A stretch of DNA of 64,000 nucleotides from Leadbettera azotonutricia ZAS-9 (GCF_000214355.1 NC_015577.1:496001-560000), one strand, 5' to 3'; positions 1-64,000 are shown, counted from the first letter of the stretch. Numbers and translations are program-made. Notes: generated from the letters alone by a model not told the origin.

Positions 1-459
1 CCACACATTCTCCATAAAAAAACCTGTCCAATTGTTTGGCAGGGCTTCCTGAGTCCCGGGCTTCGCCCCGACCTTGGGGGGCTGCCAAATGTAATAATCA
101 CGGTAAGGGCTGTTGGGATTACGGCTTTTTTGGAACCATTCATGCTCGTCGGAAGTATGGTTTATCACCATATCCATAATGATCCTGATATCCCGCTTTC
201 CGGCTTCCGCAAAAAGCCTTTCCATATCGGCAAGGCTTCCGAATTTGGGATCGATGGAACAGTAGTCGCTGATATCATAGCCATTGTCGGCATCAGGGGA
301 TTTATACACCGGCGAAAGCCAGAGAATCCCAATGCCCAGATCCGCCAGCTCATCCAAACGGGAAATAATCCCTGGTATGTCGCCTATGCCATCGCCATTG
401 GAATCCTGAAAACTCCGTGGATAGATTTGATACGCTATGCGATCCTGCCACCACTTCAT
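1..459 (-). CDS. GH13 alpha-glucosidase / oligo-1,6-glucosidase, N-terminal part
   Basis: Partial gene: the first 153 codons are present and the reading frame is open to the window edge. The translation begins MKWWQDRIAYQIYPRSFQDS and contains NGDGIGD, WLSPVYKSP and the GH13 conserved region I as DMVINHTSDEH (DxxxNH). These are hallmarks of the GH13 alpha-amylase superfamily, oligo-1,6-glucosidase/alpha-glucosidase type, which hydrolyses alpha-glucosidic bonds in short cytosolic oligosaccharides. No signal peptide is seen. The ATG lies only 3 bases after the stop of the upstream MATE gene, so the two are probably cotranscribed. The catalytic Asp/Glu regions lie outside the window, so exact substrate (isomaltose, maltose, trehalose-6-phosphate, sucrose) cannot be decided. 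Confidence 0.88.
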   Translation of the reverse strand, partial: MKWWQDRIAYQIYPRSFQDSNGDGIGDIPGIISRLDELADLGIGILWLSPVYKSPDADNGYDISDYCSIDPKFGSLADMERLFAEAGKRDIRIIMDMVINHTSDEHEWFQKSRNPNSPYRDYYIWQPPKVGAKPGTQEALPNNWTGFFMENVW

Positions 460-462
460 GCT

Positions 463-1836
463 CTAAGACTCCGCCACAACAGGGGCATGCTTAATCACAT
501 TGACTTTCCACCTGCCGGTGAACAAATACACGATGATCACCAAGAGCACCCCGGCGCTTGCAACAGGGGCGCCGAGCCCTACACCCGCGAGGCCCCAGCC
601 CAGAGTGATGCCGAAGAAATAGCAAACCGGTACGCGCAGCAAAACTGCGGACAGCATACCGGTTATTAAGGTAAAGAGGGTATGGCCGCCGCCCATCAAA
701 AAACCGTTGATGCAGAACACAAAGGGGATAATTAAAAAATCAAATGCAAAAGTTCTAAGATAAGCAACGCCATCACGTATCATCTGCGGATCGCTGCCAA
801 AAATTTCCACTACAAAAGAAGGGAATATCTGCACAAAGGCAAAAAAGGCAAAGGTGATGCAGGCAGAAATGGCAGAGCCTATAAAACAGGCTTTGGCAGC
901 CCTGTCCGGTTTTCCTGCCCCAAAATTCTGGGCGCTCATGGCAGAGACCGATGCGCTCAAAGCCTGGGTGGGCATAAAGGCGAAACTGTTGAACTTGCCC
1001 ACAGCCCCCACCGCAGCCGATGCGCTCACCCCGCCCACGATGTTGATAATGGCAGTAAGGAACATGAACGAAACGCTGGTAACGCTGTTCTGTATGCAAG
1101 TGGGCAGCCCTATCTTAAAAATGAGCCGCAACTGATCCCCGTAAATATGAAAAGACTTGAGCTTGAAATCAAAATGAAAATCGTTCTTCACCATATAGCC
1201 TATGCAGAGGAAAACGCTTATTGCCTGTGAAATTACCGTTGCCAACGCCGCGCCGAATGCCGCCCAGCCGAAGACGCCCACAAAAACGAGGTCCAGTATC
1301 ACATTGGCAACGCAGGCTGCCAGCACAAAATAAAAGGGCTGCTTGGAATTCCCCATGCCCCGGAGTATTGCGCTCAGGGCGTTGTAACCAAAAATGAAGA
1401 TGATGCCCGCAAGAGTCACCGTGAGATAGCGGTCGCTTTCAACAAAGGATTCTTCCGGGGTGCGGATAAGGCGCAGTATGGGGCCTTTGAGCAAGAGCAT
1501 GACAACCGTAATCACCAGCGCCGCCATGGTAAGGAGGGTGATGATGGTGGCGGTTACGCGCCGCAGCGCCGCCCTGTTCCCCATGCCTATATACTGGCCA
1601 ATAAGCACCGTAGCGCCCATGGCAAAACCGATAACCGTATTGGTCAGGATAAAGGTCACCTGCCCCCCGATATTCACCCCCGAGAGGCTTTCGATACCAC
1701 AGAAGTTGCCTACAATCAGCATATCCGCCACATTGTAAAAGGACTGCACCAGGTTGCTGGCGAGGAAAGGGATGGCAAAAACCACCAATTTGTTCAGCAC
1801 CTTCCCTTCGGAGAGATTATTTTCAATTTTTGCCAT
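463..1836 (-). CDS. MATE family multidrug/Na+ antiporter
   Basis: 457 residues, rich in hydrophobic segments consistent with the 12-helix MATE fold (two MatE halves). The N-terminus (NKLVVFAIPFLASNLVQSFYNVADMLIVG) and the repeat-like segment near residue 250 (IGLPTCIQNSVTSVSFMFL) are typical of the family, which exports cationic drugs or metabolites using Na+ or H+ gradients. Length is normal. It is the promoter-proximal gene of a likely two-gene unit with the GH13 gene. A -10-like TACACT (minus strand, 1846-1851) lies 9 nt before the ATG and no clear Shine-Dalgarno sequence is visible. Substrate unknown. Confidence 0.9.
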   Translation of the reverse strand: MAKIENNLSEGKVLNKLVVFAIPFLASNLVQSFYNVADMLIVGNFCGIESLSGVNIGGQVTFILTNTVIGFAMGATVLIGQYIGMGNRAALRRVTATIITLLTMAALVITVVMLLLKGPILRLIRTPEESFVESDRYLTVTLAGIIFIFGYNALSAILRGMGNSKQPFYFVLAACVANVILDLVFVGVFGWAAFGAALATVISQAISVFLCIGYMVKNDFHFDFKLKSFHIYGDQLRLIFKIGLPTCIQNSVTSVSFMFLTAIINIVGGVSASAAVGAVGKFNSFAFMPTQALSASVSAMSAQNFGAGKPDRAAKACFIGSAISACITFAFFAFVQIFPSFVVEIFGSDPQMIRDGVAYLRTFAFDFLIIPFVFCINGFLMGGGHTLFTLITGMLSAVLLRVPVCYFFGITLGWGLAGVGLGAPVASAGVLLVIIVYLFTGRWKVNVIKHAPVVAES

Positions 1837-1888
1837 TGTGGTTCTAGTGTATCCATTCTTCAGGTTTTTTCATACAACACCTTGCGGC

Positions 1889-2200
1889 TCAGTCCTTCCC
1901 GGCTTTTTCAATCCTCTTAAAATCCTCATCGGAAATAACAGCAAGGCAGCCCTTGCCCCAGAAAGCTATATCATCAAGGGCGAGCCAGCGGCTTTTCTGG
2001 CCGTAGGTAAAGTCCAATATGGCATTGGCGCCTTTTGAACGAGCCTTGGAAGCGAGATTGTTTTTAACATCCCGCAAGGACTTAAGCTGGGCGCCTATTT
2101 TGAAACTCAGGTCGCAGCTGATGTGGGCGCCCCTTTCCGCGCCAGGGAAATCGCCCTCGACAAAAATTATGCCTTCGTAGATAACAGTATAAGCCATCAT
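1889..2200 (-). CDS. small hypothetical protein
   Basis: 103 residues with two possible starts (ATGATG). I do not recognise it with certainty. The C-terminal half (GANAILDFTYGQKS, then WGKGCLAVI) has the flavour of the small YbjQ/DUF74-like fold, in which a GANAV-type helix is followed by beta strands, but the match is weak. No signal peptide or membrane segment. It is separated from the MATE gene by about 50 bases on the same strand and from the insertion sequence by about 60 bases. Confidence 0.6.
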   Translation of the reverse strand: MMAYTVIYEGIIFVEGDFPGAERGAHISCDLSFKIGAQLKSLRDVKNNLASKARSKGANAILDFTYGQKSRWLALDDIAFWGKGCLAVISDEDFKRIEKAGKD

Positions 2201-2263
2201 TTCTGATATTACTGTATTTTATTGGACGTTTCAATATTGAAATTCCCATTTAACCCCCCGTAA

Positions 2264-2285
2264 TGCCTCAAAATAAAATCTAACC
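2264..2285 (+). repeat. IS left end, outer repeat
   Basis: TGCCTCAAAATAAAATCTAACC-type copy, same orientation as the inner left copy and inverted relative to both right-end copies. Confidence 0.85.
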
Positions 2286-2297
2286 GAAAGGAACGGC

Positions 2298-2320
2298 TGC
2301 CTCACAATAAAAATCTAACC
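2298..2320 (+). repeat. IS left end, inner repeat
   Basis: Second copy of the terminal motif, 12 bases inside the outer copy and just before the transposase stop codon (2325). Likely a transposase binding site. Confidence 0.82.
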
Positions 2321-2324
2321 GTGG

Positions 2325-3560
2325 CTAAACATCTTCAAGAGCCGAAGCAGCAAGGGACTTCTGGCTCTGAAGCTCGAAGAGAGCCATCAGTGCATGGTTG
2401 ACCAGGCGTTTCTGTTTGACCGGATTGAGACGGGCAGCCCTGCGTCGAAGCTCGTCCTTGAATGTATCAGGAAGGTCAGGGGATTCCAAGAGGCGCCTGT
2501 AGGGCGACTTGGGTTTGTCGTACACCTTCTTGACCCTGGCCCCTATCCGCTCCTTGGCGATTATTTTTTCTGAAGGGTAAAAATAGTTGAGCAGGGGACA
2601 GAGATGGCGGTAGACCTCGGCCAGGGCGTCTCTGGCCTGGAGGGTGTCATAGCGATAGTACCCCACGGTCCTGCGGACGGTCATGTCGTTTTTCTGCTCC
2701 ACGAAGCAGTTGTCGTTCTTGTGGTAGGAACGGCTGCGGGTGAACTGGACGCGGTGTTCGTCACACCATGCCTTGAGCTGGTAATTAATGAACTCCCCGC
2801 CGTTATCGCTGTCGATGCCCAAAAGGGGGAAGGGAAACTGGGAGGGGAAGAGAGACACCTCCTCTTTAACCCAGCGATGGGCCTTGTTGAGGAGGGCGCG
2901 GAGCTCCACCCAGCCTGAATAGACATCGGTGGCATTGAGGGTACAGCAGAACTCGCCTGAGGCGTTTCCGCCGTCATGAACCACCGTATCCAGCTCAAAA
3001 AAGCCCGGTTTCCTCTCATCCCAGGCATAAAAGACACGGATGGGGATCTGGTGCTTGAGGAGGCCACCGGGCCGTGTGGCGCTCCGTCCTTTTAATTCCA
3101 GCTTCTTCCGTTCAGGCTTGAGCTTCCGGTCGATGGTGGCGGGGCTTATGGCAAGCAGCTGCGCCTTTACCTCCTTGGTGATGCCAAACTCCTTGCAGGG
3201 ATTGAGGAAAGGCATCTGTTCCCGGAGGAAGGGGGAAAGCCTTTTCCCGCACATGTAATCAAAGAACTCCCAAATCAGTTTGAGGGCTTTTATCGTTGCC
3301 GCCTGGTAGACCGGCTTCCGCCCTCCCCCTGCTTTTCGTTTTTTAAACGCATCGGCCTTGAGCTTAACAACCCTTCCGGCCAGTCTGACCAGTTCCGTTC
3401 TCCCCCAATTCGCCAAAAGGTGCAGGGCGTATTTCCGGTTGTACCCTGTGTTCTGGACAAACTCGTCCAGGATAGCGGTCTTGCCCTTTTTCCCGGCTTT
3501 GCGATACCGCTTGCTGATTTCTCTGGCAAGCGCCTGTTTCTCTTTCATCGTTAACCCCAT
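2325..3560 (-). CDS. DDE integrase-core transposase (IS481/ISNCY-like)
   Basis: 411 residues. The N-terminal region (about 1-85) is basic and helix-turn-helix-like, including TGYNRKYALHLL. The central rve integrase core shows the DDE signature: D in FFELDTVVHDGG, D in LGIDSDNGGEFIN and E in DNCFVEQKN. This catalyses cut-and-paste or copy-paste movement of the surrounding element. Length and the DSDNGGEF...RSYHKNDN-FVEQKN motif resemble the ISNCY/ISDol1-type and IS481-type transposases; the exact ISfinder family is an inference. The start MGLTMKEKQ has an in-frame ATG four codons later (MKEKQ) that could also serve. No frameshift or stop interrupts the frame, so the element may still be active. 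Confidence 0.88.
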   Translation of the reverse strand: MGLTMKEKQALAREISKRYRKAGKKGKTAILDEFVQNTGYNRKYALHLLANWGRTELVRLAGRVVKLKADAFKKRKAGGGRKPVYQAATIKALKLIWEFFDYMCGKRLSPFLREQMPFLNPCKEFGITKEVKAQLLAISPATIDRKLKPERKKLELKGRSATRPGGLLKHQIPIRVFYAWDERKPGFFELDTVVHDGGNASGEFCCTLNATDVYSGWVELRALLNKAHRWVKEEVSLFPSQFPFPLLGIDSDNGGEFINYQLKAWCDEHRVQFTRSRSYHKNDNCFVEQKNDMTVRRTVGYYRYDTLQARDALAEVYRHLCPLLNYFYPSEKIIAKERIGARVKKVYDKPKSPYRRLLESPDLPDTFKDELRRRAARLNPVKQKRLVNHALMALFELQSQKSLAASALEDV

Positions 3561-3606
3561 TGAGCCCTCCGGTACCCTTGTTACCGGATATAGGCTACAT
3601 AATTTG

Positions 3607-3629
3607 GGTTAGAATTTTATTATGAGGCA
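3607..3629 (-). repeat. IS right end, inner repeat
   Basis: Inverted copy of the terminal motif (GGTTAGA...TGAGGCA) 46 bases upstream of the transposase start, so it may also overlap the transposase promoter. Confidence 0.82.
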
Positions 3630-3641
3630 TTCCCTGTTTTG

Positions 3642-3662
3642 GGTTAGATTATTTATGAGGCA
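3642..3662 (-). repeat. IS right end, outer repeat
   Basis: Inverted outer copy, 12 bases from the inner copy, ending 45 bases before the jetA start codon. Confidence 0.85.
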
Positions 3663-3672
3663 ACGCGCCCCC

Positions 3673-3701
3673 TTTACCCTAAGCTCTTTCCCCACTATTA
3701 T
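3673..3701 (+). promoter_or_regulatory. putative jetA promoter (TTTACC-17-TATTAT)
   Basis: -35-like TTTACC at 3673-3678 (4/6), a 17-nt spacer, and TATTAT at 3696-3701. It fits in the 45 bases between the IS end and jetA. The -10 ends 6 nt before the ATG and there is no Shine-Dalgarno sequence, so a leaderless transcript is likely if this promoter is used. Confidence 0.5.
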
Positions 3702-3707
3702 CAGTAT

Positions 3708-5207
3708 ATGCCCCTTGGTACCGGGGTCTTTGCCACCCTGCCTGAAAATTTCTTTTCCCCTCTGGCACGGGTAAATCGTGAACATTATGCTAATCTTCTG
3801 CTTATCTATTACCGCCTCTTTCAGGAAAATGCCCGGGGCATTGAACGCGAACAGGTAGTGCGTTCTTTTACGGATTATCTTGGCCTCCACCGGAATACCT
3901 TGGCGGACGAATCGCCGGATGCAGGGGATAATACTGATTCCCCGGACGAGGCTGTCCTGCCCGAGGCTGAGCTCCTGACGCCGGAGCTGGACTTCGAAAA
4001 CAGAGAAGAAAATAAAGAATCAACGGAACACCCGGCAAAGTCTCCGTTCCTGAATGACCGCGCCTTGGCAAGCCGTTTTCTCCGCAAGCTTATCAATGCG
4101 GGCTGGCTCGACGAAGAGATCCTGGCTGACTACACAAAAGTCATCAATATTACCCCCCATGGGCGGCCTTTTCTGGAGGCCCTTGCAAAGGTTGATGAAG
4201 GACTAAAAAACGAATACGAAAGCCACGTAGTCGCCATCTATTCCCTGCTTTGCACCGACGCGATTACCGATAACGGTCATTATGCGGTGCGGAACGCCTA
4301 TGTCCATACCCAGGCCCTCATTGATTCCCTTAAAGTGCTTTCCCAGAGCATTAAGGGATATTATGACAGGATTAGCACTGATGCTGCACAATTCGGCATT
4401 TCAGGCATACTCCGCCTGCAATACGATGAATATGCCCCTCAGATCCTTGACGCCGCTTACAAGCGTTTAAAAACCTCGGACAACCTTTCCCGCTACAGGC
4501 CGAAGATTCTCGAGCAGGTAGGGGATCTTCTGCGCAACAATGCCTGGCTGGATACAAGCGCCAGAAAGCTTGCGGTGATGAAGGCCCAAACCCAATTTGA
4601 ATGCAAAAGGCAGCTTGAGGATATGCTCAATGAAATTCGCGACACCCTTAATGCGGTGGACCCCCTGCTGCGCGAAATCGATCACCGGAACAGCCTTTAT
4701 TCGCGATCCAGCACTGAACGGATAAAAGTGCTGCTGGAGCCTGATTCCACCATTGCAGGGAAAATCGCGGCCCTGGTTAAGGAAATCCATGTCGGGAACA
4801 AAGGCCTTTATCACAGGCTGGCACACAGGCTTCACCGGATTAGGGCTTTTGCGCCGGAGTCCCTGTATAAAAGGCAGAAAAAAGAAGCCCCCGATTTTAT
4901 GCAAGCTGTAGCGCCTGCCGACAGGGCAGCCCTCGAAAGGGATAAAGAGCTTTTCATGAACAGGCTTCTTAATCAGCTCGGCATTAAGCGGATAAGCGCC
5001 TGGCTTGATGAGCATGGCGGGCAGGAGAGGCTTCTTTCTTCCAAAGATCTGGTATACGACGAGGCTTCCTTTGTCCGTTTTATCTATTCAGTGCTTTATG
5101 CTGATTCAAGGCAGACCTTCGATTATGGCATAGAAGACAAGCCTGAATATGAATCCATTGACGCCGCAGGGTACGGGGTGCCGGATCTTTTATTAAGGAA
5201 GAAATAA
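3708..5207 (+). CDS. jetA: Wadjet system protein JetA
   Basis: 499 residues. The N-terminus carries LPENFFSPLA (11-20) followed by NREHYANLLLIYYRLF, the signature I associate with the JetA/DUF5716 family. In Wadjet complexes JetA is the kleisin-like subunit bridging the SMC-like JetC heads, and the complex recognises and cleaves small circular DNA, blocking plasmid establishment. An acidic, low-complexity stretch at about residues 67-110 interrupts the winged-helix and helical parts and is probably a flexible linker. jetB follows after 9 bases, so this is the first gene of a tight jetABCD operon. No SD precedes the ATG, but the conserved motif begins at residue 11, so a much later start is unlikely. 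Assignment to a Wadjet type (type III favoured) is from memory of the family and not certain. Confidence 0.85.
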   Translation: MPLGTGVFATLPENFFSPLARVNREHYANLLLIYYRLFQENARGIEREQVVRSFTDYLGLHRNTLADESPDAGDNTDSPDEAVLPEAELLTPELDFENREENKESTEHPAKSPFLNDRALASRFLRKLINAGWLDEEILADYTKVINITPHGRPFLEALAKVDEGLKNEYESHVVAIYSLLCTDAITDNGHYAVRNAYVHTQALIDSLKVLSQSIKGYYDRISTDAAQFGISGILRLQYDEYAPQILDAAYKRLKTSDNLSRYRPKILEQVGDLLRNNAWLDTSARKLAVMKAQTQFECKRQLEDMLNEIRDTLNAVDPLLREIDHRNSLYSRSSTERIKVLLEPDSTIAGKIAALVKEIHVGNKGLYHRLAHRLHRIRAFAPESLYKRQKKEAPDFMQAVAPADRAALERDKELFMNRLLNQLGIKRISAWLDEHGGQERLLSSKDLVYDEASFVRFIYSVLYADSRQTFDYGIEDKPEYESIDAAGYGVPDLLLRKK

Positions 5208-5216
5208 GGAAAAAGG

Positions 5217-5825
5217 ATGTTACAGGATCTTCAGGGTTTGTCCCTTATCACCGAATTGACCGCCTCGGATTTTGATCTGTTTAAAACAGCAGTGCGCACG
5301 CTCCTGGCAAAAACATTCATAATCAGGGGCATAGAAAAAGAACGGGAACTTTATGATTTTGCCATACGCAACGCTTCGCTTTTTGACGCATGGTTTTCCT
5401 GCATGGACGCAAGCCTGGTACGGGACGAAAGCCTCGGGGTGGTAAGCTTCCGGGGAGGCGGCGATACCCGCCTGCGCCTGGGCCGGGAAGAAACTTGCGC
5501 CTTCCTCGTTGCCCGGCTTCTCTATGAAGAAAAGCGGGCGGAGCTTTTCCTCACCGCCTTTCCCACCGTGCGGATTGGCGATTTTGTTGACCGCTACAAT
5601 GCCATGGCTGACGAGAAGCTTAAAAAGACCCGCCAAAAAGAAATCTTCCGCCGCCTCCAGTCCTATAAAGTGATAGCCTTTGATGCTTCCGATTTCGCGG
5701 ACCCCGAGGGGACCATGATCCTCTACCCCAGTCTAGCCATGGGACTTGACAGGGACGGCATTGACGAGCTTATGGCGCAAATTGCGCAGGTAACGGCGGC
5801 GAAGAAAGAGGACAACCCATCATGA
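5217..5825 (+). CDS. jetB: Wadjet system protein JetB (DUF4194)
   Basis: 202 residues, predicted soluble and mainly helical/winged-helix. The segments LAKTFIIRG, LYDFAIRNASLFDAWF, RLRLGREETCAFLVARLLYEEKR and LQSYKVIAF match the general layout of DUF4194 (MukE-like) proteins, the KITE-type subunit that binds the kleisin JetA. The length is usual. It begins 9 bases after jetA, with AAAAAGGATG immediately upstream (weak RBS, very short spacing), and its stop overlaps the jetC start by ATGA, indicating translational coupling. Confidence 0.82.
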   Translation: MLQDLQGLSLITELTASDFDLFKTAVRTLLAKTFIIRGIEKERELYDFAIRNASLFDAWFSCMDASLVRDESLGVVSFRGGGDTRLRLGREETCAFLVARLLYEEKRAELFLTAFPTVRIGDFVDRYNAMADEKLKKTRQKEIFRRLQSYKVIAFDASDFADPEGTMILYPSLAMGLDRDGIDELMAQIAQVTAAKKEDNPS

Positions 5826-8800
5826 TTACCCTTGAACGCGTGCGCCTGGTGAATTGGCATAATTTTGATGATACCCTTATTGCCATAGGAAACCGCTGCC
5901 TTTTTGCAGGCGACAATGGTTCAGGCAAGACCACGATACTCGATGCCATTCAATATGCTATGGCAGCGGATCTTCGCAAGGCCAGGTTCAACGCTGCTGC
6001 AGGTGAGCGCAAGAGCGGCAGGGATCTTTTGGGCTATGTGCGCTGCAAAGTCGGCAGCGATACTACCGATTACATGCGGGGCGATACCGTAGCCCATGTA
6101 ATGCTGGAATTTTCCCGTACCGGTGGAGAAGTTTTATCCGCAGGGGTCTGTGTTGAAGCCTATACAGACGGGAATTGCAATGAACATTTTTGGATGGGGA
6201 GTTTGCCCATTGCTTCGTTAAAAGTGCGTACCGGCCAGGAGCAGCCCCTTAATTTCCGCCAGCTTAAGGACAGCTGGGCCGGCGCCGCCGCTCACGCAAA
6301 CAAAAAGATGGAAACCTTTGAATCGAAAAAACTTTACCTCAGGGAATTCACTGCGGCAATTGGAGTATGGCGGCGCAATATAGATTACAGTCCTTACCTC
6401 GAAGCCTTTACCAGATCCGTGAGTTTTACCCCCATGATCTCGGTGGATCGATTTGTTTGCGATTATATTCTGGAGGAAAAACCTGTCGAAATACAGGACA
6501 TGAAGAATAACCTTGAAAGTTATAAAGAAGCGGAGCGTGAAGCCAAAGGGGCGGTTCAGCGTATAGAAGTGCTTAAAAAAATCAGCGCAAAAGCCGCAGA
6601 ATGGCGCATGTACGAAGGACTCATCCTTAAACAGGAATATCTCATGCTCCGCATTCACCGGGACGAAGAACTTCAAAAAAACCAAAAGGAAGAACGCAAA
6701 CTTTCCGCAGCTGAAGAAAAACTGAAATCCCTGGAGCAAAAAATAGCCGGGCTTAATGAAAGTCGTTTTGAATGGGAAAATGAACTGCGGAAAACCGATG
6801 CCAGCTTGGCTGCCAATGATGCCCATATCCTTTACATGCAGATTGAAGATCGCATTAACAGGCTAAAAAAAGATCTTGAAATCGAAGAACCCAAGGCCGA
6901 ACGCTACCATACCTTAAAAACCCAATGCGAGGCCATGTTGGGCCGGAAATTGAGCGAAAACCCTGCGGAAGACAGCTCAAAGATCGAATCCGAAGAAAAT
7001 CAAGCCCGATCAGAAAAAGACGCCGCCCGCATACAAAAGGAAGAGGCCGCCCTCGCCCTGCGCGAAGCCTCAGCGGAACTGGCCGAACTTGAACGGGGAT
7101 TACTGCGGTATCCCGAAGCGCCGGCAAGCCTTAAAGCAGCACTCGAAAAAGAAGGTATAGCCGCCGCCATTCTTGCCGATATTGCCGATATTACAAACCC
7201 CGATTGGGTGGATGCGGTCGAAGGCTGGCTCAGCACCCGGCGTTTTGCCATTTTGGTAGATCCGAAGGATTTTCAAAAGGCTCTCGAAATTTACGACCGC
7301 CTTCCCCGTCACATATCAGGGGCTTTTCTTCCCAACCTCGAAAAAATGCGGGATGCGGTCGAAAGAAACCCGGCACAGAAAAATTCCCTCGCCTCCCTTG
7401 TGGAAACCGGATCAATCTATGCCCGGCATTACATCGATTTTGTCCTGGGCAATGTAATCTGCGCAGATATCAGGAGCTTGAAAAACTTCGGTTCGGCAGT
7501 AACCAGGGAATGCATGCGTTATTCCGGTTTTACCGCGTCGCGGATAGATCAAAATATCTATAGCCGCCATTATCTTGGCAAGGCAGCCCAAAGGGAACGC
7601 AAAGAATTCCTTATAGCAGAAAAACTGCGGCTTCAAAAAGTTCATGAAGAATCAACAGCAAAGGAACAAGAAGCTGCGCAAAAAGAAGAAGGCTTCCGCA
7701 GGGTAGGCCGCACCCTTATCGATTTAAGTTACCTTCTCCCCTCGGTGGCTGCCACGTTAAAAATGCGCAATGATTTGTCAGTGGCTGAAAATGAACTTTC
7801 GGCCATTGACACCAGGAGTTTCAAGGAACTCCAGGAAAAACGGGACAGCCTTGCAGAACGCATACGCGTAAGCGGTGAAGGATTGCAAAGCTGTTACAAA
7901 GAGCAGGGAAGCGAAAATCAAATCATTATCGACTGCCGTGCTTCAATGGAAAATATAAAAACCGCAATTGGGGATCGTGAACACGCAATAGGGCTTTTTG
8001 CCGAAAACCATCCCTTCGAAATAAGCGAATGCGAGGATTATGCGGAAAAACAGCTTAGCAAAGAAAATATTTACGACCTTTCGAGCAAATATGAATCGAA
8101 TTTAAAGGGATATCAAACAAGCGTCAAAAACCGCCGTGCCGAATATGCTGACCTTGTCCACAACTACGACAGGGATTTTCATACCTATCTCCCCATAGAC
8201 CCTGGGGAAAATGACGAGGCGGAAAAACTGTTAAAACGCCTCGAAACATCCGAGCTACCTGAATACCGCGAAAAGATAGAAAAAGCCAAACGGGATGCCG
8301 AAAAGGAATTCAAAGAGCATTTCATTTCCAATCTTAACGAGAACATAGAAATAGCGCGCGAAAGCTTTAAGGAGATAAACGAAATACTCCGCTCCCTTTC
8401 TTTTGGCCGCGACCAGTACCGCTTTGCCCTGGAAGAAAAAAGCGACCGCAAGGGGCAAATCGAAATTATCAAGAGAACCGCAGCCATCCCCACCATGGAC
8501 GACGGTCTCTTTTCCCAAATCAACGACCCCGAAGAATACAAAGCCGTGGAAATGCTTTTCGAAAAAATCCTCACCACCGACCTCGATTCCCCGGAAATGC
8601 GGAGCATCTGCGATTACCGCACCTACTTCCAGTACGATATCAAAATCCGCGCCACCGATACCATCGATCAAATCACCGGCAAGCCTATGGACAGCTCCCT
8701 CTCCAAAGTGATTCGTGAGAAATCGGGCGGCGAAACCCAGACTCCCTACTATGTCGCCATTGCCGCAAGCTTCTACCGCTTTTTCAAAGACCGCCCCGAA

Positions 8801-9034
8801 GAAACCATACGCCTCGTAATGTTTGACGAAGCCTTTAACCGCATGGACGACGAACGGATTATCAAAATACTCAATTTTTATAAAGACCTCAATATCCAGC
8901 TTATCAGCGCCGTACCTCCTGAAAAAATCGAAGCCATCGCCCCCCAGGTAGACCGCACGAACCTCGTTGTGCGCCACGGCTATTCTGCGCGGGTCTGGGA
9001 TTTCCACGGGGAAGCCGGGAAAGCAAAAGCATGA
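5822..9034 (+). CDS. jetC: Wadjet SMC-like ATPase JetC
   Basis: 1070 residues. The N-terminal Walker A is GDNGSGKTT (30-38) after the typical LVNWHNF start of SMC/MukB/SbcC-type ATPases. A long charged, coiled-coil-prone region follows (roughly 230-900), with a hinge-like middle around 430-560. The C-terminal head has the ABC signature KSGGETQ (about 967-973) and Walker B VMFDEAFNRMD (about 999-1009). JetC is the motor that loads on DNA and extrudes loops until JetD cuts. The gene overlaps both jetB and jetD by 4 bases (ATGA), so B-C-D stoichiometry is probably coupled in translation. All ATPase motifs look intact. Confidence 0.92.
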   Translation: MITLERVRLVNWHNFDDTLIAIGNRCLFAGDNGSGKTTILDAIQYAMAADLRKARFNAAAGERKSGRDLLGYVRCKVGSDTTDYMRGDTVAHVMLEFSRTGGEVLSAGVCVEAYTDGNCNEHFWMGSLPIASLKVRTGQEQPLNFRQLKDSWAGAAAHANKKMETFESKKLYLREFTAAIGVWRRNIDYSPYLEAFTRSVSFTPMISVDRFVCDYILEEKPVEIQDMKNNLESYKEAEREAKGAVQRIEVLKKISAKAAEWRMYEGLILKQEYLMLRIHRDEELQKNQKEERKLSAAEEKLKSLEQKIAGLNESRFEWENELRKTDASLAANDAHILYMQIEDRINRLKKDLEIEEPKAERYHTLKTQCEAMLGRKLSENPAEDSSKIESEENQARSEKDAARIQKEEAALALREASAELAELERGLLRYPEAPASLKAALEKEGIAAAILADIADITNPDWVDAVEGWLSTRRFAILVDPKDFQKALEIYDRLPRHISGAFLPNLEKMRDAVERNPAQKNSLASLVETGSIYARHYIDFVLGNVICADIRSLKNFGSAVTRECMRYSGFTASRIDQNIYSRHYLGKAAQRERKEFLIAEKLRLQKVHEESTAKEQEAAQKEEGFRRVGRTLIDLSYLLPSVAATLKMRNDLSVAENELSAIDTRSFKELQEKRDSLAERIRVSGEGLQSCYKEQGSENQIIIDCRASMENIKTAIGDREHAIGLFAENHPFEISECEDYAEKQLSKENIYDLSSKYESNLKGYQTSVKNRRAEYADLVHNYDRDFHTYLPIDPGENDEAEKLLKRLETSELPEYREKIEKAKRDAEKEFKEHFISNLNENIEIARESFKEINEILRSLSFGRDQYRFALEEKSDRKGQIEIIKRTAAIPTMDDGLFSQINDPEEYKAVEMLFEKILTTDLDSPEMRSICDYRTYFQYDIKIRATDTIDQITGKPMDSSLSKVIREKSGGETQTPYYVAIAASFYRFFKDRPEETIRLVMFDEAFNRMDDERIIKILNFYKDLNIQLISAVPPEKIEAIAPQVDRTNLVVRHGYSARVWDFHGEAGKAKA

Positions 9035-10257
9035 CCACCTGGGAAGATCATATACTCAACGCCTTTATAGAGCGTTACCCTTTTTCGGTCTCCGCCAAAG
9101 TCAATAGCGCGGATTTTCCTGCGGCAAACCATAGGCTGCGTATTCCTGCCGCAAAAATCTTCCCCGGCTTTGATAACGCCCCGCCTGACGAAAAGGAATC
9201 TTTCCTCGACGCTGTGGAATCCCTTGAGACACAAGGGTTCGTCTCCCTTGTCTGGGCACGCCACAGAAAAGGCGAGCTGCTTTCCGCCATTGTCTGCCTC
9301 GACATGGAAAAGCTTTATCAATTAAGAAAAAGGCTTTCGCCTAAAGCCGCTGCGGAAGAGGCACGGGAAGCGGCGGAACAAATCGTTTCACCCAATGATA
9401 CCTTGGGCGCTTTTTTCGCTTTCCTTGCCAATGGCATCACAGCCCTTGATGCCGCCAAGGGGATCAATGCAGAATCGGTGCACGATTTGGCAAAACTCTT
9501 TACGGCAATTTCCAAACCCATAAACCTTACCCTTCGCGCCCTGTCAGTCTCGCTTTATAATGATTCCAAAAGGCTCGAAGCCCTTATTAATTCATTCAAG
9601 ACGATTTTTGCCAGGGCAGAAAAACAGGGAATATCCATTCCTGAATTTTCGTTTCTTGACCGTTCCTTTCCTGAAACTTCCATAGCCGGAAAAATTATCA
9701 TCAATATTGAAGATTCTCGGCCCCTGGCCAATGAAAACGGCGTAATACTCATCCTGCCCCTTATCACCATTCAAAAAATCAGATCCATAACAGGCTATTG
9801 CTCCGTACCCGCCGCAGGTAAATCTCCCTCGGTATTAATGATAGAAAACAAGGAAACGTTCTTTACCCTTGCCGCCTCTTCGCACAAATACACCTGCCTG
9901 CTCTATATTGGCGGCCATCCCAACAGGGCGGTACGCGCCCTGGCAAAGGTTCTTGCAAAATCGGGCTTTGCTTTCTTCCATGCAGGCGACCTTGACCCCG
10001 AGGGCATACTCATTTTGCAGGAGCTTCAGGATATAGCAGGCCAAACCGTAACGCCCGTATGCATGGATGCCTCAACCTTCGATGGGTATCTTCAGCATGG
10101 CAGGAAGCTTGAGCCGTCCATGCTGAAGCGTATCAGCCTGATAAAAGACGAAACCCGCGCCCTTCCGGGCATACGGGAGCTTATCCAAAGAATTGAAACA
10201 AGCGGCAAAGGGATCGAGCAGGAGATTATTGAATACAAGCCCTGGACTCTTGACTAA
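9031..10257 (+). CDS. jetD: Wadjet nuclease subunit JetD (Toprim-like, DUF2220)
   Basis: 408 residues. The C-terminal half carries the Toprim-type motifs: SVLMIENKETF with glutamate about E272, and HAGDLDPEGI with DxD at about D320 and D322. The fold is that of topoisomerase VI A/Spo11-like subunits. In Wadjet systems JetD is the endonuclease that cleaves circular DNA held by JetABC. The N-terminal part (about 1-120) would be the DNA-binding/arm region. The start overlaps the jetC stop (ATGA). The stop codon lies at the edge of the tetR operator, so the defence operon abuts the next promoter with no terminator seen between. Confidence 0.88.
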   Translation: MTTWEDHILNAFIERYPFSVSAKVNSADFPAANHRLRIPAAKIFPGFDNAPPDEKESFLDAVESLETQGFVSLVWARHRKGELLSAIVCLDMEKLYQLRKRLSPKAAAEEAREAAEQIVSPNDTLGAFFAFLANGITALDAAKGINAESVHDLAKLFTAISKPINLTLRALSVSLYNDSKRLEALINSFKTIFARAEKQGISIPEFSFLDRSFPETSIAGKIIINIEDSRPLANENGVILILPLITIQKIRSITGYCSVPAAGKSPSVLMIENKETFFTLAASSHKYTCLLYIGGHPNRAVRALAKVLAKSGFAFFHAGDLDPEGILILQELQDIAGQTVTPVCMDASTFDGYLQHGRKLEPSMLKRISLIKDETRALPGIRELIQRIETSGKGIEQEIIEYKPWTLD

Positions 10258-10279
10258 CTAATTAAATTAGTTATATATT
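10250..10279 (+). promoter_or_regulatory. tetR promoter with operator palindrome in the spacer
   Basis: TTGACT at 10250-10255 (5/6 to TTGACA) and TATATT at 10274-10279 with an 18-nt spacer. The spacer is almost exactly filled by a perfect palindrome, AACTAATT-A-AATTAGTT (10256-10272). A second half-site ATTAGTTA lies at 10287-10294. This is the classic arrangement for autorepression by the TetR protein encoded directly downstream. The -35 box overlaps the end of jetD. The -10 lies 13 nt before the ATG, so the leader would be only about 7 nt. Confidence 0.7.
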
Positions 10280-10292
10280 ATGTATATTAGTT

Positions 10293-10880
10293 ATGGGGCA
10301 AAAACGCGGCCTGAATAAAGAAACGATTCTCTCTGCTGCGCTGCTGATTACCGAATCAGAAGGCTTTGAAAATTTAAGCCTGCAAAACCTGGCAGCAGCC
10401 CTTGAGGTGAAACCGCCGTCCCTGTATAACCATGTCGCCGGTCTGGACGACATACGGGTACAGGTTGCCCAATCGGCTCTTGAGCAGATGGAAAAAAGCA
10501 TACGCGACCGGGTTGTGGGCCGCTCTCATGAGAAGGCGATCAGGGAAATTGCAGCCGCTTATCGTGATTTTGCCAGGAAACACCCTCAATTGTATAAAGT
10601 TCTCTCAATTATTGCCCGGATAGACGATGGAGAATTACGGGAAACAGCCCATTCCCTGCAAAACACCTTTCGCAGGATATTGGAACCTTACCGATTGATA
10701 CCCCGGGACGAAACACATTTTATCCGCTTTATGCGCAGCAGCCTCCATGGTTTCGTATCCCTCGAGGCCATGGGGTTTTTCCGGCATGGCAGGGGGGTAA
10801 ACAAGGATTTGAGCTTTATCGAAATGACCAACATGTTTATCGATATACTCAAGAGTTATACAAATAGGAAGCACCCATGA
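10293..10880 (+). CDS. TetR/AcrR family transcriptional regulator
   Basis: 195 residues. The N-terminal HTH has KETILSAALLITESEGFENLSLQNLAAALEVKPPSLYNHV (about 9-48), the typical TetR DNA-binding helix pattern. The C-terminal helical domain resembles the TetR_C_33/WHG type that binds small ligands. It overlaps the following MATE gene by 4 bases (ATGA) and has a palindrome in its own promoter, so it most likely represses its own operon and responds to a drug or metabolite exported by the MATE pump. No Shine-Dalgarno sequence precedes the ATG. Confidence 0.88.
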   Translation: MGQKRGLNKETILSAALLITESEGFENLSLQNLAAALEVKPPSLYNHVAGLDDIRVQVAQSALEQMEKSIRDRVVGRSHEKAIREIAAAYRDFARKHPQLYKVLSIIARIDDGELRETAHSLQNTFRRILEPYRLIPRDETHFIRFMRSSLHGFVSLEAMGFFRHGRGVNKDLSFIEMTNMFIDILKSYTNRKHP

Positions 10881-12223
10881 ACACAGATGAACAAAATCAG
10901 AAATTCCTCAAAATGACCACCGCTCCTGTGGGACGGCTTATTACGAGTCTTGCCATCCCCTCGATTTTAATAATGCTGATTACCTCAATTTACAACATGA
11001 CGGATACATTTTTCGTAAGCTTCCTGGGGACCAGCGCCACAGCGGCAGTGGGCGTTGCCTTCCCCCTTATGGCGGTGATACAGGCTGTCGGATTTTTCTT
11101 CGGTCATGGAACGGGGAATTACATAGCCCGGGAACTGGGCGCACAGCACTACAAAAACGCTTCCAAAATGGCTGCCACAGGTTTTTATTCAGCCTTTATT
11201 GCAGGCGCGGTCCTGGCATGCTTTGGCTCTTTAGGTTTAGACCCTCTTGTCCGCCTGCTCGGCGCTACGGATACCATACTCCCCTTTGGGCGCGACTACC
11301 TGCGTTTCATCCTTATCGGCGCCCCTTTTATGATGTGTTCCCTGATGCAGAACAACCTTCTGCGCTATCAGGGCAGTTCTTTTAACGGCATGATTGGCAT
11401 GGTAGGCGGGGCGGTTATCAATATGGGCCTGGACCCGCTGTTCATTTTCGTATTCCATTGGGGGATTGCAGGGGCTTCCCTTGCAACGTGCTTAAGCCAG
11501 GTTGTCAGTTTCGGCCTCCTCTTTATAGGCTCAACCAAAAAAGACAATGTGCGCATACAATTAAAATACTTTTCCCCCAGCATCGCAAACTATAAAGAAA
11601 TGGTAAGAGGCGGCCTTCCGTCCCTGGTGCGCCAGGGCATAGCAAGCGTGTCAGGCATATTCATGAATAATTTTGCCGGTTCTTTTGGCGATGAAGCAAT
11701 TGCGGCCCTTACCATTGTGCAGCGGGTGTTCAACATGGCCGGCTCCCTGGTCGGCGGCATAGGGCAGGGGTTCCAGCCTGTATGCGGTTTCAATTATGGC
11801 GCAAAATTATACAAGCGGGTAAAAGAAGGCTTCCGCTTCTCCTTCCTTGCCATGACCATCCCGCTCATACCCTTGGGCCTTCTCGGCTTTGTCTTTGCCC
11901 CCCAAATAATCGCGCTCTTCAGGCCCGACGATCTCCTGCTTATAAAAATCGGGACCCAGGCGTTCCGGTTTCAGTGTTCTACCATACTTTTTTTGGGCTG
12001 GATTACTATCAACAATATGATGATGCAGACCATGGGAAAAGCCTTCAAGGCAAGCCTCCTTGCCTTTGCCCGCCAGGGGCTATTTATGTTGCCCCTGCTA
12101 TTCATTCTGACCCCGATCTTTGGGCTCACCGGCATTCTGGCCAGCCAGCCAGCTGCCGACATTGCGACATTTGCATTATCAATACCCCTCTCTGCCAGTG
12201 TTTTTAAAGAGATGAAGGAATAG
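10877..12223 (+). CDS. MATE family efflux transporter
   Basis: 448 residues with about 12 hydrophobic helices in two MatE halves. Features include LITSLAIPSILIMLITSIYNMTDTFFVS near the N-terminus and the internal repeat RGGLPSLVRQGIASVSG. It is an inner-membrane antiporter for toxic organic cations or metabolites. It is translationally coupled to the TetR gene (ATGA overlap), which suggests substrate-induced expression. It differs clearly from the MATE protein at the left edge of the window, so they are not recent duplicates. Confidence 0.9.
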   Translation: MNTDEQNQKFLKMTTAPVGRLITSLAIPSILIMLITSIYNMTDTFFVSFLGTSATAAVGVAFPLMAVIQAVGFFFGHGTGNYIARELGAQHYKNASKMAATGFYSAFIAGAVLACFGSLGLDPLVRLLGATDTILPFGRDYLRFILIGAPFMMCSLMQNNLLRYQGSSFNGMIGMVGGAVINMGLDPLFIFVFHWGIAGASLATCLSQVVSFGLLFIGSTKKDNVRIQLKYFSPSIANYKEMVRGGLPSLVRQGIASVSGIFMNNFAGSFGDEAIAALTIVQRVFNMAGSLVGGIGQGFQPVCGFNYGAKLYKRVKEGFRFSFLAMTIPLIPLGLLGFVFAPQIIALFRPDDLLLIKIGTQAFRFQCSTILFLGWITINNMMMQTMGKAFKASLLAFARQGLFMLPLLFILTPIFGLTGILASQPAADIATFALSIPLSASVFKEMKE

Positions 12224-12311
12224 TGTATACAAAAGTAGACAATTTGCCCTGTTTCACCCTAATGGCAAGTTAAATTTCTCTTGAATTCTTCAAAATACAG
12301 GCCTAATTTAT

Positions 12312-12340
12312 TTGGTTTTTTCAATAATTATGAGTATATT
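12312..12340 (+). promoter_or_regulatory. putative promoter of the hybrid kinase gene (TTGGTT-17-TATATT)
   Basis: TTGGTT at 12312-12317 and TATATT at 12335-12340 with a 17-nt spacer. Its predicted start site (about 12347) lies downstream of the earliest possible ATG, which supports the later start at 12377, where GGAG stands 6 nt before the ATG. Confidence 0.5.
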
Positions 12341-12376
12341 ATGACTGAAATACTAATAATTACATTGGAGAGAAAA

Positions 12377-13798
12377 ATGGAGAAAAAGAACAAAAAACAG
12401 TCCCCCAGGAACCTGGCCATTCTGGCAACCGTCCTCTGCTTCTGCGGCCTTTTGGCTGTGTCTTTTGCAAGCCATGACTACCAAAGCGGAAAGGGTTTAA
12501 TCCTGTTGGCTTCCTTCTTTTTGTGCATCCCGGTTATCGGGATATATGCCATGACTTTGGGAAGCGGGAAAATTGTCCGCAGTATTTCTACTGATGATGT
12601 TACTGAGTTTTATGCCATGCAGCAGGAACTTATCAACGCCAAGGAGCAGGCGGAATATTATAACAAAGCAAAGAACGATTTTATCAGCCGTATAAGCCAT
12701 GAGATGCGTACCCCGATGAACGGGATAATCGGTATGGCGGATCTTGCGAAAATTGCGGAGGATGATCAGCACCGTAACCATTGCCTTAATAAAATCGGTG
12801 AATCTGCCCAGGATCTGCTGAACATAATCAATAATATCCTCGATTGGATTAAATTCGAGCACGGTAACTTTTCACGGGCATTCCAGGAATGCAGCCTGCC
12901 TTCCATGCTCCAGTCCCTGGAAAAACTGATCCGGAGCCGCGCGGAAGAAAGAAAGCAGCATTTCACTATGAATGTCGCCGGGGATCTTCCCGATATTGTC
13001 CTTGCCGATGAGGCCGGCCTTAGGCAGGCCCTGATCAATATCCTGGGGAACGCGGTGAAGTTTACCACCGAAGGCGGCTTCATCGATTTCTCGGTCACCG
13101 CCGACAAAGGGGCGCTCCATTTTGAGATCCGGGATACAGGGATCGGTATTACCGATGAACTGATGGTACGGCTCTGGGACCCCTTTGAGCAGGGAAACAA
13201 CGGGATAAACCGCATATATTACGGAGTCGGCCTGGGCCTGCCCATTGCCAAGGGCATCATTGAAAGCATGAATGGCAAAATCACGGTCGAATCCGAACCG
13301 GATAAGGGCTCGATCTTTACCTGTACCATCCCTCTGAGGATTCCGGAAACCCAAGGCAGCGATAAAGCAATTGAAGATCAGGCGCCTTTTGAAAACAAGC
13401 GCTTCCTCATTGTTGACGACGTGGAAGTGAACCGGGATATCCTTGGAGAAATGCTTGAAGAAACCGGGGCCATAATTGATAGCGCGGTGAACGGCCGCGA
13501 CGCGGTGGAGAAATTCTGCGAGAAGAAAGGCGCCTATGATTTCCTGCTGATGGATCTCCACATGCCGGAAATGGACGGCTTTGAAGCGAGCCGCCGCATC
13601 CGCGCATCCGGCCTTCCCGGCGCAACCAGGGTACCCATCATTGCGGTAACCGCCGATATAGGCGGCGAGGTCATGGCCAAATGCACCGAGGCCGGCATAA
13701 ATGACCATGTCGGGAAGCCCATAGACTTCATGCACCTAATCGGGATGATAAGCCGGTACCTGCAAAAACACAAAGCCAATATTTTGCGTTGTGCCTAA
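12377..13798 (+). CDS. hybrid sensor histidine kinase/response regulator
   Basis: 473 residues from the chosen ATG (GGAG at 12367-12370; the longer frame from 12281 begins before the likely promoter). There are two adjacent N-terminal membrane helices (about 12-32 and 43-61) with almost no extracytoplasmic segment. Then come a HisKA domain with ISHEMRTPMNG (phosphoacceptor His about 108), a HATPase_c domain (NILGNAVKF, DTGIGI, GVGLGLPIAKGI) and a receiver domain (LIVDDVEVN; phosphoacceptor Asp about 393 in LLMDLHMPEMDG). The absence of a periplasmic or PAS domain suggests it senses the membrane or a partner protein. It is convergent with the diguanylate cyclase gene and overlaps it by 4 bases. 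Confidence 0.9.
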   Translation: MEKKNKKQSPRNLAILATVLCFCGLLAVSFASHDYQSGKGLILLASFFLCIPVIGIYAMTLGSGKIVRSISTDDVTEFYAMQQELINAKEQAEYYNKAKNDFISRISHEMRTPMNGIIGMADLAKIAEDDQHRNHCLNKIGESAQDLLNIINNILDWIKFEHGNFSRAFQECSLPSMLQSLEKLIRSRAEERKQHFTMNVAGDLPDIVLADEAGLRQALINILGNAVKFTTEGGFIDFSVTADKGALHFEIRDTGIGITDELMVRLWDPFEQGNNGINRIYYGVGLGLPIAKGIIESMNGKITVESEPDKGSIFTCTIPLRIPETQGSDKAIEDQAPFENKRFLIVDDVEVNRDILGEMLEETGAIIDSAVNGRDAVEKFCEKKGAYDFLLMDLHMPEMDGFEASRRIRASGLPGATRVPIIAVTADIGGEVMAKCTEAGINDHVGKPIDFMHLIGMISRYLQKHKANILRCA

Positions 13799-14850
13799 TC
13801 CAGCATCGCCTCCCGCATCTGCCGCTTTCGGGTATACATGCTTCGGTCGGCGTCCAGGATCATGGCCTCCATGTCAGAGATGGCCAGGTTGTCTACCCGG
13901 TAACCACCGGCAAAGCTGATGCGTTCCAGTTTGCTTTCCTGGTTTTTATTGTACTCTTCTACAATTTTTTCCAACCGGAGAAGATGCTCCTCGGCCTCGT
14001 CGCCGCTGGTATCATCAAAGATCGCCAGGAATTCATCGCCGCCATAACGGCCTACAAAGCCAATCTCATCGGCCCAGTTGCGCAAGGCAGTGGCAAAGGC
14101 ATGGATAAGCTTATCCCCTGCCTGGTGCCCCAATTTATCGTTCACAATTTTCAAATTGTTCATATCAAACATATATACTGTGAGGTTTTCTACAGGTTTT
14201 GCCCGGTCATGCTCCTGGCATACCCGTTCGCAGCGAGCTCTGTTGGGGAGGCCGGTAAGCACATCGATGTAAGCAAGCTTGCCCAGGGCTTCGGCCCTGC
14301 GTCCCACGGCTATCATGCGAATAACGTAAAAAACGCCCACACCCAGGATAGCAATAAACAACACAATGCAGCCCATCAGGATAGACCGCGATCGAACCAC
14401 CTGACGCTCCGAGTAGCTTTCGGCATTGAACACTGCGGTATTTGCCAGGGTAAAATATTCCTGGCTCTGGTCATACAGTTCCTGATCATTCCCGCCGTTA
14501 CGGACAATATTGATCTGTTCCTTTAGCAATGCCCACTTTTCACGGATTTCCGTCATGTTTTCCTGAAAGACATGGTCGGGCAGCTCAATCAGATTATTGA
14601 TAGGCCCGCCAAAGCTTAATTCCTCCACAATGGTGTTCAGCGCATTGAGGGAAACATCGTCAGGCTGCCTGCGGAGCTCTTCCTTCACCAGCTTCTGGGT
14701 ACGGCCCCGGACAATGCCGGCATAATTTACCACTCGCGCGTTGCCCCCCTGCTGCTGAATGGATCGCAGGGACAGAATGCTGACTGCCCCGAACATCAGG
14801 GCCGCAAAAATGATAAACAAAAATTCGAGTTTAATTCCTTTCTTTGGCAT
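13795..14850 (-). CDS. membrane diguanylate cyclase (GGDEF)
   Basis: 351 residues: a membrane helix (about 10-28), a periplasmic helical domain (about 30-155) with NYAGIVRGRTQKLVKEEL similar to the PilJ/NarX-type four-helix sensor, a second helix (about 158-180), and a GGDEF domain with RYGGDEF (268-274) and YIDVLTGLPNR. It should make cyclic di-GMP from two GTP. The position of the RxxD inhibitory site before the active loop is not conserved (DEIGFVGRYGGDEF), so product inhibition may be absent. Its start lies 20 bases inside the upstream hybrid kinase gene, so the two are cotranscribed and probably functionally linked. Confidence 0.9.
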   Translation of the reverse strand: MPKKGIKLEFLFIIFAALMFGAVSILSLRSIQQQGGNARVVNYAGIVRGRTQKLVKEELRRQPDDVSLNALNTIVEELSFGGPINNLIELPDHVFQENMTEIREKWALLKEQINIVRNGGNDQELYDQSQEYFTLANTAVFNAESYSERQVVRSRSILMGCIVLFIAILGVGVFYVIRMIAVGRRAEALGKLAYIDVLTGLPNRARCERVCQEHDRAKPVENLTVYMFDMNNLKIVNDKLGHQAGDKLIHAFATALRNWADEIGFVGRYGGDEFLAIFDDTSGDEAEEHLLRLEKIVEEYNKNQESKLERISFAGGYRVDNLAISDMEAMILDADRSMYTRKRQMREAMLD

Positions 14851-16600
14851 AGTCCTTTTCTCCTTTTACCAAAATATCATATAAAAGCTTGTTAACCTTT
14901 TCAAAATCTATTGGCTTTGAAACATGTCCGTTCATGCCGGCTGCCAGCGCCATATTTATATCCTCCTGATAGGCGTTCGCGGTCATGGCGATTATTGGCA
15001 CTCCGGCGGCATCTTCCCTATCCATGCCGCGTATAGCCTGGGCTGCCTCGTATCCATCCATAACCGGCATTTGAACATCCATAAAGATCAAATCGAAAAA
15101 ATGCTGGGGGGATGCGCCGAATTTTTCTACCGCGTCCTGCCCATTCTCCGCCTGAATTATATCTACCCGGGAATCGGATAATATTTCGGTGATAATCAAG
15201 CGGTTCACTTCGATATCTTCTACCAGAAGTATGCGCTTCCCTGCCAGATCCAGATTGATCGCTTCTTCTTCGGCGATCCCGATTTCAGCTTCAGCCCCAG
15301 CCCGGCGCAGGGTCAGATCAAAGCGGAAAGTAGTCCCTTCATTGAACTTGCTTTCCACCGTAATGTCGCTGCCCATGAGCTTTATCAGGTTCCGGCTTAT
15401 GGCAAGACCAAGGCCGGTGCCGCCGAAACGGCCGGCGATGGTGCTGTCTGCCTGTTCAAAGGCATTGAAGAGATGCTTCATCTGATCTTCCGTCATCCCA
15501 ATGCCATCATCGGCGACTGCAAACTCCAGGGACACCGAATCGGCAGTTTCCCCTTTCTTATCGACATACAGGACGATCCGCCCTTCCTGTCCGGTAAACT
15601 TGACCGCATTGCCCAAAAGATTGATAAGCACCTGCTTGAGCCGCAGCTTGTCGCCCACGAGCTGAAGCCGCTCCCCGTCCAGCCTGTCCTGATTGATCCT
15701 GAAATGGATGATCTTTTCCCGGCAGCGCTGATTGATAATGCTGGAAACTTCTCCCAGGATATCCTGCAAATCGAAAGGTTCGTCGGCTATTTCAAATTTC
15801 CCGCTCTCGATCTTTGACATATCCAGCACATCATTCAGGAGTTCCAGGAGATGGTCCGACGCCAGCATCACCTGGTCGATGGATTTAGCCGCCTTTTCCG
15901 GATTGCCCAGGGAATCCCGGGTGATGCGGGTCATACCGATGATGGCGTTCAGAGGTGTCCGGATTTCGTGGCTCATATGCGAAAGGAAGTTGCCCTTTGC
16001 CTGGGAAGCTTCCAGGGCTACCGCCTCGGCCTCCCTGCGCTTGGTAATGTCCCGGGCTATGCACAATACCGATTTGACTTCCCTGTACTTGTCCAAAAGC
16101 GGAATCTTGATGACCTCAAAGAACCGTGTCTCACCCAGAAAAGGAGAAAAAATCGGCTCCTCTACAGTTATGGTTACCTTGCCATTAATTACCTGAAGAT
16201 CGCTTTTATGGTACAGCTCGGCATCCTTGGGGCTCGGCCTGCTTAGTTCACTGATTGTCTTGCCCACAACCTCGTCATGGGAAAGGTTAAAATACAATTC
16301 AAAACTCTTGTTGACCTGGATATAATGGTTGGTGAGATCCTTGGTAAAAATCAGATCCGGTATGCTGGAAAAAACCGCCGCATAGGTGGCGCTCTGCTGT
16401 TCCAGGTTTTTCAGGCGCTCTTTATACAGGGCTTCAATGTTTTCCCTCCGTTGATCGTCCTGGCGATTCAGCTGTTCATTTTTTCGCAGCCGCATAAAAA
16501 TCACGGCAAGGAGGAAGAGGAGTACTATACAAATGATACCAAGAATGATTGTCAAAATTCTCTCTTTTATTATTATATATGCATGCCGTTGCCCCGTCAA
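14831..16600 (-). CDS. PAS-containing hybrid histidine kinase
   Basis: 589 residues: one N-terminal membrane helix (about 15-36), a short coiled coil, a PAS domain (about 72-190: FSSIPDLIFTKDLTNHYIQVNKSF), HisKA with MSHEIRTPLNAI (His211), HATPase_c (NLLGNAVKF, DDGIGM, GGTGLGLAIS) and a receiver domain with FMDVQMPVMDG (Asp508). It should autophosphorylate on a cytosolic signal and pass phosphate to its own receiver and on to an unseen phosphotransfer protein. The predicted start is TTG and no ATG is available before the membrane helix; that start is uncertain. The 3' end overlaps the diguanylate cyclase gene by 20 bases. Confidence 0.9.
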   Translation of the reverse strand: MTGQRHAYIIIKERILTIILGIICIVLLFLLAVIFMRLRKNEQLNRQDDQRRENIEALYKERLKNLEQQSATYAAVFSSIPDLIFTKDLTNHYIQVNKSFELYFNLSHDEVVGKTISELSRPSPKDAELYHKSDLQVINGKVTITVEEPIFSPFLGETRFFEVIKIPLLDKYREVKSVLCIARDITKRREAEAVALEASQAKGNFLSHMSHEIRTPLNAIIGMTRITRDSLGNPEKAAKSIDQVMLASDHLLELLNDVLDMSKIESGKFEIADEPFDLQDILGEVSSIINQRCREKIIHFRINQDRLDGERLQLVGDKLRLKQVLINLLGNAVKFTGQEGRIVLYVDKKGETADSVSLEFAVADDGIGMTEDQMKHLFNAFEQADSTIAGRFGGTGLGLAISRNLIKLMGSDITVESKFNEGTTFRFDLTLRRAGAEAEIGIAEEEAINLDLAGKRILLVEDIEVNRLIITEILSDSRVDIIQAENGQDAVEKFGASPQHFFDLIFMDVQMPVMDGYEAAQAIRGMDREDAAGVPIIAMTANAYQEDINMALAAGMNGHVSKPIDFEKVNKLLYDILVKGEKDYAKERN

Positions 16601-16651
16601 TTCAATATTGAGTCAGGCCGCTTGTCATTGGTATGATTATGTATGGATTCC

Positions 16652-16680
16652 TTGTTTGATTTAGCGGTTTATACTAATAT
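16652..16680 (+). promoter_or_regulatory. putative promoter (TTGTTT-17-TAATAT) of the mini-ORF/permease unit
   Basis: TTGTTT at 16652-16657 and TAATAT at 16675-16680 with a 17-nt spacer. The first ATG downstream with a purine-rich RBS (AAAGAAAGGGG) is that of the mini-ORF at 16702. Confidence 0.45.
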
Positions 16681-16701
16681 AGGCAAAGAAAGGGGCAATC
16701 G

Positions 16702-16776
16702 ATGAAAGAACCCGTTGCTATGACTTTTTTACCCGCCATCATGATGAACCAGCCCTCGGCGGATTGCGATTATTGA
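16702..16776 (+). CDS. 24-residue leader-type mini-ORF
   Basis: The frame encodes MKEPVAMTFLPAIMMN followed by QPSADCDY and stops with TGA at 16774-16776. It is preceded by a purine-rich RBS (about 16686-16696) and a plausible promoter. The stop overlaps the permease ATG as TGATG, which is the standard configuration for translational re-initiation. I do not recognise the peptide. It could be a true leader peptide controlling the permease or just a spacer that feeds ribosomes to the next start. Confidence 0.45.
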   Translation: MKEPVAMTFLPAIMMNQPSADCDY

Positions 16777-17678
16777 TGGCCGAAGCATTAAATCGCGAGT
16801 TTGTCTATCTCTGGTATTATTTCAGTATCCAGTTAGAGCAGATAGCCGGATACTATGTCCTGGGCATAGTATTGGGGTCCGCAATATCAGTCTTCGGGAA
16901 AGAAAAGATCCACGCCCTTTTCACCGCCCTGGGCAAAAAAAAGCTTGGCATATTCGGGGTAGTTCCTGCAAGCCTCATCGGCATTGCTTCGCCTCTTTGT
17001 ATGTACGGAACTATCCCCATAGCCGCCTCATTTTCAGAGAAGGGAATGAGGGATGACTGGCTCGCATCATTTATAATGTGTTCAATACTGCTGAATCCAC
17101 AGCTCATCATTTACAGTATCGCACTTGGAAAAACCGCAGTAATAGTGCGTTTTGTTTCCTGCTTTTTGTGCGGCATCGCAGCAGGAGTACTCATTCGTAT
17201 TTTGCATAAAGATAAGGGGTTTTTTGATTTTTCGGGGTTCACGGAAACTGCAAGCCGCGACACCGACCCAAATCCCCTGCTGCGGTTTTTAAAAAACATT
17301 TTGCGGAATATCAAGGCAACCGGCCTCTATTTCCTTATCGGTATAGCCCTCTCGGCCGTGTTCCAGCGTTATGTGCCGCCAGACGGCTTTGCGGCCCTTT
17401 TCGGAAGCAAGCGGGGCTTCGGCGTCCTTATGGCGGCAACAATAGGCGTCCCCCTCTATGCCTGCGGCGGCGGAACTATCCCCCTCCTCATGCAGTGGCT
17501 GGATTCCGGCATGACCATGGGCGCTGCCTCTGCATTCATGATAACAGGCCCTGCCACTAAAATTACCAATTTAGGGGCAGTCAAAATCGTTTTAGGCATG
17601 AAACGGTTTATCATCTATATTTTATTCTCTATTGTTTTTGCATATCTTACGGGAATTGTAATCGACTTAATTATTTAA
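16776..17678 (+). CDS. ArsP/DUF318-type permease
   Basis: 300 residues from the ATG at 16776; a TTG 12 bases earlier in the same frame is a less likely start. About eight hydrophobic segments occur in two halves, each with a glycine/proline re-entrant motif: IASPLCMYGTIPIAASF (about 70) and VPLYACGGGTIPLLMQW (about 230), followed by FMITGPATKITNLGAVK. This matches the permease family pfam03773 (ArsP_1/DUF318), known to export organoarsenicals or other small substrates. The first motif has only one cysteine, unlike arsenic-type ArsP, so the substrate is open. It overlaps the gamma-subunit gene on the other strand by 12 bases. Confidence 0.75.
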   Translation: MAEALNREFVYLWYYFSIQLEQIAGYYVLGIVLGSAISVFGKEKIHALFTALGKKKLGIFGVVPASLIGIASPLCMYGTIPIAASFSEKGMRDDWLASFIMCSILLNPQLIIYSIALGKTAVIVRFVSCFLCGIAAGVLIRILHKDKGFFDFSGFTETASRDTDPNPLLRFLKNILRNIKATGLYFLIGIALSAVFQRYVPPDGFAALFGSKRGFGVLMAATIGVPLYACGGGTIPLLMQWLDSGMTMGAASAFMITGPATKITNLGAVKIVLGMKRFIIYILFSIVFAYLTGIVIDLII

Positions 17679-17825
17679 TGTCGAATCCTTTTTCTTTGGG
17701 GTGCATATTTTTGCGACTATCATAATTACAATTGCCAAAGCGCCGCAGACCAAAAAAAGCCCCAGCATCCCCTTCCACATAATTTCCAATGAGGCGTAAA
17801 AATTGTTTATTGTACCGGCAGGCAT
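17667..17825 (-). CDS. sodium-pump decarboxylase gamma-like subunit (OadG type)
   Basis: A 52-residue protein: N-terminus MPAGTINNFYASLEIMWKGM, one membrane helix (about 20-40, LGLFLVCGALAIVIMIVAKI), and a short polar tail CTPKKKDSTLNN. Size, single helix and position directly after the beta-subunit gene (9 bases) fit the OadG/gamma subunit that anchors Na+-translocating decarboxylases. The preceding AGGAGTCAATT gives a good RBS. It overlaps the 3' end of the convergent permease gene. Identification rests mainly on context, because gamma subunits are poorly conserved. Confidence 0.68.
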   Translation of the reverse strand: MPAGTINNFYASLEIMWKGMLGLFLVCGALAIVIMIVAKICTPKKKDSTLNN

Positions 17826-17834
17826 AATTGACTC

Positions 17835-18974
17835 CTATATAAACTTTGTTATCAAGCTGAGGACAAGGCCGCTTGCTATGACAGAGGCAATCTGCCCTGA
17901 CACATTCGCGCTTACGGCGTGCATAAGAAAAATATTCTGGGGGTCTTCCTTAAGGGCCATTTTTTGAATAACCCGGGCCGACATGGGGAAGGCGGATATG
18001 CCGGCAGCTCCAATCATGGGGTTAACCTTTTTCTTTAAAAAGATATTGATGAATTTCGCAAAAAACACGCCTCCGATAGTATCAAAAATAAAGGCGAATA
18101 AACCTATGGCCATGATTTTTATGGTATCCACAGTGATAAACCCATCGGCCTGCATGGTAAAGGCTATGGTGATGCCCAGCAGCAGGGTTATGATATTTGT
18201 AAGCTCTTTTTGCGCAGTGTCGGAAAGGGATTTTAACACGCCGCATTCACGGACGAGGTTGCCGAACATGAGAAAGCCGATAAGGGCGGCAGCGGCAGGC
18301 GCAATAAAGCCGACAATTACGGTCGTCAGAATGGGGAACACGATCTTTAGGAGCTTTGGCGCCTCGGATGAAGCAATAGGCTCCATCCTGATGAGGCGCT
18401 CTTTTTTGGTGGTGACCAGCCTGATGGCGAAGGGCTGAATGATGGGCACCAGGGCCATGTAGGAATAGGCGGTGACCGCTATTGCCCCAAGGTAGTTCGA
18501 CCTGAGAACCTGGGAAACCAGAATGGTGGTGGGGCCGTCGGCCGCCCCGATTATGCCGATGGATGCCGCATCCTTCATATCGAAGCCAAGCAAAGTTGCC
18601 AGGGCAATCGACGCGAAAATACCAAAATGGGCGCCTGCGCCGAACAGGAAGTAGACAGGCTTCGTTAACAGGGGCGAAAAATCTATCATCGCCCCAATGC
18701 CAACAAAGAGGAGAAGGGGCATGGCCTCGGACGCATGAATGCCCGTATTAAAAAGCCATTCTATGACCCCTGAGGTTTCCCCTATGCCCGGCATAATCTG
18801 GTTTACCACGCCGCTCAGGGGCAAGTTGACCAAAATCGCGCCAAAACCCATGGGCAAGAGCAGGGCAGGCTCGTATTCCTTCTTTATCGCAAGGTAAATA
18901 AGGACAATCCCGACCGCGTACATGACGATATTTTTCCATGAGACAGCGTCAAAATTATTAAACAAAAAATCCAT
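17835..18974 (-). CDS. Na+-translocating decarboxylase beta subunit (OadB/GcdB family)
   Basis: 379 residues starting MDFLFNNFDAVSWKN; the frame is open further upstream but that stretch overlaps the divergent gene and lies before the promoter. The protein has many membrane helices, with the family's hallmark segments GAMIDFSPLL, SIGIIGAADGPTTILVSQVL (the helix with the conserved Asp used in Na+ transport), FGNLVRECGV and ISAFPMSARVIQKMA. The beta subunit couples decarboxylation of a carboxybiotin intermediate to Na+ export. The gamma-like gene follows; no alpha/biotin subunit is present here, so it must be elsewhere or the pump uses another acyl substrate. Confidence 0.9.
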   Translation of the reverse strand: MDFLFNNFDAVSWKNIVMYAVGIVLIYLAIKKEYEPALLLPMGFGAILVNLPLSGVVNQIMPGIGETSGVIEWLFNTGIHASEAMPLLLFVGIGAMIDFSPLLTKPVYFLFGAGAHFGIFASIALATLLGFDMKDAASIGIIGAADGPTTILVSQVLRSNYLGAIAVTAYSYMALVPIIQPFAIRLVTTKKERLIRMEPIASSEAPKLLKIVFPILTTVIVGFIAPAAAALIGFLMFGNLVRECGVLKSLSDTAQKELTNIITLLLGITIAFTMQADGFITVDTIKIMAIGLFAFIFDTIGGVFFAKFINIFLKKKVNPMIGAAGISAFPMSARVIQKMALKEDPQNIFLMHAVSANVSGQIASVIASGLVLSLITKFI

Positions 18975-18980
18975 GTCTCT

Positions 18981-19009
18981 ATTATAAACGATATGCTGAC
19001 AATTACCAA
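18981..19009 (-). promoter_or_regulatory. putative oadB-like promoter (TTGGTA-17-TATAAT)
   Basis: On the minus strand TTGGTA (19004-19009), 17-nt spacer, perfect TATAAT (18981-18986). The -10 ends 6 nt from the ATG and no Shine-Dalgarno sequence is present, implying a leaderless or nearly leaderless mRNA. Confidence 0.6.
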
Positions 19010-19124
19010 TAGTTAATTTTGGTGTATGATTTTTCATACAATGAAACCTTGTTCCTGCCTCCTGTATCTTTTCAGTATGCTTATCAGGTATAATACGGCA
19101 ATAACGCTTATAAGGAAGGATTAC

Positions 19125-19412
19125 ATGGTTAAAGTCATCGCAACGAATTATCTCAACCCCGACAAGGCAAAGGATGCCGAACCTATTTTCAGGGAACTCA
19201 TTGCCGCAACCCGCAAGGAAAAAGGCTGCATCGAATACCGTCTTTTTAAGAAGAACGGCGAACCCGGGGTCTATGTCTTTATCGAAGAATGGGAGAGCCA
19301 GCCCATCCTGGACAAGCACATGGCTTCTGAACATTTTACCCGACTTATCCCTCAGATTGATAAATTCAAGATCAAGGATATGGGCGTGCAGATTCTCGAA
19401 GAATTCAAATAA
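19125..19412 (+). CDS. antibiotic biosynthesis monooxygenase (ABM) domain protein
   Basis: 95 residues, beginning MVKVIATNYLNPDKAKDAEP, with a strong RBS AAGGAAGG (19112-19119). The core (ELIAATRKEKGCIEYRLFKK, VFIEEWESQPILDKHMASEHF) is the ferredoxin-like ABM fold shared by small quinol monooxygenases such as YgiN and LsrG-like proteins. It usually acts as a cytosolic dimer on quinones, autoinducer derivatives or as a heme-binding variant. Substrate cannot be told from sequence. The frame is open further upstream, but the added residues look noncoding. Confidence 0.85.
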   Translation: MVKVIATNYLNPDKAKDAEPIFRELIAATRKEKGCIEYRLFKKNGEPGVYVFIEEWESQPILDKHMASEHFTRLIPQIDKFKIKDMGVQILEEFK

Positions 19413-19480
19413 GCCCATTAAAATTCAGAGGAGCTTGTGCCCCTGCTGCGGGTTTCCATACCTTACCCTGAATATTGGCA

Positions 19481-20287
19481 ATGAATAGAATCAGCATCAA
19501 TACCGAAAACGATGAATACCAGATCATCGAGTCCCTCAAACTTAACCGGGCAAAGCGTGCCAAGGCCCATGAGGTTTTTATTGAAGGGATTGAATCCATT
19601 AAGCAGGCAATAAAAGCAAATCGTGAAATAACCCGCATTATCACCGCCCGGAATGCCGCTCTCTCTGACTGGGCCAAAGATGTCATTGCGGCGCAGGAAA
19701 AGGCGCGAAACATCGAAATGCCCGAAAACCTGTACCAGAAACTCTGCGACCGCCAGGAAGCTTCGGAAATGCTGGTTACCGCGAAAATCAAGCTGCTGAA
19801 ATTAAATGAATTGCTACTGCCCGATAAACCTTTCATACTCCTCTTTGATCGCCCCGGCGATACAGGCAATTTAGGTTCTGTTATACGTTCGGCAAATGCC
19901 TTTAATGTAGATGCCCTTTTTGTTTTAGGGCATGCCGCTGATGTCTACGATCCCAAGACCATCAGGGCGAGCCTGGGTAGCGTGTTTCACACCAAGATTA
20001 TCCTGGTCGAATCTTTTGCCGAGCTTGAGGCATTTATCCAAAATGAAAAGATCCGTTGCGGGATTAAAATTTATGGCACTGATACTAAAGGCGATATGCC
20101 GCTGACGGAAGAACGCTTGCAGCGTCCGGTCATAGTAGCCTTGGGGAATGAAGCCAAGGGAATCAGCGTTGCATTAAAAAACATCTGCGATGGAATAATG
20201 GGCATACCCATTACAGGCGAGGTGAATTCCCTGAACGTCGCTTCTGCGGCCAGCATCTTTATGTGGGAAGTGTATAAGAATTCCTGA
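19481..20287 (+). CDS. SpoU/TrmH family RNA 2'-O-methyltransferase
   Basis: 268 residues. An N-terminal substrate-binding domain (about 1-105) is followed by the SPOUT methyltransferase domain with its three motifs: DRPGDTGNLGSVIRSANAF, VIVALGNEAKGIS and IPITGEVNSLNVASAASIFMWE. The knot binds S-adenosylmethionine and the enzyme methylates a ribose in rRNA or tRNA. A TTG two codons upstream could be an alternative start; no clear RBS decides between them. The specific RNA position is not identifiable. It is a stand-alone gene between the ABM gene and a convergent DinB gene. Confidence 0.88.
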   Translation: MNRISINTENDEYQIIESLKLNRAKRAKAHEVFIEGIESIKQAIKANREITRIITARNAALSDWAKDVIAAQEKARNIEMPENLYQKLCDRQEASEMLVTAKIKLLKLNELLLPDKPFILLFDRPGDTGNLGSVIRSANAFNVDALFVLGHAADVYDPKTIRASLGSVFHTKIILVESFAELEAFIQNEKIRCGIKIYGTDTKGDMPLTEERLQRPVIVALGNEAKGISVALKNICDGIMGIPITGEVNSLNVASAASIFMWEVYKNS

Positions 20288-20307
20288 CAGGCAGCTTCTT
20301 CCGCTTT

Positions 20308-20826
20308 TTACATTACCTGGCCTATGCCGTTAAAATCGTTTTCATGGCCAAGTATTTCCAGGTACACCGAGATCATGCCCCGGTGATGGGTGTCATGGTT
20401 CAGGAAATGAAGGAGAAGGCCGCTAAAATTCCGCTCATAGGCTGTCCCGCTGGAATCAGTATATTTGAGGTTTGCAGACAAGTCGGTCTCGCTCGTTTCG
20501 TCTATAAAGGCTACAATTTTTTCGTCCAGCTCGGGCCGCTTGGCTAGATATTCATTTATATCCTCAAAAAGGGTTTCTTTAAACGAATAAGGATCGCGGC
20601 TGAAGATGGGCGCCCCCAGGGCAGAGAAACTTCGAAGTTTTGAAAAGCGCTTAAGCCAATTGAAATCGCAGATATAGAGATGGGAACAGAGCCCCCGGAC
20701 AGACTCAAAGTACCCGCCGAGGTTCTTTCCCCATTCATCGGCATTAAGGGTTTTAATGATATTATCCATGGCTTTGTTTGCTGCCTTGTTGTATTTTGCC
20801 AGAAGGGTAAACGTGTCTTTTTGCAT
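20308..20826 (-). CDS. DinB family protein
   Basis: 172 residues from an ATG preceded by AAAGGAG with 6-nt spacing. A four-helix bundle is suggested, with the DinB/YfiT metal-site pattern: His in LCSHLYICDFNW and the HDTHHRG motif near residue 145. DinB-like proteins use this site for metal-dependent thiol transferase reactions (bacillithiol, mycothiol or similar), but many members have unknown function. It is monocistronic and convergent with the SpoU gene. Confidence 0.82.
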   Translation of the reverse strand: MQKDTFTLLAKYNKAANKAMDNIIKTLNADEWGKNLGGYFESVRGLCSHLYICDFNWLKRFSKLRSFSALGAPIFSRDPYSFKETLFEDINEYLAKRPELDEKIVAFIDETSETDLSANLKYTDSSGTAYERNFSGLLLHFLNHDTHHRGMISVYLEILGHENDFNGIGQVM

Positions 20827-20906
20827 GAACAACTCCTTTAATATAAAAATAACGATATCACGTAATATAGCAAGAGTAAAGCTGTCATGGAAACATTGCA
20901 GAATCT

Positions 20907-22958
20907 CTACTTTATCTCATAAACAGCTGTTCCATAAGCCGCAAGTTCCACAGTACCGGAAACCTTTGTGCCTGAATACATATCCTGCATCTCCTTTTTC
21001 AAGGTTATCTGTGCAGGCTTCCTGGTATAATTAAGCACAAAAAGATACTGTTTGCTGCTTGAAGCACGACAGGCAATTTCACAGCTTTCCGGGGCATCAA
21101 TTAGTCCGCCATAGGGATTGGCTATTTTCAGCTTGGAAAGAAATATCTTCGCCGCCCCCTGGTTAAAGGCGCCGCCAAAATAAAAGACCCTGCCCTTGCC
21201 GTATTCATTGTATATGAGCCCTCCCTTGCCGGCGAAATATGCATTCTTGAATGTGCCAAGAATTTTTGCCTGCTCAAGCGGTTCAGCAATATCGTTGAAT
21301 ACAGAGGCTTCAATTTCTGTGCCTTCCCAGTCAACAGTGACTTTGCCATCATCAGGAGAAACAAAGCCGTAATCAACAATATCAGCCCCCGATATTTTTT
21401 GCAGCAAACCCGGAAGCTTGTGCATGGGGCATTTACCTGTAATGTCTTTGTAACCCGTTCTGCAGCCAAGAATGAGAGTGCCGCCGGATTCCACATAGTT
21501 TTCAATCAGTTTGGCACGTTTTTCTGTCATTATTACCGCATGGGGATAAAAGAGCACCGGATAGGGCGACAGTATTTCTGCGGAAGAATCGTCGTTTATA
21601 TACACGTAATCAAAGGGGGTATGGGTCAATTGGGCTGCCTGGAAGATACCCGCTTCGCTTTCTTTGTCCACCCGCCAGTGCCACTTGTCCAGTTTGGCGT
21701 CCCATGCATTGTCGTAATCTTTTAATATGCCAAAGGCCGCCTGGTATTTGCTCCCCGCAATGGCCGAAATTTTCTGTGTCTTCTTCCAAATATCATTGAC
21801 TTCGGCAAGGCGCCTGTTGTCACGGTTGGAATAATCGAGAATACCGTGCCAGTAGATTTCAGTTCCCATCGTGCAGGTACGCCAGCGGAAATAACCGACA
21901 TAATCCGCTCCATGGGCAATGCTCTGCATTGTCCAGAGCGTCATCTGGCCTGGCCGGGGGGAGGGAGCTTCCATCCTTGTATTCCAGCCGTTGGGCCCTG
22001 ACTGCTGTTCCATGATGCCGAATTTGTCCGGCGAAATTGAACGGACTTCAGTAAGGTTCCTGCTCCATTTGCGATCGTTCAAATCGGCAGAATGTTCAGG
22101 ATCTGTTCCAAGGCAATAGGCAAAATTCGGATAGGAGTCGTAAGTGTAGAAATCCAAACTCTCCTTGTTCATTGCGTGATTATCGAGGCTGCTGAACATA
22201 CCATTTGTGGTAATAAAATCGCCCGGTTTTATATATTTGCGGATTATATCGCTCTGCAGCTTTATATAACCCCGTGCGCTCTGCGAAACAAAACGTATGT
22301 AATCAAGTACCTCGTGAGGGTTAACGGAATCGCTGATTGTCGGCCTGGGGACATACACCTCGGCCCAAGCGGTATAGGTCTGGTTCCAGAAGACTGTTCC
22401 CCATGCGGAATTGAGGGCGTCGAGGGTTGTATATTTCGTTTTGAGGAATTCCCGGAAGGCAATAGTATCGCTGTCCGAGTAGAATTCGTCGGTTTCGCAA
22501 TTAATCTCATTGTCTATCTGCCAGCCAATGATTGCCGGATGTTTGCCATAATGTTCGGCTATTTTTTCCACAAGCCGTTCTGTAAAGCGGCGGTACACAG
22601 GTGAATTGTAATTATAGTGCCTGCGGGCGCCATGCCTTAAAAGCGTGCCGTCTATCCGGCTGTTGAGTACTTCCGGATATTCATTGGTAAGCCAGGCAGG
22701 GGGCGTTGCTGTGGGTGTGCAGAAAATTACCGATATGTCAGCAGATTTAGCGGTTTCAAGAAAGCGGTCAAAGAAACCAAAATTAAAGTTCCCCTCGGCA
22801 CTCTCAAATTTGTTCCATGCAAATTCCGCAATCCTGATTGCGTTGATACCGTTTTCTTTCATGCGCCTGAGATCATCCTTCCAGAGGCTCTCGTCCCAGT
22901 GTTCAGGATAGTAACAAGTGCCGAGGGTTATTTTATTTCCTTGCAGTATTTTTTCCAT
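20907..22958 (-). CDS. GH42 beta-galactosidase
   Basis: 683 residues starting MEKILQGNKI, preceded by AAAGGAA. The (beta/alpha)8 domain has GTCYYPEHWDESLWKDDLRRM near the start, the acid/base glutamate in IIGWQIDNEINC (about E151) and the nucleophile in FGIMEQQSGPNGW (about E317). A trimerisation domain and a small C-terminal beta domain follow. No signal peptide, so it acts in the cytosol on imported galactosides. It is the last gene of the LacI-controlled operon, 13 bases after the MalG-type permease. With the GH2 enzyme at the operon head, the cell has two unrelated folds for beta-galactosides, possibly for different linkages or chain lengths. Confidence 0.93.
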   Translation of the reverse strand: MEKILQGNKITLGTCYYPEHWDESLWKDDLRRMKENGINAIRIAEFAWNKFESAEGNFNFGFFDRFLETAKSADISVIFCTPTATPPAWLTNEYPEVLNSRIDGTLLRHGARRHYNYNSPVYRRFTERLVEKIAEHYGKHPAIIGWQIDNEINCETDEFYSDSDTIAFREFLKTKYTTLDALNSAWGTVFWNQTYTAWAEVYVPRPTISDSVNPHEVLDYIRFVSQSARGYIKLQSDIIRKYIKPGDFITTNGMFSSLDNHAMNKESLDFYTYDSYPNFAYCLGTDPEHSADLNDRKWSRNLTEVRSISPDKFGIMEQQSGPNGWNTRMEAPSPRPGQMTLWTMQSIAHGADYVGYFRWRTCTMGTEIYWHGILDYSNRDNRRLAEVNDIWKKTQKISAIAGSKYQAAFGILKDYDNAWDAKLDKWHWRVDKESEAGIFQAAQLTHTPFDYVYINDDSSAEILSPYPVLFYPHAVIMTEKRAKLIENYVESGGTLILGCRTGYKDITGKCPMHKLPGLLQKISGADIVDYGFVSPDDGKVTVDWEGTEIEASVFNDIAEPLEQAKILGTFKNAYFAGKGGLIYNEYGKGRVFYFGGAFNQGAAKIFLSKLKIANPYGGLIDAPESCEIACRASSSKQYLFVLNYTRKPAQITLKKEMQDMYSGTKVSGTVELAAYGTAVYEIK

Positions 22959-22971
22959 GATATATATTCCT

Positions 22972-23856
22972 TTATTCCTTGATTGCACCGGCAGTTAATC
23001 CGGACATGAAGTATTTTGACGCTAGTAAGAATACAATTAGAAGCGGCAAAACCGCACAAGTACTTGCCAGCATCAGGGCACCGTAATCGGTACCGCGATC
23101 GCCAATCATTGTACGCAGCATGACAGGCAGCGTCAAAAGTGCCTTACGGCGTAAAATCAGCATTGGAGCGACAAAGTCATTCCAAACATTGACAAATTGC
23201 ATGATCCCGAGGGAAGCATAGGCCGGAAGAATTACCGGACTTACTACACGGAAAAATATTGTCCATTCACTGCATCCATCTATGCGAGCGGCATCAAGAA
23301 CTGATTCCGGCACATTCTTCAAACAGTACTGCCGCATCCAAAAAATGCCGAATGCGTTGGCGGCGCTTGGAATAATTAATGCTTTAAAATCATTGAGCCA
23401 GCCGAACTTTGACATGAGCCAGAACCACGGTATAATGCCTGCTGTCCAGGGTATCATCATTGTTAAAAGAAGGATGCCGAAAAGCTGTTTTTTGAATTTA
23501 AAATTGTATATGGCAAAGGCATAGCCTCCCATGGAACAGAATAGCAGTACGAGGACGGTATTACTCGCCGTAACAATAACACTGTTACCCAACGATTGCA
23601 AAAAATTAACAATTTTACTCATAGATTGAAAATTTTTCGCAATATTACTGCCGAACCAGATAACCGGCGGATATGAATAGATCTTATTCGTCGGCAGTGT
23701 TGCATAGATGAACATCATATAGAAGGGGATGATCATCGAAAGTGCAAGCAAAACCAATATAAAGTAAAGGGTTATTTTCCTGCCAATATTGGAAGTCCGG
23801 CTTAAAATGATAAGAAGTACTATAATTAAAGCTAATCCGGGTAATAATTTTGTCAT
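22972..23856 (-). CDS. sugar ABC transporter permease (MalG/CUT1 type)
   Basis: 294 residues with about six to seven membrane helices. The cytoplasmic EAA loop, ESVLDAARIDGCSEWTIFFRVVSPVI (about 188-213), contacts the ATPase. The C-terminus ends GLTAGAIKE, the standard tail of MalG-like CUT1 permeases. It forms the channel with the preceding MalF-type gene, which it overlaps by 4 bases (ATGA). An additional hydrophobic helix at the N-terminus (MTKLLPGLALIIVLLIIL) is slightly longer than usual. Confidence 0.92.
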   Translation of the reverse strand: MTKLLPGLALIIVLLIILSRTSNIGRKITLYFILVLLALSMIIPFYMMFIYATLPTNKIYSYPPVIWFGSNIAKNFQSMSKIVNFLQSLGNSVIVTASNTVLVLLFCSMGGYAFAIYNFKFKKQLFGILLLTMMIPWTAGIIPWFWLMSKFGWLNDFKALIIPSAANAFGIFWMRQYCLKNVPESVLDAARIDGCSEWTIFFRVVSPVILPAYASLGIMQFVNVWNDFVAPMLILRRKALLTLPVMLRTMIGDRGTDYGALMLASTCAVLPLLIVFLLASKYFMSGLTAGAIKE

Positions 23857-24800
23857 ATTGCGTGCCTCGCTTTACTTTCACGCTCTTCCATAAGACGGGT
23901 TATCACAATAGAAAAGATGATAATCATGACAGTAATTACATATGCGCAGGCGGAAGCGTATCCGTACAGTGTCCCTCCCTGCGGAGCTTTGTTCAAAAGG
24001 TACATCATCAATGTAAGGCCGCCGTTATTCTGCCCTCCGGTCCAGCTTGAATTAGTCAGGATAAAGGGTTCGGTAAAAAGGTTGAACATACCAATACTTG
24101 ATTGTATCAGCGTAAAAAGGATAATAGGTTTTAAAAGGGGAATTGTTATCCTCGCAAAAATTTTGGCATGTCCTGCGCCGTCAATGGTAGCCGCTTCATA
24201 AATATCAGTATTGATTCCCTGCATACCCGCAAGATAGATAACCATGTTCCATCCTATCCATTTCCACGAGAACATCACAATTACTGCAACTTTGATTAAT
24301 GAACCGTTGCCTCCCAGCCAGTTAAGTGGTGCAATGCCAAAAAACCTGGTAAAAAAATTAAAAAGACCGAAGTTAAAGCCGAAAAGGCTTTGAAAGATAA
24401 TGCTTACTGCAACAGAACTTGTTACCATGGGCATAAAATATATTGTTTTAAAAACATTTTTCCATTGAACCAGTTTTGAATTCATTATGTAGGCCAGAAC
24501 AAGGCCGCCGCCTAAAATCGGAATATGGGAAATAATACCGATAAGCAGCGTATTACCCAGGGCCTTGCGAAAAAGCGGATCGTTAACGAGGTTGATGTAA
24601 TTATCTATCCCTAAAAAATGCATCGGAGAAAGGCCGTCCCAACGGAAAAAGCTGATGAAAAGTCCCGAAATCATTGGGAAAAGGCCAAAAATTAAAAAAA
24701 GTAAATAAAAAGGAGCAATATATACATACGCGACAAGACTTTTCTTTTTTTCTGTAGTCCAGTAATTTCTTTTAATTATACCGGTATTACTTACAGCCAT
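23853..24800 (-). CDS. sugar ABC transporter permease (MalF/CUT1 type)
   Basis: 315 residues with six predicted membrane helices; the first segment YIAPFYLLFLIFGLFPMISGLFISF is typical of CUT1 MalF-like permeases. The EAA loop is DIYEAATIDGAGHAKIFARITIPLLKPII (about 205-235). RBS GAGAGG precedes the ATG. It lies 61 bases after the binding-protein gene, with a terminator-like hairpin in between, and overlaps the MalG-type gene by 4 bases. No ATPase is encoded in the operon, so it must share a general MsmK/MalK-like ATPase encoded elsewhere. Confidence 0.92.
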   Translation of the reverse strand: MAVSNTGIIKRNYWTTEKKKSLVAYVYIAPFYLLFLIFGLFPMISGLFISFFRWDGLSPMHFLGIDNYINLVNDPLFRKALGNTLLIGIISHIPILGGGLVLAYIMNSKLVQWKNVFKTIYFMPMVTSSVAVSIIFQSLFGFNFGLFNFFTRFFGIAPLNWLGGNGSLIKVAVIVMFSWKWIGWNMVIYLAGMQGINTDIYEAATIDGAGHAKIFARITIPLLKPIILFTLIQSSIGMFNLFTEPFILTNSSWTGGQNNGGLTLMMYLLNKAPQGGTLYGYASACAYVITVMIIIFSIVITRLMEERESKARHAI

Positions 24801-24812
24801 TTTAAACCTCTC

Positions 24813-24850
24813 AAAAAATTGGAGCCTCCGAAATTAATCCCGAAGGCTCC
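24813..24850 (-). terminator. intra-operon terminator-like hairpin
   Basis: On the minus strand, 10-base arms (24841-24850 with 24821-24830, one mismatch) close a 10-nt loop and are followed after two A residues by six T residues (24818-24813). It lies 11 bases after the binding-protein stop codon. Partial termination here would make the binding protein more abundant than the permeases, as is common in binding-protein operons. Confidence 0.72.
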
Positions 24851-24861
24851 GCTAAAAAAGC

Positions 24862-26199
24862 TTAGTCCTTCCAGACGCCTGCGTCGCGCAAAGTTTGAAT
24901 CTGCTGCCGCTTCAATTCTGCGGTTGCAGTTTCTATTTCCTGCTTGATAAAGGTCTTTAATGCCTGGGCACCCAAGTTCCGTTCAATACCGGTGTTTATT
25001 GCTGAACCGATCGCAGCTTCAACTGTCACATCCATAATCGTGGCATAGACCGGCCGGTCAAGGTTTTCAGAAAGTTGTTTGTAAAGAGCCCGTGTTTTTT
25101 GTCCGCCGAAATACGGATCCGGTTCCTGATAAATGGGATCATCCCATGCGGGTTCAAAAGCAGGGAAGTAATCGACCGCAGCGAACATATCGTTCTGTCC
25201 TTTTTTGGTCGCAAGCATGTATTCAAGGAATTTCCATGCAGCGTCTTTCTGTTTGCTCTGCTCAGGAATTGCACAGAATGAACCGCCGAGGTTCATGTCT
25301 TTAATGTTACCAGGGAGTACAGTAGCACGCCAATTCCCAATGCCATCAGGATCAAAGTCGTCTTTGAGGAAGCCTCCGAACCAGGCGCCGGAAATAATAC
25401 CAACAACAGCACCGTTATCAATTGCTGCGACACCTTCCGAACTCCACATATTGGCGTTCATGTCGAGGCCGCCTTTACGCATAGCAATTACCGCATTGAG
25501 ACAATCAAGATCGCCGGGGCGGTCGAGCTGAAGTTCAAGTTTTTCATTATAAAAATCGCGGTTATTGAAATATTCCATATACATTGCCTGCGCTTCATTG
25601 AGGAGCCAGCGCTGGCCGGGAATATTTACTTTCTTTGCAAGGTCAAGCATCCCGCTCCAGGTGCTCGTCAGTTTTGCTACATCCTCAGGTTCAGTGGGAA
25701 GGCCGAGCTCTTTTAAAATATCCTGGCGGTAGTAGAAGGTAGAAGGGCCAAGATCCCATGCAAAGGCAACCAGCCGTTTACCATCAGAAGAATAAGCCTG
25801 ATTCCATTTAAGAGCGACAAAATTAGACTTGTAGCGTTCCGCATTGTACGGCGCGTCAAGCAAATTAATAAGAGCTGTTGAATCACGGTACTGGGCAATG
25901 TAAGCACCTTCGATCATCGCAACATCCGGCGCGCCCTGTCCTGCCGCAAGAGAAGTCTGTAACGCTTGATGATAAGCCTCGGTTTGAGCCATCTGTACTT
26001 CAACTTCGATGTCGGGGTACTGTGCATAAAAACCCGGTAGGGCTGCATCAAAGCCGACGTCAGCCGAAGGCCATCCGCCTACAACAATGTGCACCTTCTG
26101 TCCGCCACCGCTTGATGAAGCGGCATTGGAACTTTCTTTTTTGGAACAGCCAAGGGCCAGGACCAAAACAGCCGTCAAAAGGAGTAATACCTTTTTCAT
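24862..26199 (-). CDS. sugar-binding lipoprotein of ABC transporter (CUT1)
   Basis: 445 residues from the ATG preceded by AGGAGG. A lipoprotein signal is clear: MKKVLLLLTAVLVLALGC with the lipidation Cys at 18, then a serine-rich spacer. The mature part has the SBP_bac_1 layout, with GAPDVAMIEGAYIAQYRDS, YSSDGKRLVAFAWDLGPSTFYYRQDIL and GGSFCAIPEQSKQKDAAWKFLEYML. It should capture an oligosaccharide, probably a beta-galactoside given the flanking galactosidases, outside the inner membrane and deliver it to the MalF/MalG-type permeases. It follows the GH2 gene by 58 bases. Confidence 0.92.
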   Translation of the reverse strand: MKKVLLLLTAVLVLALGCSKKESSNAASSSGGGQKVHIVVGGWPSADVGFDAALPGFYAQYPDIEVEVQMAQTEAYHQALQTSLAAGQGAPDVAMIEGAYIAQYRDSTALINLLDAPYNAERYKSNFVALKWNQAYSSDGKRLVAFAWDLGPSTFYYRQDILKELGLPTEPEDVAKLTSTWSGMLDLAKKVNIPGQRWLLNEAQAMYMEYFNNRDFYNEKLELQLDRPGDLDCLNAVIAMRKGGLDMNANMWSSEGVAAIDNGAVVGIISGAWFGGFLKDDFDPDGIGNWRATVLPGNIKDMNLGGSFCAIPEQSKQKDAAWKFLEYMLATKKGQNDMFAAVDYFPAFEPAWDDPIYQEPDPYFGGQKTRALYKQLSENLDRPVYATIMDVTVEAAIGSAINTGIERNLGAQALKTFIKQEIETATAELKRQQIQTLRDAGVWKD

Positions 26200-26257
26200 A
26201 AAATCCTCCTGCAATATATAACCAGCTCAAGCCGGTTTGATGCCAAATAATCGAGCC

Positions 26258-30722
<4,465 letters not shown>

Positions 30723-30725
30723 TGT

Positions 30726-31820
30726 TCATCGTTCTTTATCCAATAGTTTTTCAAATTCTTCCTTTGGATCGCCCTTCCCCTTAAGCAACTTCGCAGCATT
30801 AATAAAAGCCGGAAGATCCCTTCCGCTGCGCTCATAAAGATCCTTGAAATACGTATCTTCCTCATAATAAAGGCTGTAAAGTTCAAGATATGCATTGTTC
30901 ACCTGCAGCTTGGAAAATCCCCGGTAATTTTCGGTTTTGAACATGCTCTCGTAATTTTCTTCAAACAGCGCCTGGGTAGCGGTAATAATCTCCGCCTTGC
31001 GCGCAAGTTTTTCTTCCCGCGAAATACCGCTTTGGTAGACCGTATTAAGCTCCGTGATAAGTCCCTGAATAAACGCGATATATGCGGCCCTGTCCGCTTT
31101 AATGTCTGCATCATTGGTATCATTAGTGTCATCCGCTCCGGCCGCTGCTTTCTCCATGTAAAGCCTCGCCCCCTCAGTGCCTACAAACTCCGCCAATTGT
31201 TCGTTAAACCGGGAATAACTCTTGAGGTACACTGTAGCATGGAGCAGCTCATGGATGATGAGGTCTGCTAAATCATGCAGAGGATATTCCTTCATGTAAG
31301 AGTAGAGGGGATCTTTGAACCAGCCGAGGGTGCTGAAGGCGTCCACGCCCCTGATCCACACATCGAGCTCCTTCTTTTGCAGTTTCTTTGCCTCTTTGCG
31401 GGCGTCGTCGGGATTGAAAAAGCCTTTATAGGGGACTTTGCCAACCACAGGGAACCACCACTCGTGGGTGGTAAAAGAATCTTTTGCGGAAGCCGAAACC
31501 ACCGCCGCGAGATAATCGCGGTCAAGCTCAACATAGCGGGTGTAATTTTTGCTTTCTTTTAATCCAAGCTCGTCCATGGCAAAGCGGCGTATATCCACAA
31601 CCTGTTCTGCAAAGAGGCGGTTCTTTTTCGCGTCTTCTGTACCCGCCCCTTCCTGACCGGTATCCTCAAGAAGATCTTCCAGGGGAACAGCCCTGCCGAG
31701 GTAACCCAGCATGGCGCTCCCTTGCTTCAGGGTGTAACAGCCTGAGAGAAGGCCCGCGCCTGCCAGAATGAGACAGGCGCCTGCCAATACCGGCAAAAGC
31801 GAAAAGAGGGGGCTGCGCAC
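30726..31820 (-). CDS. lipoprotein zinc aminopeptidase-like protein (pfam10023 type)
   Basis: 364 residues. The N-terminus is a lipoprotein signal (LAGAGLLSGCYTLKQG, lipidated Cys about 28). The segment LADLIIHELLHATVYLKSYSRFNEQLAEFVGTEGARLY contains HELLH (zinc-binding HExxH) plus a downstream ExxxxxG segment, the pattern of the putative aminopeptidase family pfam10023. WWFPVVGKVPYKGFF and GWFKDPLYSYM are also typical of that family. It should be a membrane-anchored periplasmic metalloprotease of unknown substrate. An Asn/Asp-rich stretch (DDTNDTNDAD, about 230) is probably a loop. It converges with lacI with a 3-base gap. Confidence 0.82.
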   Translation of the reverse strand: MRSPLFSLLPVLAGACLILAGAGLLSGCYTLKQGSAMLGYLGRAVPLEDLLEDTGQEGAGTEDAKKNRLFAEQVVDIRRFAMDELGLKESKNYTRYVELDRDYLAAVVSASAKDSFTTHEWWFPVVGKVPYKGFFNPDDARKEAKKLQKKELDVWIRGVDAFSTLGWFKDPLYSYMKEYPLHDLADLIIHELLHATVYLKSYSRFNEQLAEFVGTEGARLYMEKAAAGADDTNDTNDADIKADRAAYIAFIQGLITELNTVYQSGISREEKLARKAEIITATQALFEENYESMFKTENYRGFSKLQVNNAYLELYSLYYEEDTYFKDLYERSGRDLPAFINAAKLLKGKGDPKEEFEKLLDKER

Positions 31821-31838
31821 GGAACGGGCTCTTTTCCC

Positions 31839-32609
31839 TTAGTGGCGGGTAACCGGGGTAAAACTGCCATCCTCAAGCTCGTATTTCTCAAAGGGGGCGT
31901 CGTTGCCCTTGCCCCGGTCTACAGCGCAATGGCGCTGGCACGGGTTGGCCCATTTAACCGCATTGGTAATGACCAGCTGAACTTCTTTCTGATGGTAAAT
32001 CGGGAAGGTTTCATGGCCGTTTTGGAAATAGAAGATTTTGCCTTCCCCACGGCGCCATGTAGCCCCGCTGCGGAAAACTTCGCCCCCCTGGAACCAGGAG
32101 ATAAAGATGAGCTCGTCGGGATTGGGAATGCCGAAGGGCTCGCCGTAGGTTTCGTCATGAGGAATTACCCAGGATTCGCCAAGGCCCTGGGTGATGGGGT
32201 GATTCTTGGCTATGTTCCAGAGCCTGACTTTTTCGCCTGCTTCCCTCCAGCGGAGAAGGGGGGTGTCGGTGCCCAAAAGGCGCTGGAAGGGTTTTGAGGC
32301 ATGGCCTGAATGGAGGACGATGAAGCCCATGCCATCAAGCACGCGGCGTATCACTTTCGCAACCACTGCGTCATCGACTTTGTCATGCGCCATATGCCCC
32401 CACCAAACCAGCACATCGGTGTCGTCCAGGACTTCCTGGCTCAGGGCTTCGCGGTGATCCGCAAGGGTGGCGCAGCGGATTTTCCCAATGGCGCTGTCTT
32501 TCTCCAGAAAGGCCTTGATGGTTCCGTGTATGCCCTGGGGATAAATTGCCCGTACCGACTCATGGGTGGTTTCGTGGACAAATTCATTGTAAATCGTAAC
32601 ATTGATCAT
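31839..32609 (-). CDS. ThuA-like domain protein (trehalose utilisation family)
   Basis: 256 residues starting MINVTIYNEFVHE, preceded by GGAGG. The sequence contains DTDVLVWWGHMAHDKVDD, GFIVLHSGHASKPFQRLLGT, WREAGEKVRLWNIAKNHPITQGL and KIFYFQNGHETFPIYHQKEVQLVI, matching ThuA (glutamine-amidotransferase-like fold). ThuA proteins are needed for trehalose/disaccharide catabolism in rhizobia, often next to Gfo/Idh oxidoreductases, but the reaction is not settled. Cytosolic; lies downstream of the aldehyde dehydrogenase on the same strand. Confidence 0.85.
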   Translation of the reverse strand: MINVTIYNEFVHETTHESVRAIYPQGIHGTIKAFLEKDSAIGKIRCATLADHREALSQEVLDDTDVLVWWGHMAHDKVDDAVVAKVIRRVLDGMGFIVLHSGHASKPFQRLLGTDTPLLRWREAGEKVRLWNIAKNHPITQGLGESWVIPHDETYGEPFGIPNPDELIFISWFQGGEVFRSGATWRRGEGKIFYFQNGHETFPIYHQKEVQLVITNAVKWANPCQRHCAVDRGKGNDAPFEKYELEDGSFTPVTRH

Positions 32610-32693
32610 GGAATACTCCTCCAATACTATGAAAGTATTATAGCCGGGTAATTTGGTTCCGGGCAAGCGGGCCGGAGGAATATGTCCCGCCTC

Positions 32694-34175
32694 CTATGCC
32701 GGATAGAATCCCGAAGGTCCCTCGGCAAGGCTTATCATGATGTTCTTCATCTGGGTGTAGTGTTCAAGAATGACCTTGTGGGTTTCGCGGCCTATGCCGG
32801 ATTTTTTGTAGCCTCCAAAGGGGGCGCCCGCAGGAACGGCGTTGTACATATTGATCCACATGCGGCCGGTCTCAACAGCCCGGGCGACGCGGATGCCTCG
32901 GTTGATATCCTGGGTCCAGACGCCGCCGGCCAATCCGTACTGGGAATCGTTGGCAAGCCTGATCGCTTCTTCTTCAGTTTTGAATTTGGTGATCACCGCC
33001 ACGGGGCCGAAAATTTCTTCCTGGGCGACTCGCATATTGTTGGTCACACCCGCAAGGAGGGTGGGCTGGAGGAAAAAGCCTTTGCCGAAACTGCCCACCA
33101 TGATGCGTTCGCCCCCTGCGATCACCCTGGCGCCTTCCCTTTTGCCAATCTCGATATAATTCAGCACATCCTTGAGGTGGTCTTCGTAGATCAATGCGCC
33201 CATCTGGGTGGTGGAGCTCAAGGGGTCGCCGACTTTTATTTTGTTGAAGGCTTCTGCCGCTGCTTTGACAAACTTGTCGTAGATCCCTTCCTGCACAAAG
33301 ACACGGGAACCTGCGGCGCAGACCTGGCCCTGGTTAAAGAGTATGCCCATTTGCAGGCCGTCCAGGGCTTTGTCAAAATTGCAGTCGTCAAAATAGATGT
33401 TCGCCGATTTGCCCCCCAATTCGAGGGTAGCGGGAATTAATTTTTCAGCAGCGGCATCAGCCACACGGCAGCCGATTTCGGTGGACCCTGTAAAGGCGAG
33501 CTTGGCGAAGCCCGGATGCTTCAGCATATGTTCCCCGGCTTTGGAACCGGAACCGGTGATCACATTAAAGACTCCGGGAGGCACTACTTCCTGGATAAGT
33601 TCCGCCATGCGGAGCAGGCTGAGGCTGGTATAGCTTGAAGGCTTTATGACCACGCAGCAGCCCGAGGCAAGGGCAGGGGCTATTTTCCAGGACGCAATAA
33701 GAAGGGGGAAGTTCCAGGGCACAATCTGTCCCACCACTCCAATGGGTTCACGCAGCACTAAACTTAATGTCTGATCATCCAGCATGACGGCGGAGCCTTC
33801 TTCGGCCTGGATTGCCCCTGAAAAGTAGTAATAGTGTTCCGCCGCAACCGGCACGTCAATATTCATGGATTCCCGGATGGGCTTGCCGTTATCCAGGGTT
33901 TCGATTATGGCCAATTCTTCCAGGTTCTTATTGATGATGTCCCCAATACTGGTAAGGACCTTGGCCCGTTCAGCCGGGCTGGTCTTCTTCCATGATTCAA
34001 AGGCCTTTTGCGCCCCGACAACGGCCTCGTCCACATCTGCCGCAGTCGCTTGGGCGCATGAAGCCAGCTTCTCCCCGGTCGCGGGAGAGAAAACATCGTA
34101 GACCGCTCCATCGGAAGCATCCTTCCATTTGCCATTGATAAACAACTGATACGGGCTTTTAAAATTCGGTTTCAT
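32694..34175 (-). CDS. NAD(P)+-dependent aldehyde dehydrogenase
   Basis: 493 residues, the standard ALDH length. The nucleophile is the Cys in FNQGQVCAAGSR and the general base the Glu in ATLELGGKSANI. The NAD-binding region shows VVGQIVPWNFPLLIASWKIAPALASG and FTGSTEIG. It oxidises an aldehyde to the acid, closest in style to AldA/AldB-like or betaine-aldehyde-type enzymes; the substrate is not evident. RBS GGAGCGAGGG precedes the start. On the minus strand TTGATG-17-CATACT just upstream could be its promoter, flanked by a 9-bp inverted repeat (CTCCTTGAT at about 34189 and ATCAAGGAG at about 34233). Confidence 0.92.
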   Translation of the reverse strand: MKPNFKSPYQLFINGKWKDASDGAVYDVFSPATGEKLASCAQATAADVDEAVVGAQKAFESWKKTSPAERAKVLTSIGDIINKNLEELAIIETLDNGKPIRESMNIDVPVAAEHYYYFSGAIQAEEGSAVMLDDQTLSLVLREPIGVVGQIVPWNFPLLIASWKIAPALASGCCVVIKPSSYTSLSLLRMAELIQEVVPPGVFNVITGSGSKAGEHMLKHPGFAKLAFTGSTEIGCRVADAAAEKLIPATLELGGKSANIYFDDCNFDKALDGLQMGILFNQGQVCAAGSRVFVQEGIYDKFVKAAAEAFNKIKVGDPLSSTTQMGALIYEDHLKDVLNYIEIGKREGARVIAGGERIMVGSFGKGFFLQPTLLAGVTNNMRVAQEEIFGPVAVITKFKTEEEAIRLANDSQYGLAGGVWTQDINRGIRVARAVETGRMWINMYNAVPAGAPFGGYKKSGIGRETHKVILEHYTQMKNIMISLAEGPSGFYPA

Positions 34176-34311
34176 CCCTCGCTCCTTGATTTTTTAACTT
34201 ACACTTCAAGTATGAGAGAGGGAAGTTATACCATCAAGGAGAAAAGAGCAGAATTTTTGGCTTATTGTGGGAATGTTCCGTAAATTGATCGTCTCATTAT
34301 TTCATAATGCC

Positions 34312-36423
34312 TTATCCCACCTTAAACTTGGACACTTCTGTGTTCAAGGCATCGATGTTGGTTTTGTTTTCTCCGCTTATTTCATTGACCTGGACAACGG
34401 CGATGTTGATCTGCTCCGCGCCTTTCGCCATTTCTTCCATGCCGTTGGCCATCTCCGCGGCTATCCCTTCCAGATCCTTGCTCTGCCGCATCACGCCCTG
34501 GCCTTCGGCGGTCATTTCTTCGGAACCCTGTTTTACCTTGGCGGTAAGCTCGTTCAATTTGGATACGGCCTCCAAAATTTGGCGGCTGCCGGTCTCCTGT
34601 TCTTCCATCGCTCCGCGTATGCCCGCCTCCTGATCCGATACGATCCGCACTTCCTTTTCAATTACTTCAAAACGTTTGATGACTACATTGGTGGATTGGG
34701 TAATCGAATCAATGGAGGACTTTATTTTTTTAAGCACCGTGCTGATGGTTTTGGACTGCTCTGAGGAGGACTCCGCCAGCTTCCGTATCTCGTCGGCGAC
34801 AACCGCAAAGCCCTTGCCCGATTCGCCTGCATGGGCCGCTTCAATGGCGGCGTTCATGGAGAGGAGGTTGGTCTGGCTGGCGATATTGTCTATCACCGAG
34901 TTGATTTCCAGGAGCCCTTCGGATTCACGGGCAATCTCCTGAATGTCCTCGGACACCTTTTGCAGATCGTTCCTGCCCACATTTGCGGATTCAGCCAGGG
35001 AATTGACGTTCTCGCTGTTCTTAACCAGGGTTTCGGCCACCGAGCGTATATTCGCCAGCATCTCTTCGATAGCCGACGACGATTGGGATACGCTGTCGGA
35101 CTGGGCCAGGATATGCTCATTGAGCTGGCCGATGCTCACCATGATCCGTTCCATGGCGCTCGTGGTTTTGGTTACACCCGAGGACTGGCTTACAGCGCGG
35201 TCTTCCATGCTCTGAATATTCGCGGTAATTTCGTTAATCGCCGCTGCAGTTTCTATCATATTGGACGCCAAATCCGCGCCTGTATCGGATAAGGAACCGG
35301 CCTTATTCCTGATTACCGTGAGCAGTTCCCTGATTTTTCCGAAAGTAATATTGAAGAATTCTGCCAGTTCCCCGAATTCATCCCCGCTGTTAATCGCAAG
35401 CTGCCGGGTTAGATCCCAATCGGCGGAAATTTGCTTTAATACCTCCATGGTATGTTTGAGGGGCTTGAGAGAGCTCACGATGAAAAAATTGACTATGACA
35501 AATATCAATAAGACTACCACCAGCATGGCGGCAAAAACCAGCGTCATTGAGGATTCAAAATACATAGCCCGGGTTATCGGCATAAAAGCGACAGCATGCC
35601 AATTGAGCAGGGGAATCCTGCCCAGGGCGATTGTTTCCTGCCCCAGGTTGAGGGTGCTGATTTCCGTACCCCGCAGTTTTCCTATGGCGTCAAGGATCAG
35701 TGGCCCTTCGGATTTAAGGTGGGTCCCCAGCTGTACCTTATCGACAATAAGCCGGCTGTCCCGGGCGCCGGTAATTTCCAGGCTATTGTTAAACAGGTAG
35801 AGGCTTACCTCGGGGGCAAGATCCGCATAGATTGTATCGATGAAATCCCCTATTTCAATGCCTGTCCCCACAATGCCGATAGGCTTCCCCTGGACGCGGA
35901 CCGGCACGTTGACCCACAAAACAGTTTTTTGCAGGGACCTTTCATAATCAACAAAGAATTCATACTCATCGTGCATGTTCAGGGTTGGACTGTACCAGGC
36001 TGATTCCGGCTCGGTAGGGTCCAGCACATATTCGGCGGTATCGCCAAGGTAGTACTTTTTATCCTGATCGTTGATCCAGAAGATGCTGCCGCTCCCAAAG
36101 GCCCTGCGATATCCGGCGAATTCTTCCATGGCAATGGTTTCCAGCTCCGGATTATACGGGTCAAGGAAAAAGCGGGCTATCAGGGGGGAATCCGCCATTT
36201 TAAGGGCTATGACCAATTCGCTTTCTATGGACGCCTCAAGGCTGAGCCGCTTGGTTTCCAGGAGCCGTGTCAGTTCCTGATCCGCATTGCTCCGTACAAT
36301 CTGCCCCATAGCCAGGAAAAATGCCCCGATTATGCCCCCTGCGATAAGCAAAAAGAGCACAATGGAAAATATCAGAAGCCTGCTTTTTATGGTTATTTTT
36401 TGGAAAATGTTGATTTTATTCAT
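34312..36423 (-). CDS. methyl-accepting chemotaxis protein with cache sensor
   Basis: 703 residues from ATG 36423. First membrane helix about 15-37, then a large extracytoplasmic dCache-type domain (about 40-300; features include [21 protein letters not shown] and GIVGTGIEI). The second helix is about 308-332, then HAMP, and the cytoplasmic signalling domain with [40 protein letters not shown], the highly conserved tip. It binds a small ligand outside and controls CheA. No flanking che genes. A TTG ten codons upstream in frame is a less likely start, since a promoter-like -10 lies between. Confidence 0.92.
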
Positions 36424-36432
36424 AGTGGGAAT

Positions 36433-36461
36433 AAAATATCCCTTTAGAAGCAATTATGCAA
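36433..36461 (-). promoter_or_regulatory. putative chemoreceptor promoter (TTGCAT-17-TATTTT)
   Basis: Minus strand TTGCAT (36456-36461), 17-nt spacer, TATTTT (36433-36438), then 9 nt to the ATG with no near Shine-Dalgarno sequence. Confidence 0.45.
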
Positions 36462-36480
36462 GTACAATTTGCTGTCCCTA

Positions 36481-36933
36481 TTAGCTCAGCCTGTTCCTGT
36501 TCCCGCCCTTGCACTTGGAGCAGCCCAGGACATGGACATGGGAGCGGCGGCGGGAACGTTCGAACATGCGGGCGATGAGGATTTCGTCGAACCGGAGGAT
36601 CTTGCCGCAGACCGGGCATACCCTCTGCCTGTCGCCCCTAAGGCAGTAGATGCAGCCCCTGATGTGCATAAGCCGGTCTTTGCCCCCGTTGAGGGAAGGG
36701 AAGGCCGATGATTTGACCAGCTCGCCCTCGTTGAGCTTGGCTGAACAGACCGGGCAGGTTTGGGGCGCGCCGGGGAAGCTTTCGCCTTTGGGCTTGCGGC
36801 CCCGCCTTCTCCTGTAGCCAAAATGGCCAAAGGCCGGGGCTCTCACCCCTATGTTGAAGAAGAGGGTAAAGCCGAACCAGAGGAGGGCGGTAGCGGCAAT
36901 GACAAAAAGCAAAACCTGTATATAATTACCCAT
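36481..36933 (-). CDS. membrane-anchored double zinc-ribbon protein
   Basis: 150 residues: one N-terminal helix (MGNYIQVLLFVIAATALLWFGFTLFF), a basic stretch (YRRRRGRKPKG) and three CxxC-type pairs forming zinc ribbons: CPVCSAKL, then CIYC, CPVCGKIL and CSKC. The C-terminal half is rich in Arg and His. I do not recognise a named family; such spirochetal proteins are usually annotated as hypothetical. The chosen ATG is the only one that gives an N-terminal membrane helix without extending into rsmI. Its start codon lies one base from the divergent rsmI start. Confidence 0.78.
   Translation of the reverse strand: MGNYIQVLLFVIAATALLWFGFTLFFNIGVRAPAFGHFGYRRRRGRKPKGESFPGAPQTCPVCSAKLNEGELVKSSAFPSLNGGKDRLMHIRGCIYCLRGDRQRVCPVCGKILRFDEILIARMFERSRRRSHVHVLGCSKCKGGNRNRLS
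36899..36926 (+). promoter_or_regulatory. putative rsmI promoter (ATGACA-16-TATAAT) inside the divergent gene
   Basis: ATGACA at 36899-36904 (5/6), 16-nt spacer, perfect TATAAT at 36921-36926. The -10 ends 8 nt before the rsmI ATG, so transcription would start at or within a few bases of the start codon. The promoter lies wholly inside the first codons of the divergent zinc-ribbon gene. Confidence 0.6.
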
Positions 36934-36934
36934 A

Positions 36935-37639
36935 ATGGCTACTTTATATATTATCGGCACCCCGATTGGCAATTTGGGGGATTTAAGCTTTAGGGCGGTG
37001 GAAACCCTCAAAAACGCCGACCTTGTGGCTTGCGAGGATACCCGGCAGACCCTCAAACTCCTCAGCCACTTTGGAATTTCTGTCAAAATGCTTTCCTGCA
37101 GGGCGCAAAACGAGGAATTTGCTGCGGAAAAGGTTATTTCAGCCTTAAAAGAGGGGAAAAATGTGGCTTATGCCAGCGATGCGGGCACCCCGGGCCTCAG
37201 CGATCCCGGGGCGGTGCTTGCCAGGAAGGCGGCCGAAGCGGGTTTTGAGGTTATCCCTATACCGGGGCCTTCGGCTTTCGCTTCCCTGGTAAGTGTGGCG
37301 GGAGGGCAGGATAAAAGCGTCGTTTTCGAAGGGTTCTTGTCGCCAAAGCCGGGGCGGAGGAGGGCCAGGCTCAAGGAGCTTTTGGCGACCGGCTGGGGCT
37401 TTGTTTTATACGAATCGCCCTTCAGAATCCTCAAGCTTTTGGAGGATTTAGCCGATCTTGATACTGAACGGTACATCTGCGTTGGGAGGGAGATGACCAA
37501 GGTTCACGAGGAGTACCTCCGGGGCTCTGCGGGGAAAATTCACTTGACTTTTCTTGAGAAACGTGATAGGAATGAAGTTCGGGGCGAGTTTTCTGTATAT
37601 GTGTCCGGCAGAAACGTGAATATTGTAAACTATTCATAG
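36935..37639 (+). CDS. rsmI: 16S rRNA (cytidine-1402-2'-O)-methyltransferase
   Basis: 234 residues. MATLYIIGTPIGNLGDLSFRAVETL, LVACEDTRQTLKLLSHFGI and the SAM-binding loop AYASDAGTPGLSDPGAVLARKAAE with PIPGPSAFASLVSVAG are diagnostic of RsmI (tetrapyrrole-methylase fold). FYESPFR-like LYESPFRILKLLEDL is also present. The enzyme methylates the ribose of C1402 in the decoding centre of 16S rRNA. The protein is shorter than the roughly 280-residue enterobacterial form and lacks most of its C-terminal extension. flgM follows on the same strand after 30 bases. Confidence 0.93.
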   Translation: MATLYIIGTPIGNLGDLSFRAVETLKNADLVACEDTRQTLKLLSHFGISVKMLSCRAQNEEFAAEKVISALKEGKNVAYASDAGTPGLSDPGAVLARKAAEAGFEVIPIPGPSAFASLVSVAGGQDKSVVFEGFLSPKPGRRRARLKELLATGWGFVLYESPFRILKLLEDLADLDTERYICVGREMTKVHEEYLRGSAGKIHLTFLEKRDRNEVRGEFSVYVSGRNVNIVNYS

Positions 37640-37669
37640 TTTCATGCCGATAATAAGTGTAGGTAGGAT

Positions 37670-37960
37670 ATGAGTATGACCATCGGCAGGATAGATTCTA
37701 TTGATCCCATTCCCCCCGGCAAAAAGCCCGGACAGGGGAGCCAGGTCAATGAGGCTTCCCAGACCGACTCCATCAGCATCTCTTCGGAGGCTGTAGAGAA
37801 GGCCGAGATGCTCCGCGTTATGGAGATGGTGAACACCGCCCCTGATGTGCGCACAGATCGGGTTGAGGAACTCAGGGCCAAGATCAATGATCCCTCTTAT
37901 ATAAACGACAAGGTGCTGGACGCCACTGCGGACAAGATTTTTGATGCCCTCTTCGGCTAA
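37670..37960 (+). CDS. flgM: anti-sigma-28 factor FlgM
   Basis: 96 residues, low in hydrophobics and probably largely disordered, as FlgM proteins are. The C-terminal sigma-binding half has SISISSEAVEKAEMLRVMEMV and VRTDRVEELRAKINDPSYINDKVLDATADKIFDALF, matching the FlgM family. It holds sigma-28 inactive until the flagellar hook is complete. RBS AGGTAGG lies just before the ATG. Presence fits a motile spirochete with periplasmic flagella. A strong intrinsic terminator follows. Confidence 0.88.
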   Translation: MSMTIGRIDSIDPIPPGKKPGQGSQVNEASQTDSISISSEAVEKAEMLRVMEMVNTAPDVRTDRVEELRAKINDPSYINDKVLDATADKIFDALFG

Positions 37961-37982
37961 AAGCCGTCGAATGGGAGAACCG

Positions 37983-38025
37983 GCGGAACCTTGACACCCA
38001 GTGTCTCGGGTTCCGCTTTTTTTTT
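37983..38025 (+). terminator. intrinsic terminator after flgM
   Basis: Stem GCGGAACC (37983-37990) with GGTTCCGC (38009-38016), an internal GACAC/GTGTC pairing, and nine T residues (38017-38025). The next gene's Shine-Dalgarno GGAGA begins directly at the end of the T-tract. Confidence 0.85.
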
Positions 38026-38034
38026 GGAGAAACC

Positions 38035-39180
38035 ATGGCGGATATTGTATACAAGCTTGATCCCGAAGTCCTCATCGGGACTGATACGGTGAACCGCGCC
38101 GGTTCTATCGTGAGTGCTCTTGGCAGCCGCGCCCTGGTTGCCGCAGAGCAGGTTCTTTACGAAAACAACTCCATAGGCCGTCTTACCTCAGTGCTCGAAG
38201 ATGCCGGGGTAGAGGCCATTCTTTTTGACGAAATCCCCGCCCAGGCCACAGCCGATGTGGCCGAAAATGCCGCCGACCTTGCCCGTGGCGCCCGCTGTGA
38301 CGTTATCATAGGCTTTGGAGGTTTGCAAACCCAGTCCATAGCCCGAATGGCTGCCATAATTGCGGGTTCGAGCCTCGAAGTTTTCGACCTCCTGGACGGC
38401 AGGAAAGAAGAAAAGAAATTTATCCCCTATATTGCCATGCCCACCATGGGCCATGACCCCTTCCTCTTTGCGGACTGTTTTATAGCCGTCGACCCCCGGG
38501 ACCGCTCGGTAAAGCTTGTGCGATCCCCTCCGGGGCTTTGCGTTTCCGCTATTATAGACGGCGGCCTCTCCGAATCCCCTGGGGGGAAATTGACCCCCAC
38601 CGCAGCCTTCGACGGCTTCTGTGCAGCTGTGGAATCCTATTGCTCCTCCCGCTCAAACTTCCTTTCCGATGCCCTTTTGGAACAGTCCATCGCCCTTTAC
38701 AGCGGGATGATAAGCTCGTATGCGGAGAGCAGCGGTTTCGACCTTGTTTCCGGCATTACCAGCGCGGGCTTTCTGTTGGCTCTGGGGGCGTCCATTTCCA
38801 CACCCGGGATTGGTACAGCCCTGGCATATGCGCTGAACGGCAAGTTCCCTGTAGCCAAGTCCTGGTGCGCCACAGTGCTGCTCCCCTATGTGCTCGAAAG
38901 GCTCGTAACCGCAAGGCCGGAGAAAATGGCAAAAGTGGCAGCCCTTTTGGGCGAGCCTGTTGAGGGGGCGTCGGTGGCGGATTCCGCGAATATGGCAGTG
39001 GATTCCATACGCCGCCGCATGGGTGTTTTAAAGGTGCCTGCGCGGCTCAAGGAATTCAACCTTTCGCTGGACAAGCTCGCGCCTGTGGCAGAGGCTGCGC
39101 GCAATCTGGAGTTTGTGGCTTTTTCCCCCTGGACAGTGGCTTCGGAGGATGCTTTTGATATTTTAAAACAGGCGTTTTGA
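38035..39180 (+). CDS. iron-containing alcohol dehydrogenase-like protein lacking metal ligands
   Basis: 381 residues with the Fe-ADH fold pattern: an N-terminal nucleotide-binding part (DVIIGFGGLQTQSIARMAAIIA in place of GGGSxxDxAK) and a helical C-terminal part. The usual metal ligands (D, H, H, H) are mostly missing: the DALxHAIEAY region reads DGFCAAVESY, the HAxAH region reads GTALAYAL, and the PHG region reads VAKSW. The catalytic metal is therefore unlikely to bind, and the protein may be a non-metal dehydrogenase, a dehydroquinate-synthase-like variant or a pseudoenzyme. RBS GGAGA is adjacent to the flgM terminator. The following convergent gene begins 14 bases later. Confidence 0.8.
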   Translation: MADIVYKLDPEVLIGTDTVNRAGSIVSALGSRALVAAEQVLYENNSIGRLTSVLEDAGVEAILFDEIPAQATADVAENAADLARGARCDVIIGFGGLQTQSIARMAAIIAGSSLEVFDLLDGRKEEKKFIPYIAMPTMGHDPFLFADCFIAVDPRDRSVKLVRSPPGLCVSAIIDGGLSESPGGKLTPTAAFDGFCAAVESYCSSRSNFLSDALLEQSIALYSGMISSYAESSGFDLVSGITSAGFLLALGASISTPGIGTALAYALNGKFPVAKSWCATVLLPYVLERLVTARPEKMAKVAALLGEPVEGASVADSANMAVDSIRRRMGVLKVPARLKEFNLSLDKLAPVAEAARNLEFVAFSPWTVASEDAFDILKQAF

Positions 39181-39194
39181 TGAATTTCAATCCT

Positions 39195-40429
39195 TTACCG
39201 TTTGTCTATAAAGCCATATTCATAGCCCAGGGAAAAGGAGAGGCCCCAGCGTTTGTAGACCTTGTTGGATTGCTCATCCTCTATATATTTGAAATCCCCG
39301 GCTGCCCTGATATCGAGAAAAAACACGCCCGGCCCAAGTTTATAACCAAAATCAATCCCGGCCACATAACCAGGGGAGAGGGAATAATCAAAAGAATTGC
39401 TTTGAGAAGCGCCGCCTGATTCCATTGTCTGATCCATTTGCCCCATAGGCACATTAAATGAGATGCCGCCAAGGGGGCTATTAGAAAATTCCCCGGCTTA
39501 AATGTCAGCTTGGCCAGAAGGGGTATTGAGAGGGTTGTCGAATCAAAAGTATTCTTCGGGCTATATGTTCCTTGAATAATATTAATTTGATTTACTACTG
39601 TAACATTATAATCTGTAACCGCTTTATCCCTAGCTACAATAAATTCAGTCTGCAGGGCAAGGAGCGGTATAATTTGTGCAGTAACTTGAAAAGCAATCTC
39701 AAAATTTCCGCTTGTGTAGTCAGGGTTCACCTTAGAATTTATATGGTATAAAGTACCATTAAATGTAGTCATTCCATTCAATGCGCTATCAGAAAAATTA
39801 TAAAACCGCGCCGCACCGCCTATGCGCGCGCCCAGGTAAAGCCATTTGTTTTTCCAGGCGTCATCGCCTGAATATGAAGAAGAATGGGCTCCGGAAGCTG
39901 AACTAGCGCCCGGCTGGGCTGAAGAGGCAGCAGCCACAGGGGTTCCTTTTAGCAGGGCAGCCAGGACCGAATCCTGTTTGACATTGGCGGTAAACACGGT
40001 TTGAATTCTGGCGGTTTCTACATGGATAGCCTGGAGCCTTATCCGGTGCACATTCCCCAGGGGGGTGATGGAACCTGACAGGATGAATTGGGCGCCTAGC
40101 TTGCGTCCTATGGCCTGGGCTGTCTCGTCGCTCACTTCACCGGAAAGCTGGAAATCCATTTCCTGCTGGAGCAGTTCCAGGTTGCGGCGATCCACAACGG
40201 TAAGCCTGCCGTCATTGGCAATGCCTGCTGCCAACTCATCAATAGCATAATTGGACATTTCCACTGTTGGGGCGTTAAAGTTGAGCACTACCACCTGTAC
40301 TCCCTTGGGGAGCCGCTCGGCCATATAAGATGCGGAATTGCCTATAGCGGTATCAAGAACAACAGCATCCTGGGCAAAAGCGAAAACCGCGCAGCCCAGC
40401 AATAGAACCCCTAACACCCACTTTTTCAT
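39195..40429 (-). pseudogene. frameshifted LpoB/CsgG-like plus beta-barrel envelope protein
   Basis: The gene starts at ATG 40429 with a signal peptide (MKKWVLGVLLLGCAVFAFAQ). Residues about 30-160 resemble the CsgG/LpoB-like periplasmic domain seen in spirochetes (YAIDELAAGIANDGRLTVVDRRNLELLQQEM, GAQFILSGSI). A Ser/Ala-rich linker leads to an outer-membrane beta-barrel-like region. The frame breaks at a run of five G (39473-39477; C on the coding strand). Restoring one C joins NFLIAPL to GGISFNVPMGQMDQ and the barrel strands continue to the stop at 39195, ending GLSFSLGYEYGFIDKR. So it is either a recent frameshift, phase variation or a base-calling error. Confidence 0.85.
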
Positions 40430-40448
40430 AAAATTCCGCCTTTGTTGA

Positions 40449-40477
40449 ATTACACCATGATAGTCAATTTCTGTCAA
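40449..40477 (-). promoter_or_regulatory. promoter of the LpoB-like gene (TTGACA-17-TGTAAT)
   Basis: Minus strand: perfect TTGACA (40472-40477), 17-nt spacer, TGTAAT (40449-40454), followed by an ordinary leader and an RBS-like AGGCGG. Confidence 0.6.
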
Positions 40478-40500
40478 GAAATTTTCTAATATGTCTCGCC

Positions 40501-40530
40501 TTGCCCACCTGGAGGCCAAACTGGTAAACT
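40501..40530 (+). promoter_or_regulatory. putative aroA promoter (TTGCCC-18-TAAACT)
   Basis: TTGCCC at 40501-40506 and TAAACT at 40525-40530. The -10 ends 6 nt before the ATG. A GGAGG at 40511-40515 is 21 nt from the ATG, too far for a normal RBS. Weaker match than the others. Confidence 0.35.
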
Positions 40531-40536
40531 TCAATA

Positions 40537-41919
40537 ATGAACGCCGTAATCAGCCCCCATGCCCTTAGCGGGACTTTCAGGATACCTGCCTCAAAAAGCC
40601 ATACCATCAGGCGGCTCCTCATCGCCGCTTTGGCTCCGGGCCCTTCGATTATAGACTATCCCCTGGATTCATTGGACGCCCGTTCCTGCGTATCCGTATG
40701 CCGTGCTTTAGGAGCGGAGATTGAAGAATTCAGGGCAATCGATCCCTCAAACCCCAACCCCCAGGACAGTTCAGGCAAAAAGCTGATCCGCTGGACAGTC
40801 AAAGGCATAAAAAACCAGAGCCTGCAAAACTCAAGCACAGCAAAACAGTGCGATGTGGGTAATTCCGGTACTACCCTCTACCTGGCTCTGGCTGTAGCGG
40901 CCCTGGGTTCAGAACCCGTAAGCTTCGATGGCGATGAGCAAATCAGGCGGCGCAGCGCAGGCCCCCTGCTGGATGCCCTCAAGGGCTTGGGTGTAAAGGT
41001 TGAATCCGCTGCGAATGGGTGCGCGCCCATAAGCGTGCAGGGGCCCTGGAAGGGCGGAAGGGTCAGCCTCGAATGTCCCACAAGCCAATATCTTTCGGCC
41101 CTCCTCCTGGCAGCACCCCTGGCTGTCCGGGGGCTTATAACCGAAATTGATGTGCCTCTCCTCAATGAAAGGCCCTATATCGAAATGACCCTTTCGTACC
41201 TCGACGCCCAGCATATCCCTTATGAGACCGCCAATGATTTTTCATACTTTCGTGTTCCCGGCGGCGCAGAGTGGAAACCCATGAACGGACCTGTACCTGG
41301 GGATTTTTCATCCGCGGCGTTCCCGGCCTGTGCAGCCGCAATTACAGGCGGGCCCGTTACCCTTCTGGGCCTGGACCCCGATGATCCCCAGGGGGATAAG
41401 GCAGTTTTTAGCCATATCGAAAAAATGGGCGCATCCGTAAAATGGGAAAAAATATCCGCAGGCGGAAAGGACGCAGAATGGAAAGTGACCGTTTCCCGCT
41501 CAAGTCCCCTGAGGGGCGGAACCTTCGATCTCAACGCAACCCCTGATATGCTCCCTGCAATGGCGGTAACAGCAGCCTTTGCCCAGGGAGACACAGCCCT
41601 GACCAATGTTGCCCATGCCCGCATCAAGGAAACTGACCGCATCGCCGTCATGGCGGCGGAACTTTCCAAATTGGGCGTGATATGTACCGAAAAGCCCGAT
41701 GGCCTCATTATCCATGGAAAGGGCGGTACTCTCCACAGGGATACTGATTTAACACAAACACCGTTACTGGATGGGCATGGGGATCACCGTATTGTCATGG
41801 CCCTGGCGGTCGCAGGACTTGGGGCAAGGCCTTTGGAGATAGCGGGAGCAGAGGCGGCGGATGTTACCTATCCGGGCTTTCTCGATTTGCTGCAAGCTCG
41901 CGGTAGAGGATGTTCTTGA
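40537..41919 (+). CDS. aroA: 3-phosphoshikimate 1-carboxyvinyltransferase (EPSP synthase)
   Basis: 460 residues. The N-terminal PASKSHTIRRLLIAALAPG, CDVGNSGTTLYL, CPTSQYLSALLLAAPLA, DFSSAAFPACAA, and the C-terminal RIKETDRIAVMAAELSKLG and DGHGDHRIVMALAVAGL are the substrate-binding motifs of AroA. The enzyme joins shikimate-3-phosphate and PEP in the shikimate pathway for aromatic amino acids. An insertion (about residues 69-95) with unusual Ser/Asn/Gln content makes it slightly longer than the E. coli enzyme. The last 56 bases overlap the convergent hybrid kinase gene. No other aro genes are adjacent. Confidence 0.95.
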   Translation: MNAVISPHALSGTFRIPASKSHTIRRLLIAALAPGPSIIDYPLDSLDARSCVSVCRALGAEIEEFRAIDPSNPNPQDSSGKKLIRWTVKGIKNQSLQNSSTAKQCDVGNSGTTLYLALAVAALGSEPVSFDGDEQIRRRSAGPLLDALKGLGVKVESAANGCAPISVQGPWKGGRVSLECPTSQYLSALLLAAPLAVRGLITEIDVPLLNERPYIEMTLSYLDAQHIPYETANDFSYFRVPGGAEWKPMNGPVPGDFSSAAFPACAAAITGGPVTLLGLDPDDPQGDKAVFSHIEKMGASVKWEKISAGGKDAEWKVTVSRSSPLRGGTFDLNATPDMLPAMAVTAAFAQGDTALTNVAHARIKETDRIAVMAAELSKLGVICTEKPDGLIIHGKGGTLHRDTDLTQTPLLDGHGDHRIVMALAVAGLGARPLEIAGAEAADVTYPGFLDLLQARGRGCS

Positions 41920-43843
41920 TCTCGATAATATCAACAGGCTTTGAGACGTGGCCGTTCATACCGGCCTCGCTGCTGGCGTCCCTGTCTTCCTTCATGGCAT
42001 TGGCGGTCATGGCAATAATGGGAACCTTACGGGCGTCATGTTTGGAGCTTGCGCGGATGCGCCGGGCGGATTCAAAGCCGTCCATCACGGGCATACGGAT
42101 ATCCATAAAGATAAGGGAATAATCCTTCCGCAAAAAGGCCTGGAGCCCCTCCTCACCGTTTTCCGCAGTCTCCACTGCCGCCCCCAGTTCCGAGAGAATC
42201 GCCACGGCGATTTCCTGGTTGATAGCATTGTCCTCCACCAGGAGGAAGGTACAGCCGTCATAACGTTGGCTGTCCACCGCCGCATCGATCCCGGCGTCCT
42301 CCTCCTGTTCACCCTCAGCGCTTTCAAGTTCCACAAAGAACGCAAAGACGCTGCCCTTCCCCGGTTCGCTGCTCACGGTAATGGCGCCGCCCATAAGCTC
42401 CACCATGGCCTTGCTGATGGAAAGCCCGAGGCCTGTCCCGCCGAATTTGCGGGCCGTGGAAGAATCCACCTGGGAGAAGGGCTTAAAAAGGGCCTCCTGC
42501 TGTTCTGCGCTCATGCCTATACCTGTGTCCCGAACCAGACAGTCAAGCCGCAGCTTGCCTGAGGGCAGGTGCCGGGCCTTGATTTCCAGTTGGATAGAAC
42601 CCTGGAGGGTGAATTTTGCCGCATTGCCCAAAAGGTTGAGCAGAACCTGGGAAAGCCGCAGATTGTCTCCCACTGCCATGGAAGGCACGGAATCGTCCAC
42701 GGAGATAATAAGCTCAAGCCCCTTTTCGCTGATCCGTGGGGAGATGAGTTCCCGGATATTGTCGGTCATCTCCATCAGGCTAAAGGGACGCTTTTCCAGT
42801 TCCAGCTTCCCCGCCTCGATTTTGGAAAAATCCAGGATGTCGTTGATAATGCCCAAAAGGAGGGAAGCGGAGGACTGGATCTTTTTGAGATAGTCAAGCC
42901 GCTGTTCAGGCGAATCCGCCTGCATGGCAAGACGGGTCATGCCCAGCACCCCGTTCATGGGGGTGCGGATCTCGTGGCTCATCCGGGCAAGGAAATCCCG
43001 CTGGGCATTGTTGGCGGCCTCCGCCACTATCAGGGCCTGGTGCTCCTCGTCAGCCTTGACGATGTCTGCCGCCATGGCGTTTATGCTCTCCGCCACTTCG
43101 CCCAATTCCCCTCGGGCGCTCTTAATCTTTTTGGTGAGATCAAAGCGCAGGTCCCTCACACCTGTAACGATGTTGCTTATGTCCCGGACCATGTTCCTGG
43201 AGAAAAGGACCATCAGGACAATCGAAACCACATAGGCAAGCCCCAGGATCAGGAATATTCTGCGGGTAATATCCTTGAACTGGGTTTCAATGTCCGAAGC
43301 AAGCTCGTTGGCCCAGATATACCCTATAACCCTGCCGTTCCGTTCAATGGGATTCATGGCGTTCATGATATTGCCCCGCACCATGGTACCCAGGGATACC
43401 TCCGCCCGGTTGGAGGCCATCACCTGACGGCCCCTGTGTTCCGGGTTTAGGGGAAGGCCGACTCTATCGCCATAGGAAGCCGACGGGCCGTAGGTCAGCA
43501 TGACGTCCAGATCCAGGGAATAAAAACCTGTCCCCAGTCCCGGGTAAGCGGAAGCCACCTCGTCCGTAATACCCCGCAGTTCACGGTTCAGGACAGCTAT
43601 TTTTTCTTCCTTGGAGGCCTGAGCTGCCCCGTTGCGCTGTAAAATGTCATCGTAGGAATCATCGCCCAGGTAGTTTTTAAGGATGCCGGTCAGCCCCATC
43701 AATTTGCTGCCCTTTTCTTCCATCAGTATAGTGTGGGTAACGTACCTCACCATGTACCAGGTTGTAAGAAAGGTAATGCCCATGATAAAAAGGAGAATAA
43801 AGATAATCTTTCCCTGCATAGAGTAAAAGAAAGACCGTTTCAT
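41864..43843 (-). CDS. cache/HAMP hybrid histidine kinase
   Basis: 659 residues: membrane helices at about 12-33 and 196-215 flank a periplasmic sensor (about 40-190) with single-cache features (GTGFYSLDLDVMLTYGP, NGRVIGYIWANE). HAMP (about 215-265), HisKA with MSHEIRTPMNGVLG (His290), HATPase_c (NLLGNAAKF, DTGIGM, FGGTGLGLSIS) and a receiver with FMDIRMPVMDG (Asp581) follow. It reads an external signal and starts a phosphorelay. The receiver closely resembles those of the two kinases at 12377-16600, including the GHVSKP tail, so these are paralogues. The 3' end overlaps aroA on the opposite strand. Confidence 0.92.
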   Translation of the reverse strand: MKRSFFYSMQGKIIFILLFIMGITFLTTWYMVRYVTHTILMEEKGSKLMGLTGILKNYLGDDSYDDILQRNGAAQASKEEKIAVLNRELRGITDEVASAYPGLGTGFYSLDLDVMLTYGPSASYGDRVGLPLNPEHRGRQVMASNRAEVSLGTMVRGNIMNAMNPIERNGRVIGYIWANELASDIETQFKDITRRIFLILGLAYVVSIVLMVLFSRNMVRDISNIVTGVRDLRFDLTKKIKSARGELGEVAESINAMAADIVKADEEHQALIVAEAANNAQRDFLARMSHEIRTPMNGVLGMTRLAMQADSPEQRLDYLKKIQSSASLLLGIINDILDFSKIEAGKLELEKRPFSLMEMTDNIRELISPRISEKGLELIISVDDSVPSMAVGDNLRLSQVLLNLLGNAAKFTLQGSIQLEIKARHLPSGKLRLDCLVRDTGIGMSAEQQEALFKPFSQVDSSTARKFGGTGLGLSISKAMVELMGGAITVSSEPGKGSVFAFFVELESAEGEQEEDAGIDAAVDSQRYDGCTFLLVEDNAINQEIAVAILSELGAAVETAENGEEGLQAFLRKDYSLIFMDIRMPVMDGFESARRIRASSKHDARKVPIIAMTANAMKEDRDASSEAGMNGHVSKPVDIIEIKNILYRELAANRESPDR

Positions 43844-43871
43844 TTGTATAGATTAAATGATAATCCGCATA

Positions 43872-43900
43872 TTGTCCATCAGTATTCTTTGATTTATACT
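43872..43900 (+). promoter_or_regulatory. putative lysS promoter (TTGTCC-17-TATACT)
   Basis: TTGTCC at 43872-43877, 17-nt spacer, TATACT at 43895-43900, then 9 nt to the ATG without a Shine-Dalgarno sequence. Confidence 0.5.
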
Positions 43901-43909
43901 ATCCGTCTT

Positions 43910-45538
43910 ATGGAAAAGAAGAATGAAGCATCAGGCGCTCAAGCGTCTGCCCATTGGGCAGATGAGACAGCAGCAAAGATACTACGCGAAAAGGGCGACA
44001 AGGAACTCTACACCTGCGCCTCGGGAATCACCCCTTCGGGGACGGTGCATATCGGAAATTTCAGGGAGATCATCTCCACCGACCTCGTGGTCAGGGCCCT
44101 CCGGGATAAAGGCAAAAAAGTACGCTTCATCTATTCCTGGGACGATTACGACGTGTTCCGCAAAGTCCCCAAAAACATGCCCCAACAGGAAGCGCTCAAC
44201 GGGCATCTCCGCTTTCCCATCACCATGGTTCCCGACCCCTGGGGGCGCGATTCAAGCTATGCCAGGCATCATGAGGTTGATATAGAAACCGTGCTCCCCA
44301 AAGTAGGGGTGCATCCAGAATTTCTTTACCAGGCAGAAAATTACCGCTCTTCCAAATACGCCGAAGGCATACGCAAGGCCCTTGAGCATCGGGAAGCCCT
44401 TAAAAACATCCTGGACAAATTCCGTGATGAAGAACACAAGATCCAGGGCGAATGGTGGCCTGTGAGCGCGTTCTGTTCCGCCTGCAACAAGGATGATACT
44501 GAAATTGATTCCTGGGATGGAGAGTGGGGCGTAACGTACCATTGCAATTCCTGCGGGCATAAGGAAACTGCGGACATCAGGACCGCCAAGGGCATCAAGC
44601 TTTTTTGGCGCATAGACTGGCCCATGCGCTGGGAATACGAAAAGGTCGATTTTGAACCCGCAGGCAAGGATCACCATAGCCAGGGGGGCAGTTTCGATAC
44701 AGCCAAGCATGTGTGCAAGGATGTGTACGATTGGGATGCCCCGGTGACTTTCCGCTACGACTTCATCGGAACCAAGGGACTCCCCGGAAAAATGTCCAGC
44801 TCTTCGGGCAATGTTATTACCATTGAGGATGTTCTCAATGTTTACACCCCCGAAGTAGCCCGTTACCTCTTTGCGGGTACCAGGCCCAACACGGAATTCA
44901 CCATCTCCTTTGATCTCGACGTGATCAAAATTTACGAAGACTACGACAAGACCGAGCGTATTGCATTTAAGGCTGAACCCGCCAAAGACGAAGCGGTTTA
45001 CCAGAAAGAACGCCGCATCTACGAACTTTCTCAAGCCGCAGTTACTGCCGAAGGCAAGACCAAAATGCCTGAAATAATGCCCTTTCAGGTGCCTTTCCGG
45101 CATCTCTGCAATCTTATTCAGATTGCGGATGGCGACATTGATAAGGCCATCGCTTCCATTGCAAATCTCAAACCGGAACAGATTCCAGCCCTCAAGGCCA
45201 GGGCCGCATGCGCCAAATACTGGATAGACGAATGCGCCCCCGAAGAATTCCGCTTCAAGCTCAGGGAACCTGGCGAAACCTCCGATCTTGCGGATAACGA
45301 GAAGGCGGCAATCAAGCAGCTCAGGGATGAAGTCATTTCCAAAATTGACAGTTTTACTGACGACAAGGGCTGCGCCGAGGCCATTTACAAAATAGCCGAA
45401 GCCCAGGGTATGGAAGGCAAAGCGCTTTTTCGCGCTGCATATCAGGCACTTATCGGGAAGGATCAGGGGCCGAGGCTTGCGAACTTTCTGCGCTCCATCA
45501 ATAAAGACAGGCTTTTGGGAATTCTGAAGGCGTACTAA
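43910..45538 (+). CDS. lysS: lysyl-tRNA synthetase, class I
   Basis: 542 residues from ATG 43910; the frame is open upstream but that part antisenses the divergent kinase gene. Class I signatures are present: GITPSGTVHIGNFREII (HIGH-type) and GLPGKMSSSSGNVITIEDVL (KMSKS-type). A four-cysteine zinc site (CSACNKDDTEIDSW...CNSCGH) lies at about 190-225. It charges tRNA-Lys in the cytosol. Class I LysRS is typical of archaea, spirochetes and alphaproteobacteria, so this gene supports the spirochete assignment. The C-terminal helical domain has normal length. Confidence 0.95.
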   Translation: MEKKNEASGAQASAHWADETAAKILREKGDKELYTCASGITPSGTVHIGNFREIISTDLVVRALRDKGKKVRFIYSWDDYDVFRKVPKNMPQQEALNGHLRFPITMVPDPWGRDSSYARHHEVDIETVLPKVGVHPEFLYQAENYRSSKYAEGIRKALEHREALKNILDKFRDEEHKIQGEWWPVSAFCSACNKDDTEIDSWDGEWGVTYHCNSCGHKETADIRTAKGIKLFWRIDWPMRWEYEKVDFEPAGKDHHSQGGSFDTAKHVCKDVYDWDAPVTFRYDFIGTKGLPGKMSSSSGNVITIEDVLNVYTPEVARYLFAGTRPNTEFTISFDLDVIKIYEDYDKTERIAFKAEPAKDEAVYQKERRIYELSQAAVTAEGKTKMPEIMPFQVPFRHLCNLIQIADGDIDKAIASIANLKPEQIPALKARAACAKYWIDECAPEEFRFKLREPGETSDLADNEKAAIKQLRDEVISKIDSFTDDKGCAEAIYKIAEAQGMEGKALFRAAYQALIGKDQGPRLANFLRSINKDRLLGILKAY

Positions 45539-45560
45539 TACACGTAACCCTGGAGCAATC

Positions 45561-46559
45561 ATGTTAAAAGCTGCGGTCATAGGCTTGGGAGTCATCGGCA
45601 AAGTCCACATCTCCGCCATCGAGTCGCTTGAAAACGCAAAACTCGTCGCCGCCTGCGATATTGATCCTGATCGGAATGTAAATCTTCCCCATGGCGTTGC
45701 TTTTTACACGGATTACGGGGAGATGCTCCGCAGGGAAAAGCCCGATGTTGCCCACATCTGCCTGCCTCATTTTCTCCACTATCCGGCGGCAAAAAAATTT
45801 GCCGAAGCCGGCATCAATGTGTTCACAGAAAAGCCTTTGGCCCTGAATGCCGCAGAAGGCGAAGAATACTGCAAACTCGAAAATCAATATGGAGTGAAAA
45901 TCTGTCTCTGTTTCCAGAACCGCCTTAACTCCACTACCGAAGCATTGCATAAAATTCTGCAAAGCGGCGAATACGGAAAAGTTACGGGCATACGCGGTTC
46001 AGTTGCCTGGTACCGCTCCAAGCACTACTACGAAGAAGGCCCCTGGCGGGGAATCATGGCCCAATCGGGCGGCGGCGTCATGACAAACCAGGCCATCCAT
46101 ACCCTGGATCTAATCCAGTATTTTGCCGGAAGCCCTGCAACCAGGGTTAAGGGAAGCATAGGCCAGGTTCTGGATTACGGCGTTGAAGTGGAAGATACCG
46201 CCACAGGCCGCATCAGCTTCGCAAACGGCGCAACAGGGTTTTTTACCGCTTCTATAGGCAATTTTGCCGATGAAAACGTCGAAATAAACGTATTTTGCGA
46301 AAAAGGCGCCTTCGCGATACGGGATAACAAGCTTTTCTGCATAGACGGGGATAAAGAGGAAGCCCTCGCTTCCAATTCCAGCGATTATGCGGGCAAGGCA
46401 GTTTACGGCAACAGCCATGTTAAGCTTATCGATACGTTTTATAAAGTCCTCGAAAACGGCAGCGGCTGGTACATACACCCGGAAGAAGGGCTGCCCTCCC
46501 TGAGAATAATAGATGCCATCAGGGAAAGCAGCCGTACCGGAAAAACGGTAAACTTCTAA
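45561..46559 (+). CDS. Gfo/Idh/MocA family oxidoreductase
   Basis: 332 residues. The N-terminal Rossmann fold has AAVIGLGVIGKVHISAIESL, followed by the family motif VFTEKPLALNAAEG containing the catalytic/cofactor Lys. The C-terminal alpha/beta domain has GGGVMTNQAIHTLDLIQYFAGSP with the substrate-binding His. It should oxidise or isomerise a sugar or cyclitol with NAD(P). It follows lysS by 22 bases (RBS GGAG) and converges with a beta-mannosidase gene, which suggests a role in mannoside or related sugar metabolism, though this is only context. Confidence 0.9.
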   Translation: MLKAAVIGLGVIGKVHISAIESLENAKLVAACDIDPDRNVNLPHGVAFYTDYGEMLRREKPDVAHICLPHFLHYPAAKKFAEAGINVFTEKPLALNAAEGEEYCKLENQYGVKICLCFQNRLNSTTEALHKILQSGEYGKVTGIRGSVAWYRSKHYYEEGPWRGIMAQSGGGVMTNQAIHTLDLIQYFAGSPATRVKGSIGQVLDYGVEVEDTATGRISFANGATGFFTASIGNFADENVEINVFCEKGAFAIRDNKLFCIDGDKEEALASNSSDYAGKAVYGNSHVKLIDTFYKVLENGSGWYIHPEEGLPSLRIIDAIRESSRTGKTVNF

Positions 46560-46565
46560 ATACCG

Positions 46566-49016
46566 CTATTTAATATCAAACACAGAGCGCAGCTTGAGGG
46601 CGGAAATCTTGCCGCTCAAAACCTTGATCTTTTTTTCGCCTCCGTTCATGTCAAAGTAGTTGTCGGACAGCACCAAATCCTGGTTGCGGTTCTGAATTTC
46701 AACGCTCTTTGCATAGGATGAAGCCTTGACAGTAATAGTGTCGCCCTTCACGGTGTACGAAAGTTTAGGATCAACCCAGTGGAAGAATTTCGGCAACGAG
46801 AATATCACAGTCCCTTCGGAAACAAGTTCCTTGTCATCGTAAAGATGATAGCTCAGGTATTCATCATCAATATCGATATCATTGACTTCCACCTTGTCGA
46901 GCCAGGCAGACGTCAGGGCGGGAACTTTCACGGGTTGTGATTTTTCCTTTAGCACTTTTGCTGTCTTGTCGCGGAGTTCCCATTTTACGGTGAGTTTCCT
47001 GTCGGCCATGCTTTCGTTAGCAACGGAAAGGCGGAAGCTCTTTTCTATCTTCGCCTTGATTTGGGGCTGATGGTTGGCATTGGGATTCTGGGTGAGGATT
47101 CCCTCCTCGTGGCAGGAGATCATCAGGGGCTGGAAGAAGCGTTTCGCAAAATAGTGCAGGGCCTTCCACCTGAAGAAGTAGTCGATAGACGCCCAGGAAG
47201 CCACAGGCCAGCAGTCATTGAGTTGCCAATAAACGGCGCCCATACACCTGCCCCTGTTGCGGCGGAAATGCTCCACGCCGTATTTGATGGCTTCTGCCTG
47301 GAGAAGCTGGGACGCATAGATGAGGGTATCCAGGTTATTGGGGTAAAGGAAAGTCTGGTACATGTAGTTCATGATCTTTCCGTTGGCCGCATTGTTCCTC
47401 TGGTGCCTTTCCATTACATAGGAAAACACATTCCGGTCTTCGGGGAGGGTGAAACTCTCCACGGTTTTCATGGCCGGGAAGGACTGGAAGCCGAATTCCG
47501 AAACGTAGCGGAAGAAGTAATTGCGGTAATCCGAGAAGGGCTTGTTGCCGTGCCAGACGTCCCAATAATGGACATCCCCCCGGTTGGGATCGTTAGGCTT
47601 GTCAAAGCTGCCACCCGAGGAAGGGCTTGCGGGCCAGTAGAAGGTTTCGGGGTCCAGCGCCTTGAGGATTTGGGGGAAAATGTATTCGTACATCTTGATA
47701 TAGTCGGCTTTTTGTTTCATGGTACCGACCCACATCATCTGATCCACGAACATTTCCATTTCATTGTTGCCGCACCAAAGCCCCAGAGAAGGATGGTGCC
47801 GTATGCGTTTGATATTGTCCGCAAGCTCTGCCCTGATATTTTTTTCGAATTCTTCGGTGAGATCATAAACCGCACAGGCGAACATGAAGTCCTGCCACAC
47901 CACAAGGCCCAGTTCATCGCAAATATCGTAAAAAGAATCGTCAGGATAATTACCGCCCCCCCAAACCCTGACTGAGTTGAAGTTGGCAGCCACGCACTGT
48001 TCCAAAAGTCTCCGGGTACGTTTGGCATTCACCCTTGGGAGTATATTGTCCTCGGGAATGTAGTCGGCGCCCATGGCAAAGATCTGCACTCCGTTAACTT
48101 CGTGGGCAAAACTCTCGCCCCATTTGTCTTTCTGGACATGCATGGTCATGGTACGCAGCCCTATGCGGCGTTCCCATGTGTCAAGCTCCACGCCCTTGGG
48201 CGAAAGCAGCGTTATTTTTACTGTGTAAAGAGGGTGTGAGCCGTAACCGTTGGGCCACCAGAGCTCAGGCTTGTCAACAATAATACGCTTGGGCGAATCA
48301 GCGTACTCGGTTGCCTTTCCGTTTGGGGCAGTGACGCTGGCCTTCCAGGAAAAATCGCCTTTGATGCTGTCAGAGGCTTTTTCAATTTCAACATTGAGGT
48401 TAAGATCGACTGCATCATTGCGGTGTTTCTGGGTAACGTACACATTGTCTATGCGGGCCATGCGTATGCCCACAAGCTTTGCTTCCCGCCATATGCCGGC
48501 ATCAGGAAGCCTCGGGCCCCAATCCCACCCGAACATGCAGTGGGCTTTGCGCAGCTGGGGGAAACCTTCGAGGCAGTCGGAAGATCCGTCAACTTTGATC
48601 TTCTTGTTTGCTTCGGCTGTAAATTTAATGGGCGAATGGAAAACAATTTTAAGTTCGTTTTTATCCTTTTTTAGGATTTTGGTGACATCGAATTCCCAAA
48701 TGCGGTGCATATTGTCGGCTTTGCCGACAATGCGGCCGTTAAGGGCAATGTCGGCCAGGGTATCAAGGCCGTCAAAGCGGAGTAGCACCTTGTCCATGCC
48801 CAGAAGCTTTTGGGACACCGAAAAACTTCCAATATACTCATATTCGCTTTCCAGAAGGGCAAAAGCCTTGTCCTCATTGTCCCTGAAGAAGGGATCCTCC
48901 ATTTTTTTATTGATAAGCAAATCGTTGTAAACCGAACCGGGGACTTTTGCCGGAAGGTAGGGCCCCCCGGGAAGCTTTCTCATTTTCCAATTATCATGAA
49001 GCTTTTGAATTACCAT
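46566..49016 (-). CDS. GH2 beta-mannosidase
   Basis: 816 residues with the GH2 layout of a jelly-roll domain (LHDNWKMRKLPGGPYLPAKVPGSVYNDLL), Ig-like domain, TIM barrel and C-terminal beta domains. Mannosidase-type motifs: FNSVRVWGGGNYPDDSFYDICDELGLVVWQDFMFACAVY, acid/base in GLWCGNNEMEMF, and nucleophile in FRYVSEFGFQSFPAMKTVESF. It removes terminal beta-mannose from oligosaccharides such as mannobiose. No signal peptide is seen, so it is probably cytosolic. It has its own promoter facing that of feoA and converges with the Gfo/Idh gene. Confidence 0.93.
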   Translation of the reverse strand: MVIQKLHDNWKMRKLPGGPYLPAKVPGSVYNDLLINKKMEDPFFRDNEDKAFALLESEYEYIGSFSVSQKLLGMDKVLLRFDGLDTLADIALNGRIVGKADNMHRIWEFDVTKILKKDKNELKIVFHSPIKFTAEANKKIKVDGSSDCLEGFPQLRKAHCMFGWDWGPRLPDAGIWREAKLVGIRMARIDNVYVTQKHRNDAVDLNLNVEIEKASDSIKGDFSWKASVTAPNGKATEYADSPKRIIVDKPELWWPNGYGSHPLYTVKITLLSPKGVELDTWERRIGLRTMTMHVQKDKWGESFAHEVNGVQIFAMGADYIPEDNILPRVNAKRTRRLLEQCVAANFNSVRVWGGGNYPDDSFYDICDELGLVVWQDFMFACAVYDLTEEFEKNIRAELADNIKRIRHHPSLGLWCGNNEMEMFVDQMMWVGTMKQKADYIKMYEYIFPQILKALDPETFYWPASPSSGGSFDKPNDPNRGDVHYWDVWHGNKPFSDYRNYFFRYVSEFGFQSFPAMKTVESFTLPEDRNVFSYVMERHQRNNAANGKIMNYMYQTFLYPNNLDTLIYASQLLQAEAIKYGVEHFRRNRGRCMGAVYWQLNDCWPVASWASIDYFFRWKALHYFAKRFFQPLMISCHEEGILTQNPNANHQPQIKAKIEKSFRLSVANESMADRKLTVKWELRDKTAKVLKEKSQPVKVPALTSAWLDKVEVNDIDIDDEYLSYHLYDDKELVSEGTVIFSLPKFFHWVDPKLSYTVKGDTITVKASSYAKSVEIQNRNQDLVLSDNYFDMNGGEKKIKVLSGKISALKLRSVFDIK

Positions 49017-49044
49017 TGATATTTCTCCTTGCGGGCATTATAGT
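49016..49044 (+). promoter_or_regulatory. putative feoAB promoter (TTGATA-17-TATAGT)
   Basis: TTGATA at 49016-49021, 17-nt spacer, TATAGT at 49039-49044. The -35 box overlaps the mannosidase start codon, and the -10 overlaps the opposite promoter's -10. No Fur-box-like palindrome was recognised with confidence. Confidence 0.5.
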
Positions 49045-49065
49045 GAATTAACAGAAAGGGAACAA
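49037..49065 (-). promoter_or_regulatory. putative beta-mannosidase promoter (TTGTTC-17-TATAAT)
   Basis: Minus strand TTGTTC (49060-49065), 17-nt spacer, TATAAT (49037-49042), interlocked with the feoAB promoter: the two -10 hexamers share four bases on opposite strands. Confidence 0.55.
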
Positions 49066-49066
49066 C

Positions 49067-49378
49067 ATGCATCTATCCGACGCCCCGGCTGGCGCCTCGT
49101 TCAAGGTCATAAAAGTTATATTAGGAAGGGAAGTGGGCAAAAGGCTGGCGGACATGGGTTTCACCGAAGACACCGAAGGCGCTGTAGTCCGCCAGGGCTT
49201 TTTCCGCGGCCCCCTGCAAATACGCATACGGGGTTATGACATACTCATACGCCGCTTCGAAGCCGCAGGCATAGAAGTCGAACCCGTGGGGGACTGGTCG
49301 GCAGTCCATGACGCTGTATGGCACTTCCATCACAACCATCATAGATTCAATAAAAGGCCCAAGGGAGACAAGGAATGA
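49067..49378 (+). CDS. feoA: ferrous iron transport protein FeoA with His-rich tail
   Basis: 103 residues. The SH3-like FeoA domain (about 1-75) shows VILGREVGKRLADMGFTEDTEGAVVRQG and GPLQIRIRGYDILIRRFEAAGIEVEPV. FeoA assists FeoB in Fe2+ uptake. Unlike common FeoA proteins it ends with a histidine-rich tail (HDAVWHFHHNHHRF, about 81-94), which could bind metal. It overlaps feoB by 4 bases (ATGA). Confidence 0.9.
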   Translation: MHLSDAPAGASFKVIKVILGREVGKRLADMGFTEDTEGAVVRQGFFRGPLQIRIRGYDILIRRFEAAGIEVEPVGDWSAVHDAVWHFHHNHHRFNKRPKGDKE

Positions 49379-51450
49379 AGGATCTCCGGATTGCCCTTGC
49401 GGGAAACCCCAACTCGGGCAAGACTACTCTTTTTAATGCCATTACCGGGGCCCACCATAAAGTGGGGAATTACCCGGGCGTTACGGTAGAGAAACGCGAA
49501 GGCATCCGCATCCGTGGCGACAGGCAGTATCATTTTATAGACCTTCCCGGCATTTACAGCCTCACTGCATACTCTATTGACGAAGTGGTAGCCCGCGATT
49601 TTATCCTGGACGAAAAGCCGGATATCATTGTGGACGTGCTGGACTCCACCAACCTGGAACGGAACCTCTACCTTTGCCTCCAGTTCCAGGAGCTGGGCAT
49701 CCCTGTGATATGCGCCCTCAATATGACCGACGAGGCCGAAGCCAAAGGCATTATAATAGATGAGAAAACACTTTCCGAAAGCTTGGGCATACCCCTGGTA
49801 AAAACCATAGGCACCAAAGGTTCCGGCGTTGATGCCATCCTCGACTGCATAGACAATGTGCAGGCAGAGCATGCGGAACCACCGGCGCTGCTCCGGCATA
49901 CCCATTCCATTGCATACGGGGATGAAATCGAATTAAAACTAAAAGTGTTGGAAGACCTCATTAAAACTGATACTGTCTTTGCAGGTAAATACCCGGTACG
50001 CTGGCTAGCGGAAAAACTGTTGGAAAAAGATGCCAATGCCTTTGAGCGTTTAAAAGAGCATACCAGGTCAGGCCAGATAGAAAATACCGCCAGGGAAGCA
50101 AGTATTTGGATAGATAAACACTACGGCAAAGATTCGGAGATAATCATTACCGAGCAGCGTTACGGTTACATCAGGGGGGCGGTAAAAGAATCCATACGTA
50201 TTGTAAAGCACGCCGATTTTTCCGTCACCGAAGCCATAGACAGGGTGATCATGAACCGCTTCCTGGCGCTGCCCATCTTTGTATTGGTTCTCTGGGCTAT
50301 GTTTCAAATTACCTTCTTCCTGGGCGAATACCCCATGGGCTGGCTAGAAAGCCTTTTCAGCTTTCTAGGCAATGTGGCCACCAAAATACTCCCCGAAGGT
50401 ATGCTCCGATCCCTTGTGGTGGACGGCATTATTGGCGGCGTAGGAGGGGTATTCTCCTTTGTGCCCCTCATTGTGATCCTCTTTTTTCTTCTTTCCATAT
50501 TGGAAGACGTGGGGTATATGTCCCGGGCCGCATTCGCCACAGACAAATTCCTCCACGCCTTTGGGCTTCACGGTCAATCCATATTCCCCATGATGTTGGG
50601 TTTTGGCTGTTCGGTCCCCGCAATTATGGCGTCCCGTACTTTAAAGAGCCCCCGTGACCGCATACTTACCGTTCTCATCACCCCGCTTATGAGCTGCGGG
50701 GCGAAACTCCCGGTGCATGTGCTGTTGGCGGCGGCCTTTTTCCCTGAACATGCCGCCAACATGGTGATACTCATTTACGGGATAGGAGTAATACTGTCAC
50801 TGTTAAGCGCAATACTGCTAAAGAATACAGTTCTTAAAGGCGAACCCACACCTTTTGTCATGGAGCTTCCTCCTTATAGATCACCAACCCTCCAGGGGGT
50901 TCTCTGGCATGTGTGGGAAAAAACCTGGATGTATATCAGGAGGGCAGGTTCGGTCATCCTGATGGCTTCAATACTCATCTGGGCGATCACCTCCTTCCCC
51001 GTCTATCACGGCAGCGAACAGGAAGACGATTCTGCCAAAGCCCAGGCTGCTTTGGAGTACAGCTTCGCGGGCAGGATAGGCCACTTTATAGAGCCTGTAT
51101 TCAGCCCCCTGGGCTTTGACTGGAAAATCGCCATAGCCTCGGTAACTGGTTTTGCGGCAAAAGAAGTAATAGTCTCAACCCAGGGCATACTTTACCGGGT
51201 AGGTACCGATGCAACTGCGGAGAATGAGGGTCTTCGGGACGCTATACGGCGGGACCCCCATATGAGGCCATTGGTAGCGTTTGTATTCATGCTTTTTACC
51301 CTTATCATCCCGCCCTGTTTTGCCGCCCTGGCTTCCATGAAGGCTGAAATCGGCGTAAGGTGGGTGGGCTTCGAACTCATTTTCCTCTTCAGCCTGGGCT
51401 GGATATTGTCATTCATTGTGTATCAGATAGGAACGCTGCTGGGGGCATGA
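49375..51450 (+). CDS. feoB: ferrous iron transporter FeoB
   Basis: 691 residues. The N-terminal G domain has G1 GNPNSGKTT (10-18), the FeoB-type G2 region GNYPGVTVEKREG (31-43), G3 DLPG (56-59) and G4 NMTD (116-119). The membrane part has the conserved gates FSFVPLIVILFFLLSILEDVGYMSRAAF, LGFGCSVPAIMASRTL and LMSCGAKLPVHVLL. It imports Fe2+ across the inner membrane, driven by nucleotide hydrolysis. Length and motifs are normal. No feoC is found; the following gene is convergent. Confidence 0.95.
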   Translation: MKDLRIALAGNPNSGKTTLFNAITGAHHKVGNYPGVTVEKREGIRIRGDRQYHFIDLPGIYSLTAYSIDEVVARDFILDEKPDIIVDVLDSTNLERNLYLCLQFQELGIPVICALNMTDEAEAKGIIIDEKTLSESLGIPLVKTIGTKGSGVDAILDCIDNVQAEHAEPPALLRHTHSIAYGDEIELKLKVLEDLIKTDTVFAGKYPVRWLAEKLLEKDANAFERLKEHTRSGQIENTAREASIWIDKHYGKDSEIIITEQRYGYIRGAVKESIRIVKHADFSVTEAIDRVIMNRFLALPIFVLVLWAMFQITFFLGEYPMGWLESLFSFLGNVATKILPEGMLRSLVVDGIIGGVGGVFSFVPLIVILFFLLSILEDVGYMSRAAFATDKFLHAFGLHGQSIFPMMLGFGCSVPAIMASRTLKSPRDRILTVLITPLMSCGAKLPVHVLLAAAFFPEHAANMVILIYGIGVILSLLSAILLKNTVLKGEPTPFVMELPPYRSPTLQGVLWHVWEKTWMYIRRAGSVILMASILIWAITSFPVYHGSEQEDDSAKAQAALEYSFAGRIGHFIEPVFSPLGFDWKIAIASVTGFAAKEVIVSTQGILYRVGTDATAENEGLRDAIRRDPHMRPLVAFVFMLFTLIIPPCFAALASMKAEIGVRWVGFELIFLFSLGWILSFIVYQIGTLLGA

Positions 51451-51452
51451 GT

Positions 51453-52394
51453 TTATTCAGCCTTCATCCAGGTAAGCTCATGCTTGTTATGGTGGAGATG
51501 GACAACCGCACTGCCGGGTATAGCCGCGAAACGGCGGGTGGTTTCAAAATCGGGATCGCTTCCGGTCCCTCCGGGCCCCTGCATTTTTATGGTGCAGACA
51601 AAATTCCGGCATAGCCCCGAAGCCAGCCACTTTTCTATCCATTCAAAAAGCCTCGGCGGATAGCAGATCACATCGCAAAAGAGCCAATCGATTCTTCCTA
51701 TTTCTTCAGGCTTAAGCGTAAACGCATCGTGTTTGATAAAGCTCACCCCTGGCATGGCCTCGACCCGGGGATCAAGGGCAGCACGATCAACCGCGACAAT
51801 ATCGGCGCCAAGATTCGCCAATGCCCAGGTCCAGCCACCGGGGCTTGCCCCTGCGTCAAGGCAGCGTTCGCCTTTGCCCGGCCAGCGGCGGAGCCGCGCA
51901 AGGCTTTCCCAGCATTTGAGATATGCCCTGCTCGGAGGGTTGAACTTGTCCTCTTCAAATTCGACGACGCCGGCGGGGAAGGGGCTCGAACAATCCGGCG
52001 AAGCAATGAGGGTATGGGCATCCAGCAGGGTCCACGCGCCCATAGGCGAATCGGGAATAAGCCAGGGGAAGCCATGGGGCTTGCTCGACACAGGGGGCAG
52101 CTTTTCCGCAATCAACGCGCCCCGGCGGAACTGGGTAAAAAGGGTGGAAGCCCAATTCCGCTGGATATCCCGCAAGGCTTTGGCAGCTTCGCCAATGGAA
52201 CCGAATTCAATTTTCTGCGGGTCGAGCCAGATATTGCGGTTCCAGAAGGATTCCGCCCTGGGCAGCGCGTTATCAACGGGAGCGTAAAAAAGCGGCCCCC
52301 ATGTTTCGCAACCCGGGCCAAGCTCTTTTTCGAGGTGATCTTCAAATTCGGGGATGGCTTCGTAAACCTTGCCCGCCAGGGGGCTTTCCGTCAT
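51453..52394 (-). CDS. RlmM-like rRNA 2'-O-methyltransferase (FtsJ fold)
   Basis: 313 residues. The C-terminal Rossmann methyltransferase domain has ERCLDAGASPGGWTWALANLG (SAM loop), FIKHDAFTL, WLFCDVICYPPRLFEWIEKWL, CTIKMQG and HNKHELTWM. These supply the K-D-K-E tetrad of FtsJ/RlmM-type ribose methyltransferases. RlmM modifies C2498 of 23S rRNA. The N-terminal region is shorter than in E. coli RlmM, so the target RNA is uncertain. Its start overlaps the PilZ gene stop by 4 bases, and it converges with feoB with a 2-base gap. Confidence 0.82.
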   Translation of the reverse strand: MTESPLAGKVYEAIPEFEDHLEKELGPGCETWGPLFYAPVDNALPRAESFWNRNIWLDPQKIEFGSIGEAAKALRDIQRNWASTLFTQFRRGALIAEKLPPVSSKPHGFPWLIPDSPMGAWTLLDAHTLIASPDCSSPFPAGVVEFEEDKFNPPSRAYLKCWESLARLRRWPGKGERCLDAGASPGGWTWALANLGADIVAVDRAALDPRVEAMPGVSFIKHDAFTLKPEEIGRIDWLFCDVICYPPRLFEWIEKWLASGLCRNFVCTIKMQGPGGTGSDPDFETTRRFAAIPGSAVVHLHHNKHELTWMKAE

Positions 52395-52795
52395 ACAGCT
52401 GCGGAGGAACCGGTTCCCATGGACGAACGCCAGTTTAGGTAATCAACATAACGCTGAAAGGCGCGGCCCTTGGGGGATTCAAGTATGGCAAAACCGATTT
52501 CGCAGGAATAGCCCGAAGTGCGGACCCATTTGGATTCCCCTAAAAGCTCAAAATTGCCTATCTTGGCTGAAGTTTCGGGGGTAACTTCAATTTTGTATTG
52601 AGTGTTGGGTTTAATATCAATGTACATGGTACATTCAACGCAGCACCCGGTAATGCTGAGATCCTTGAGGAGAATTTCCCCCTCGGCGCCCCCCTCTATC
52701 CGGGCTTTGGCGAGAGTCTGATATCTGAGACTTCTTCGATTTTCAGATGGCATAACACCGTTATTTTGTCCTATAGATCCAATTTCGTCAACCAT
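52391..52795 (-). CDS. PilZ domain protein
   Basis: 134 residues. The PilZ signature RRSLRYQTLAKARI (RxxxR) is followed by LKDLSITGCCVEC (D-x-S-x-x-G), the loop and strand that bind cyclic di-GMP. No other domain. It probably acts as a small cyclic di-GMP receptor; the membrane diguanylate cyclase at 13795-14850 could be one source of the signal. A second ATG at codon 15 (MPSENRRS) is possible. On the minus strand TATAAT lies 5 nt upstream of the first ATG and no RBS is seen. Confidence 0.85.
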   Translation of the reverse strand: MVDEIGSIGQNNGVMPSENRRSLRYQTLAKARIEGGAEGEILLKDLSITGCCVECTMYIDIKPNTQYKIEVTPETSAKIGNFELLGESKWVRTSGYSCEIGFAILESPKGRAFQRYVDYLNWRSSMGTGSSAAV

Positions 52796-52838
52796 ATATA
52801 ATTATAAATCCAATAATATACGATGTTTAGGAGAAAAC

Positions 52839-53423
52839 ATGGCCGCTAAACATACCCCAGGCGAACGCATTGCCGAATTATGCAAAACCTACGGGGTTTC
52901 CAGGGAAACTTTGTCCGAACGCAGTGGAATATCCACAGAGCTTATCCGCAGGATAGAAGAAGAAGGCCACATACCCGACCTTGCCCCGCTTTTAAAAATT
53001 TCCCGCGCCCTGGGAGTGCGGCTCGGGACCCTCCTGGATGATCATGAAGAGCTTGGCCCGGTAATCACCAGGGCCGGAAAAGCCGGCGAAGCCGCCCGCT
53101 TTATAACCGGAGTTCCCGAAGCAGCCAAGGACGATTCTCATAAGGGCCTGATCTTCAAAGCCTTGGCAGCCGACAAGAACAGCCGCCACATGGAGCCCTT
53201 CATCGTGGACATAGAACCCGATGCCGAACAGGCCAAATCCACCCACGAAGGCGAGGAATTCATTTATATTCTTTCAGGGAACCTTGCCCTGGAATACGGT
53301 TCAGAGAACAGCGTCCTCCATGAAGGCGATTCAGTCTATTACGATTCAATCGTACCTCACCGGGTTATCTCCGCCGACGGAAAGCCCGTACGTATCGTGG
53401 CTGTAATTTATACGCCCGTATAA
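52839..53423 (+). CDS. XRE-cupin transcriptional regulator
   Basis: 194 residues: an N-terminal HTH_3 domain ([52 protein letters not shown], about 8-62) and a C-terminal cupin_2 barrel ([36 protein letters not shown]) that normally binds a small ligand or metal. RBS AGGAG is good. It stands directly before the acyl-CoA synthetase gene (20 bases), so it probably controls that gene and perhaps the divergent oxidoreductase set. Confidence 0.9.
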
Positions 53424-53443
53424 ACATTAACAGGATCAACAGG

Positions 53444-55093
53444 ATGGAGTATATAGAAAAAACCCTGAGCCAGGTGCTGAGGGAAACAGCGGCGAAGCAG
53501 CCGGATCATGAATTCCTCGTCTATGCCGACAGGGCTCTCCGCTTTACCTATGCCGAATTCGACAGGCGCGTGGACGAGCTTGCCCTGGGCCTTTTAGCCA
53601 TAGGCTTAAAGAAGGGTGATCATGTAGGATTCTGGGCAACCAATGTACCCGACTGGAACACCGCCCTCTTTGCGTGCGCCAGGGCCGGCATGGTTTTCGT
53701 CACCGTCAACACCGGCTACAAGAGCCACGAACTTGAATTCCTCATGAAGCAGTCAGACCTTGCCTGCATCTGCATCATAGACGGCTGGCGCGATTCGGAT
53801 TATGTTGCCATGGTGTACGATCTTGTGCCCGAGCTCAAGACCGCCCAGCGGGGCTATCTCAAGAGCGAAAAATTCCCCTTCCTTAAAAGCGTGATCTACA
53901 TAGGCCAGCAGAAACACCGGGGCATGTACAGCCTCAACGAAGTTCTGCTTTTGGGAAAGTACACCGATATTAAACAGCTTCACGATATTGAAGCCACCCT
54001 CGACCGCAACGATGTGGTGAACATGCAGTACACAAGCGGGACCACAGGATTCCCCAAAGGCGTCATGCTCACCCACAGGAACATACTCAACAACGGCCTC
54101 GGCCTTGGGGACAATATGCGCTACACCGAAAAAGACATCGTATGTCTCCCGGTGCCCCTTTTCCATTGTTTCGGCCTCGTCCTGGGAATGATGTCCATCA
54201 TCACCCATGGCTCCACCGCAGCTATTTTGGAATGGTTCGACCCCCTGCTGGTTCTGGCGACCATACAAAAAGAAAAGTGCACCGCTGTTTACGGCGTGCC
54301 CACCATGTTCATCGCCGAACTCAACCACCCCATGTTCAAGATGTTCGACCTCACAAGCCTCCGCACCGGCATCATGGCAGGATCCGTCTGCCCCATCGAA
54401 GCCATGCGCCAGGTTATCGACCTTATGCATATGAGCGAAGTAACCATTGTGTACGGCCTCACCGAAAGTTCGCCGGGAATGACCCAGACCCGTTACGATG
54501 ACCCAATAGAAGTAAAAGTTGAAACCGTAGGCCGCGCCCTGCCCGGCGTCGAAGTGACCATCAGGGACCCCGAAACAGGCGAGGAATGTGCCAACGGAAC
54601 CCATGGCGAATTTTGCTGCCGGGGCTACAACACCATGAAGGGCTACTACAAACTGCCCGAAGATACCGCCAAGTGCATTGATAAAAAAGGCTGGCTCCAT
54701 TCAGGCGACCTGGGCGTCAAAGACGAAAAGGGCTATTTCCGCGTAACAGGCCGCATCAAGGACATGATCATCCGGGGCGGCGAAAACGTGTACCCCAAAG
54801 AAATCGAGGACTTCCTCTACACCATGCCCGGCGTCAAGGACGTGCAGGTAGTGGGCGTTGCCAGCAAAAAATACGGCGAAGAAGTTGGGGCATTCGTTAT
54901 ACTGCACCCCGCTATTACCATGACCGAAGAAGATGTACGCGACTACTGCCGGGGCAAAATCAGCCGCTTCAAGATCCCCAAGTATGTGTTCTTTGTCGAA
55001 TCCTTCCCCCTCACCTCAAGCGGGAAGATCCAGAAGTATTTGCTGCGGGAGCAGGCGGTAAAAAAAGTCGAAGATCTGGGGATTGGGACATAA
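53444..55093 (+). CDS. AMP-forming acyl-CoA synthetase
   Basis: 549 residues. The adenylation P-loop is [20 protein letters not shown] (about 193-212), with [14 protein letters not shown], the GDLG motif in [16 protein letters not shown], the hinge [20 protein letters not shown], and the C-terminal catalytic Lys in [16 protein letters not shown]. It converts an organic acid, ATP and CoA to acyl-CoA, AMP and PPi. Closest in style to medium/long-chain FadD-like or branched-acid ligases. With the 2-oxoacid oxidoreductase cluster nearby, branched-chain or aromatic acids are plausible substrates, but this is inference. Confidence 0.92.
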
Positions 55094-55096
55094 AGA

Positions 55097-55216
55097 ATGA
55101 ACACTTCCCGAATGACGGTAGACAATATTCTTGACCCTTCCTATAACAGTTCCGTGGAAACCTTATCCCGGTTCGCAAAGGCGTTGGGGAAACGGCTTAC
55201 TATTTCCCTGTCTTGA
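55097..55216 (+). pseudogene. remnant of an XRE/HigA-type antitoxin gene
   Basis: A 39-residue frame, MNTSRMTVDNILDPSYNSSV then ETLSRFAKALGKRLTISLS. The second half matches the last helix and tail of HTH_3 antitoxins (NPSVETLxRxAKALGKRLxIxL), but the DNA-binding helices before it are absent and no toxin gene is near. It lies 3 bases after the acyl-CoA synthetase stop. Most likely a decayed fragment. Confidence 0.6.
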
Positions 55217-55326
55217 TAATCTCCTAGACAGCACCAAACCCCGCCCAAACAATCCCGCGAGCTGGCGAGCGGGCAAACCCAACCGTCCGGTTGCACGGCG
55301 TGGGCTTCGACAGAAGTGACCGCGTC
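55217..55326. other. GC-rich intergenic stretch with short inverted repeats
   Basis: No gene recognised. It contains CCCGC/GCGGG and CAACCG/CGGTTG inverted pairs and a 26-bp segment (55222-55247) that is an imperfect direct repeat of the end of the following oxidoreductase gene (55325-55350). Confidence 0.5.
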
Positions 55327-55860
55327 TTAGACAGCGTCAAAGCCCGCCCGAATAGCTTCCACATTCAGCGGCACAAATTTATGCTTGTCCGGGGTAAAGA
55401 AGTTCTTGAGTATGGCTTCGATTTCCGTAAGCTTGAGGGCGCCGGTGAGCTTGGCTATGGCCCCCAGGGCTACCATGTTGGCGAAGCGGATGTTGCCGAT
55501 TTTTTCGGCTATGCCCGATGCCTCTATCTTGATGGTTTTAATGTCCTTGCGCTTGGGCTCGTCTTTAACGAGGCTCGAATTGATGAGCATGAGGCCGCCC
55601 TCTTTGAGTATCCCCTCGCAAAGGGGGAGGGAGTCGGGGTTCATCACCAACACCGAGTCGGGGGTGGTTACCAGGGGGCTTGCGATTTCTTCGTCCGAGA
55701 CGATGACACCTGCGCGGGCAATGCCGCCGCGTTTTTCAGCACCGTAAAAGGGGAAGAAGGTGACGTTTTTGCCTTCTTTCATGGCGCAGTAGACCCAAAT
55801 TTGACCCAGGGAGATGATGCCCTGGCCGCCGAATCCGGCGAAAAATGATTTCTCTGTCAT
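55327..55860 (-). CDS. 2-oxoacid:ferredoxin oxidoreductase, gamma subunit
   Basis: 177 residues. The family start SFFAGFGGQGIISLGQIWVYCAMKEGKNVTFFPFYGAEKRGG is the POR gamma signature (GxGGQGxxxxG), followed by ARAGVIVSDEEIASPLV and IRFANMVALGAIAKLTG. This subunit helps form the CoA-binding/structural part of the enzyme. It is the last gene of the four-gene unit and overlaps the beta gene by 4 bases (ATGA). Confidence 0.92.
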   Translation of the reverse strand: MTEKSFFAGFGGQGIISLGQIWVYCAMKEGKNVTFFPFYGAEKRGGIARAGVIVSDEEIASPLVTTPDSVLVMNPDSLPLCEGILKEGGLMLINSSLVKDEPKRKDIKTIKIEASGIAEKIGNIRFANMVALGAIAKLTGALKLTEIEAILKNFFTPDKHKFVPLNVEAIRAGFDAV

Positions 55861-56627
55861 TTGGAAGCCCCCTCTGCTTTGCTTTCAAGGGTGTTTTTTA
55901 TCTCCCCCAGGGGGAAGACGGGGATCATGTTCTTTTCGAGCCAGTCAACCGAGTCGGCGGGGCTCATGCTCCAGTTGGTGGGGCATTGAGAGAGGATTTC
56001 TACCATAGTAAAGCCTTTGCCCTGCATTTGGGCTTCCAGGGCTTTTTTGATGTAGGCCTTGGTTTTTCGGGCGTTGGCTGCGTTGTTCACCGCGCCCCGG
56101 GCAATGTAGCGGGTGCCATCCAGGGTGGCAAGCATTTCCGAAACCCTGATGGGGTAGCCCATGCCGGCGGCATCGGGGTCGCGGCCCCTGGGGGCGGTGG
56201 TCGCCTTTTGGCCGATGAGGGTGGTGGGGGCCATTTGACCGCCTGTCATGCCGTAGATGGCGTTGTTCACGAAAATGGTGGTGAACTTTTCGCCCCTGTT
56301 GGCGGCGTGAACCATTTCGGCAGTACCTATGGCGGCCATGTCGCCGTCGCCCTGGTAGCAGATCACCAGGTGGTCGGGAAGTATGCGCTTGATGCCGGTT
56401 GCCGCCGCCGGGGTGCGTCCGTGGGCGGGCTGCACCGTGTCGGTATCAAAGTAAAGGTCCGCCCAGATGGCGCAGCCTACGGGGTTGGTGATGACTGTTT
56501 TTTCCCGCAGGCCCATCTCGTCGATGAGCTCGGTGATGATGCGGTGGATCACGCCGTGGCCGCAGCCTCCGCAGTACTTGGTGGGAACTTTGTATAAACT
56601 TTTCGGATATCCTTTAAGTTGCTTCAT
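55857..56627 (-). CDS. 2-oxoacid:ferredoxin oxidoreductase, beta subunit (TPP-binding)
   Basis: 256 residues. KYCGGCGHGVIHRII opens the TPP-binding domain, and the Mg-TPP motif is GDGDMAAIGTAEMVHAANRGEKFTTIFVNNAIYGMTGGQ. There is no iron-sulphur cluster domain in this subunit, as in the KOR/VOR type. It catalyses decarboxylation of a 2-oxoacid and passes electrons to the ferredoxin subunit. Its start codon shares one base with the alpha stop (TAATG). Confidence 0.93.
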   Translation of the reverse strand: MKQLKGYPKSLYKVPTKYCGGCGHGVIHRIITELIDEMGLREKTVITNPVGCAIWADLYFDTDTVQPAHGRTPAAATGIKRILPDHLVICYQGDGDMAAIGTAEMVHAANRGEKFTTIFVNNAIYGMTGGQMAPTTLIGQKATTAPRGRDPDAAGMGYPIRVSEMLATLDGTRYIARGAVNNAANARKTKAYIKKALEAQMQGKGFTMVEILSQCPTNWSMSPADSVDWLEKNMIPVFPLGEIKNTLESKAEGASK

Positions 56628-57721
56628 TATTTTCTCCCCAGGATTTTTTTCGCTTCGGCGAAGACTTCTTCTTCTGTGGGAATGACCCCGCCGAGGTGGC
56701 CCAAAAGATGAACCGGCGCAGGTTTTGCGCCCTTGTTCACCGCTTCGAGGACGCTGAGTTTTACGTCTTCTACCATCTGGCCCATGGACATTTCCACCGT
56801 GAGGAGGGGCTTGCCGTTGGAGGCTATCTTTGCCAGCTCATCGTAGGGGAAGGGCCAGACCGTGATGGGACGGAATATGCCCAGCTTGATGCCTTCTTTT
56901 TCGGCGAGCTTCCGGGCGCCCAGGCAGATACGGGCGGAAGTGCCGTAGGCCGCCAGCACCAGGTCGGCATCCTCTGTTCCTACGGCTTCAAAACGCACTT
57001 CGGCCTTTTTGATGGTTTCGTAGCGGGCATAGCGGGCCCGCACTGTTTCCTCAAGTTCTTCGGGAACAAGGTGGATGGACGTGATGTGCCTTGAATCGCT
57101 GCGGCCCGAGCCTGCCATGTGACCCACAGCCCAATCCCGTTTGGGAAGGTCTTTGAGGTTTTTTTCCGGGGGAAGCACCACGCCTTCCATCATTTGGCCT
57201 ATCATGCCGTCGGCCAGCACGATGACCGGGGTGCGGTATTTGTCCGCAAGGTCAAAGGCCAGGTAGGTGAGGTCGGCGCATTCCTGCACGCTTTTGGGGG
57301 CCAGCACTATGCAGTAGTAGTCGCCGTGGCCGCCGCCTCTGGTGGACTGGAAATAATCGGCCTGGGAAGGGGCAATGGAACCGAGTCCGGGGCCGCCCCG
57401 CACTACATTGACGATGACCGCAGGAACGTCCGCGCCTGCCGCGTAGGAAATGCCCTCCTGTTTAAGGCTGATGCCCGGGCTTGACGATGAGGTCATGGCC
57501 CTGGCGCCTGCGCAGGAAGCGCCATACACCATGTTGATGGCCGCCACTTCGCTTTCAGCCTGGATAAAGACCCGGCCTTTATCAAGCATATTTTTTGCCA
57601 TGTAGGCGATAAGCTCGTTCTGGGGGGTGATGGGGTAGCCGAAATAAGCGGTGCAGCCTGCCCTGATAGCGGCTTCGGCAATAGCGTCGTTGCCCTTCAT
57701 CAATACTTTTTCGCTGTTCAT
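56627..57721 (-). CDS. vorB: 2-oxoacid:ferredoxin oxidoreductase, alpha subunit (VorB-like)
   Basis: 364 residues. LMKGNDAIAEAAIRAGCTAYFGYPITPQNELIAYM is the POR_N signature, with QAESEVAAINMVYGASCAGARAMTSSSSPGISL (TPP pyrimidine part) and a C-terminal domain II (DLVLAAYGTSARICLGARKLAEKEGIKLGIFRPITVWPFPYDEL). Overall it looks like the branched-chain (3-methyl-2-oxobutanoate) type annotated as VorB, although 2-oxoglutarate specificity cannot be excluded. Tight overlaps with both neighbours give equal expression. Confidence 0.9.
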   Translation of the reverse strand: MNSEKVLMKGNDAIAEAAIRAGCTAYFGYPITPQNELIAYMAKNMLDKGRVFIQAESEVAAINMVYGASCAGARAMTSSSSPGISLKQEGISYAAGADVPAVIVNVVRGGPGLGSIAPSQADYFQSTRGGGHGDYYCIVLAPKSVQECADLTYLAFDLADKYRTPVIVLADGMIGQMMEGVVLPPEKNLKDLPKRDWAVGHMAGSGRSDSRHITSIHLVPEELEETVRARYARYETIKKAEVRFEAVGTEDADLVLAAYGTSARICLGARKLAEKEGIKLGIFRPITVWPFPYDELAKIASNGKPLLTVEMSMGQMVEDVKLSVLEAVNKGAKPAPVHLLGHLGGVIPTEEEVFAEAKKILGRK

Positions 57722-57951
57722 GCTTCCGCCCCCTCAAGTTCAAAAAGCTCGATGCAGACATCGGGGCATACTTCGAAACAGCTCCCGCAGGCTATGCACT
57801 TTTCAGGATGGGCCGCCTTTGTCGGGTAAGTACCCGTGGAGTTCGGCTCCGTATCCTCTTCCAAAACCTTGACCGGACAGGCGCGGATGCATAAAAAGCA
57901 GCCCTTGCACAGTTCCCGGTCGATGACAACTTTACCTCTCCTGGCCATCAT
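57718..57951 (-). CDS. 2-oxoacid:ferredoxin oxidoreductase, delta (2x[4Fe-4S] ferredoxin) subunit
   Basis: 77 residues from the first of two tandem ATG codons (AGGAG upstream). Two cluster motifs: CKGCFLCIRACP and CIACGSCFEVCP. It takes electrons from the TPP site and hands them to ferredoxin. First gene of the delta-alpha-beta-gamma unit, overlapping alpha by 4 bases. The open frame runs 17 codons further upstream, but that part has no RBS and is not typical of the family. Confidence 0.92.
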   Translation of the reverse strand: MMARRGKVVIDRELCKGCFLCIRACPVKVLEEDTEPNSTGTYPTKAAHPEKCIACGSCFEVCPDVCIELFELEGAEA

Positions 57952-58032
57952 AACTCCTTGAAACTTCGTTGGAGGTTCCCTTGAAACTCCGTTAAAAATC
58001 ACTTAGCCTTACTATAAAGTAAGGATAAAAAA

Positions 58033-59505
58033 ATGGAAAGAGCAGCAGGGATCTTGTTGGCCGTAAGCAGTTTGCCTTCTCCCTATGGGATTGGTTCTTT
58101 TGGAACAGCAGGCAGGGAGTGGTGCGATTTCCTCGCCAAAGCAGGCCAGAAATACTGGCAGATTCTGCCCCTTGGCCCCACCGGCTGGGGCAACAGCCCC
58201 TATCAGAGTTTTTCAGCTTTTGCTGTTTCTTCCTATTATATAGACCTCGACACCCTCGCCAGCGAAGGACTTCTTAAAAAAGGGGAGGCCGAAAAGATAG
58301 TCTGGGGTTCAAGGCCCGGCTCTGTAAACTACGGCGCCCTTTATCACCGGAGGGAAAAAATTCTGCGCCTTGCTTTCGAGAAGTTCAGGCTTGTCAAAGC
58401 CTTCAAGGACTTTAGGGAGAAGAACGCTTTTTGGCTCGAAGATTACAGCCTCTTTATGGCATTGAAAAAAGCGAACCAGGGAAAGGCATGGCTCGATTGG
58501 GAAGAAGGCTTGCGGTTTCGCAAAAAGGATGCTCTTGCCAAGGCGAGGGAAGATTATATAGAAGAAATTGATTATCACGTGTTTGTGCAGTACCAGGCTT
58601 TCCGCCAATGGTCAGCTTTGAAGCACTACGCCAATAGCCGGGGCATATCCATTATCGGGGATATGCCTATCTATGTGTCCATGGATAGTTCCGACACCTG
58701 GGCCAACAGCGATCTTTTCCAGCTCGACAAGGATCTGCGCCCCATCCGTGTTTCCGGCTGCCCGCCGGACCCCTTTGCCGCAGACGGCCAGCTCTGGGGG
58801 AACCCTCTCTACCGCTGGGATTATATCAGGAAAACCAACTTTGCCTGGTGGATACTGCGGCTCCGCGAAAGCCTTTCGCTTTACGATGTGGTGCGCATAG
58901 ACCACTTCCGGGGCTTCGAGAGTTATTACTCTATCCTCGCAGCCGACAAGACCGCAGCTAACGGCGAGTGGGTCAAAGGCCCGGGCCTTTCGTTTATCAA
59001 CGCCGTAAACAAGCAGCTCCCCGGCGCTGCCATAATCGCCGAGGATCTTGGCTACCTCACCCCGGAGGTCAAAGCCCTGCTCAAAGCCTCGGGCTACCCA
59101 GGCATGAAGGTGCTCCAGTTCGCCTTTGACTCCAGGGAGTCAGGGGATTATATGCCCCATTCATACATACGCAATTGCGTGGTTTACACCGGTACCCATG
59201 ACAACACTACTTCCATGGACTGGTTTAAATCCGCGCCGCCTGAAGATGCCAAACTAGCCCTGGATTACTTCGGCCTTAAATCAAGCAAGGACGGAAACTG
59301 GGCTTATATCCGTACCGCCCTTTCCTGTGTTGCCGACCTCGCGGTTATCCCCCTGCAGGATTATCTTGGCCTGGGCAAGCAGGGGCGCATGAATGCGCCC
59401 TCTACCCTGGGTGGCAACAACTGGTGCTGGCGATTGCTCCCCGGGCAAATCGAATCGGAACTTGCGGTGAAAATTAAGCGTATTACGGATATTTGCGGAA
59501 GGTGA
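58033..59505 (+). CDS. malQ: 4-alpha-glucanotransferase (GH77)
   Basis: 490 residues, typical of bacterial amylomaltases. AAGILLAVSSLPSPYGIGSFG, FLAKAGQKYWQILPLGPTGWGNSPYQSFSAFA, the nucleophile in VVRIDHFRGFESYY (about D290), acid/base in IIAEDLGYLTPEV (about E337) and VVYTGTHDNTTSMDW are all present. The enzyme transfers maltodextrin segments in maltose/glycogen metabolism in the cytosol. It faces the ferredoxin gene divergently across about 80 bases, and the isochorismatase gene follows after 11 bases. Confidence 0.95.
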   Translation: MERAAGILLAVSSLPSPYGIGSFGTAGREWCDFLAKAGQKYWQILPLGPTGWGNSPYQSFSAFAVSSYYIDLDTLASEGLLKKGEAEKIVWGSRPGSVNYGALYHRREKILRLAFEKFRLVKAFKDFREKNAFWLEDYSLFMALKKANQGKAWLDWEEGLRFRKKDALAKAREDYIEEIDYHVFVQYQAFRQWSALKHYANSRGISIIGDMPIYVSMDSSDTWANSDLFQLDKDLRPIRVSGCPPDPFAADGQLWGNPLYRWDYIRKTNFAWWILRLRESLSLYDVVRIDHFRGFESYYSILAADKTAANGEWVKGPGLSFINAVNKQLPGAAIIAEDLGYLTPEVKALLKASGYPGMKVLQFAFDSRESGDYMPHSYIRNCVVYTGTHDNTTSMDWFKSAPPEDAKLALDYFGLKSSKDGNWAYIRTALSCVADLAVIPLQDYLGLGKQGRMNAPSTLGGNNWCWRLLPGQIESELAVKIKRITDICGR

Positions 59506-59516
59506 GGGGAAATAGT

Positions 59517-60020
59517 ATGAAATTGGCATTGTTAATAATTGATATGCAAAAAGCCTATTACACAGGTTATGCAAAGGAATCAATGGATCAGGCATCTGAA
59601 TATATTAATTATGCTGTCGAATTATTCAGGGGAAAGAATTATCCGATTATTTGGGTTCAAGATGAAGATAAAAAAGGCAATGTAATACAGGGTACCATCG
59701 GATTTGATTTAATTGATGCATTAAAACCGAAACCTGACGAAAAACGGATAATAAAGAATTACAATAACAGTTTCAATAAAACCGGTTTATTGGAGTATAT
59801 TATTAAAGAGGGTGTCGATACGTTAATTATTACCGGGTATAACGCGGTATATTGTGTTTTATCAACCTATCGCGGGGCATTGGATCATGATTTAATGCCA
59901 ATATTATTAAAGAATTCATTGGCAAGCAATACAAAAGAGAACAGTAAATTTGTGGAAGACATAAGCGAGATTATATCGATAAATGCATTGGAAAAATTCA
60001 TCTCAGGGGCGAATGAATGA
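59517..60020 (+). CDS. isochorismatase-family cysteine hydrolase, AT-rich
   Basis: 167 residues starting MKLALLIIDMQKAYYTGY with RBS AGGGGA. The catalytic triad of the family is visible: Asp9 in LLIIDMQ, Lys in RIIKNYNNSF and Cys in GYNAVYCVLSTYRGAL. Such enzymes hydrolyse nicotinamide, N-carbamoyl compounds, isochorismate and others; the substrate is unclear. Base composition is strikingly AT-rich compared with malQ and the sigma factor on either side, with many AAT/TTA/ATT codons, which points to recent acquisition. The unusual gene sits in the same transcript direction as malQ. Confidence 0.85.
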   Translation: MKLALLIIDMQKAYYTGYAKESMDQASEYINYAVELFRGKNYPIIWVQDEDKKGNVIQGTIGFDLIDALKPKPDEKRIIKNYNNSFNKTGLLEYIIKEGVDTLIITGYNAVYCVLSTYRGALDHDLMPILLKNSLASNTKENSKFVEDISEIISINALEKFISGANE

Positions 60021-60112
60021 ATTTGAAGAAAAAGTCCTTTGAGCTTCGCAATAGATAAGCATATATTTTCCGGGCAGGTCCCTGTTTTTTCAAATTTTTC
60101 TCCCCGAAAACC

Positions 60113-60141
60113 TTGATTTTTCCGCTAATATGTGGTATAAT
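60113..60141 (+). promoter_or_regulatory. sigma-factor gene promoter with extended -10 (TTGATT-17-TATAAT)
   Basis: TTGATT at 60113-60118, 17-nt spacer, TATAAT at 60136-60141 preceded by TGG (extended -10). Predicted start about 60148, giving a leader of roughly 190 nt before the sigma gene. This is the main content of the 316-bp gap from 60021 to 60336. Confidence 0.65.
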
Positions 60142-60148
60142 ATTTGGT

Positions 60149-60229
60149 ATGCAGTTATACCTTAAAAGTAAATTTCACTCTCTTAAAGTCGTCCCGCCCA
60201 AAAGCCGTTTTGCTCACCAGCGGTTCTAG
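60149..60229 (+). CDS. 26-residue mini-ORF in the sigma-factor leader
   Basis: ATG at 60149 begins 7 nt after the TATAAT, at the predicted transcription start. The frame encodes MQLYLKSKFHSLKVVPPKSR followed by FAHQRF and a TAG stop. It is basic. I do not recognise it. It could be a leaderless regulatory peptide or chance. A stem AGCATA/TATGCT with GGAGG in its loop lies further on (about 60284-60306), just upstream of the sigma gene RBS. Confidence 0.3.
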   Translation: MQLYLKSKFHSLKVVPPKSRFAHQRF

Positions 60230-60336
60230 TCTTCATTTAATTTTTTGCTGCTACAGCCCTAAAGTACTTTGATTTACCTGGTTAGCATATCTTTGGAGGG
60301 TATGCTATTGGCGTCCTTAATGAACAGGAGGTTCAG

Positions 60337-61227
60337 ATGAAGGATTCTCTGGGTACTCTGTCGCCGGTTTCCCAGAAAGGGGCTTTTTGGGAATTCAAAG
60401 ATGCGAAAGCGTTGTCCGCGGAGGATGAAGCAGCGCTTTTCAATGAACTCGAACGCTACAAGAAAGAGTTAAAACGCCTCCCCCATGCAGGCCGCAAAGC
60501 CCTGGATATTCTGGAGAATATCAGGAACCGGCAAAACAGGCTGGTGCTTGCCTTTGGCAAAATGGTGATGGCCATTGCCGGCAAGTACCGGGGTCAGGGC
60601 CTGGATTTTGACGACCTTGTCCAGGAAGGGTGCATCGGCCTTAACAAGGCAATAGGCAAATTCGATCACACCCTGGGCACAAGGTTTTCGACCTATGCGG
60701 GTTATTGCGTAAAGTCCGCTATCAATTCCGCTTTGGCAGACAGGGGCAGGGCTGTAAGGCTTCCTGCCTATAAAGTCAAGGAATGCAACCAGGTCAGGAA
60801 GCTTTCCAATCAGTTCTACCAGGAAAACGGCATGGAGCCGCAGGTTGAAGAGCTTGCATCCATGCTTGGGTGGGAATCTGAGAAGGTCAGGTCTGTAAGA
60901 AAGGCCGGGCAGGAGATCCTTTCCCTGAATGCGCCTAAGGATGCCGGGATGGATCAAACCCTGGAAGACACTTTTATTGACGACAGGGGGAAGGATCCGG
61001 CGGATTTTGTCATCGAAGCCCAGCTAAAGGAAAAAGTCAGGGATTCCCTCCAGGTTCTCACCAAGCGCCAGAAGGCAGTTGTGATATACCGCTTTGGGCT
61101 TTGGAACAGCGAGGAGCATACGCTCAAGGAAATCGGGAAGCGCCTCAACATCTCAAGCGAGGCGGTGCATCAGCTCGAAGCAAGGGCTTTGAACAGGCTC
61201 GAAGGCAACCTGAATGATTGCGCATAA
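60337..61227 (+). CDS. sigma-70 family RNA polymerase sigma factor
   Basis: 296 residues with a good RBS (AGGAGG, 60325-60330). Region 2 is GQGLDFDDLVQEGCIGLNKAIGKFDHTLGTRFSTYAGYCVKSAINSAL. A region 3-like segment spans VRLPAYKVKECNQVRKLSNQFYQENG...LASMLGWESEKVRSV. Region 4 is LTKRQKAVVIYRFGLWNSEEHTLKEIGKRLNISSEAVHQLEARALNRL. Region 2 has TYAGYCVKSAIN where housekeeping RpoD has TYATWWIRQAI, and there is no region 1.1, so it is an alternative (group 2/3) sigma factor. Long leader suggests post-transcriptional control. Confidence 0.9.
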   Translation: MKDSLGTLSPVSQKGAFWEFKDAKALSAEDEAALFNELERYKKELKRLPHAGRKALDILENIRNRQNRLVLAFGKMVMAIAGKYRGQGLDFDDLVQEGCIGLNKAIGKFDHTLGTRFSTYAGYCVKSAINSALADRGRAVRLPAYKVKECNQVRKLSNQFYQENGMEPQVEELASMLGWESEKVRSVRKAGQEILSLNAPKDAGMDQTLEDTFIDDRGKDPADFVIEAQLKEKVRDSLQVLTKRQKAVVIYRFGLWNSEEHTLKEIGKRLNISSEAVHQLEARALNRLEGNLNDCA

Positions 61228-61241
61228 CCCTGGAAACAAAA

Positions 61242-61278
61242 TTTTACAAGGGCCAGGATAAAAAAACCCCTTGTAAAA
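61242..61278 (+). terminator. stem-loop after the sigma-factor gene
   Basis: 11-bp perfect stem (61242-61252 with 61268-61278) and a 15-nt loop, starting 14 bases after the sigma stop. The following sequence CCTCCTTT is only weakly T-rich, so it may be an inefficient terminator or an mRNA 3'-end stabiliser. The -35-like TTGTAA of the next gene overlaps its 3' arm. Confidence 0.55.
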
Positions 61279-61299
61279 CCTCCTTTCTGACGATATATT
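61271..61299 (+). promoter_or_regulatory. putative ankyrin-gene promoter (TTGTAA-17-TATATT)
   Basis: TTGTAA at 61271-61276, 17-nt spacer, TATATT at 61294-61299 (with TATTAT at 61296-61301 overlapping). ATG follows at 61311 without a Shine-Dalgarno sequence. Confidence 0.45.
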
Positions 61300-61310
61300 A
61301 TAGTAAGCTT

Positions 61311-61757
61311 ATGAAAAGGCATGTTCGTATAGCATTAATACTCGCCTCCTTTCTCCCCTTGGGGACTGTGTTCGCCCAGGATTTTCCCCCTACAGCCATA
61401 CTCAACGCCGCCTATAAAGGCGATGTGGAAATGGTCAGGCTCATCCTGGCCACCAAGCCCGACCCGGATGTACGCGACCACTTTGGGGCAAGCGCCGTCC
61501 ACGAAGCCATCTTCGAGAGCAATCTTGAGGTGATCCAGCTGCTTTTGGATAGCGGATTCGACGTGAACGCCCAGGTTGCGTCGAACGGCTATACCCCCCT
61601 GCATTATGCCGTATGGCTCAACAAGCCCGATGCGGTAAAGCTGCTTCTTTCCTACAATGCTGACAAGACCATCAAGGACAAAAAAGGCTTCACCCCCCTG
61701 GAAAAGGCCACCAAAGAGGGCAAACGCGACCTCGTTATAGCTTTGTCCAGGAAATAA
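61311..61757 (+). CDS. exported ankyrin-repeat protein
   Basis: 148 residues. A signal peptide (MKRHVRIALILASFLPLGTVFAQ) is cleaved after the AQ. Three to four ankyrin repeats follow: AILNAAYKGDVEMVRLILATKPDPDVRDHFG, ASAVHEAIFESNLEVIQLLLDSGFDVNAQVASNG, YTPLHYAVWLNKPDAVKLLLSYNADKTIKDKKG, FTPLEKATKEGKRDLVIALSR. It should be a periplasmic protein-interaction scaffold. The frame is open upstream, but the signal peptide fixes the start. Confidence 0.85.
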   Translation: MKRHVRIALILASFLPLGTVFAQDFPPTAILNAAYKGDVEMVRLILATKPDPDVRDHFGASAVHEAIFESNLEVIQLLLDSGFDVNAQVASNGYTPLHYAVWLNKPDAVKLLLSYNADKTIKDKKGFTPLEKATKEGKRDLVIALSRK

Positions 61758-61774
61758 GGCTTTAGCTGTTTTCC

Positions 61775-62704
61775 CTAAACCCCTTCCTTAACCCAATTCA
61801 ATACTGCCAAAGCAATGGACGCAAGCCGTGTTTCAGCATCTGAAGCGCGGCTCGAAAGTATGACCGGCGCTTTGGCGCCCAGAAGTATGCCTGCGCCTTT
61901 GGCATTTCCCAGATACATGATGGATTTGAAGAGCATGTTGCCTGCTTCTATCGATGGGGTTATGAGTATGTCCGCGTCCGCTGCAATGGGGCTGTCTATG
62001 CCCTTGATGCGGGCAGAGGCGGGGTGCACTGCGTTGTCCAATGCGAGAGGTCCGTCAACAATGCAATTGGCGATGCGGCCCCTGCGGTTCATTTGAGTGA
62101 GTATGGCGGCATCGGCGGTACAGGGCATACGCTCGGGGTTTACCTGCTCCAGGGCTGCAAGGACGGCGACCTTTGGGGTGGGGATGCCCAAGTCCCTGGC
62201 AAGGCCCACGGCGTTTTCGATGATGCCGATTTTTTCGTTCAAGGTGGGGGCTATATTGAGGGCGCCGTCGCTTATAAAAAGCAGCTTGGGGTAGAATGCG
62301 GATTCAACCACCCCAACATGGGAGATGAGCTTCCCTGTATTGAGACCCCCTTCCTTTTTCATTACCGCCTTAAGGAAGATTGCGGTTTCGACGAGGCCCT
62401 TCATGGGGAGTTGAGCCTTGCCTTCACGGACAAGTCCAGCTGCCTTTGCGGCTGCGGCAGAGTGGCTGGGCTCATGCAGGATTTCGAAGCCGCTTATGTC
62501 AATGTTGCTTTCCTTGGCGGTTCTCTCGATATCCCCCTTGTTTCCTATCAACACGGCATTGCCCAGGCCTTGTTTTTTCGCTGCTGCAAGGCTTGCCAGG
62601 GTGGAGGCATCGGCGGCGGAGGCTGCCGCGATGAAGGGCATTTCTTTCCCTGAATCTTTAAGGGCTTTTACTGCGGCTGCGCTGATCTCGGCTATGGTTT
62701 TCAT
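61775..62704 (-). CDS. ptb: phosphate butyryltransferase / phosphate acyltransferase family
   Basis: 309 residues. PTA_PTB family features include AAASAADASTLASLAAAKKQGLGNAVLIGNK, MKGLVETAIFLKAVMKKEGGL, SHVGVVESAFYPKLLFISDGALNIAPTLNEKIGIIENAV and LITPSIEAGNMLFKSIMYLGNAKGAGILLGAKAPVILSSRA. It interconverts acyl-CoA and acyl-phosphate (butyryl, isobutyryl or related). Length and the LPMKGLVETA segment favour Ptb over acetyl-specific Pta. No kinase gene is adjacent. Together with the 2-oxoacid oxidoreductase nearby it could yield branched-chain acyl-phosphates for ATP synthesis. Confidence 0.87.
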   Translation of the reverse strand: MKTIAEISAAAVKALKDSGKEMPFIAAASAADASTLASLAAAKKQGLGNAVLIGNKGDIERTAKESNIDISGFEILHEPSHSAAAAKAAGLVREGKAQLPMKGLVETAIFLKAVMKKEGGLNTGKLISHVGVVESAFYPKLLFISDGALNIAPTLNEKIGIIENAVGLARDLGIPTPKVAVLAALEQVNPERMPCTADAAILTQMNRRGRIANCIVDGPLALDNAVHPASARIKGIDSPIAADADILITPSIEAGNMLFKSIMYLGNAKGAGILLGAKAPVILSSRASDAETRLASIALAVLNWVKEGV

Positions 62705-62763
62705 TATTTTCCTATTTTAACGGATATGCTATACTATTGCTATGAAGTATCGAAGGGGGACTT

Positions 62764-63936
62764 ATGATAGAAAGCAGCGCCAATATTGAGTTCAAGCCTC
62801 GGCTGCGCTACGGCATGGTGGGCGGAGGGCAGGGCTCCTTTATCGGGGATGTGCACCGCAAGTCCATTGCCCTTGACGGCATGGCCGAAATTGCAGCGGG
62901 CTGTTTCTCCCGTTCCGCAGACAACACCCTGGCAACCGGCGCGGCCCTGGGAATCAAGCGGGAAAGGCTCTATGCAACCTACGAGGAAATGGCCGAGGAA
63001 GAATCGAAGCGTGCCGACAAGATCGATTTTGTGGTGATTGTAACGCCGAACTATGCCCATTATGGGGCCGCCAAGGCTTTTTTAAGCCGGGGAATTCCTG
63101 TGGTCTGCGACAAGCCCCTCTGCATCGAAGCTTCCGAAGCCCGGGAACTGCAAGAGCTTGCCGAAAAGAACAAGCTCCTTTTTTGCGTGACCTACACCTA
63201 TTCGGGGAACCCTGCGGTAAAACACGGAAAGGCACTCATCAAAAAAGGCGAGATAGGAAAGATTCATTTTATCACCGGCGAGTATCCCCAGGAATGGCTT
63301 TTGGCTCCCTCCGAAAAACAGGGGAACAAGCAGGCAGTCTGGAGGACAGATCCCAAGCTGGCAGGTAAGTCCAACAGCGTGGGGGATCTGGGTTCCCACA
63401 TCGAGAACCTTGTGCATTACTTCACCGGCCTCAAGATAAAGTCCCTCTGCGCCCGGCTCGACAAGATAGGCCCTGGCAGGGTGCTGGACGATAACGCGAC
63501 AATCATGGTGGAATACGATAATGGTGCCAAAGGCGTTTACTGGAGCAGCCAGGTGGCGTCAGGTTATGATAATGCCCTCAAGGTGAGGATCTTCGGCGAC
63601 AAGGGTGCGGTGGAATTTAACGAAGAGGAATGCAACTACATCAAGTTTTCCCAATTCGGTAAACCCACCACGGTGCTGTCCCGTGGGCGGGATCCTTTTG
63701 ATCCCCATGCGCAGGGTTTTTCCCGCATCCCTTCGGGGCATCCTGAAGGCTACTTTGAGGCTCTGGCAAATATCTACAAGACCTTCATCACGGCCCTTGC
63801 AAAGCAGAAAGAAGGGAAGCCATTGACCGAAGATGATTTGGACTTCCCCACGGTAGAGGATGGGTTGAACGGTGTTGTTTTTATCGGCAAGTGTGTCGAA
63901 AGCTCTGACAAGGGCGCTGTTTGGGTTAATTTATAG
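62764..63936 (+). CDS. Gfo/Idh/MocA family oxidoreductase
   Basis: 390 residues with RBS AAGGGGG. The N-terminal nucleotide-binding site is YGMVGGGQGSFIGDVHRKSIAL, the catalytic motif is VVCDKPLCIEASEA, and the C-terminal domain has SVGDLGSHIENLVHYFTGL. The GGGxGSFIG form and overall length match the subgroup often found with sugar-phosphate isomerase/epimerase genes in inositol or sugar catabolism. Such a gene indeed starts 8 bases downstream, so they form an operon for an unknown sugar or cyclitol. Confidence 0.92.
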   Translation: MIESSANIEFKPRLRYGMVGGGQGSFIGDVHRKSIALDGMAEIAAGCFSRSADNTLATGAALGIKRERLYATYEEMAEEESKRADKIDFVVIVTPNYAHYGAAKAFLSRGIPVVCDKPLCIEASEARELQELAEKNKLLFCVTYTYSGNPAVKHGKALIKKGEIGKIHFITGEYPQEWLLAPSEKQGNKQAVWRTDPKLAGKSNSVGDLGSHIENLVHYFTGLKIKSLCARLDKIGPGRVLDDNATIMVEYDNGAKGVYWSSQVASGYDNALKVRIFGDKGAVEFNEEECNYIKFSQFGKPTTVLSRGRDPFDPHAQGFSRIPSGHPEGYFEALANIYKTFITALAKQKEGKPLTEDDLDFPTVEDGLNGVVFIGKCVESSDKGAVWVNL

Positions 63937-63944
63937 GAGGAACT

Positions 63945-64000
63945 ATGAGCAGACCAGTTACTTTATTTACCGGACAATGGGCGGACCTGCCCTTTGAAAC
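63945..64000 (+). CDS. sugar phosphate isomerase/epimerase-like gene, 5' end
   Basis: Only the first 18 codons are inside the window: MSRPVTLFTGQWADLPFE, with a strong AGGAGG RBS. The start resembles TIM-barrel sugar phosphate isomerase/epimerases, which often follow Gfo/Idh genes of this type. Function is inferred mostly from context. Confidence 0.6.
   Translation, partial: MSRPVTLFTGQWADLPFE

What the first reader, a model, noticed from the sequence alone, without database searches (positions are those of the whole stretch)
3673..10257. Complete Wadjet (jetABCD) operon abutting an insertion sequence
Four coupled genes encode a kleisin-like JetA with LPENFF, a DUF4194 JetB, an SMC-like JetC with intact Walker A, signature and Walker B motifs, and a Toprim-type JetD nuclease with intact E/DxD residues. 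All key residues are seen, so the system is probably functional. Wadjet is known to block plasmid uptake by cleaving circular DNA. Unusual here: the operon begins only 45 bases from an intact IS end, and JetA has an acidic low-complexity linker (residues about 67-110).
Basis: partly seen in the sequence, partly recalled or inferred. Interest (0 to 1): 0.72.

Follow-up and report, generated by a model that had tools for sequence, protein, structure and literature searches.

The report
Promoter-hunting insertion sequence beside Wadjet operon
The four genes are an ordinary, intact type I Wadjet anti-plasmid system, and the insertion sequence next to them belongs to a lineage that inserts almost exactly 5 bases upstream of bacterial promoters, a kind of targeting I found no report of in bacteria.

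Summary
Observation confirmed. jetABCD (3708-10257) is a complete type I Wadjet operon: all four genes match JetA1-D1 profiles, catalytic residues are conserved, and the JetD model matches the MksG nuclease. JetA occurs in 69 of 200 sampled family genomes. That part is a new member of a known kind.

The IS (2259-3667, 5-bp duplication CCCCC) abuts jetA's own promoter, TTTACC-N17-TATTAT, ATG 6 bases later. All 11 copies readable at that end in this genome share the geometry: 5 bp, -35-like hexamer, 15-18 bp, -10-like hexamer (one weak), always at the transposase-5' end. Of 82 sites in this and related genomes, 44 score at least 9/12 at that single register, against 0-2 at other offsets. In a distant spirochaete, 71 of 71 usable sites carry a -10 at the right distance. 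I infer that the transposase recognises promoters, probably sigma70 RNA polymerase at the -35, leaving the core promoter intact. A related subclade seems to target dif-like sites. Paper searches found no earlier report; ISfinder and closed journals could not be searched.

The parts
3708..5207 (+). jetA, kleisin-like JetA1 (499 aa)
   Evidence: PADLOC JetA1 E 5.5e-81; Pfam JetA PF18982 E 1.2e-100
5217..5825 (+). jetB, DUF4194 / MukE-like JetB1 (202 aa)
   Evidence: PADLOC JetB1 E 6.5e-32; PF13835 E 7.3e-16
5822..9034 (+). jetC, SMC-like ATPase JetC1 (1070 aa)
   Evidence: PADLOC JetC1 E 4.5e-283; PF13555, PF13558; Walker A, signature and Walker B conserved in 17 sequences
9031..10257 (+). jetD, Toprim nuclease JetD1 (408 aa)
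   Evidence: PADLOC JetD1 E 1.8e-40; PF09983; model matches 8b7f, prob 1.00, E 7e-10
3673..3678 (+). -35 box of the jetA promoter (TTTACC)
   Evidence: sequence; same in relative L019 and as TTGACA in distant relatives
3696..3701 (+). -10 box of the jetA promoter (TATTAT), 17 bp from the -35; ATG 6 bases downstream, suggesting a leaderless mRNA
   Evidence: sequence; TATTAT kept in L019
2259..3667 (-). complete insertion sequence (1409 bp), ISLbi1-like (ISNCY), transposase-5' end facing jetA
   Evidence: about ten full copies at 99-100% in the genome; boundaries from copies and duplications
2325..3560 (-). DDE (rve) transposase, 411 aa; D191, D252, E288
   Evidence: PF00665; D191 and E288 invariant and D252 nearly so in 24 sequences; plasmid relatives annotated ISNCY / ISLbi1 / ISBj12
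2254..2258 (.). 5-bp target duplication CCCCC, left
   Evidence: identical on both sides
3668..3672 (.). 5-bp target duplication CCCCC, right, directly followed by the -35 box
   Evidence: identical on both sides

Best explanation
(1) jetABCD is an intact type I Wadjet operon read from its own promoter directly upstream of the jetA ATG. By family knowledge, JetABC extrudes DNA loops and JetD cuts small circular DNA. (2) The adjacent IS inserted exactly 5 bp upstream of that promoter's -35 box because its transposase lineage targets sigma70 promoters. Shown here: fixed 5-bp distance, fixed orientation, 5-bp duplication, and -35/-10 hexamers spaced about 17 bp, over about 150 sites in many genomes. 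Inferred: the transposase docks on RNA polymerase holoenzyme (most likely sigma region 4 at the -35) or reads promoter DNA itself, and inserts just upstream, so the core promoter and the gene survive.
For: Wadjet. IS: 11/11 copies with a readable right end in this genome carry 5 bp, a -35-like hexamer, 15-18 bp and a -10-like hexamer, weak in one (L110). 8/8 copies measured have identical 5-bp duplications; promoter score is 7-11 on the right flank and 1-5 on the left. Of 82 non-redundant sites in this and related genomes, 44 score >=9/12 at offset 5 and 0-2 at other offsets; shuffled flanks reach this in 0.09%. The -35 sits at offset 5 in 47 of 53 clear promoters, the -10 at one place in only 38 of 53, so the -35 is the anchor. 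Distant spirochaete G395: 95 exact right ends; 71/71 usable sites have T at position 6 and a -10 of >=4/6 at 16-18 bp, 65/71 read TTG. tRNA genes follow 7 of 8 loci checked. A ribosome-binding site plus start codon follows 46/71 sites, against 9/71 on the reverse strand. The jetA promoter is also present in relatives without the IS.
Against: No experiment. 34 of 82 Treponematales sites miss the both-hexamers >=4/6 cut-off (48/82 pass); some of these are mis-called ends, 4-bp offsets, nested or decayed copies, but not all (L088, L091, L121, L140). The actinobacterial evidence is only a handful of sites. Proteobacterial relatives use a different target, so this is a lineage property. Docking on polymerase is not shown; the single-sequence fold of the transposase failed (pLDDT 39).
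Confidence: 0.85

Rival explanations
1. The transposase reads the promoter DNA itself: its own HTH domains bind a TTGACA-N17-TATAAT-like sequence without RNA polymerase.
For: Information sits at the two hexamers and nowhere else clearly; no helper protein is encoded; the 411-aa protein has a long N-terminal region that could bind DNA.
Against: A transposase would need to have converged on both sigma70 hexamers and their natural spacing, tolerating 15-18 bp spacers; several sites have a poor -35 but a good -10 (e.g. L103, L154, L155, L166).
Confidence: 0.3
2. Insertion is random and selection removed all insertions that harmed a gene, so only upstream-of-promoter copies remain.
For: Insertion just upstream of the -35 is a low-cost site.
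Against: Selection cannot give a single-base register and one orientation: other offsets score 0-3 of 82 at >=8/12 against 54, and the other flank shows nothing.
Confidence: 0.02
3. The IS carries an outward promoter and drives jetABCD.
For: The promoter lies immediately outside the IS end.
Against: Both hexamers lie outside the duplication and differ from site to site, and the jetA promoter exists in relatives without the IS.
Confidence: 0.03
4. The four genes are a MukBEF/Mks-type chromosome-organising condensin with a Toprim partner rather than a plasmid-defence system.
For: Subunits resemble MukFEB (model descriptions); function was not tested.
Against: Type I Jet profiles win for all four genes in canonical order, with an intact nuclease.
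Confidence: 0.04

Closest known systems
Wadjet type I (JetABCD; EptABCD; MksBEFG of C. glutamicum)
   Same: Gene order A-B-C-D, all four protein families, catalytic residues, Toprim fold.
   Different: JetA of this spirochaete lineage has a long hypervariable acidic insert near the N-terminus; the jetA mRNA is probably leaderless.
ISAjo2 group of the IS1202 family (PMC10132070)
   Same: Single DDE transposase, 5-bp duplication, fixed orientation, insertion 5 bp from a specific site, second copy of the end repeat inside each end.
   Different: Those insert beside dif/pdif (XerC side); this lineage inserts beside sigma70 promoters. Ends are 5'-CG, not 5'-TGT, and the residue 7 after the catalytic E is V, not Q.
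ISLbi1 / ISBj12 group (ISNCY)
   Same: Transposase about 38% identical to ISLbi1 and ISBj12 over most of its length; similar end sequences.
   Different: ISLbi1 and its close kin sit beside dif-like sites, ISBj12 and rhizobial kin beside a third sequence.
Ty3 and Ty1 retrotransposons of yeast (own knowledge)
   Same: Precise insertion upstream of genes through the transcription machinery is the nearest mechanistic parallel.
   Different: Eukaryotic retroelements guided by the RNA polymerase III machinery; different element type.

Membership tests
Wadjet type I | JetA, JetB, JetC and JetD of type I, adjacent in one operon | tested here: met
   Best PADLOC hits JetA1, JetB1, JetC1, JetD1; overlaps and 9-bp gap
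Wadjet type I | Intact JetC ATPase motifs | tested here: met
   Walker A, signature, Walker B conserved in 17 sequences
Wadjet type I | JetD Toprim nuclease fold with acidic metal-binding residues | tested here: met
   E272, D320, D322, E396, E398 invariant; model matches 8b7f (MksG) and topo VI-A
Wadjet type I | Restricts small circular plasmids | not testable with these tools
   needs an experiment
ISLbi1 group (ISNCY) | Transposase homologous to ISLbi1 and ISBj12 | tested here: met
   38% to ISLbi1 and 38% to ISBj12 over 94-99%; clades in tree
ISLbi1 group (ISNCY) | Official ISfinder classification | not testable with these tools
   ISfinder not available
IS1202 family / ISAjo2 group | 5-bp duplication, fixed orientation, 5 bp from a specific site | tested here: met
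   definition from PMC10132070
[quoted passage not shown]
   E288 is followed by QKNDMTVR; position 7 is V
IS1202 family / ISAjo2 group | Outer ends 5'-TGT...ACA-3' | tested here: not met
   Ends read CGTAATGCC...GGCAACGCG
IS1202 family / ISAjo2 group | Target is a dif-like XerC/XerD site | tested here: not met
   Target is a -35/-10 promoter

The most novel reading that the evidence does not exclude
A bacterial insertion sequence lineage finds its sites by recognising sigma70 RNA polymerase at promoters and inserts 5 bp upstream of the -35, while a sister subclade uses a similar geometry beside dif-like (XerC/XerD) sites. Targeting of DNA-bound host proteins, with switches between protein complexes, would then be a general strategy of this transposase group.
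Probability: 0.55. Interest if true: 0.88.

Novelty: new variant of a known kind. Interest (0 to 1): 0.76.

Why it matters
Wadjet itself adds one more host to a known system. The IS matters more: a single-protein transposon that lands at base-pair precision beside promoters would be a bacterial counterpart of Ty3. It would explain how a high-copy IS (95 right ends in one 2.5-Mb genome) can spread without breaking genes, and it makes the open question of how DDE transposases pick targets directly testable with a small, one-gene element. The IS copies also act as natural markers of promoters in poorly studied spirochaetes.

Tried and rejected
Sequence searches of the PDB with single Jet proteins and with the JetD profile found nothing; a fold search was needed. 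Transposase relatives in viral contigs: none. Transposase fold from one sequence: pLDDT 39, not used. The transposase profile matched only retroviral-type integrase cores among the hits shown, so a TnsB-like architecture, as claimed for ISAjo2, is not shown here. Outward promoter within the IS: rejected. TetR-MATE pair downstream as part of the jet operon: rejected, not seen beside any relative. None showed a promoter-targeting IS, but the library holds open-access papers only.

Full report
WHAT IS THERE. The four + strand genes at 3708-5207, 5217-5825, 5822-9034 and 9031-10257 match, as best hits, the PADLOC models JetA1, JetB1, JetC1 and JetD1 and Pfam JetA, DUF4194, SbcC_Walker_B/AAA_29 and JetD_C. 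JetC motifs are conserved among 17 sequences. JetD residues E272, D320, D322 and the pair E396/E398 are invariant in 16 sequences; by motif they resemble the metal-binding E236 and D279 and the E349/E351 pair discussed for MksG (PMC10123090). The AlphaFold model of JetD (mean pLDDT 85) has as best solved match the C. glutamicum MksG nuclease 8b7f, followed by topoisomerase VI-A and Spo11. The operon is therefore a complete type I Wadjet system. By published work (PMC10586767) such systems sense and cut small circular DNA; this was not tested here.

HOW COMMON. JetA was found in 69 of 200 sampled genomes of the same family, 36 of 57 genera. Relatives include close ones (JetC 88% identical) and 53-62% ones, largely Treponema and other spirochaete assemblies, plus a second, distant JetA type in the same family. 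The TetR and MATE genes downstream of jetD are not found beside any relative examined. Its length varies widely, but most members keep a short E-(L/I/F)-(D/A)-F motif; the distant JetA proteins have only a short version of the insert.

THE IS. The element at 2259-3667 is 1409 bp, with a 5-bp duplication CCCCC at 2254-2258 and 3668-3672. The genome holds about ten full copies at 99-100% identity. Its transposase (2325-3560, minus strand) is a DDE integrase-type protein (PF00665; D191 and E288 invariant and D252 nearly so). Its plasmid-borne relatives are annotated ISNCY, ISLbi1 or ISBj12.

THE IS SITS ON THE JETA PROMOTER. Directly after the duplication come TTTACC (3673-3678), 17 bases, TATTAT (3696-3701), 6 bases and the jetA ATG. 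A close relative with upstream sequence (L019) has the same promoter without the IS (TTTACC-N17-TATTAT-N6-ATG), and many more distant relatives have TTGACA followed by a -10-like box just before the ATG. So the promoter is native and older than the insertion, and jetA is probably translated from a leaderless mRNA (inference).

THE SAME GEOMETRY AT EVERY COPY. In the 11 copies with a readable right end in this genome, the transposase-5' end is followed by 5 bp (the duplication where both ends are present), then TTGACA (5 copies) or a near version, then 15-18 bases, then a -10-like box; in one (L110) the -10 is weak. Duplications were identical on both sides in 8 of 8 copies measured, and the promoter score was 7-11 on the right flank and 1-5 on the left. 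One copy lies before a tRNA-Ala gene.

RELATIVES REPEAT IT. Among 82 non-redundant insertion sites (transposases 37-100% identical to this one; this genome's copies included), 44 score at least 9 of 12 against TTGACA-N17-TATAAT at offset 5. At the other offsets tested the count is 0-2; shuffled flanks reach that score in 0.09% of cases. Information is concentrated at positions 6-11 and 29-34. Where a clear promoter exists, the -35 is at offset 5 in 47 of 53 and the -10 at its modal place in 38 of 53, so the insertion is set by the -35. In a distant complete spirochaete genome, G395, one IS has 95 exact right ends. I read 82 unique sites; 11 of them abut another copy of the IS or another repeat. 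All 71 others have T at position 6 and a -10 of at least 4/6 at 16-18 bp; 65 read TTG; 60 pass both hexamers at >=4/6. The same double criterion is met at 0.45% of downstream positions. A ribosome-binding site and start codon follow 46 of 71, against 9 of 71 on the other strand. tRNA genes were found at seven of the eight loci checked for them. Exceptions exist (L088, L091, L121, L140 among others), and the end-finding was automatic; mis-called ends (e.g. L125, L130) make the counts conservative.

OTHER TARGETS IN THE SAME FAMILY. ISLbi1 itself and its close kin sit beside NCCGATAA-N6-TTATGTC-like sequences. That motif, at up to one mismatch, occurs 2-12 times per genome in the eight genomes searched (against 0-5 for the pattern read backwards), and six of those places lie beside an IS copy. 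It looks like a dif site, which is the known target of the ISAjo2 group (PMC10132070), but three ISLbi1 insertions in coding regions have been reported (PMC2229662), so I treat this as a lead. Rhizobial relatives share a third target, TCATCC(T)GATNGTCGCGCTA. Some actinobacterial copies sit before TTG-type -35 boxes. In the transposase tree most promoter-type rows of Treponematales form a supported clade (24 rows, 98/93), with L150 and the distant L214 unplaced; the dif-like rows (100/100) and the proteobacterial rows (100/100) are separate.

MECHANISM. Single-base register and single orientation exclude chance and selection alone. The remaining choice is between transposase reading DNA directly and transposase docking on polymerase. 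I favour docking: both hexamers match sigma70's own consensus, spacer length varies as sigma70 allows, weak -35 boxes with good -10 boxes are still used, and kin of similar geometry may use another protein-bound site (dif). This is inference, at about 0.6.

NOVELTY. The Wadjet operon is a new member of a known kind. The IS is a new variant of a known kind: site-specific IS elements are known, promoter-specific ones were not found in the open-access library, with the limit that ISfinder and closed journals were not searched.

Noticed in passing
window 3708-5207, JetA residues 67-115; L042-L066: Hypervariable acidic insert in JetA keeps a short E-(L/I/F)-(D/A)-F motif in 14 of 16 aligned sequences; could be a docking or DNA-mimic segment.
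   Followed up: partly
L172, L215, L217, L229, L231, L232, L238: ISLbi1 and kin insert beside dif-like NCCGATAA-N6-TTATGTC sites, much as the ISAjo2 group does.
   Followed up: partly
L174, L175, L177, L184, L185, L189, L203: Rhizobial relatives of the IS share a third target (TCATCCTGATTGTCGCGCTA); in L175 the left flank is its reverse complement.
   Followed up: no
G395 (L239-L328): One IS with 95 exact right ends in a 2.5-Mb genome, with head-to-tail tandem copies about 1.4 kb apart, some sharing the 5-bp duplication: probably repeated insertion at one promoter.
   Followed up: partly
L240, L246, L277, L292: In G395 four IS ends abut another repeat starting TGTCGAAAACAATTTAAAATGTC, not promoter-like; unexplained.
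   Followed up: no
32 of 82 insertion sites; window 3702-3708: A start codon lies 5-9 bases after the -10 box at many targeted promoters, so leaderless mRNAs may be common in these treponemes.
   Followed up: partly
L035 1403-4268: A relative in which jetD lies upstream of jetA (order D-A-B).
   Followed up: no
window 463-1836 and 10293-12223: MATE transporter genes lie on both sides of the IS-jet segment, the downstream one behind a TetR gene.
   Followed up: no
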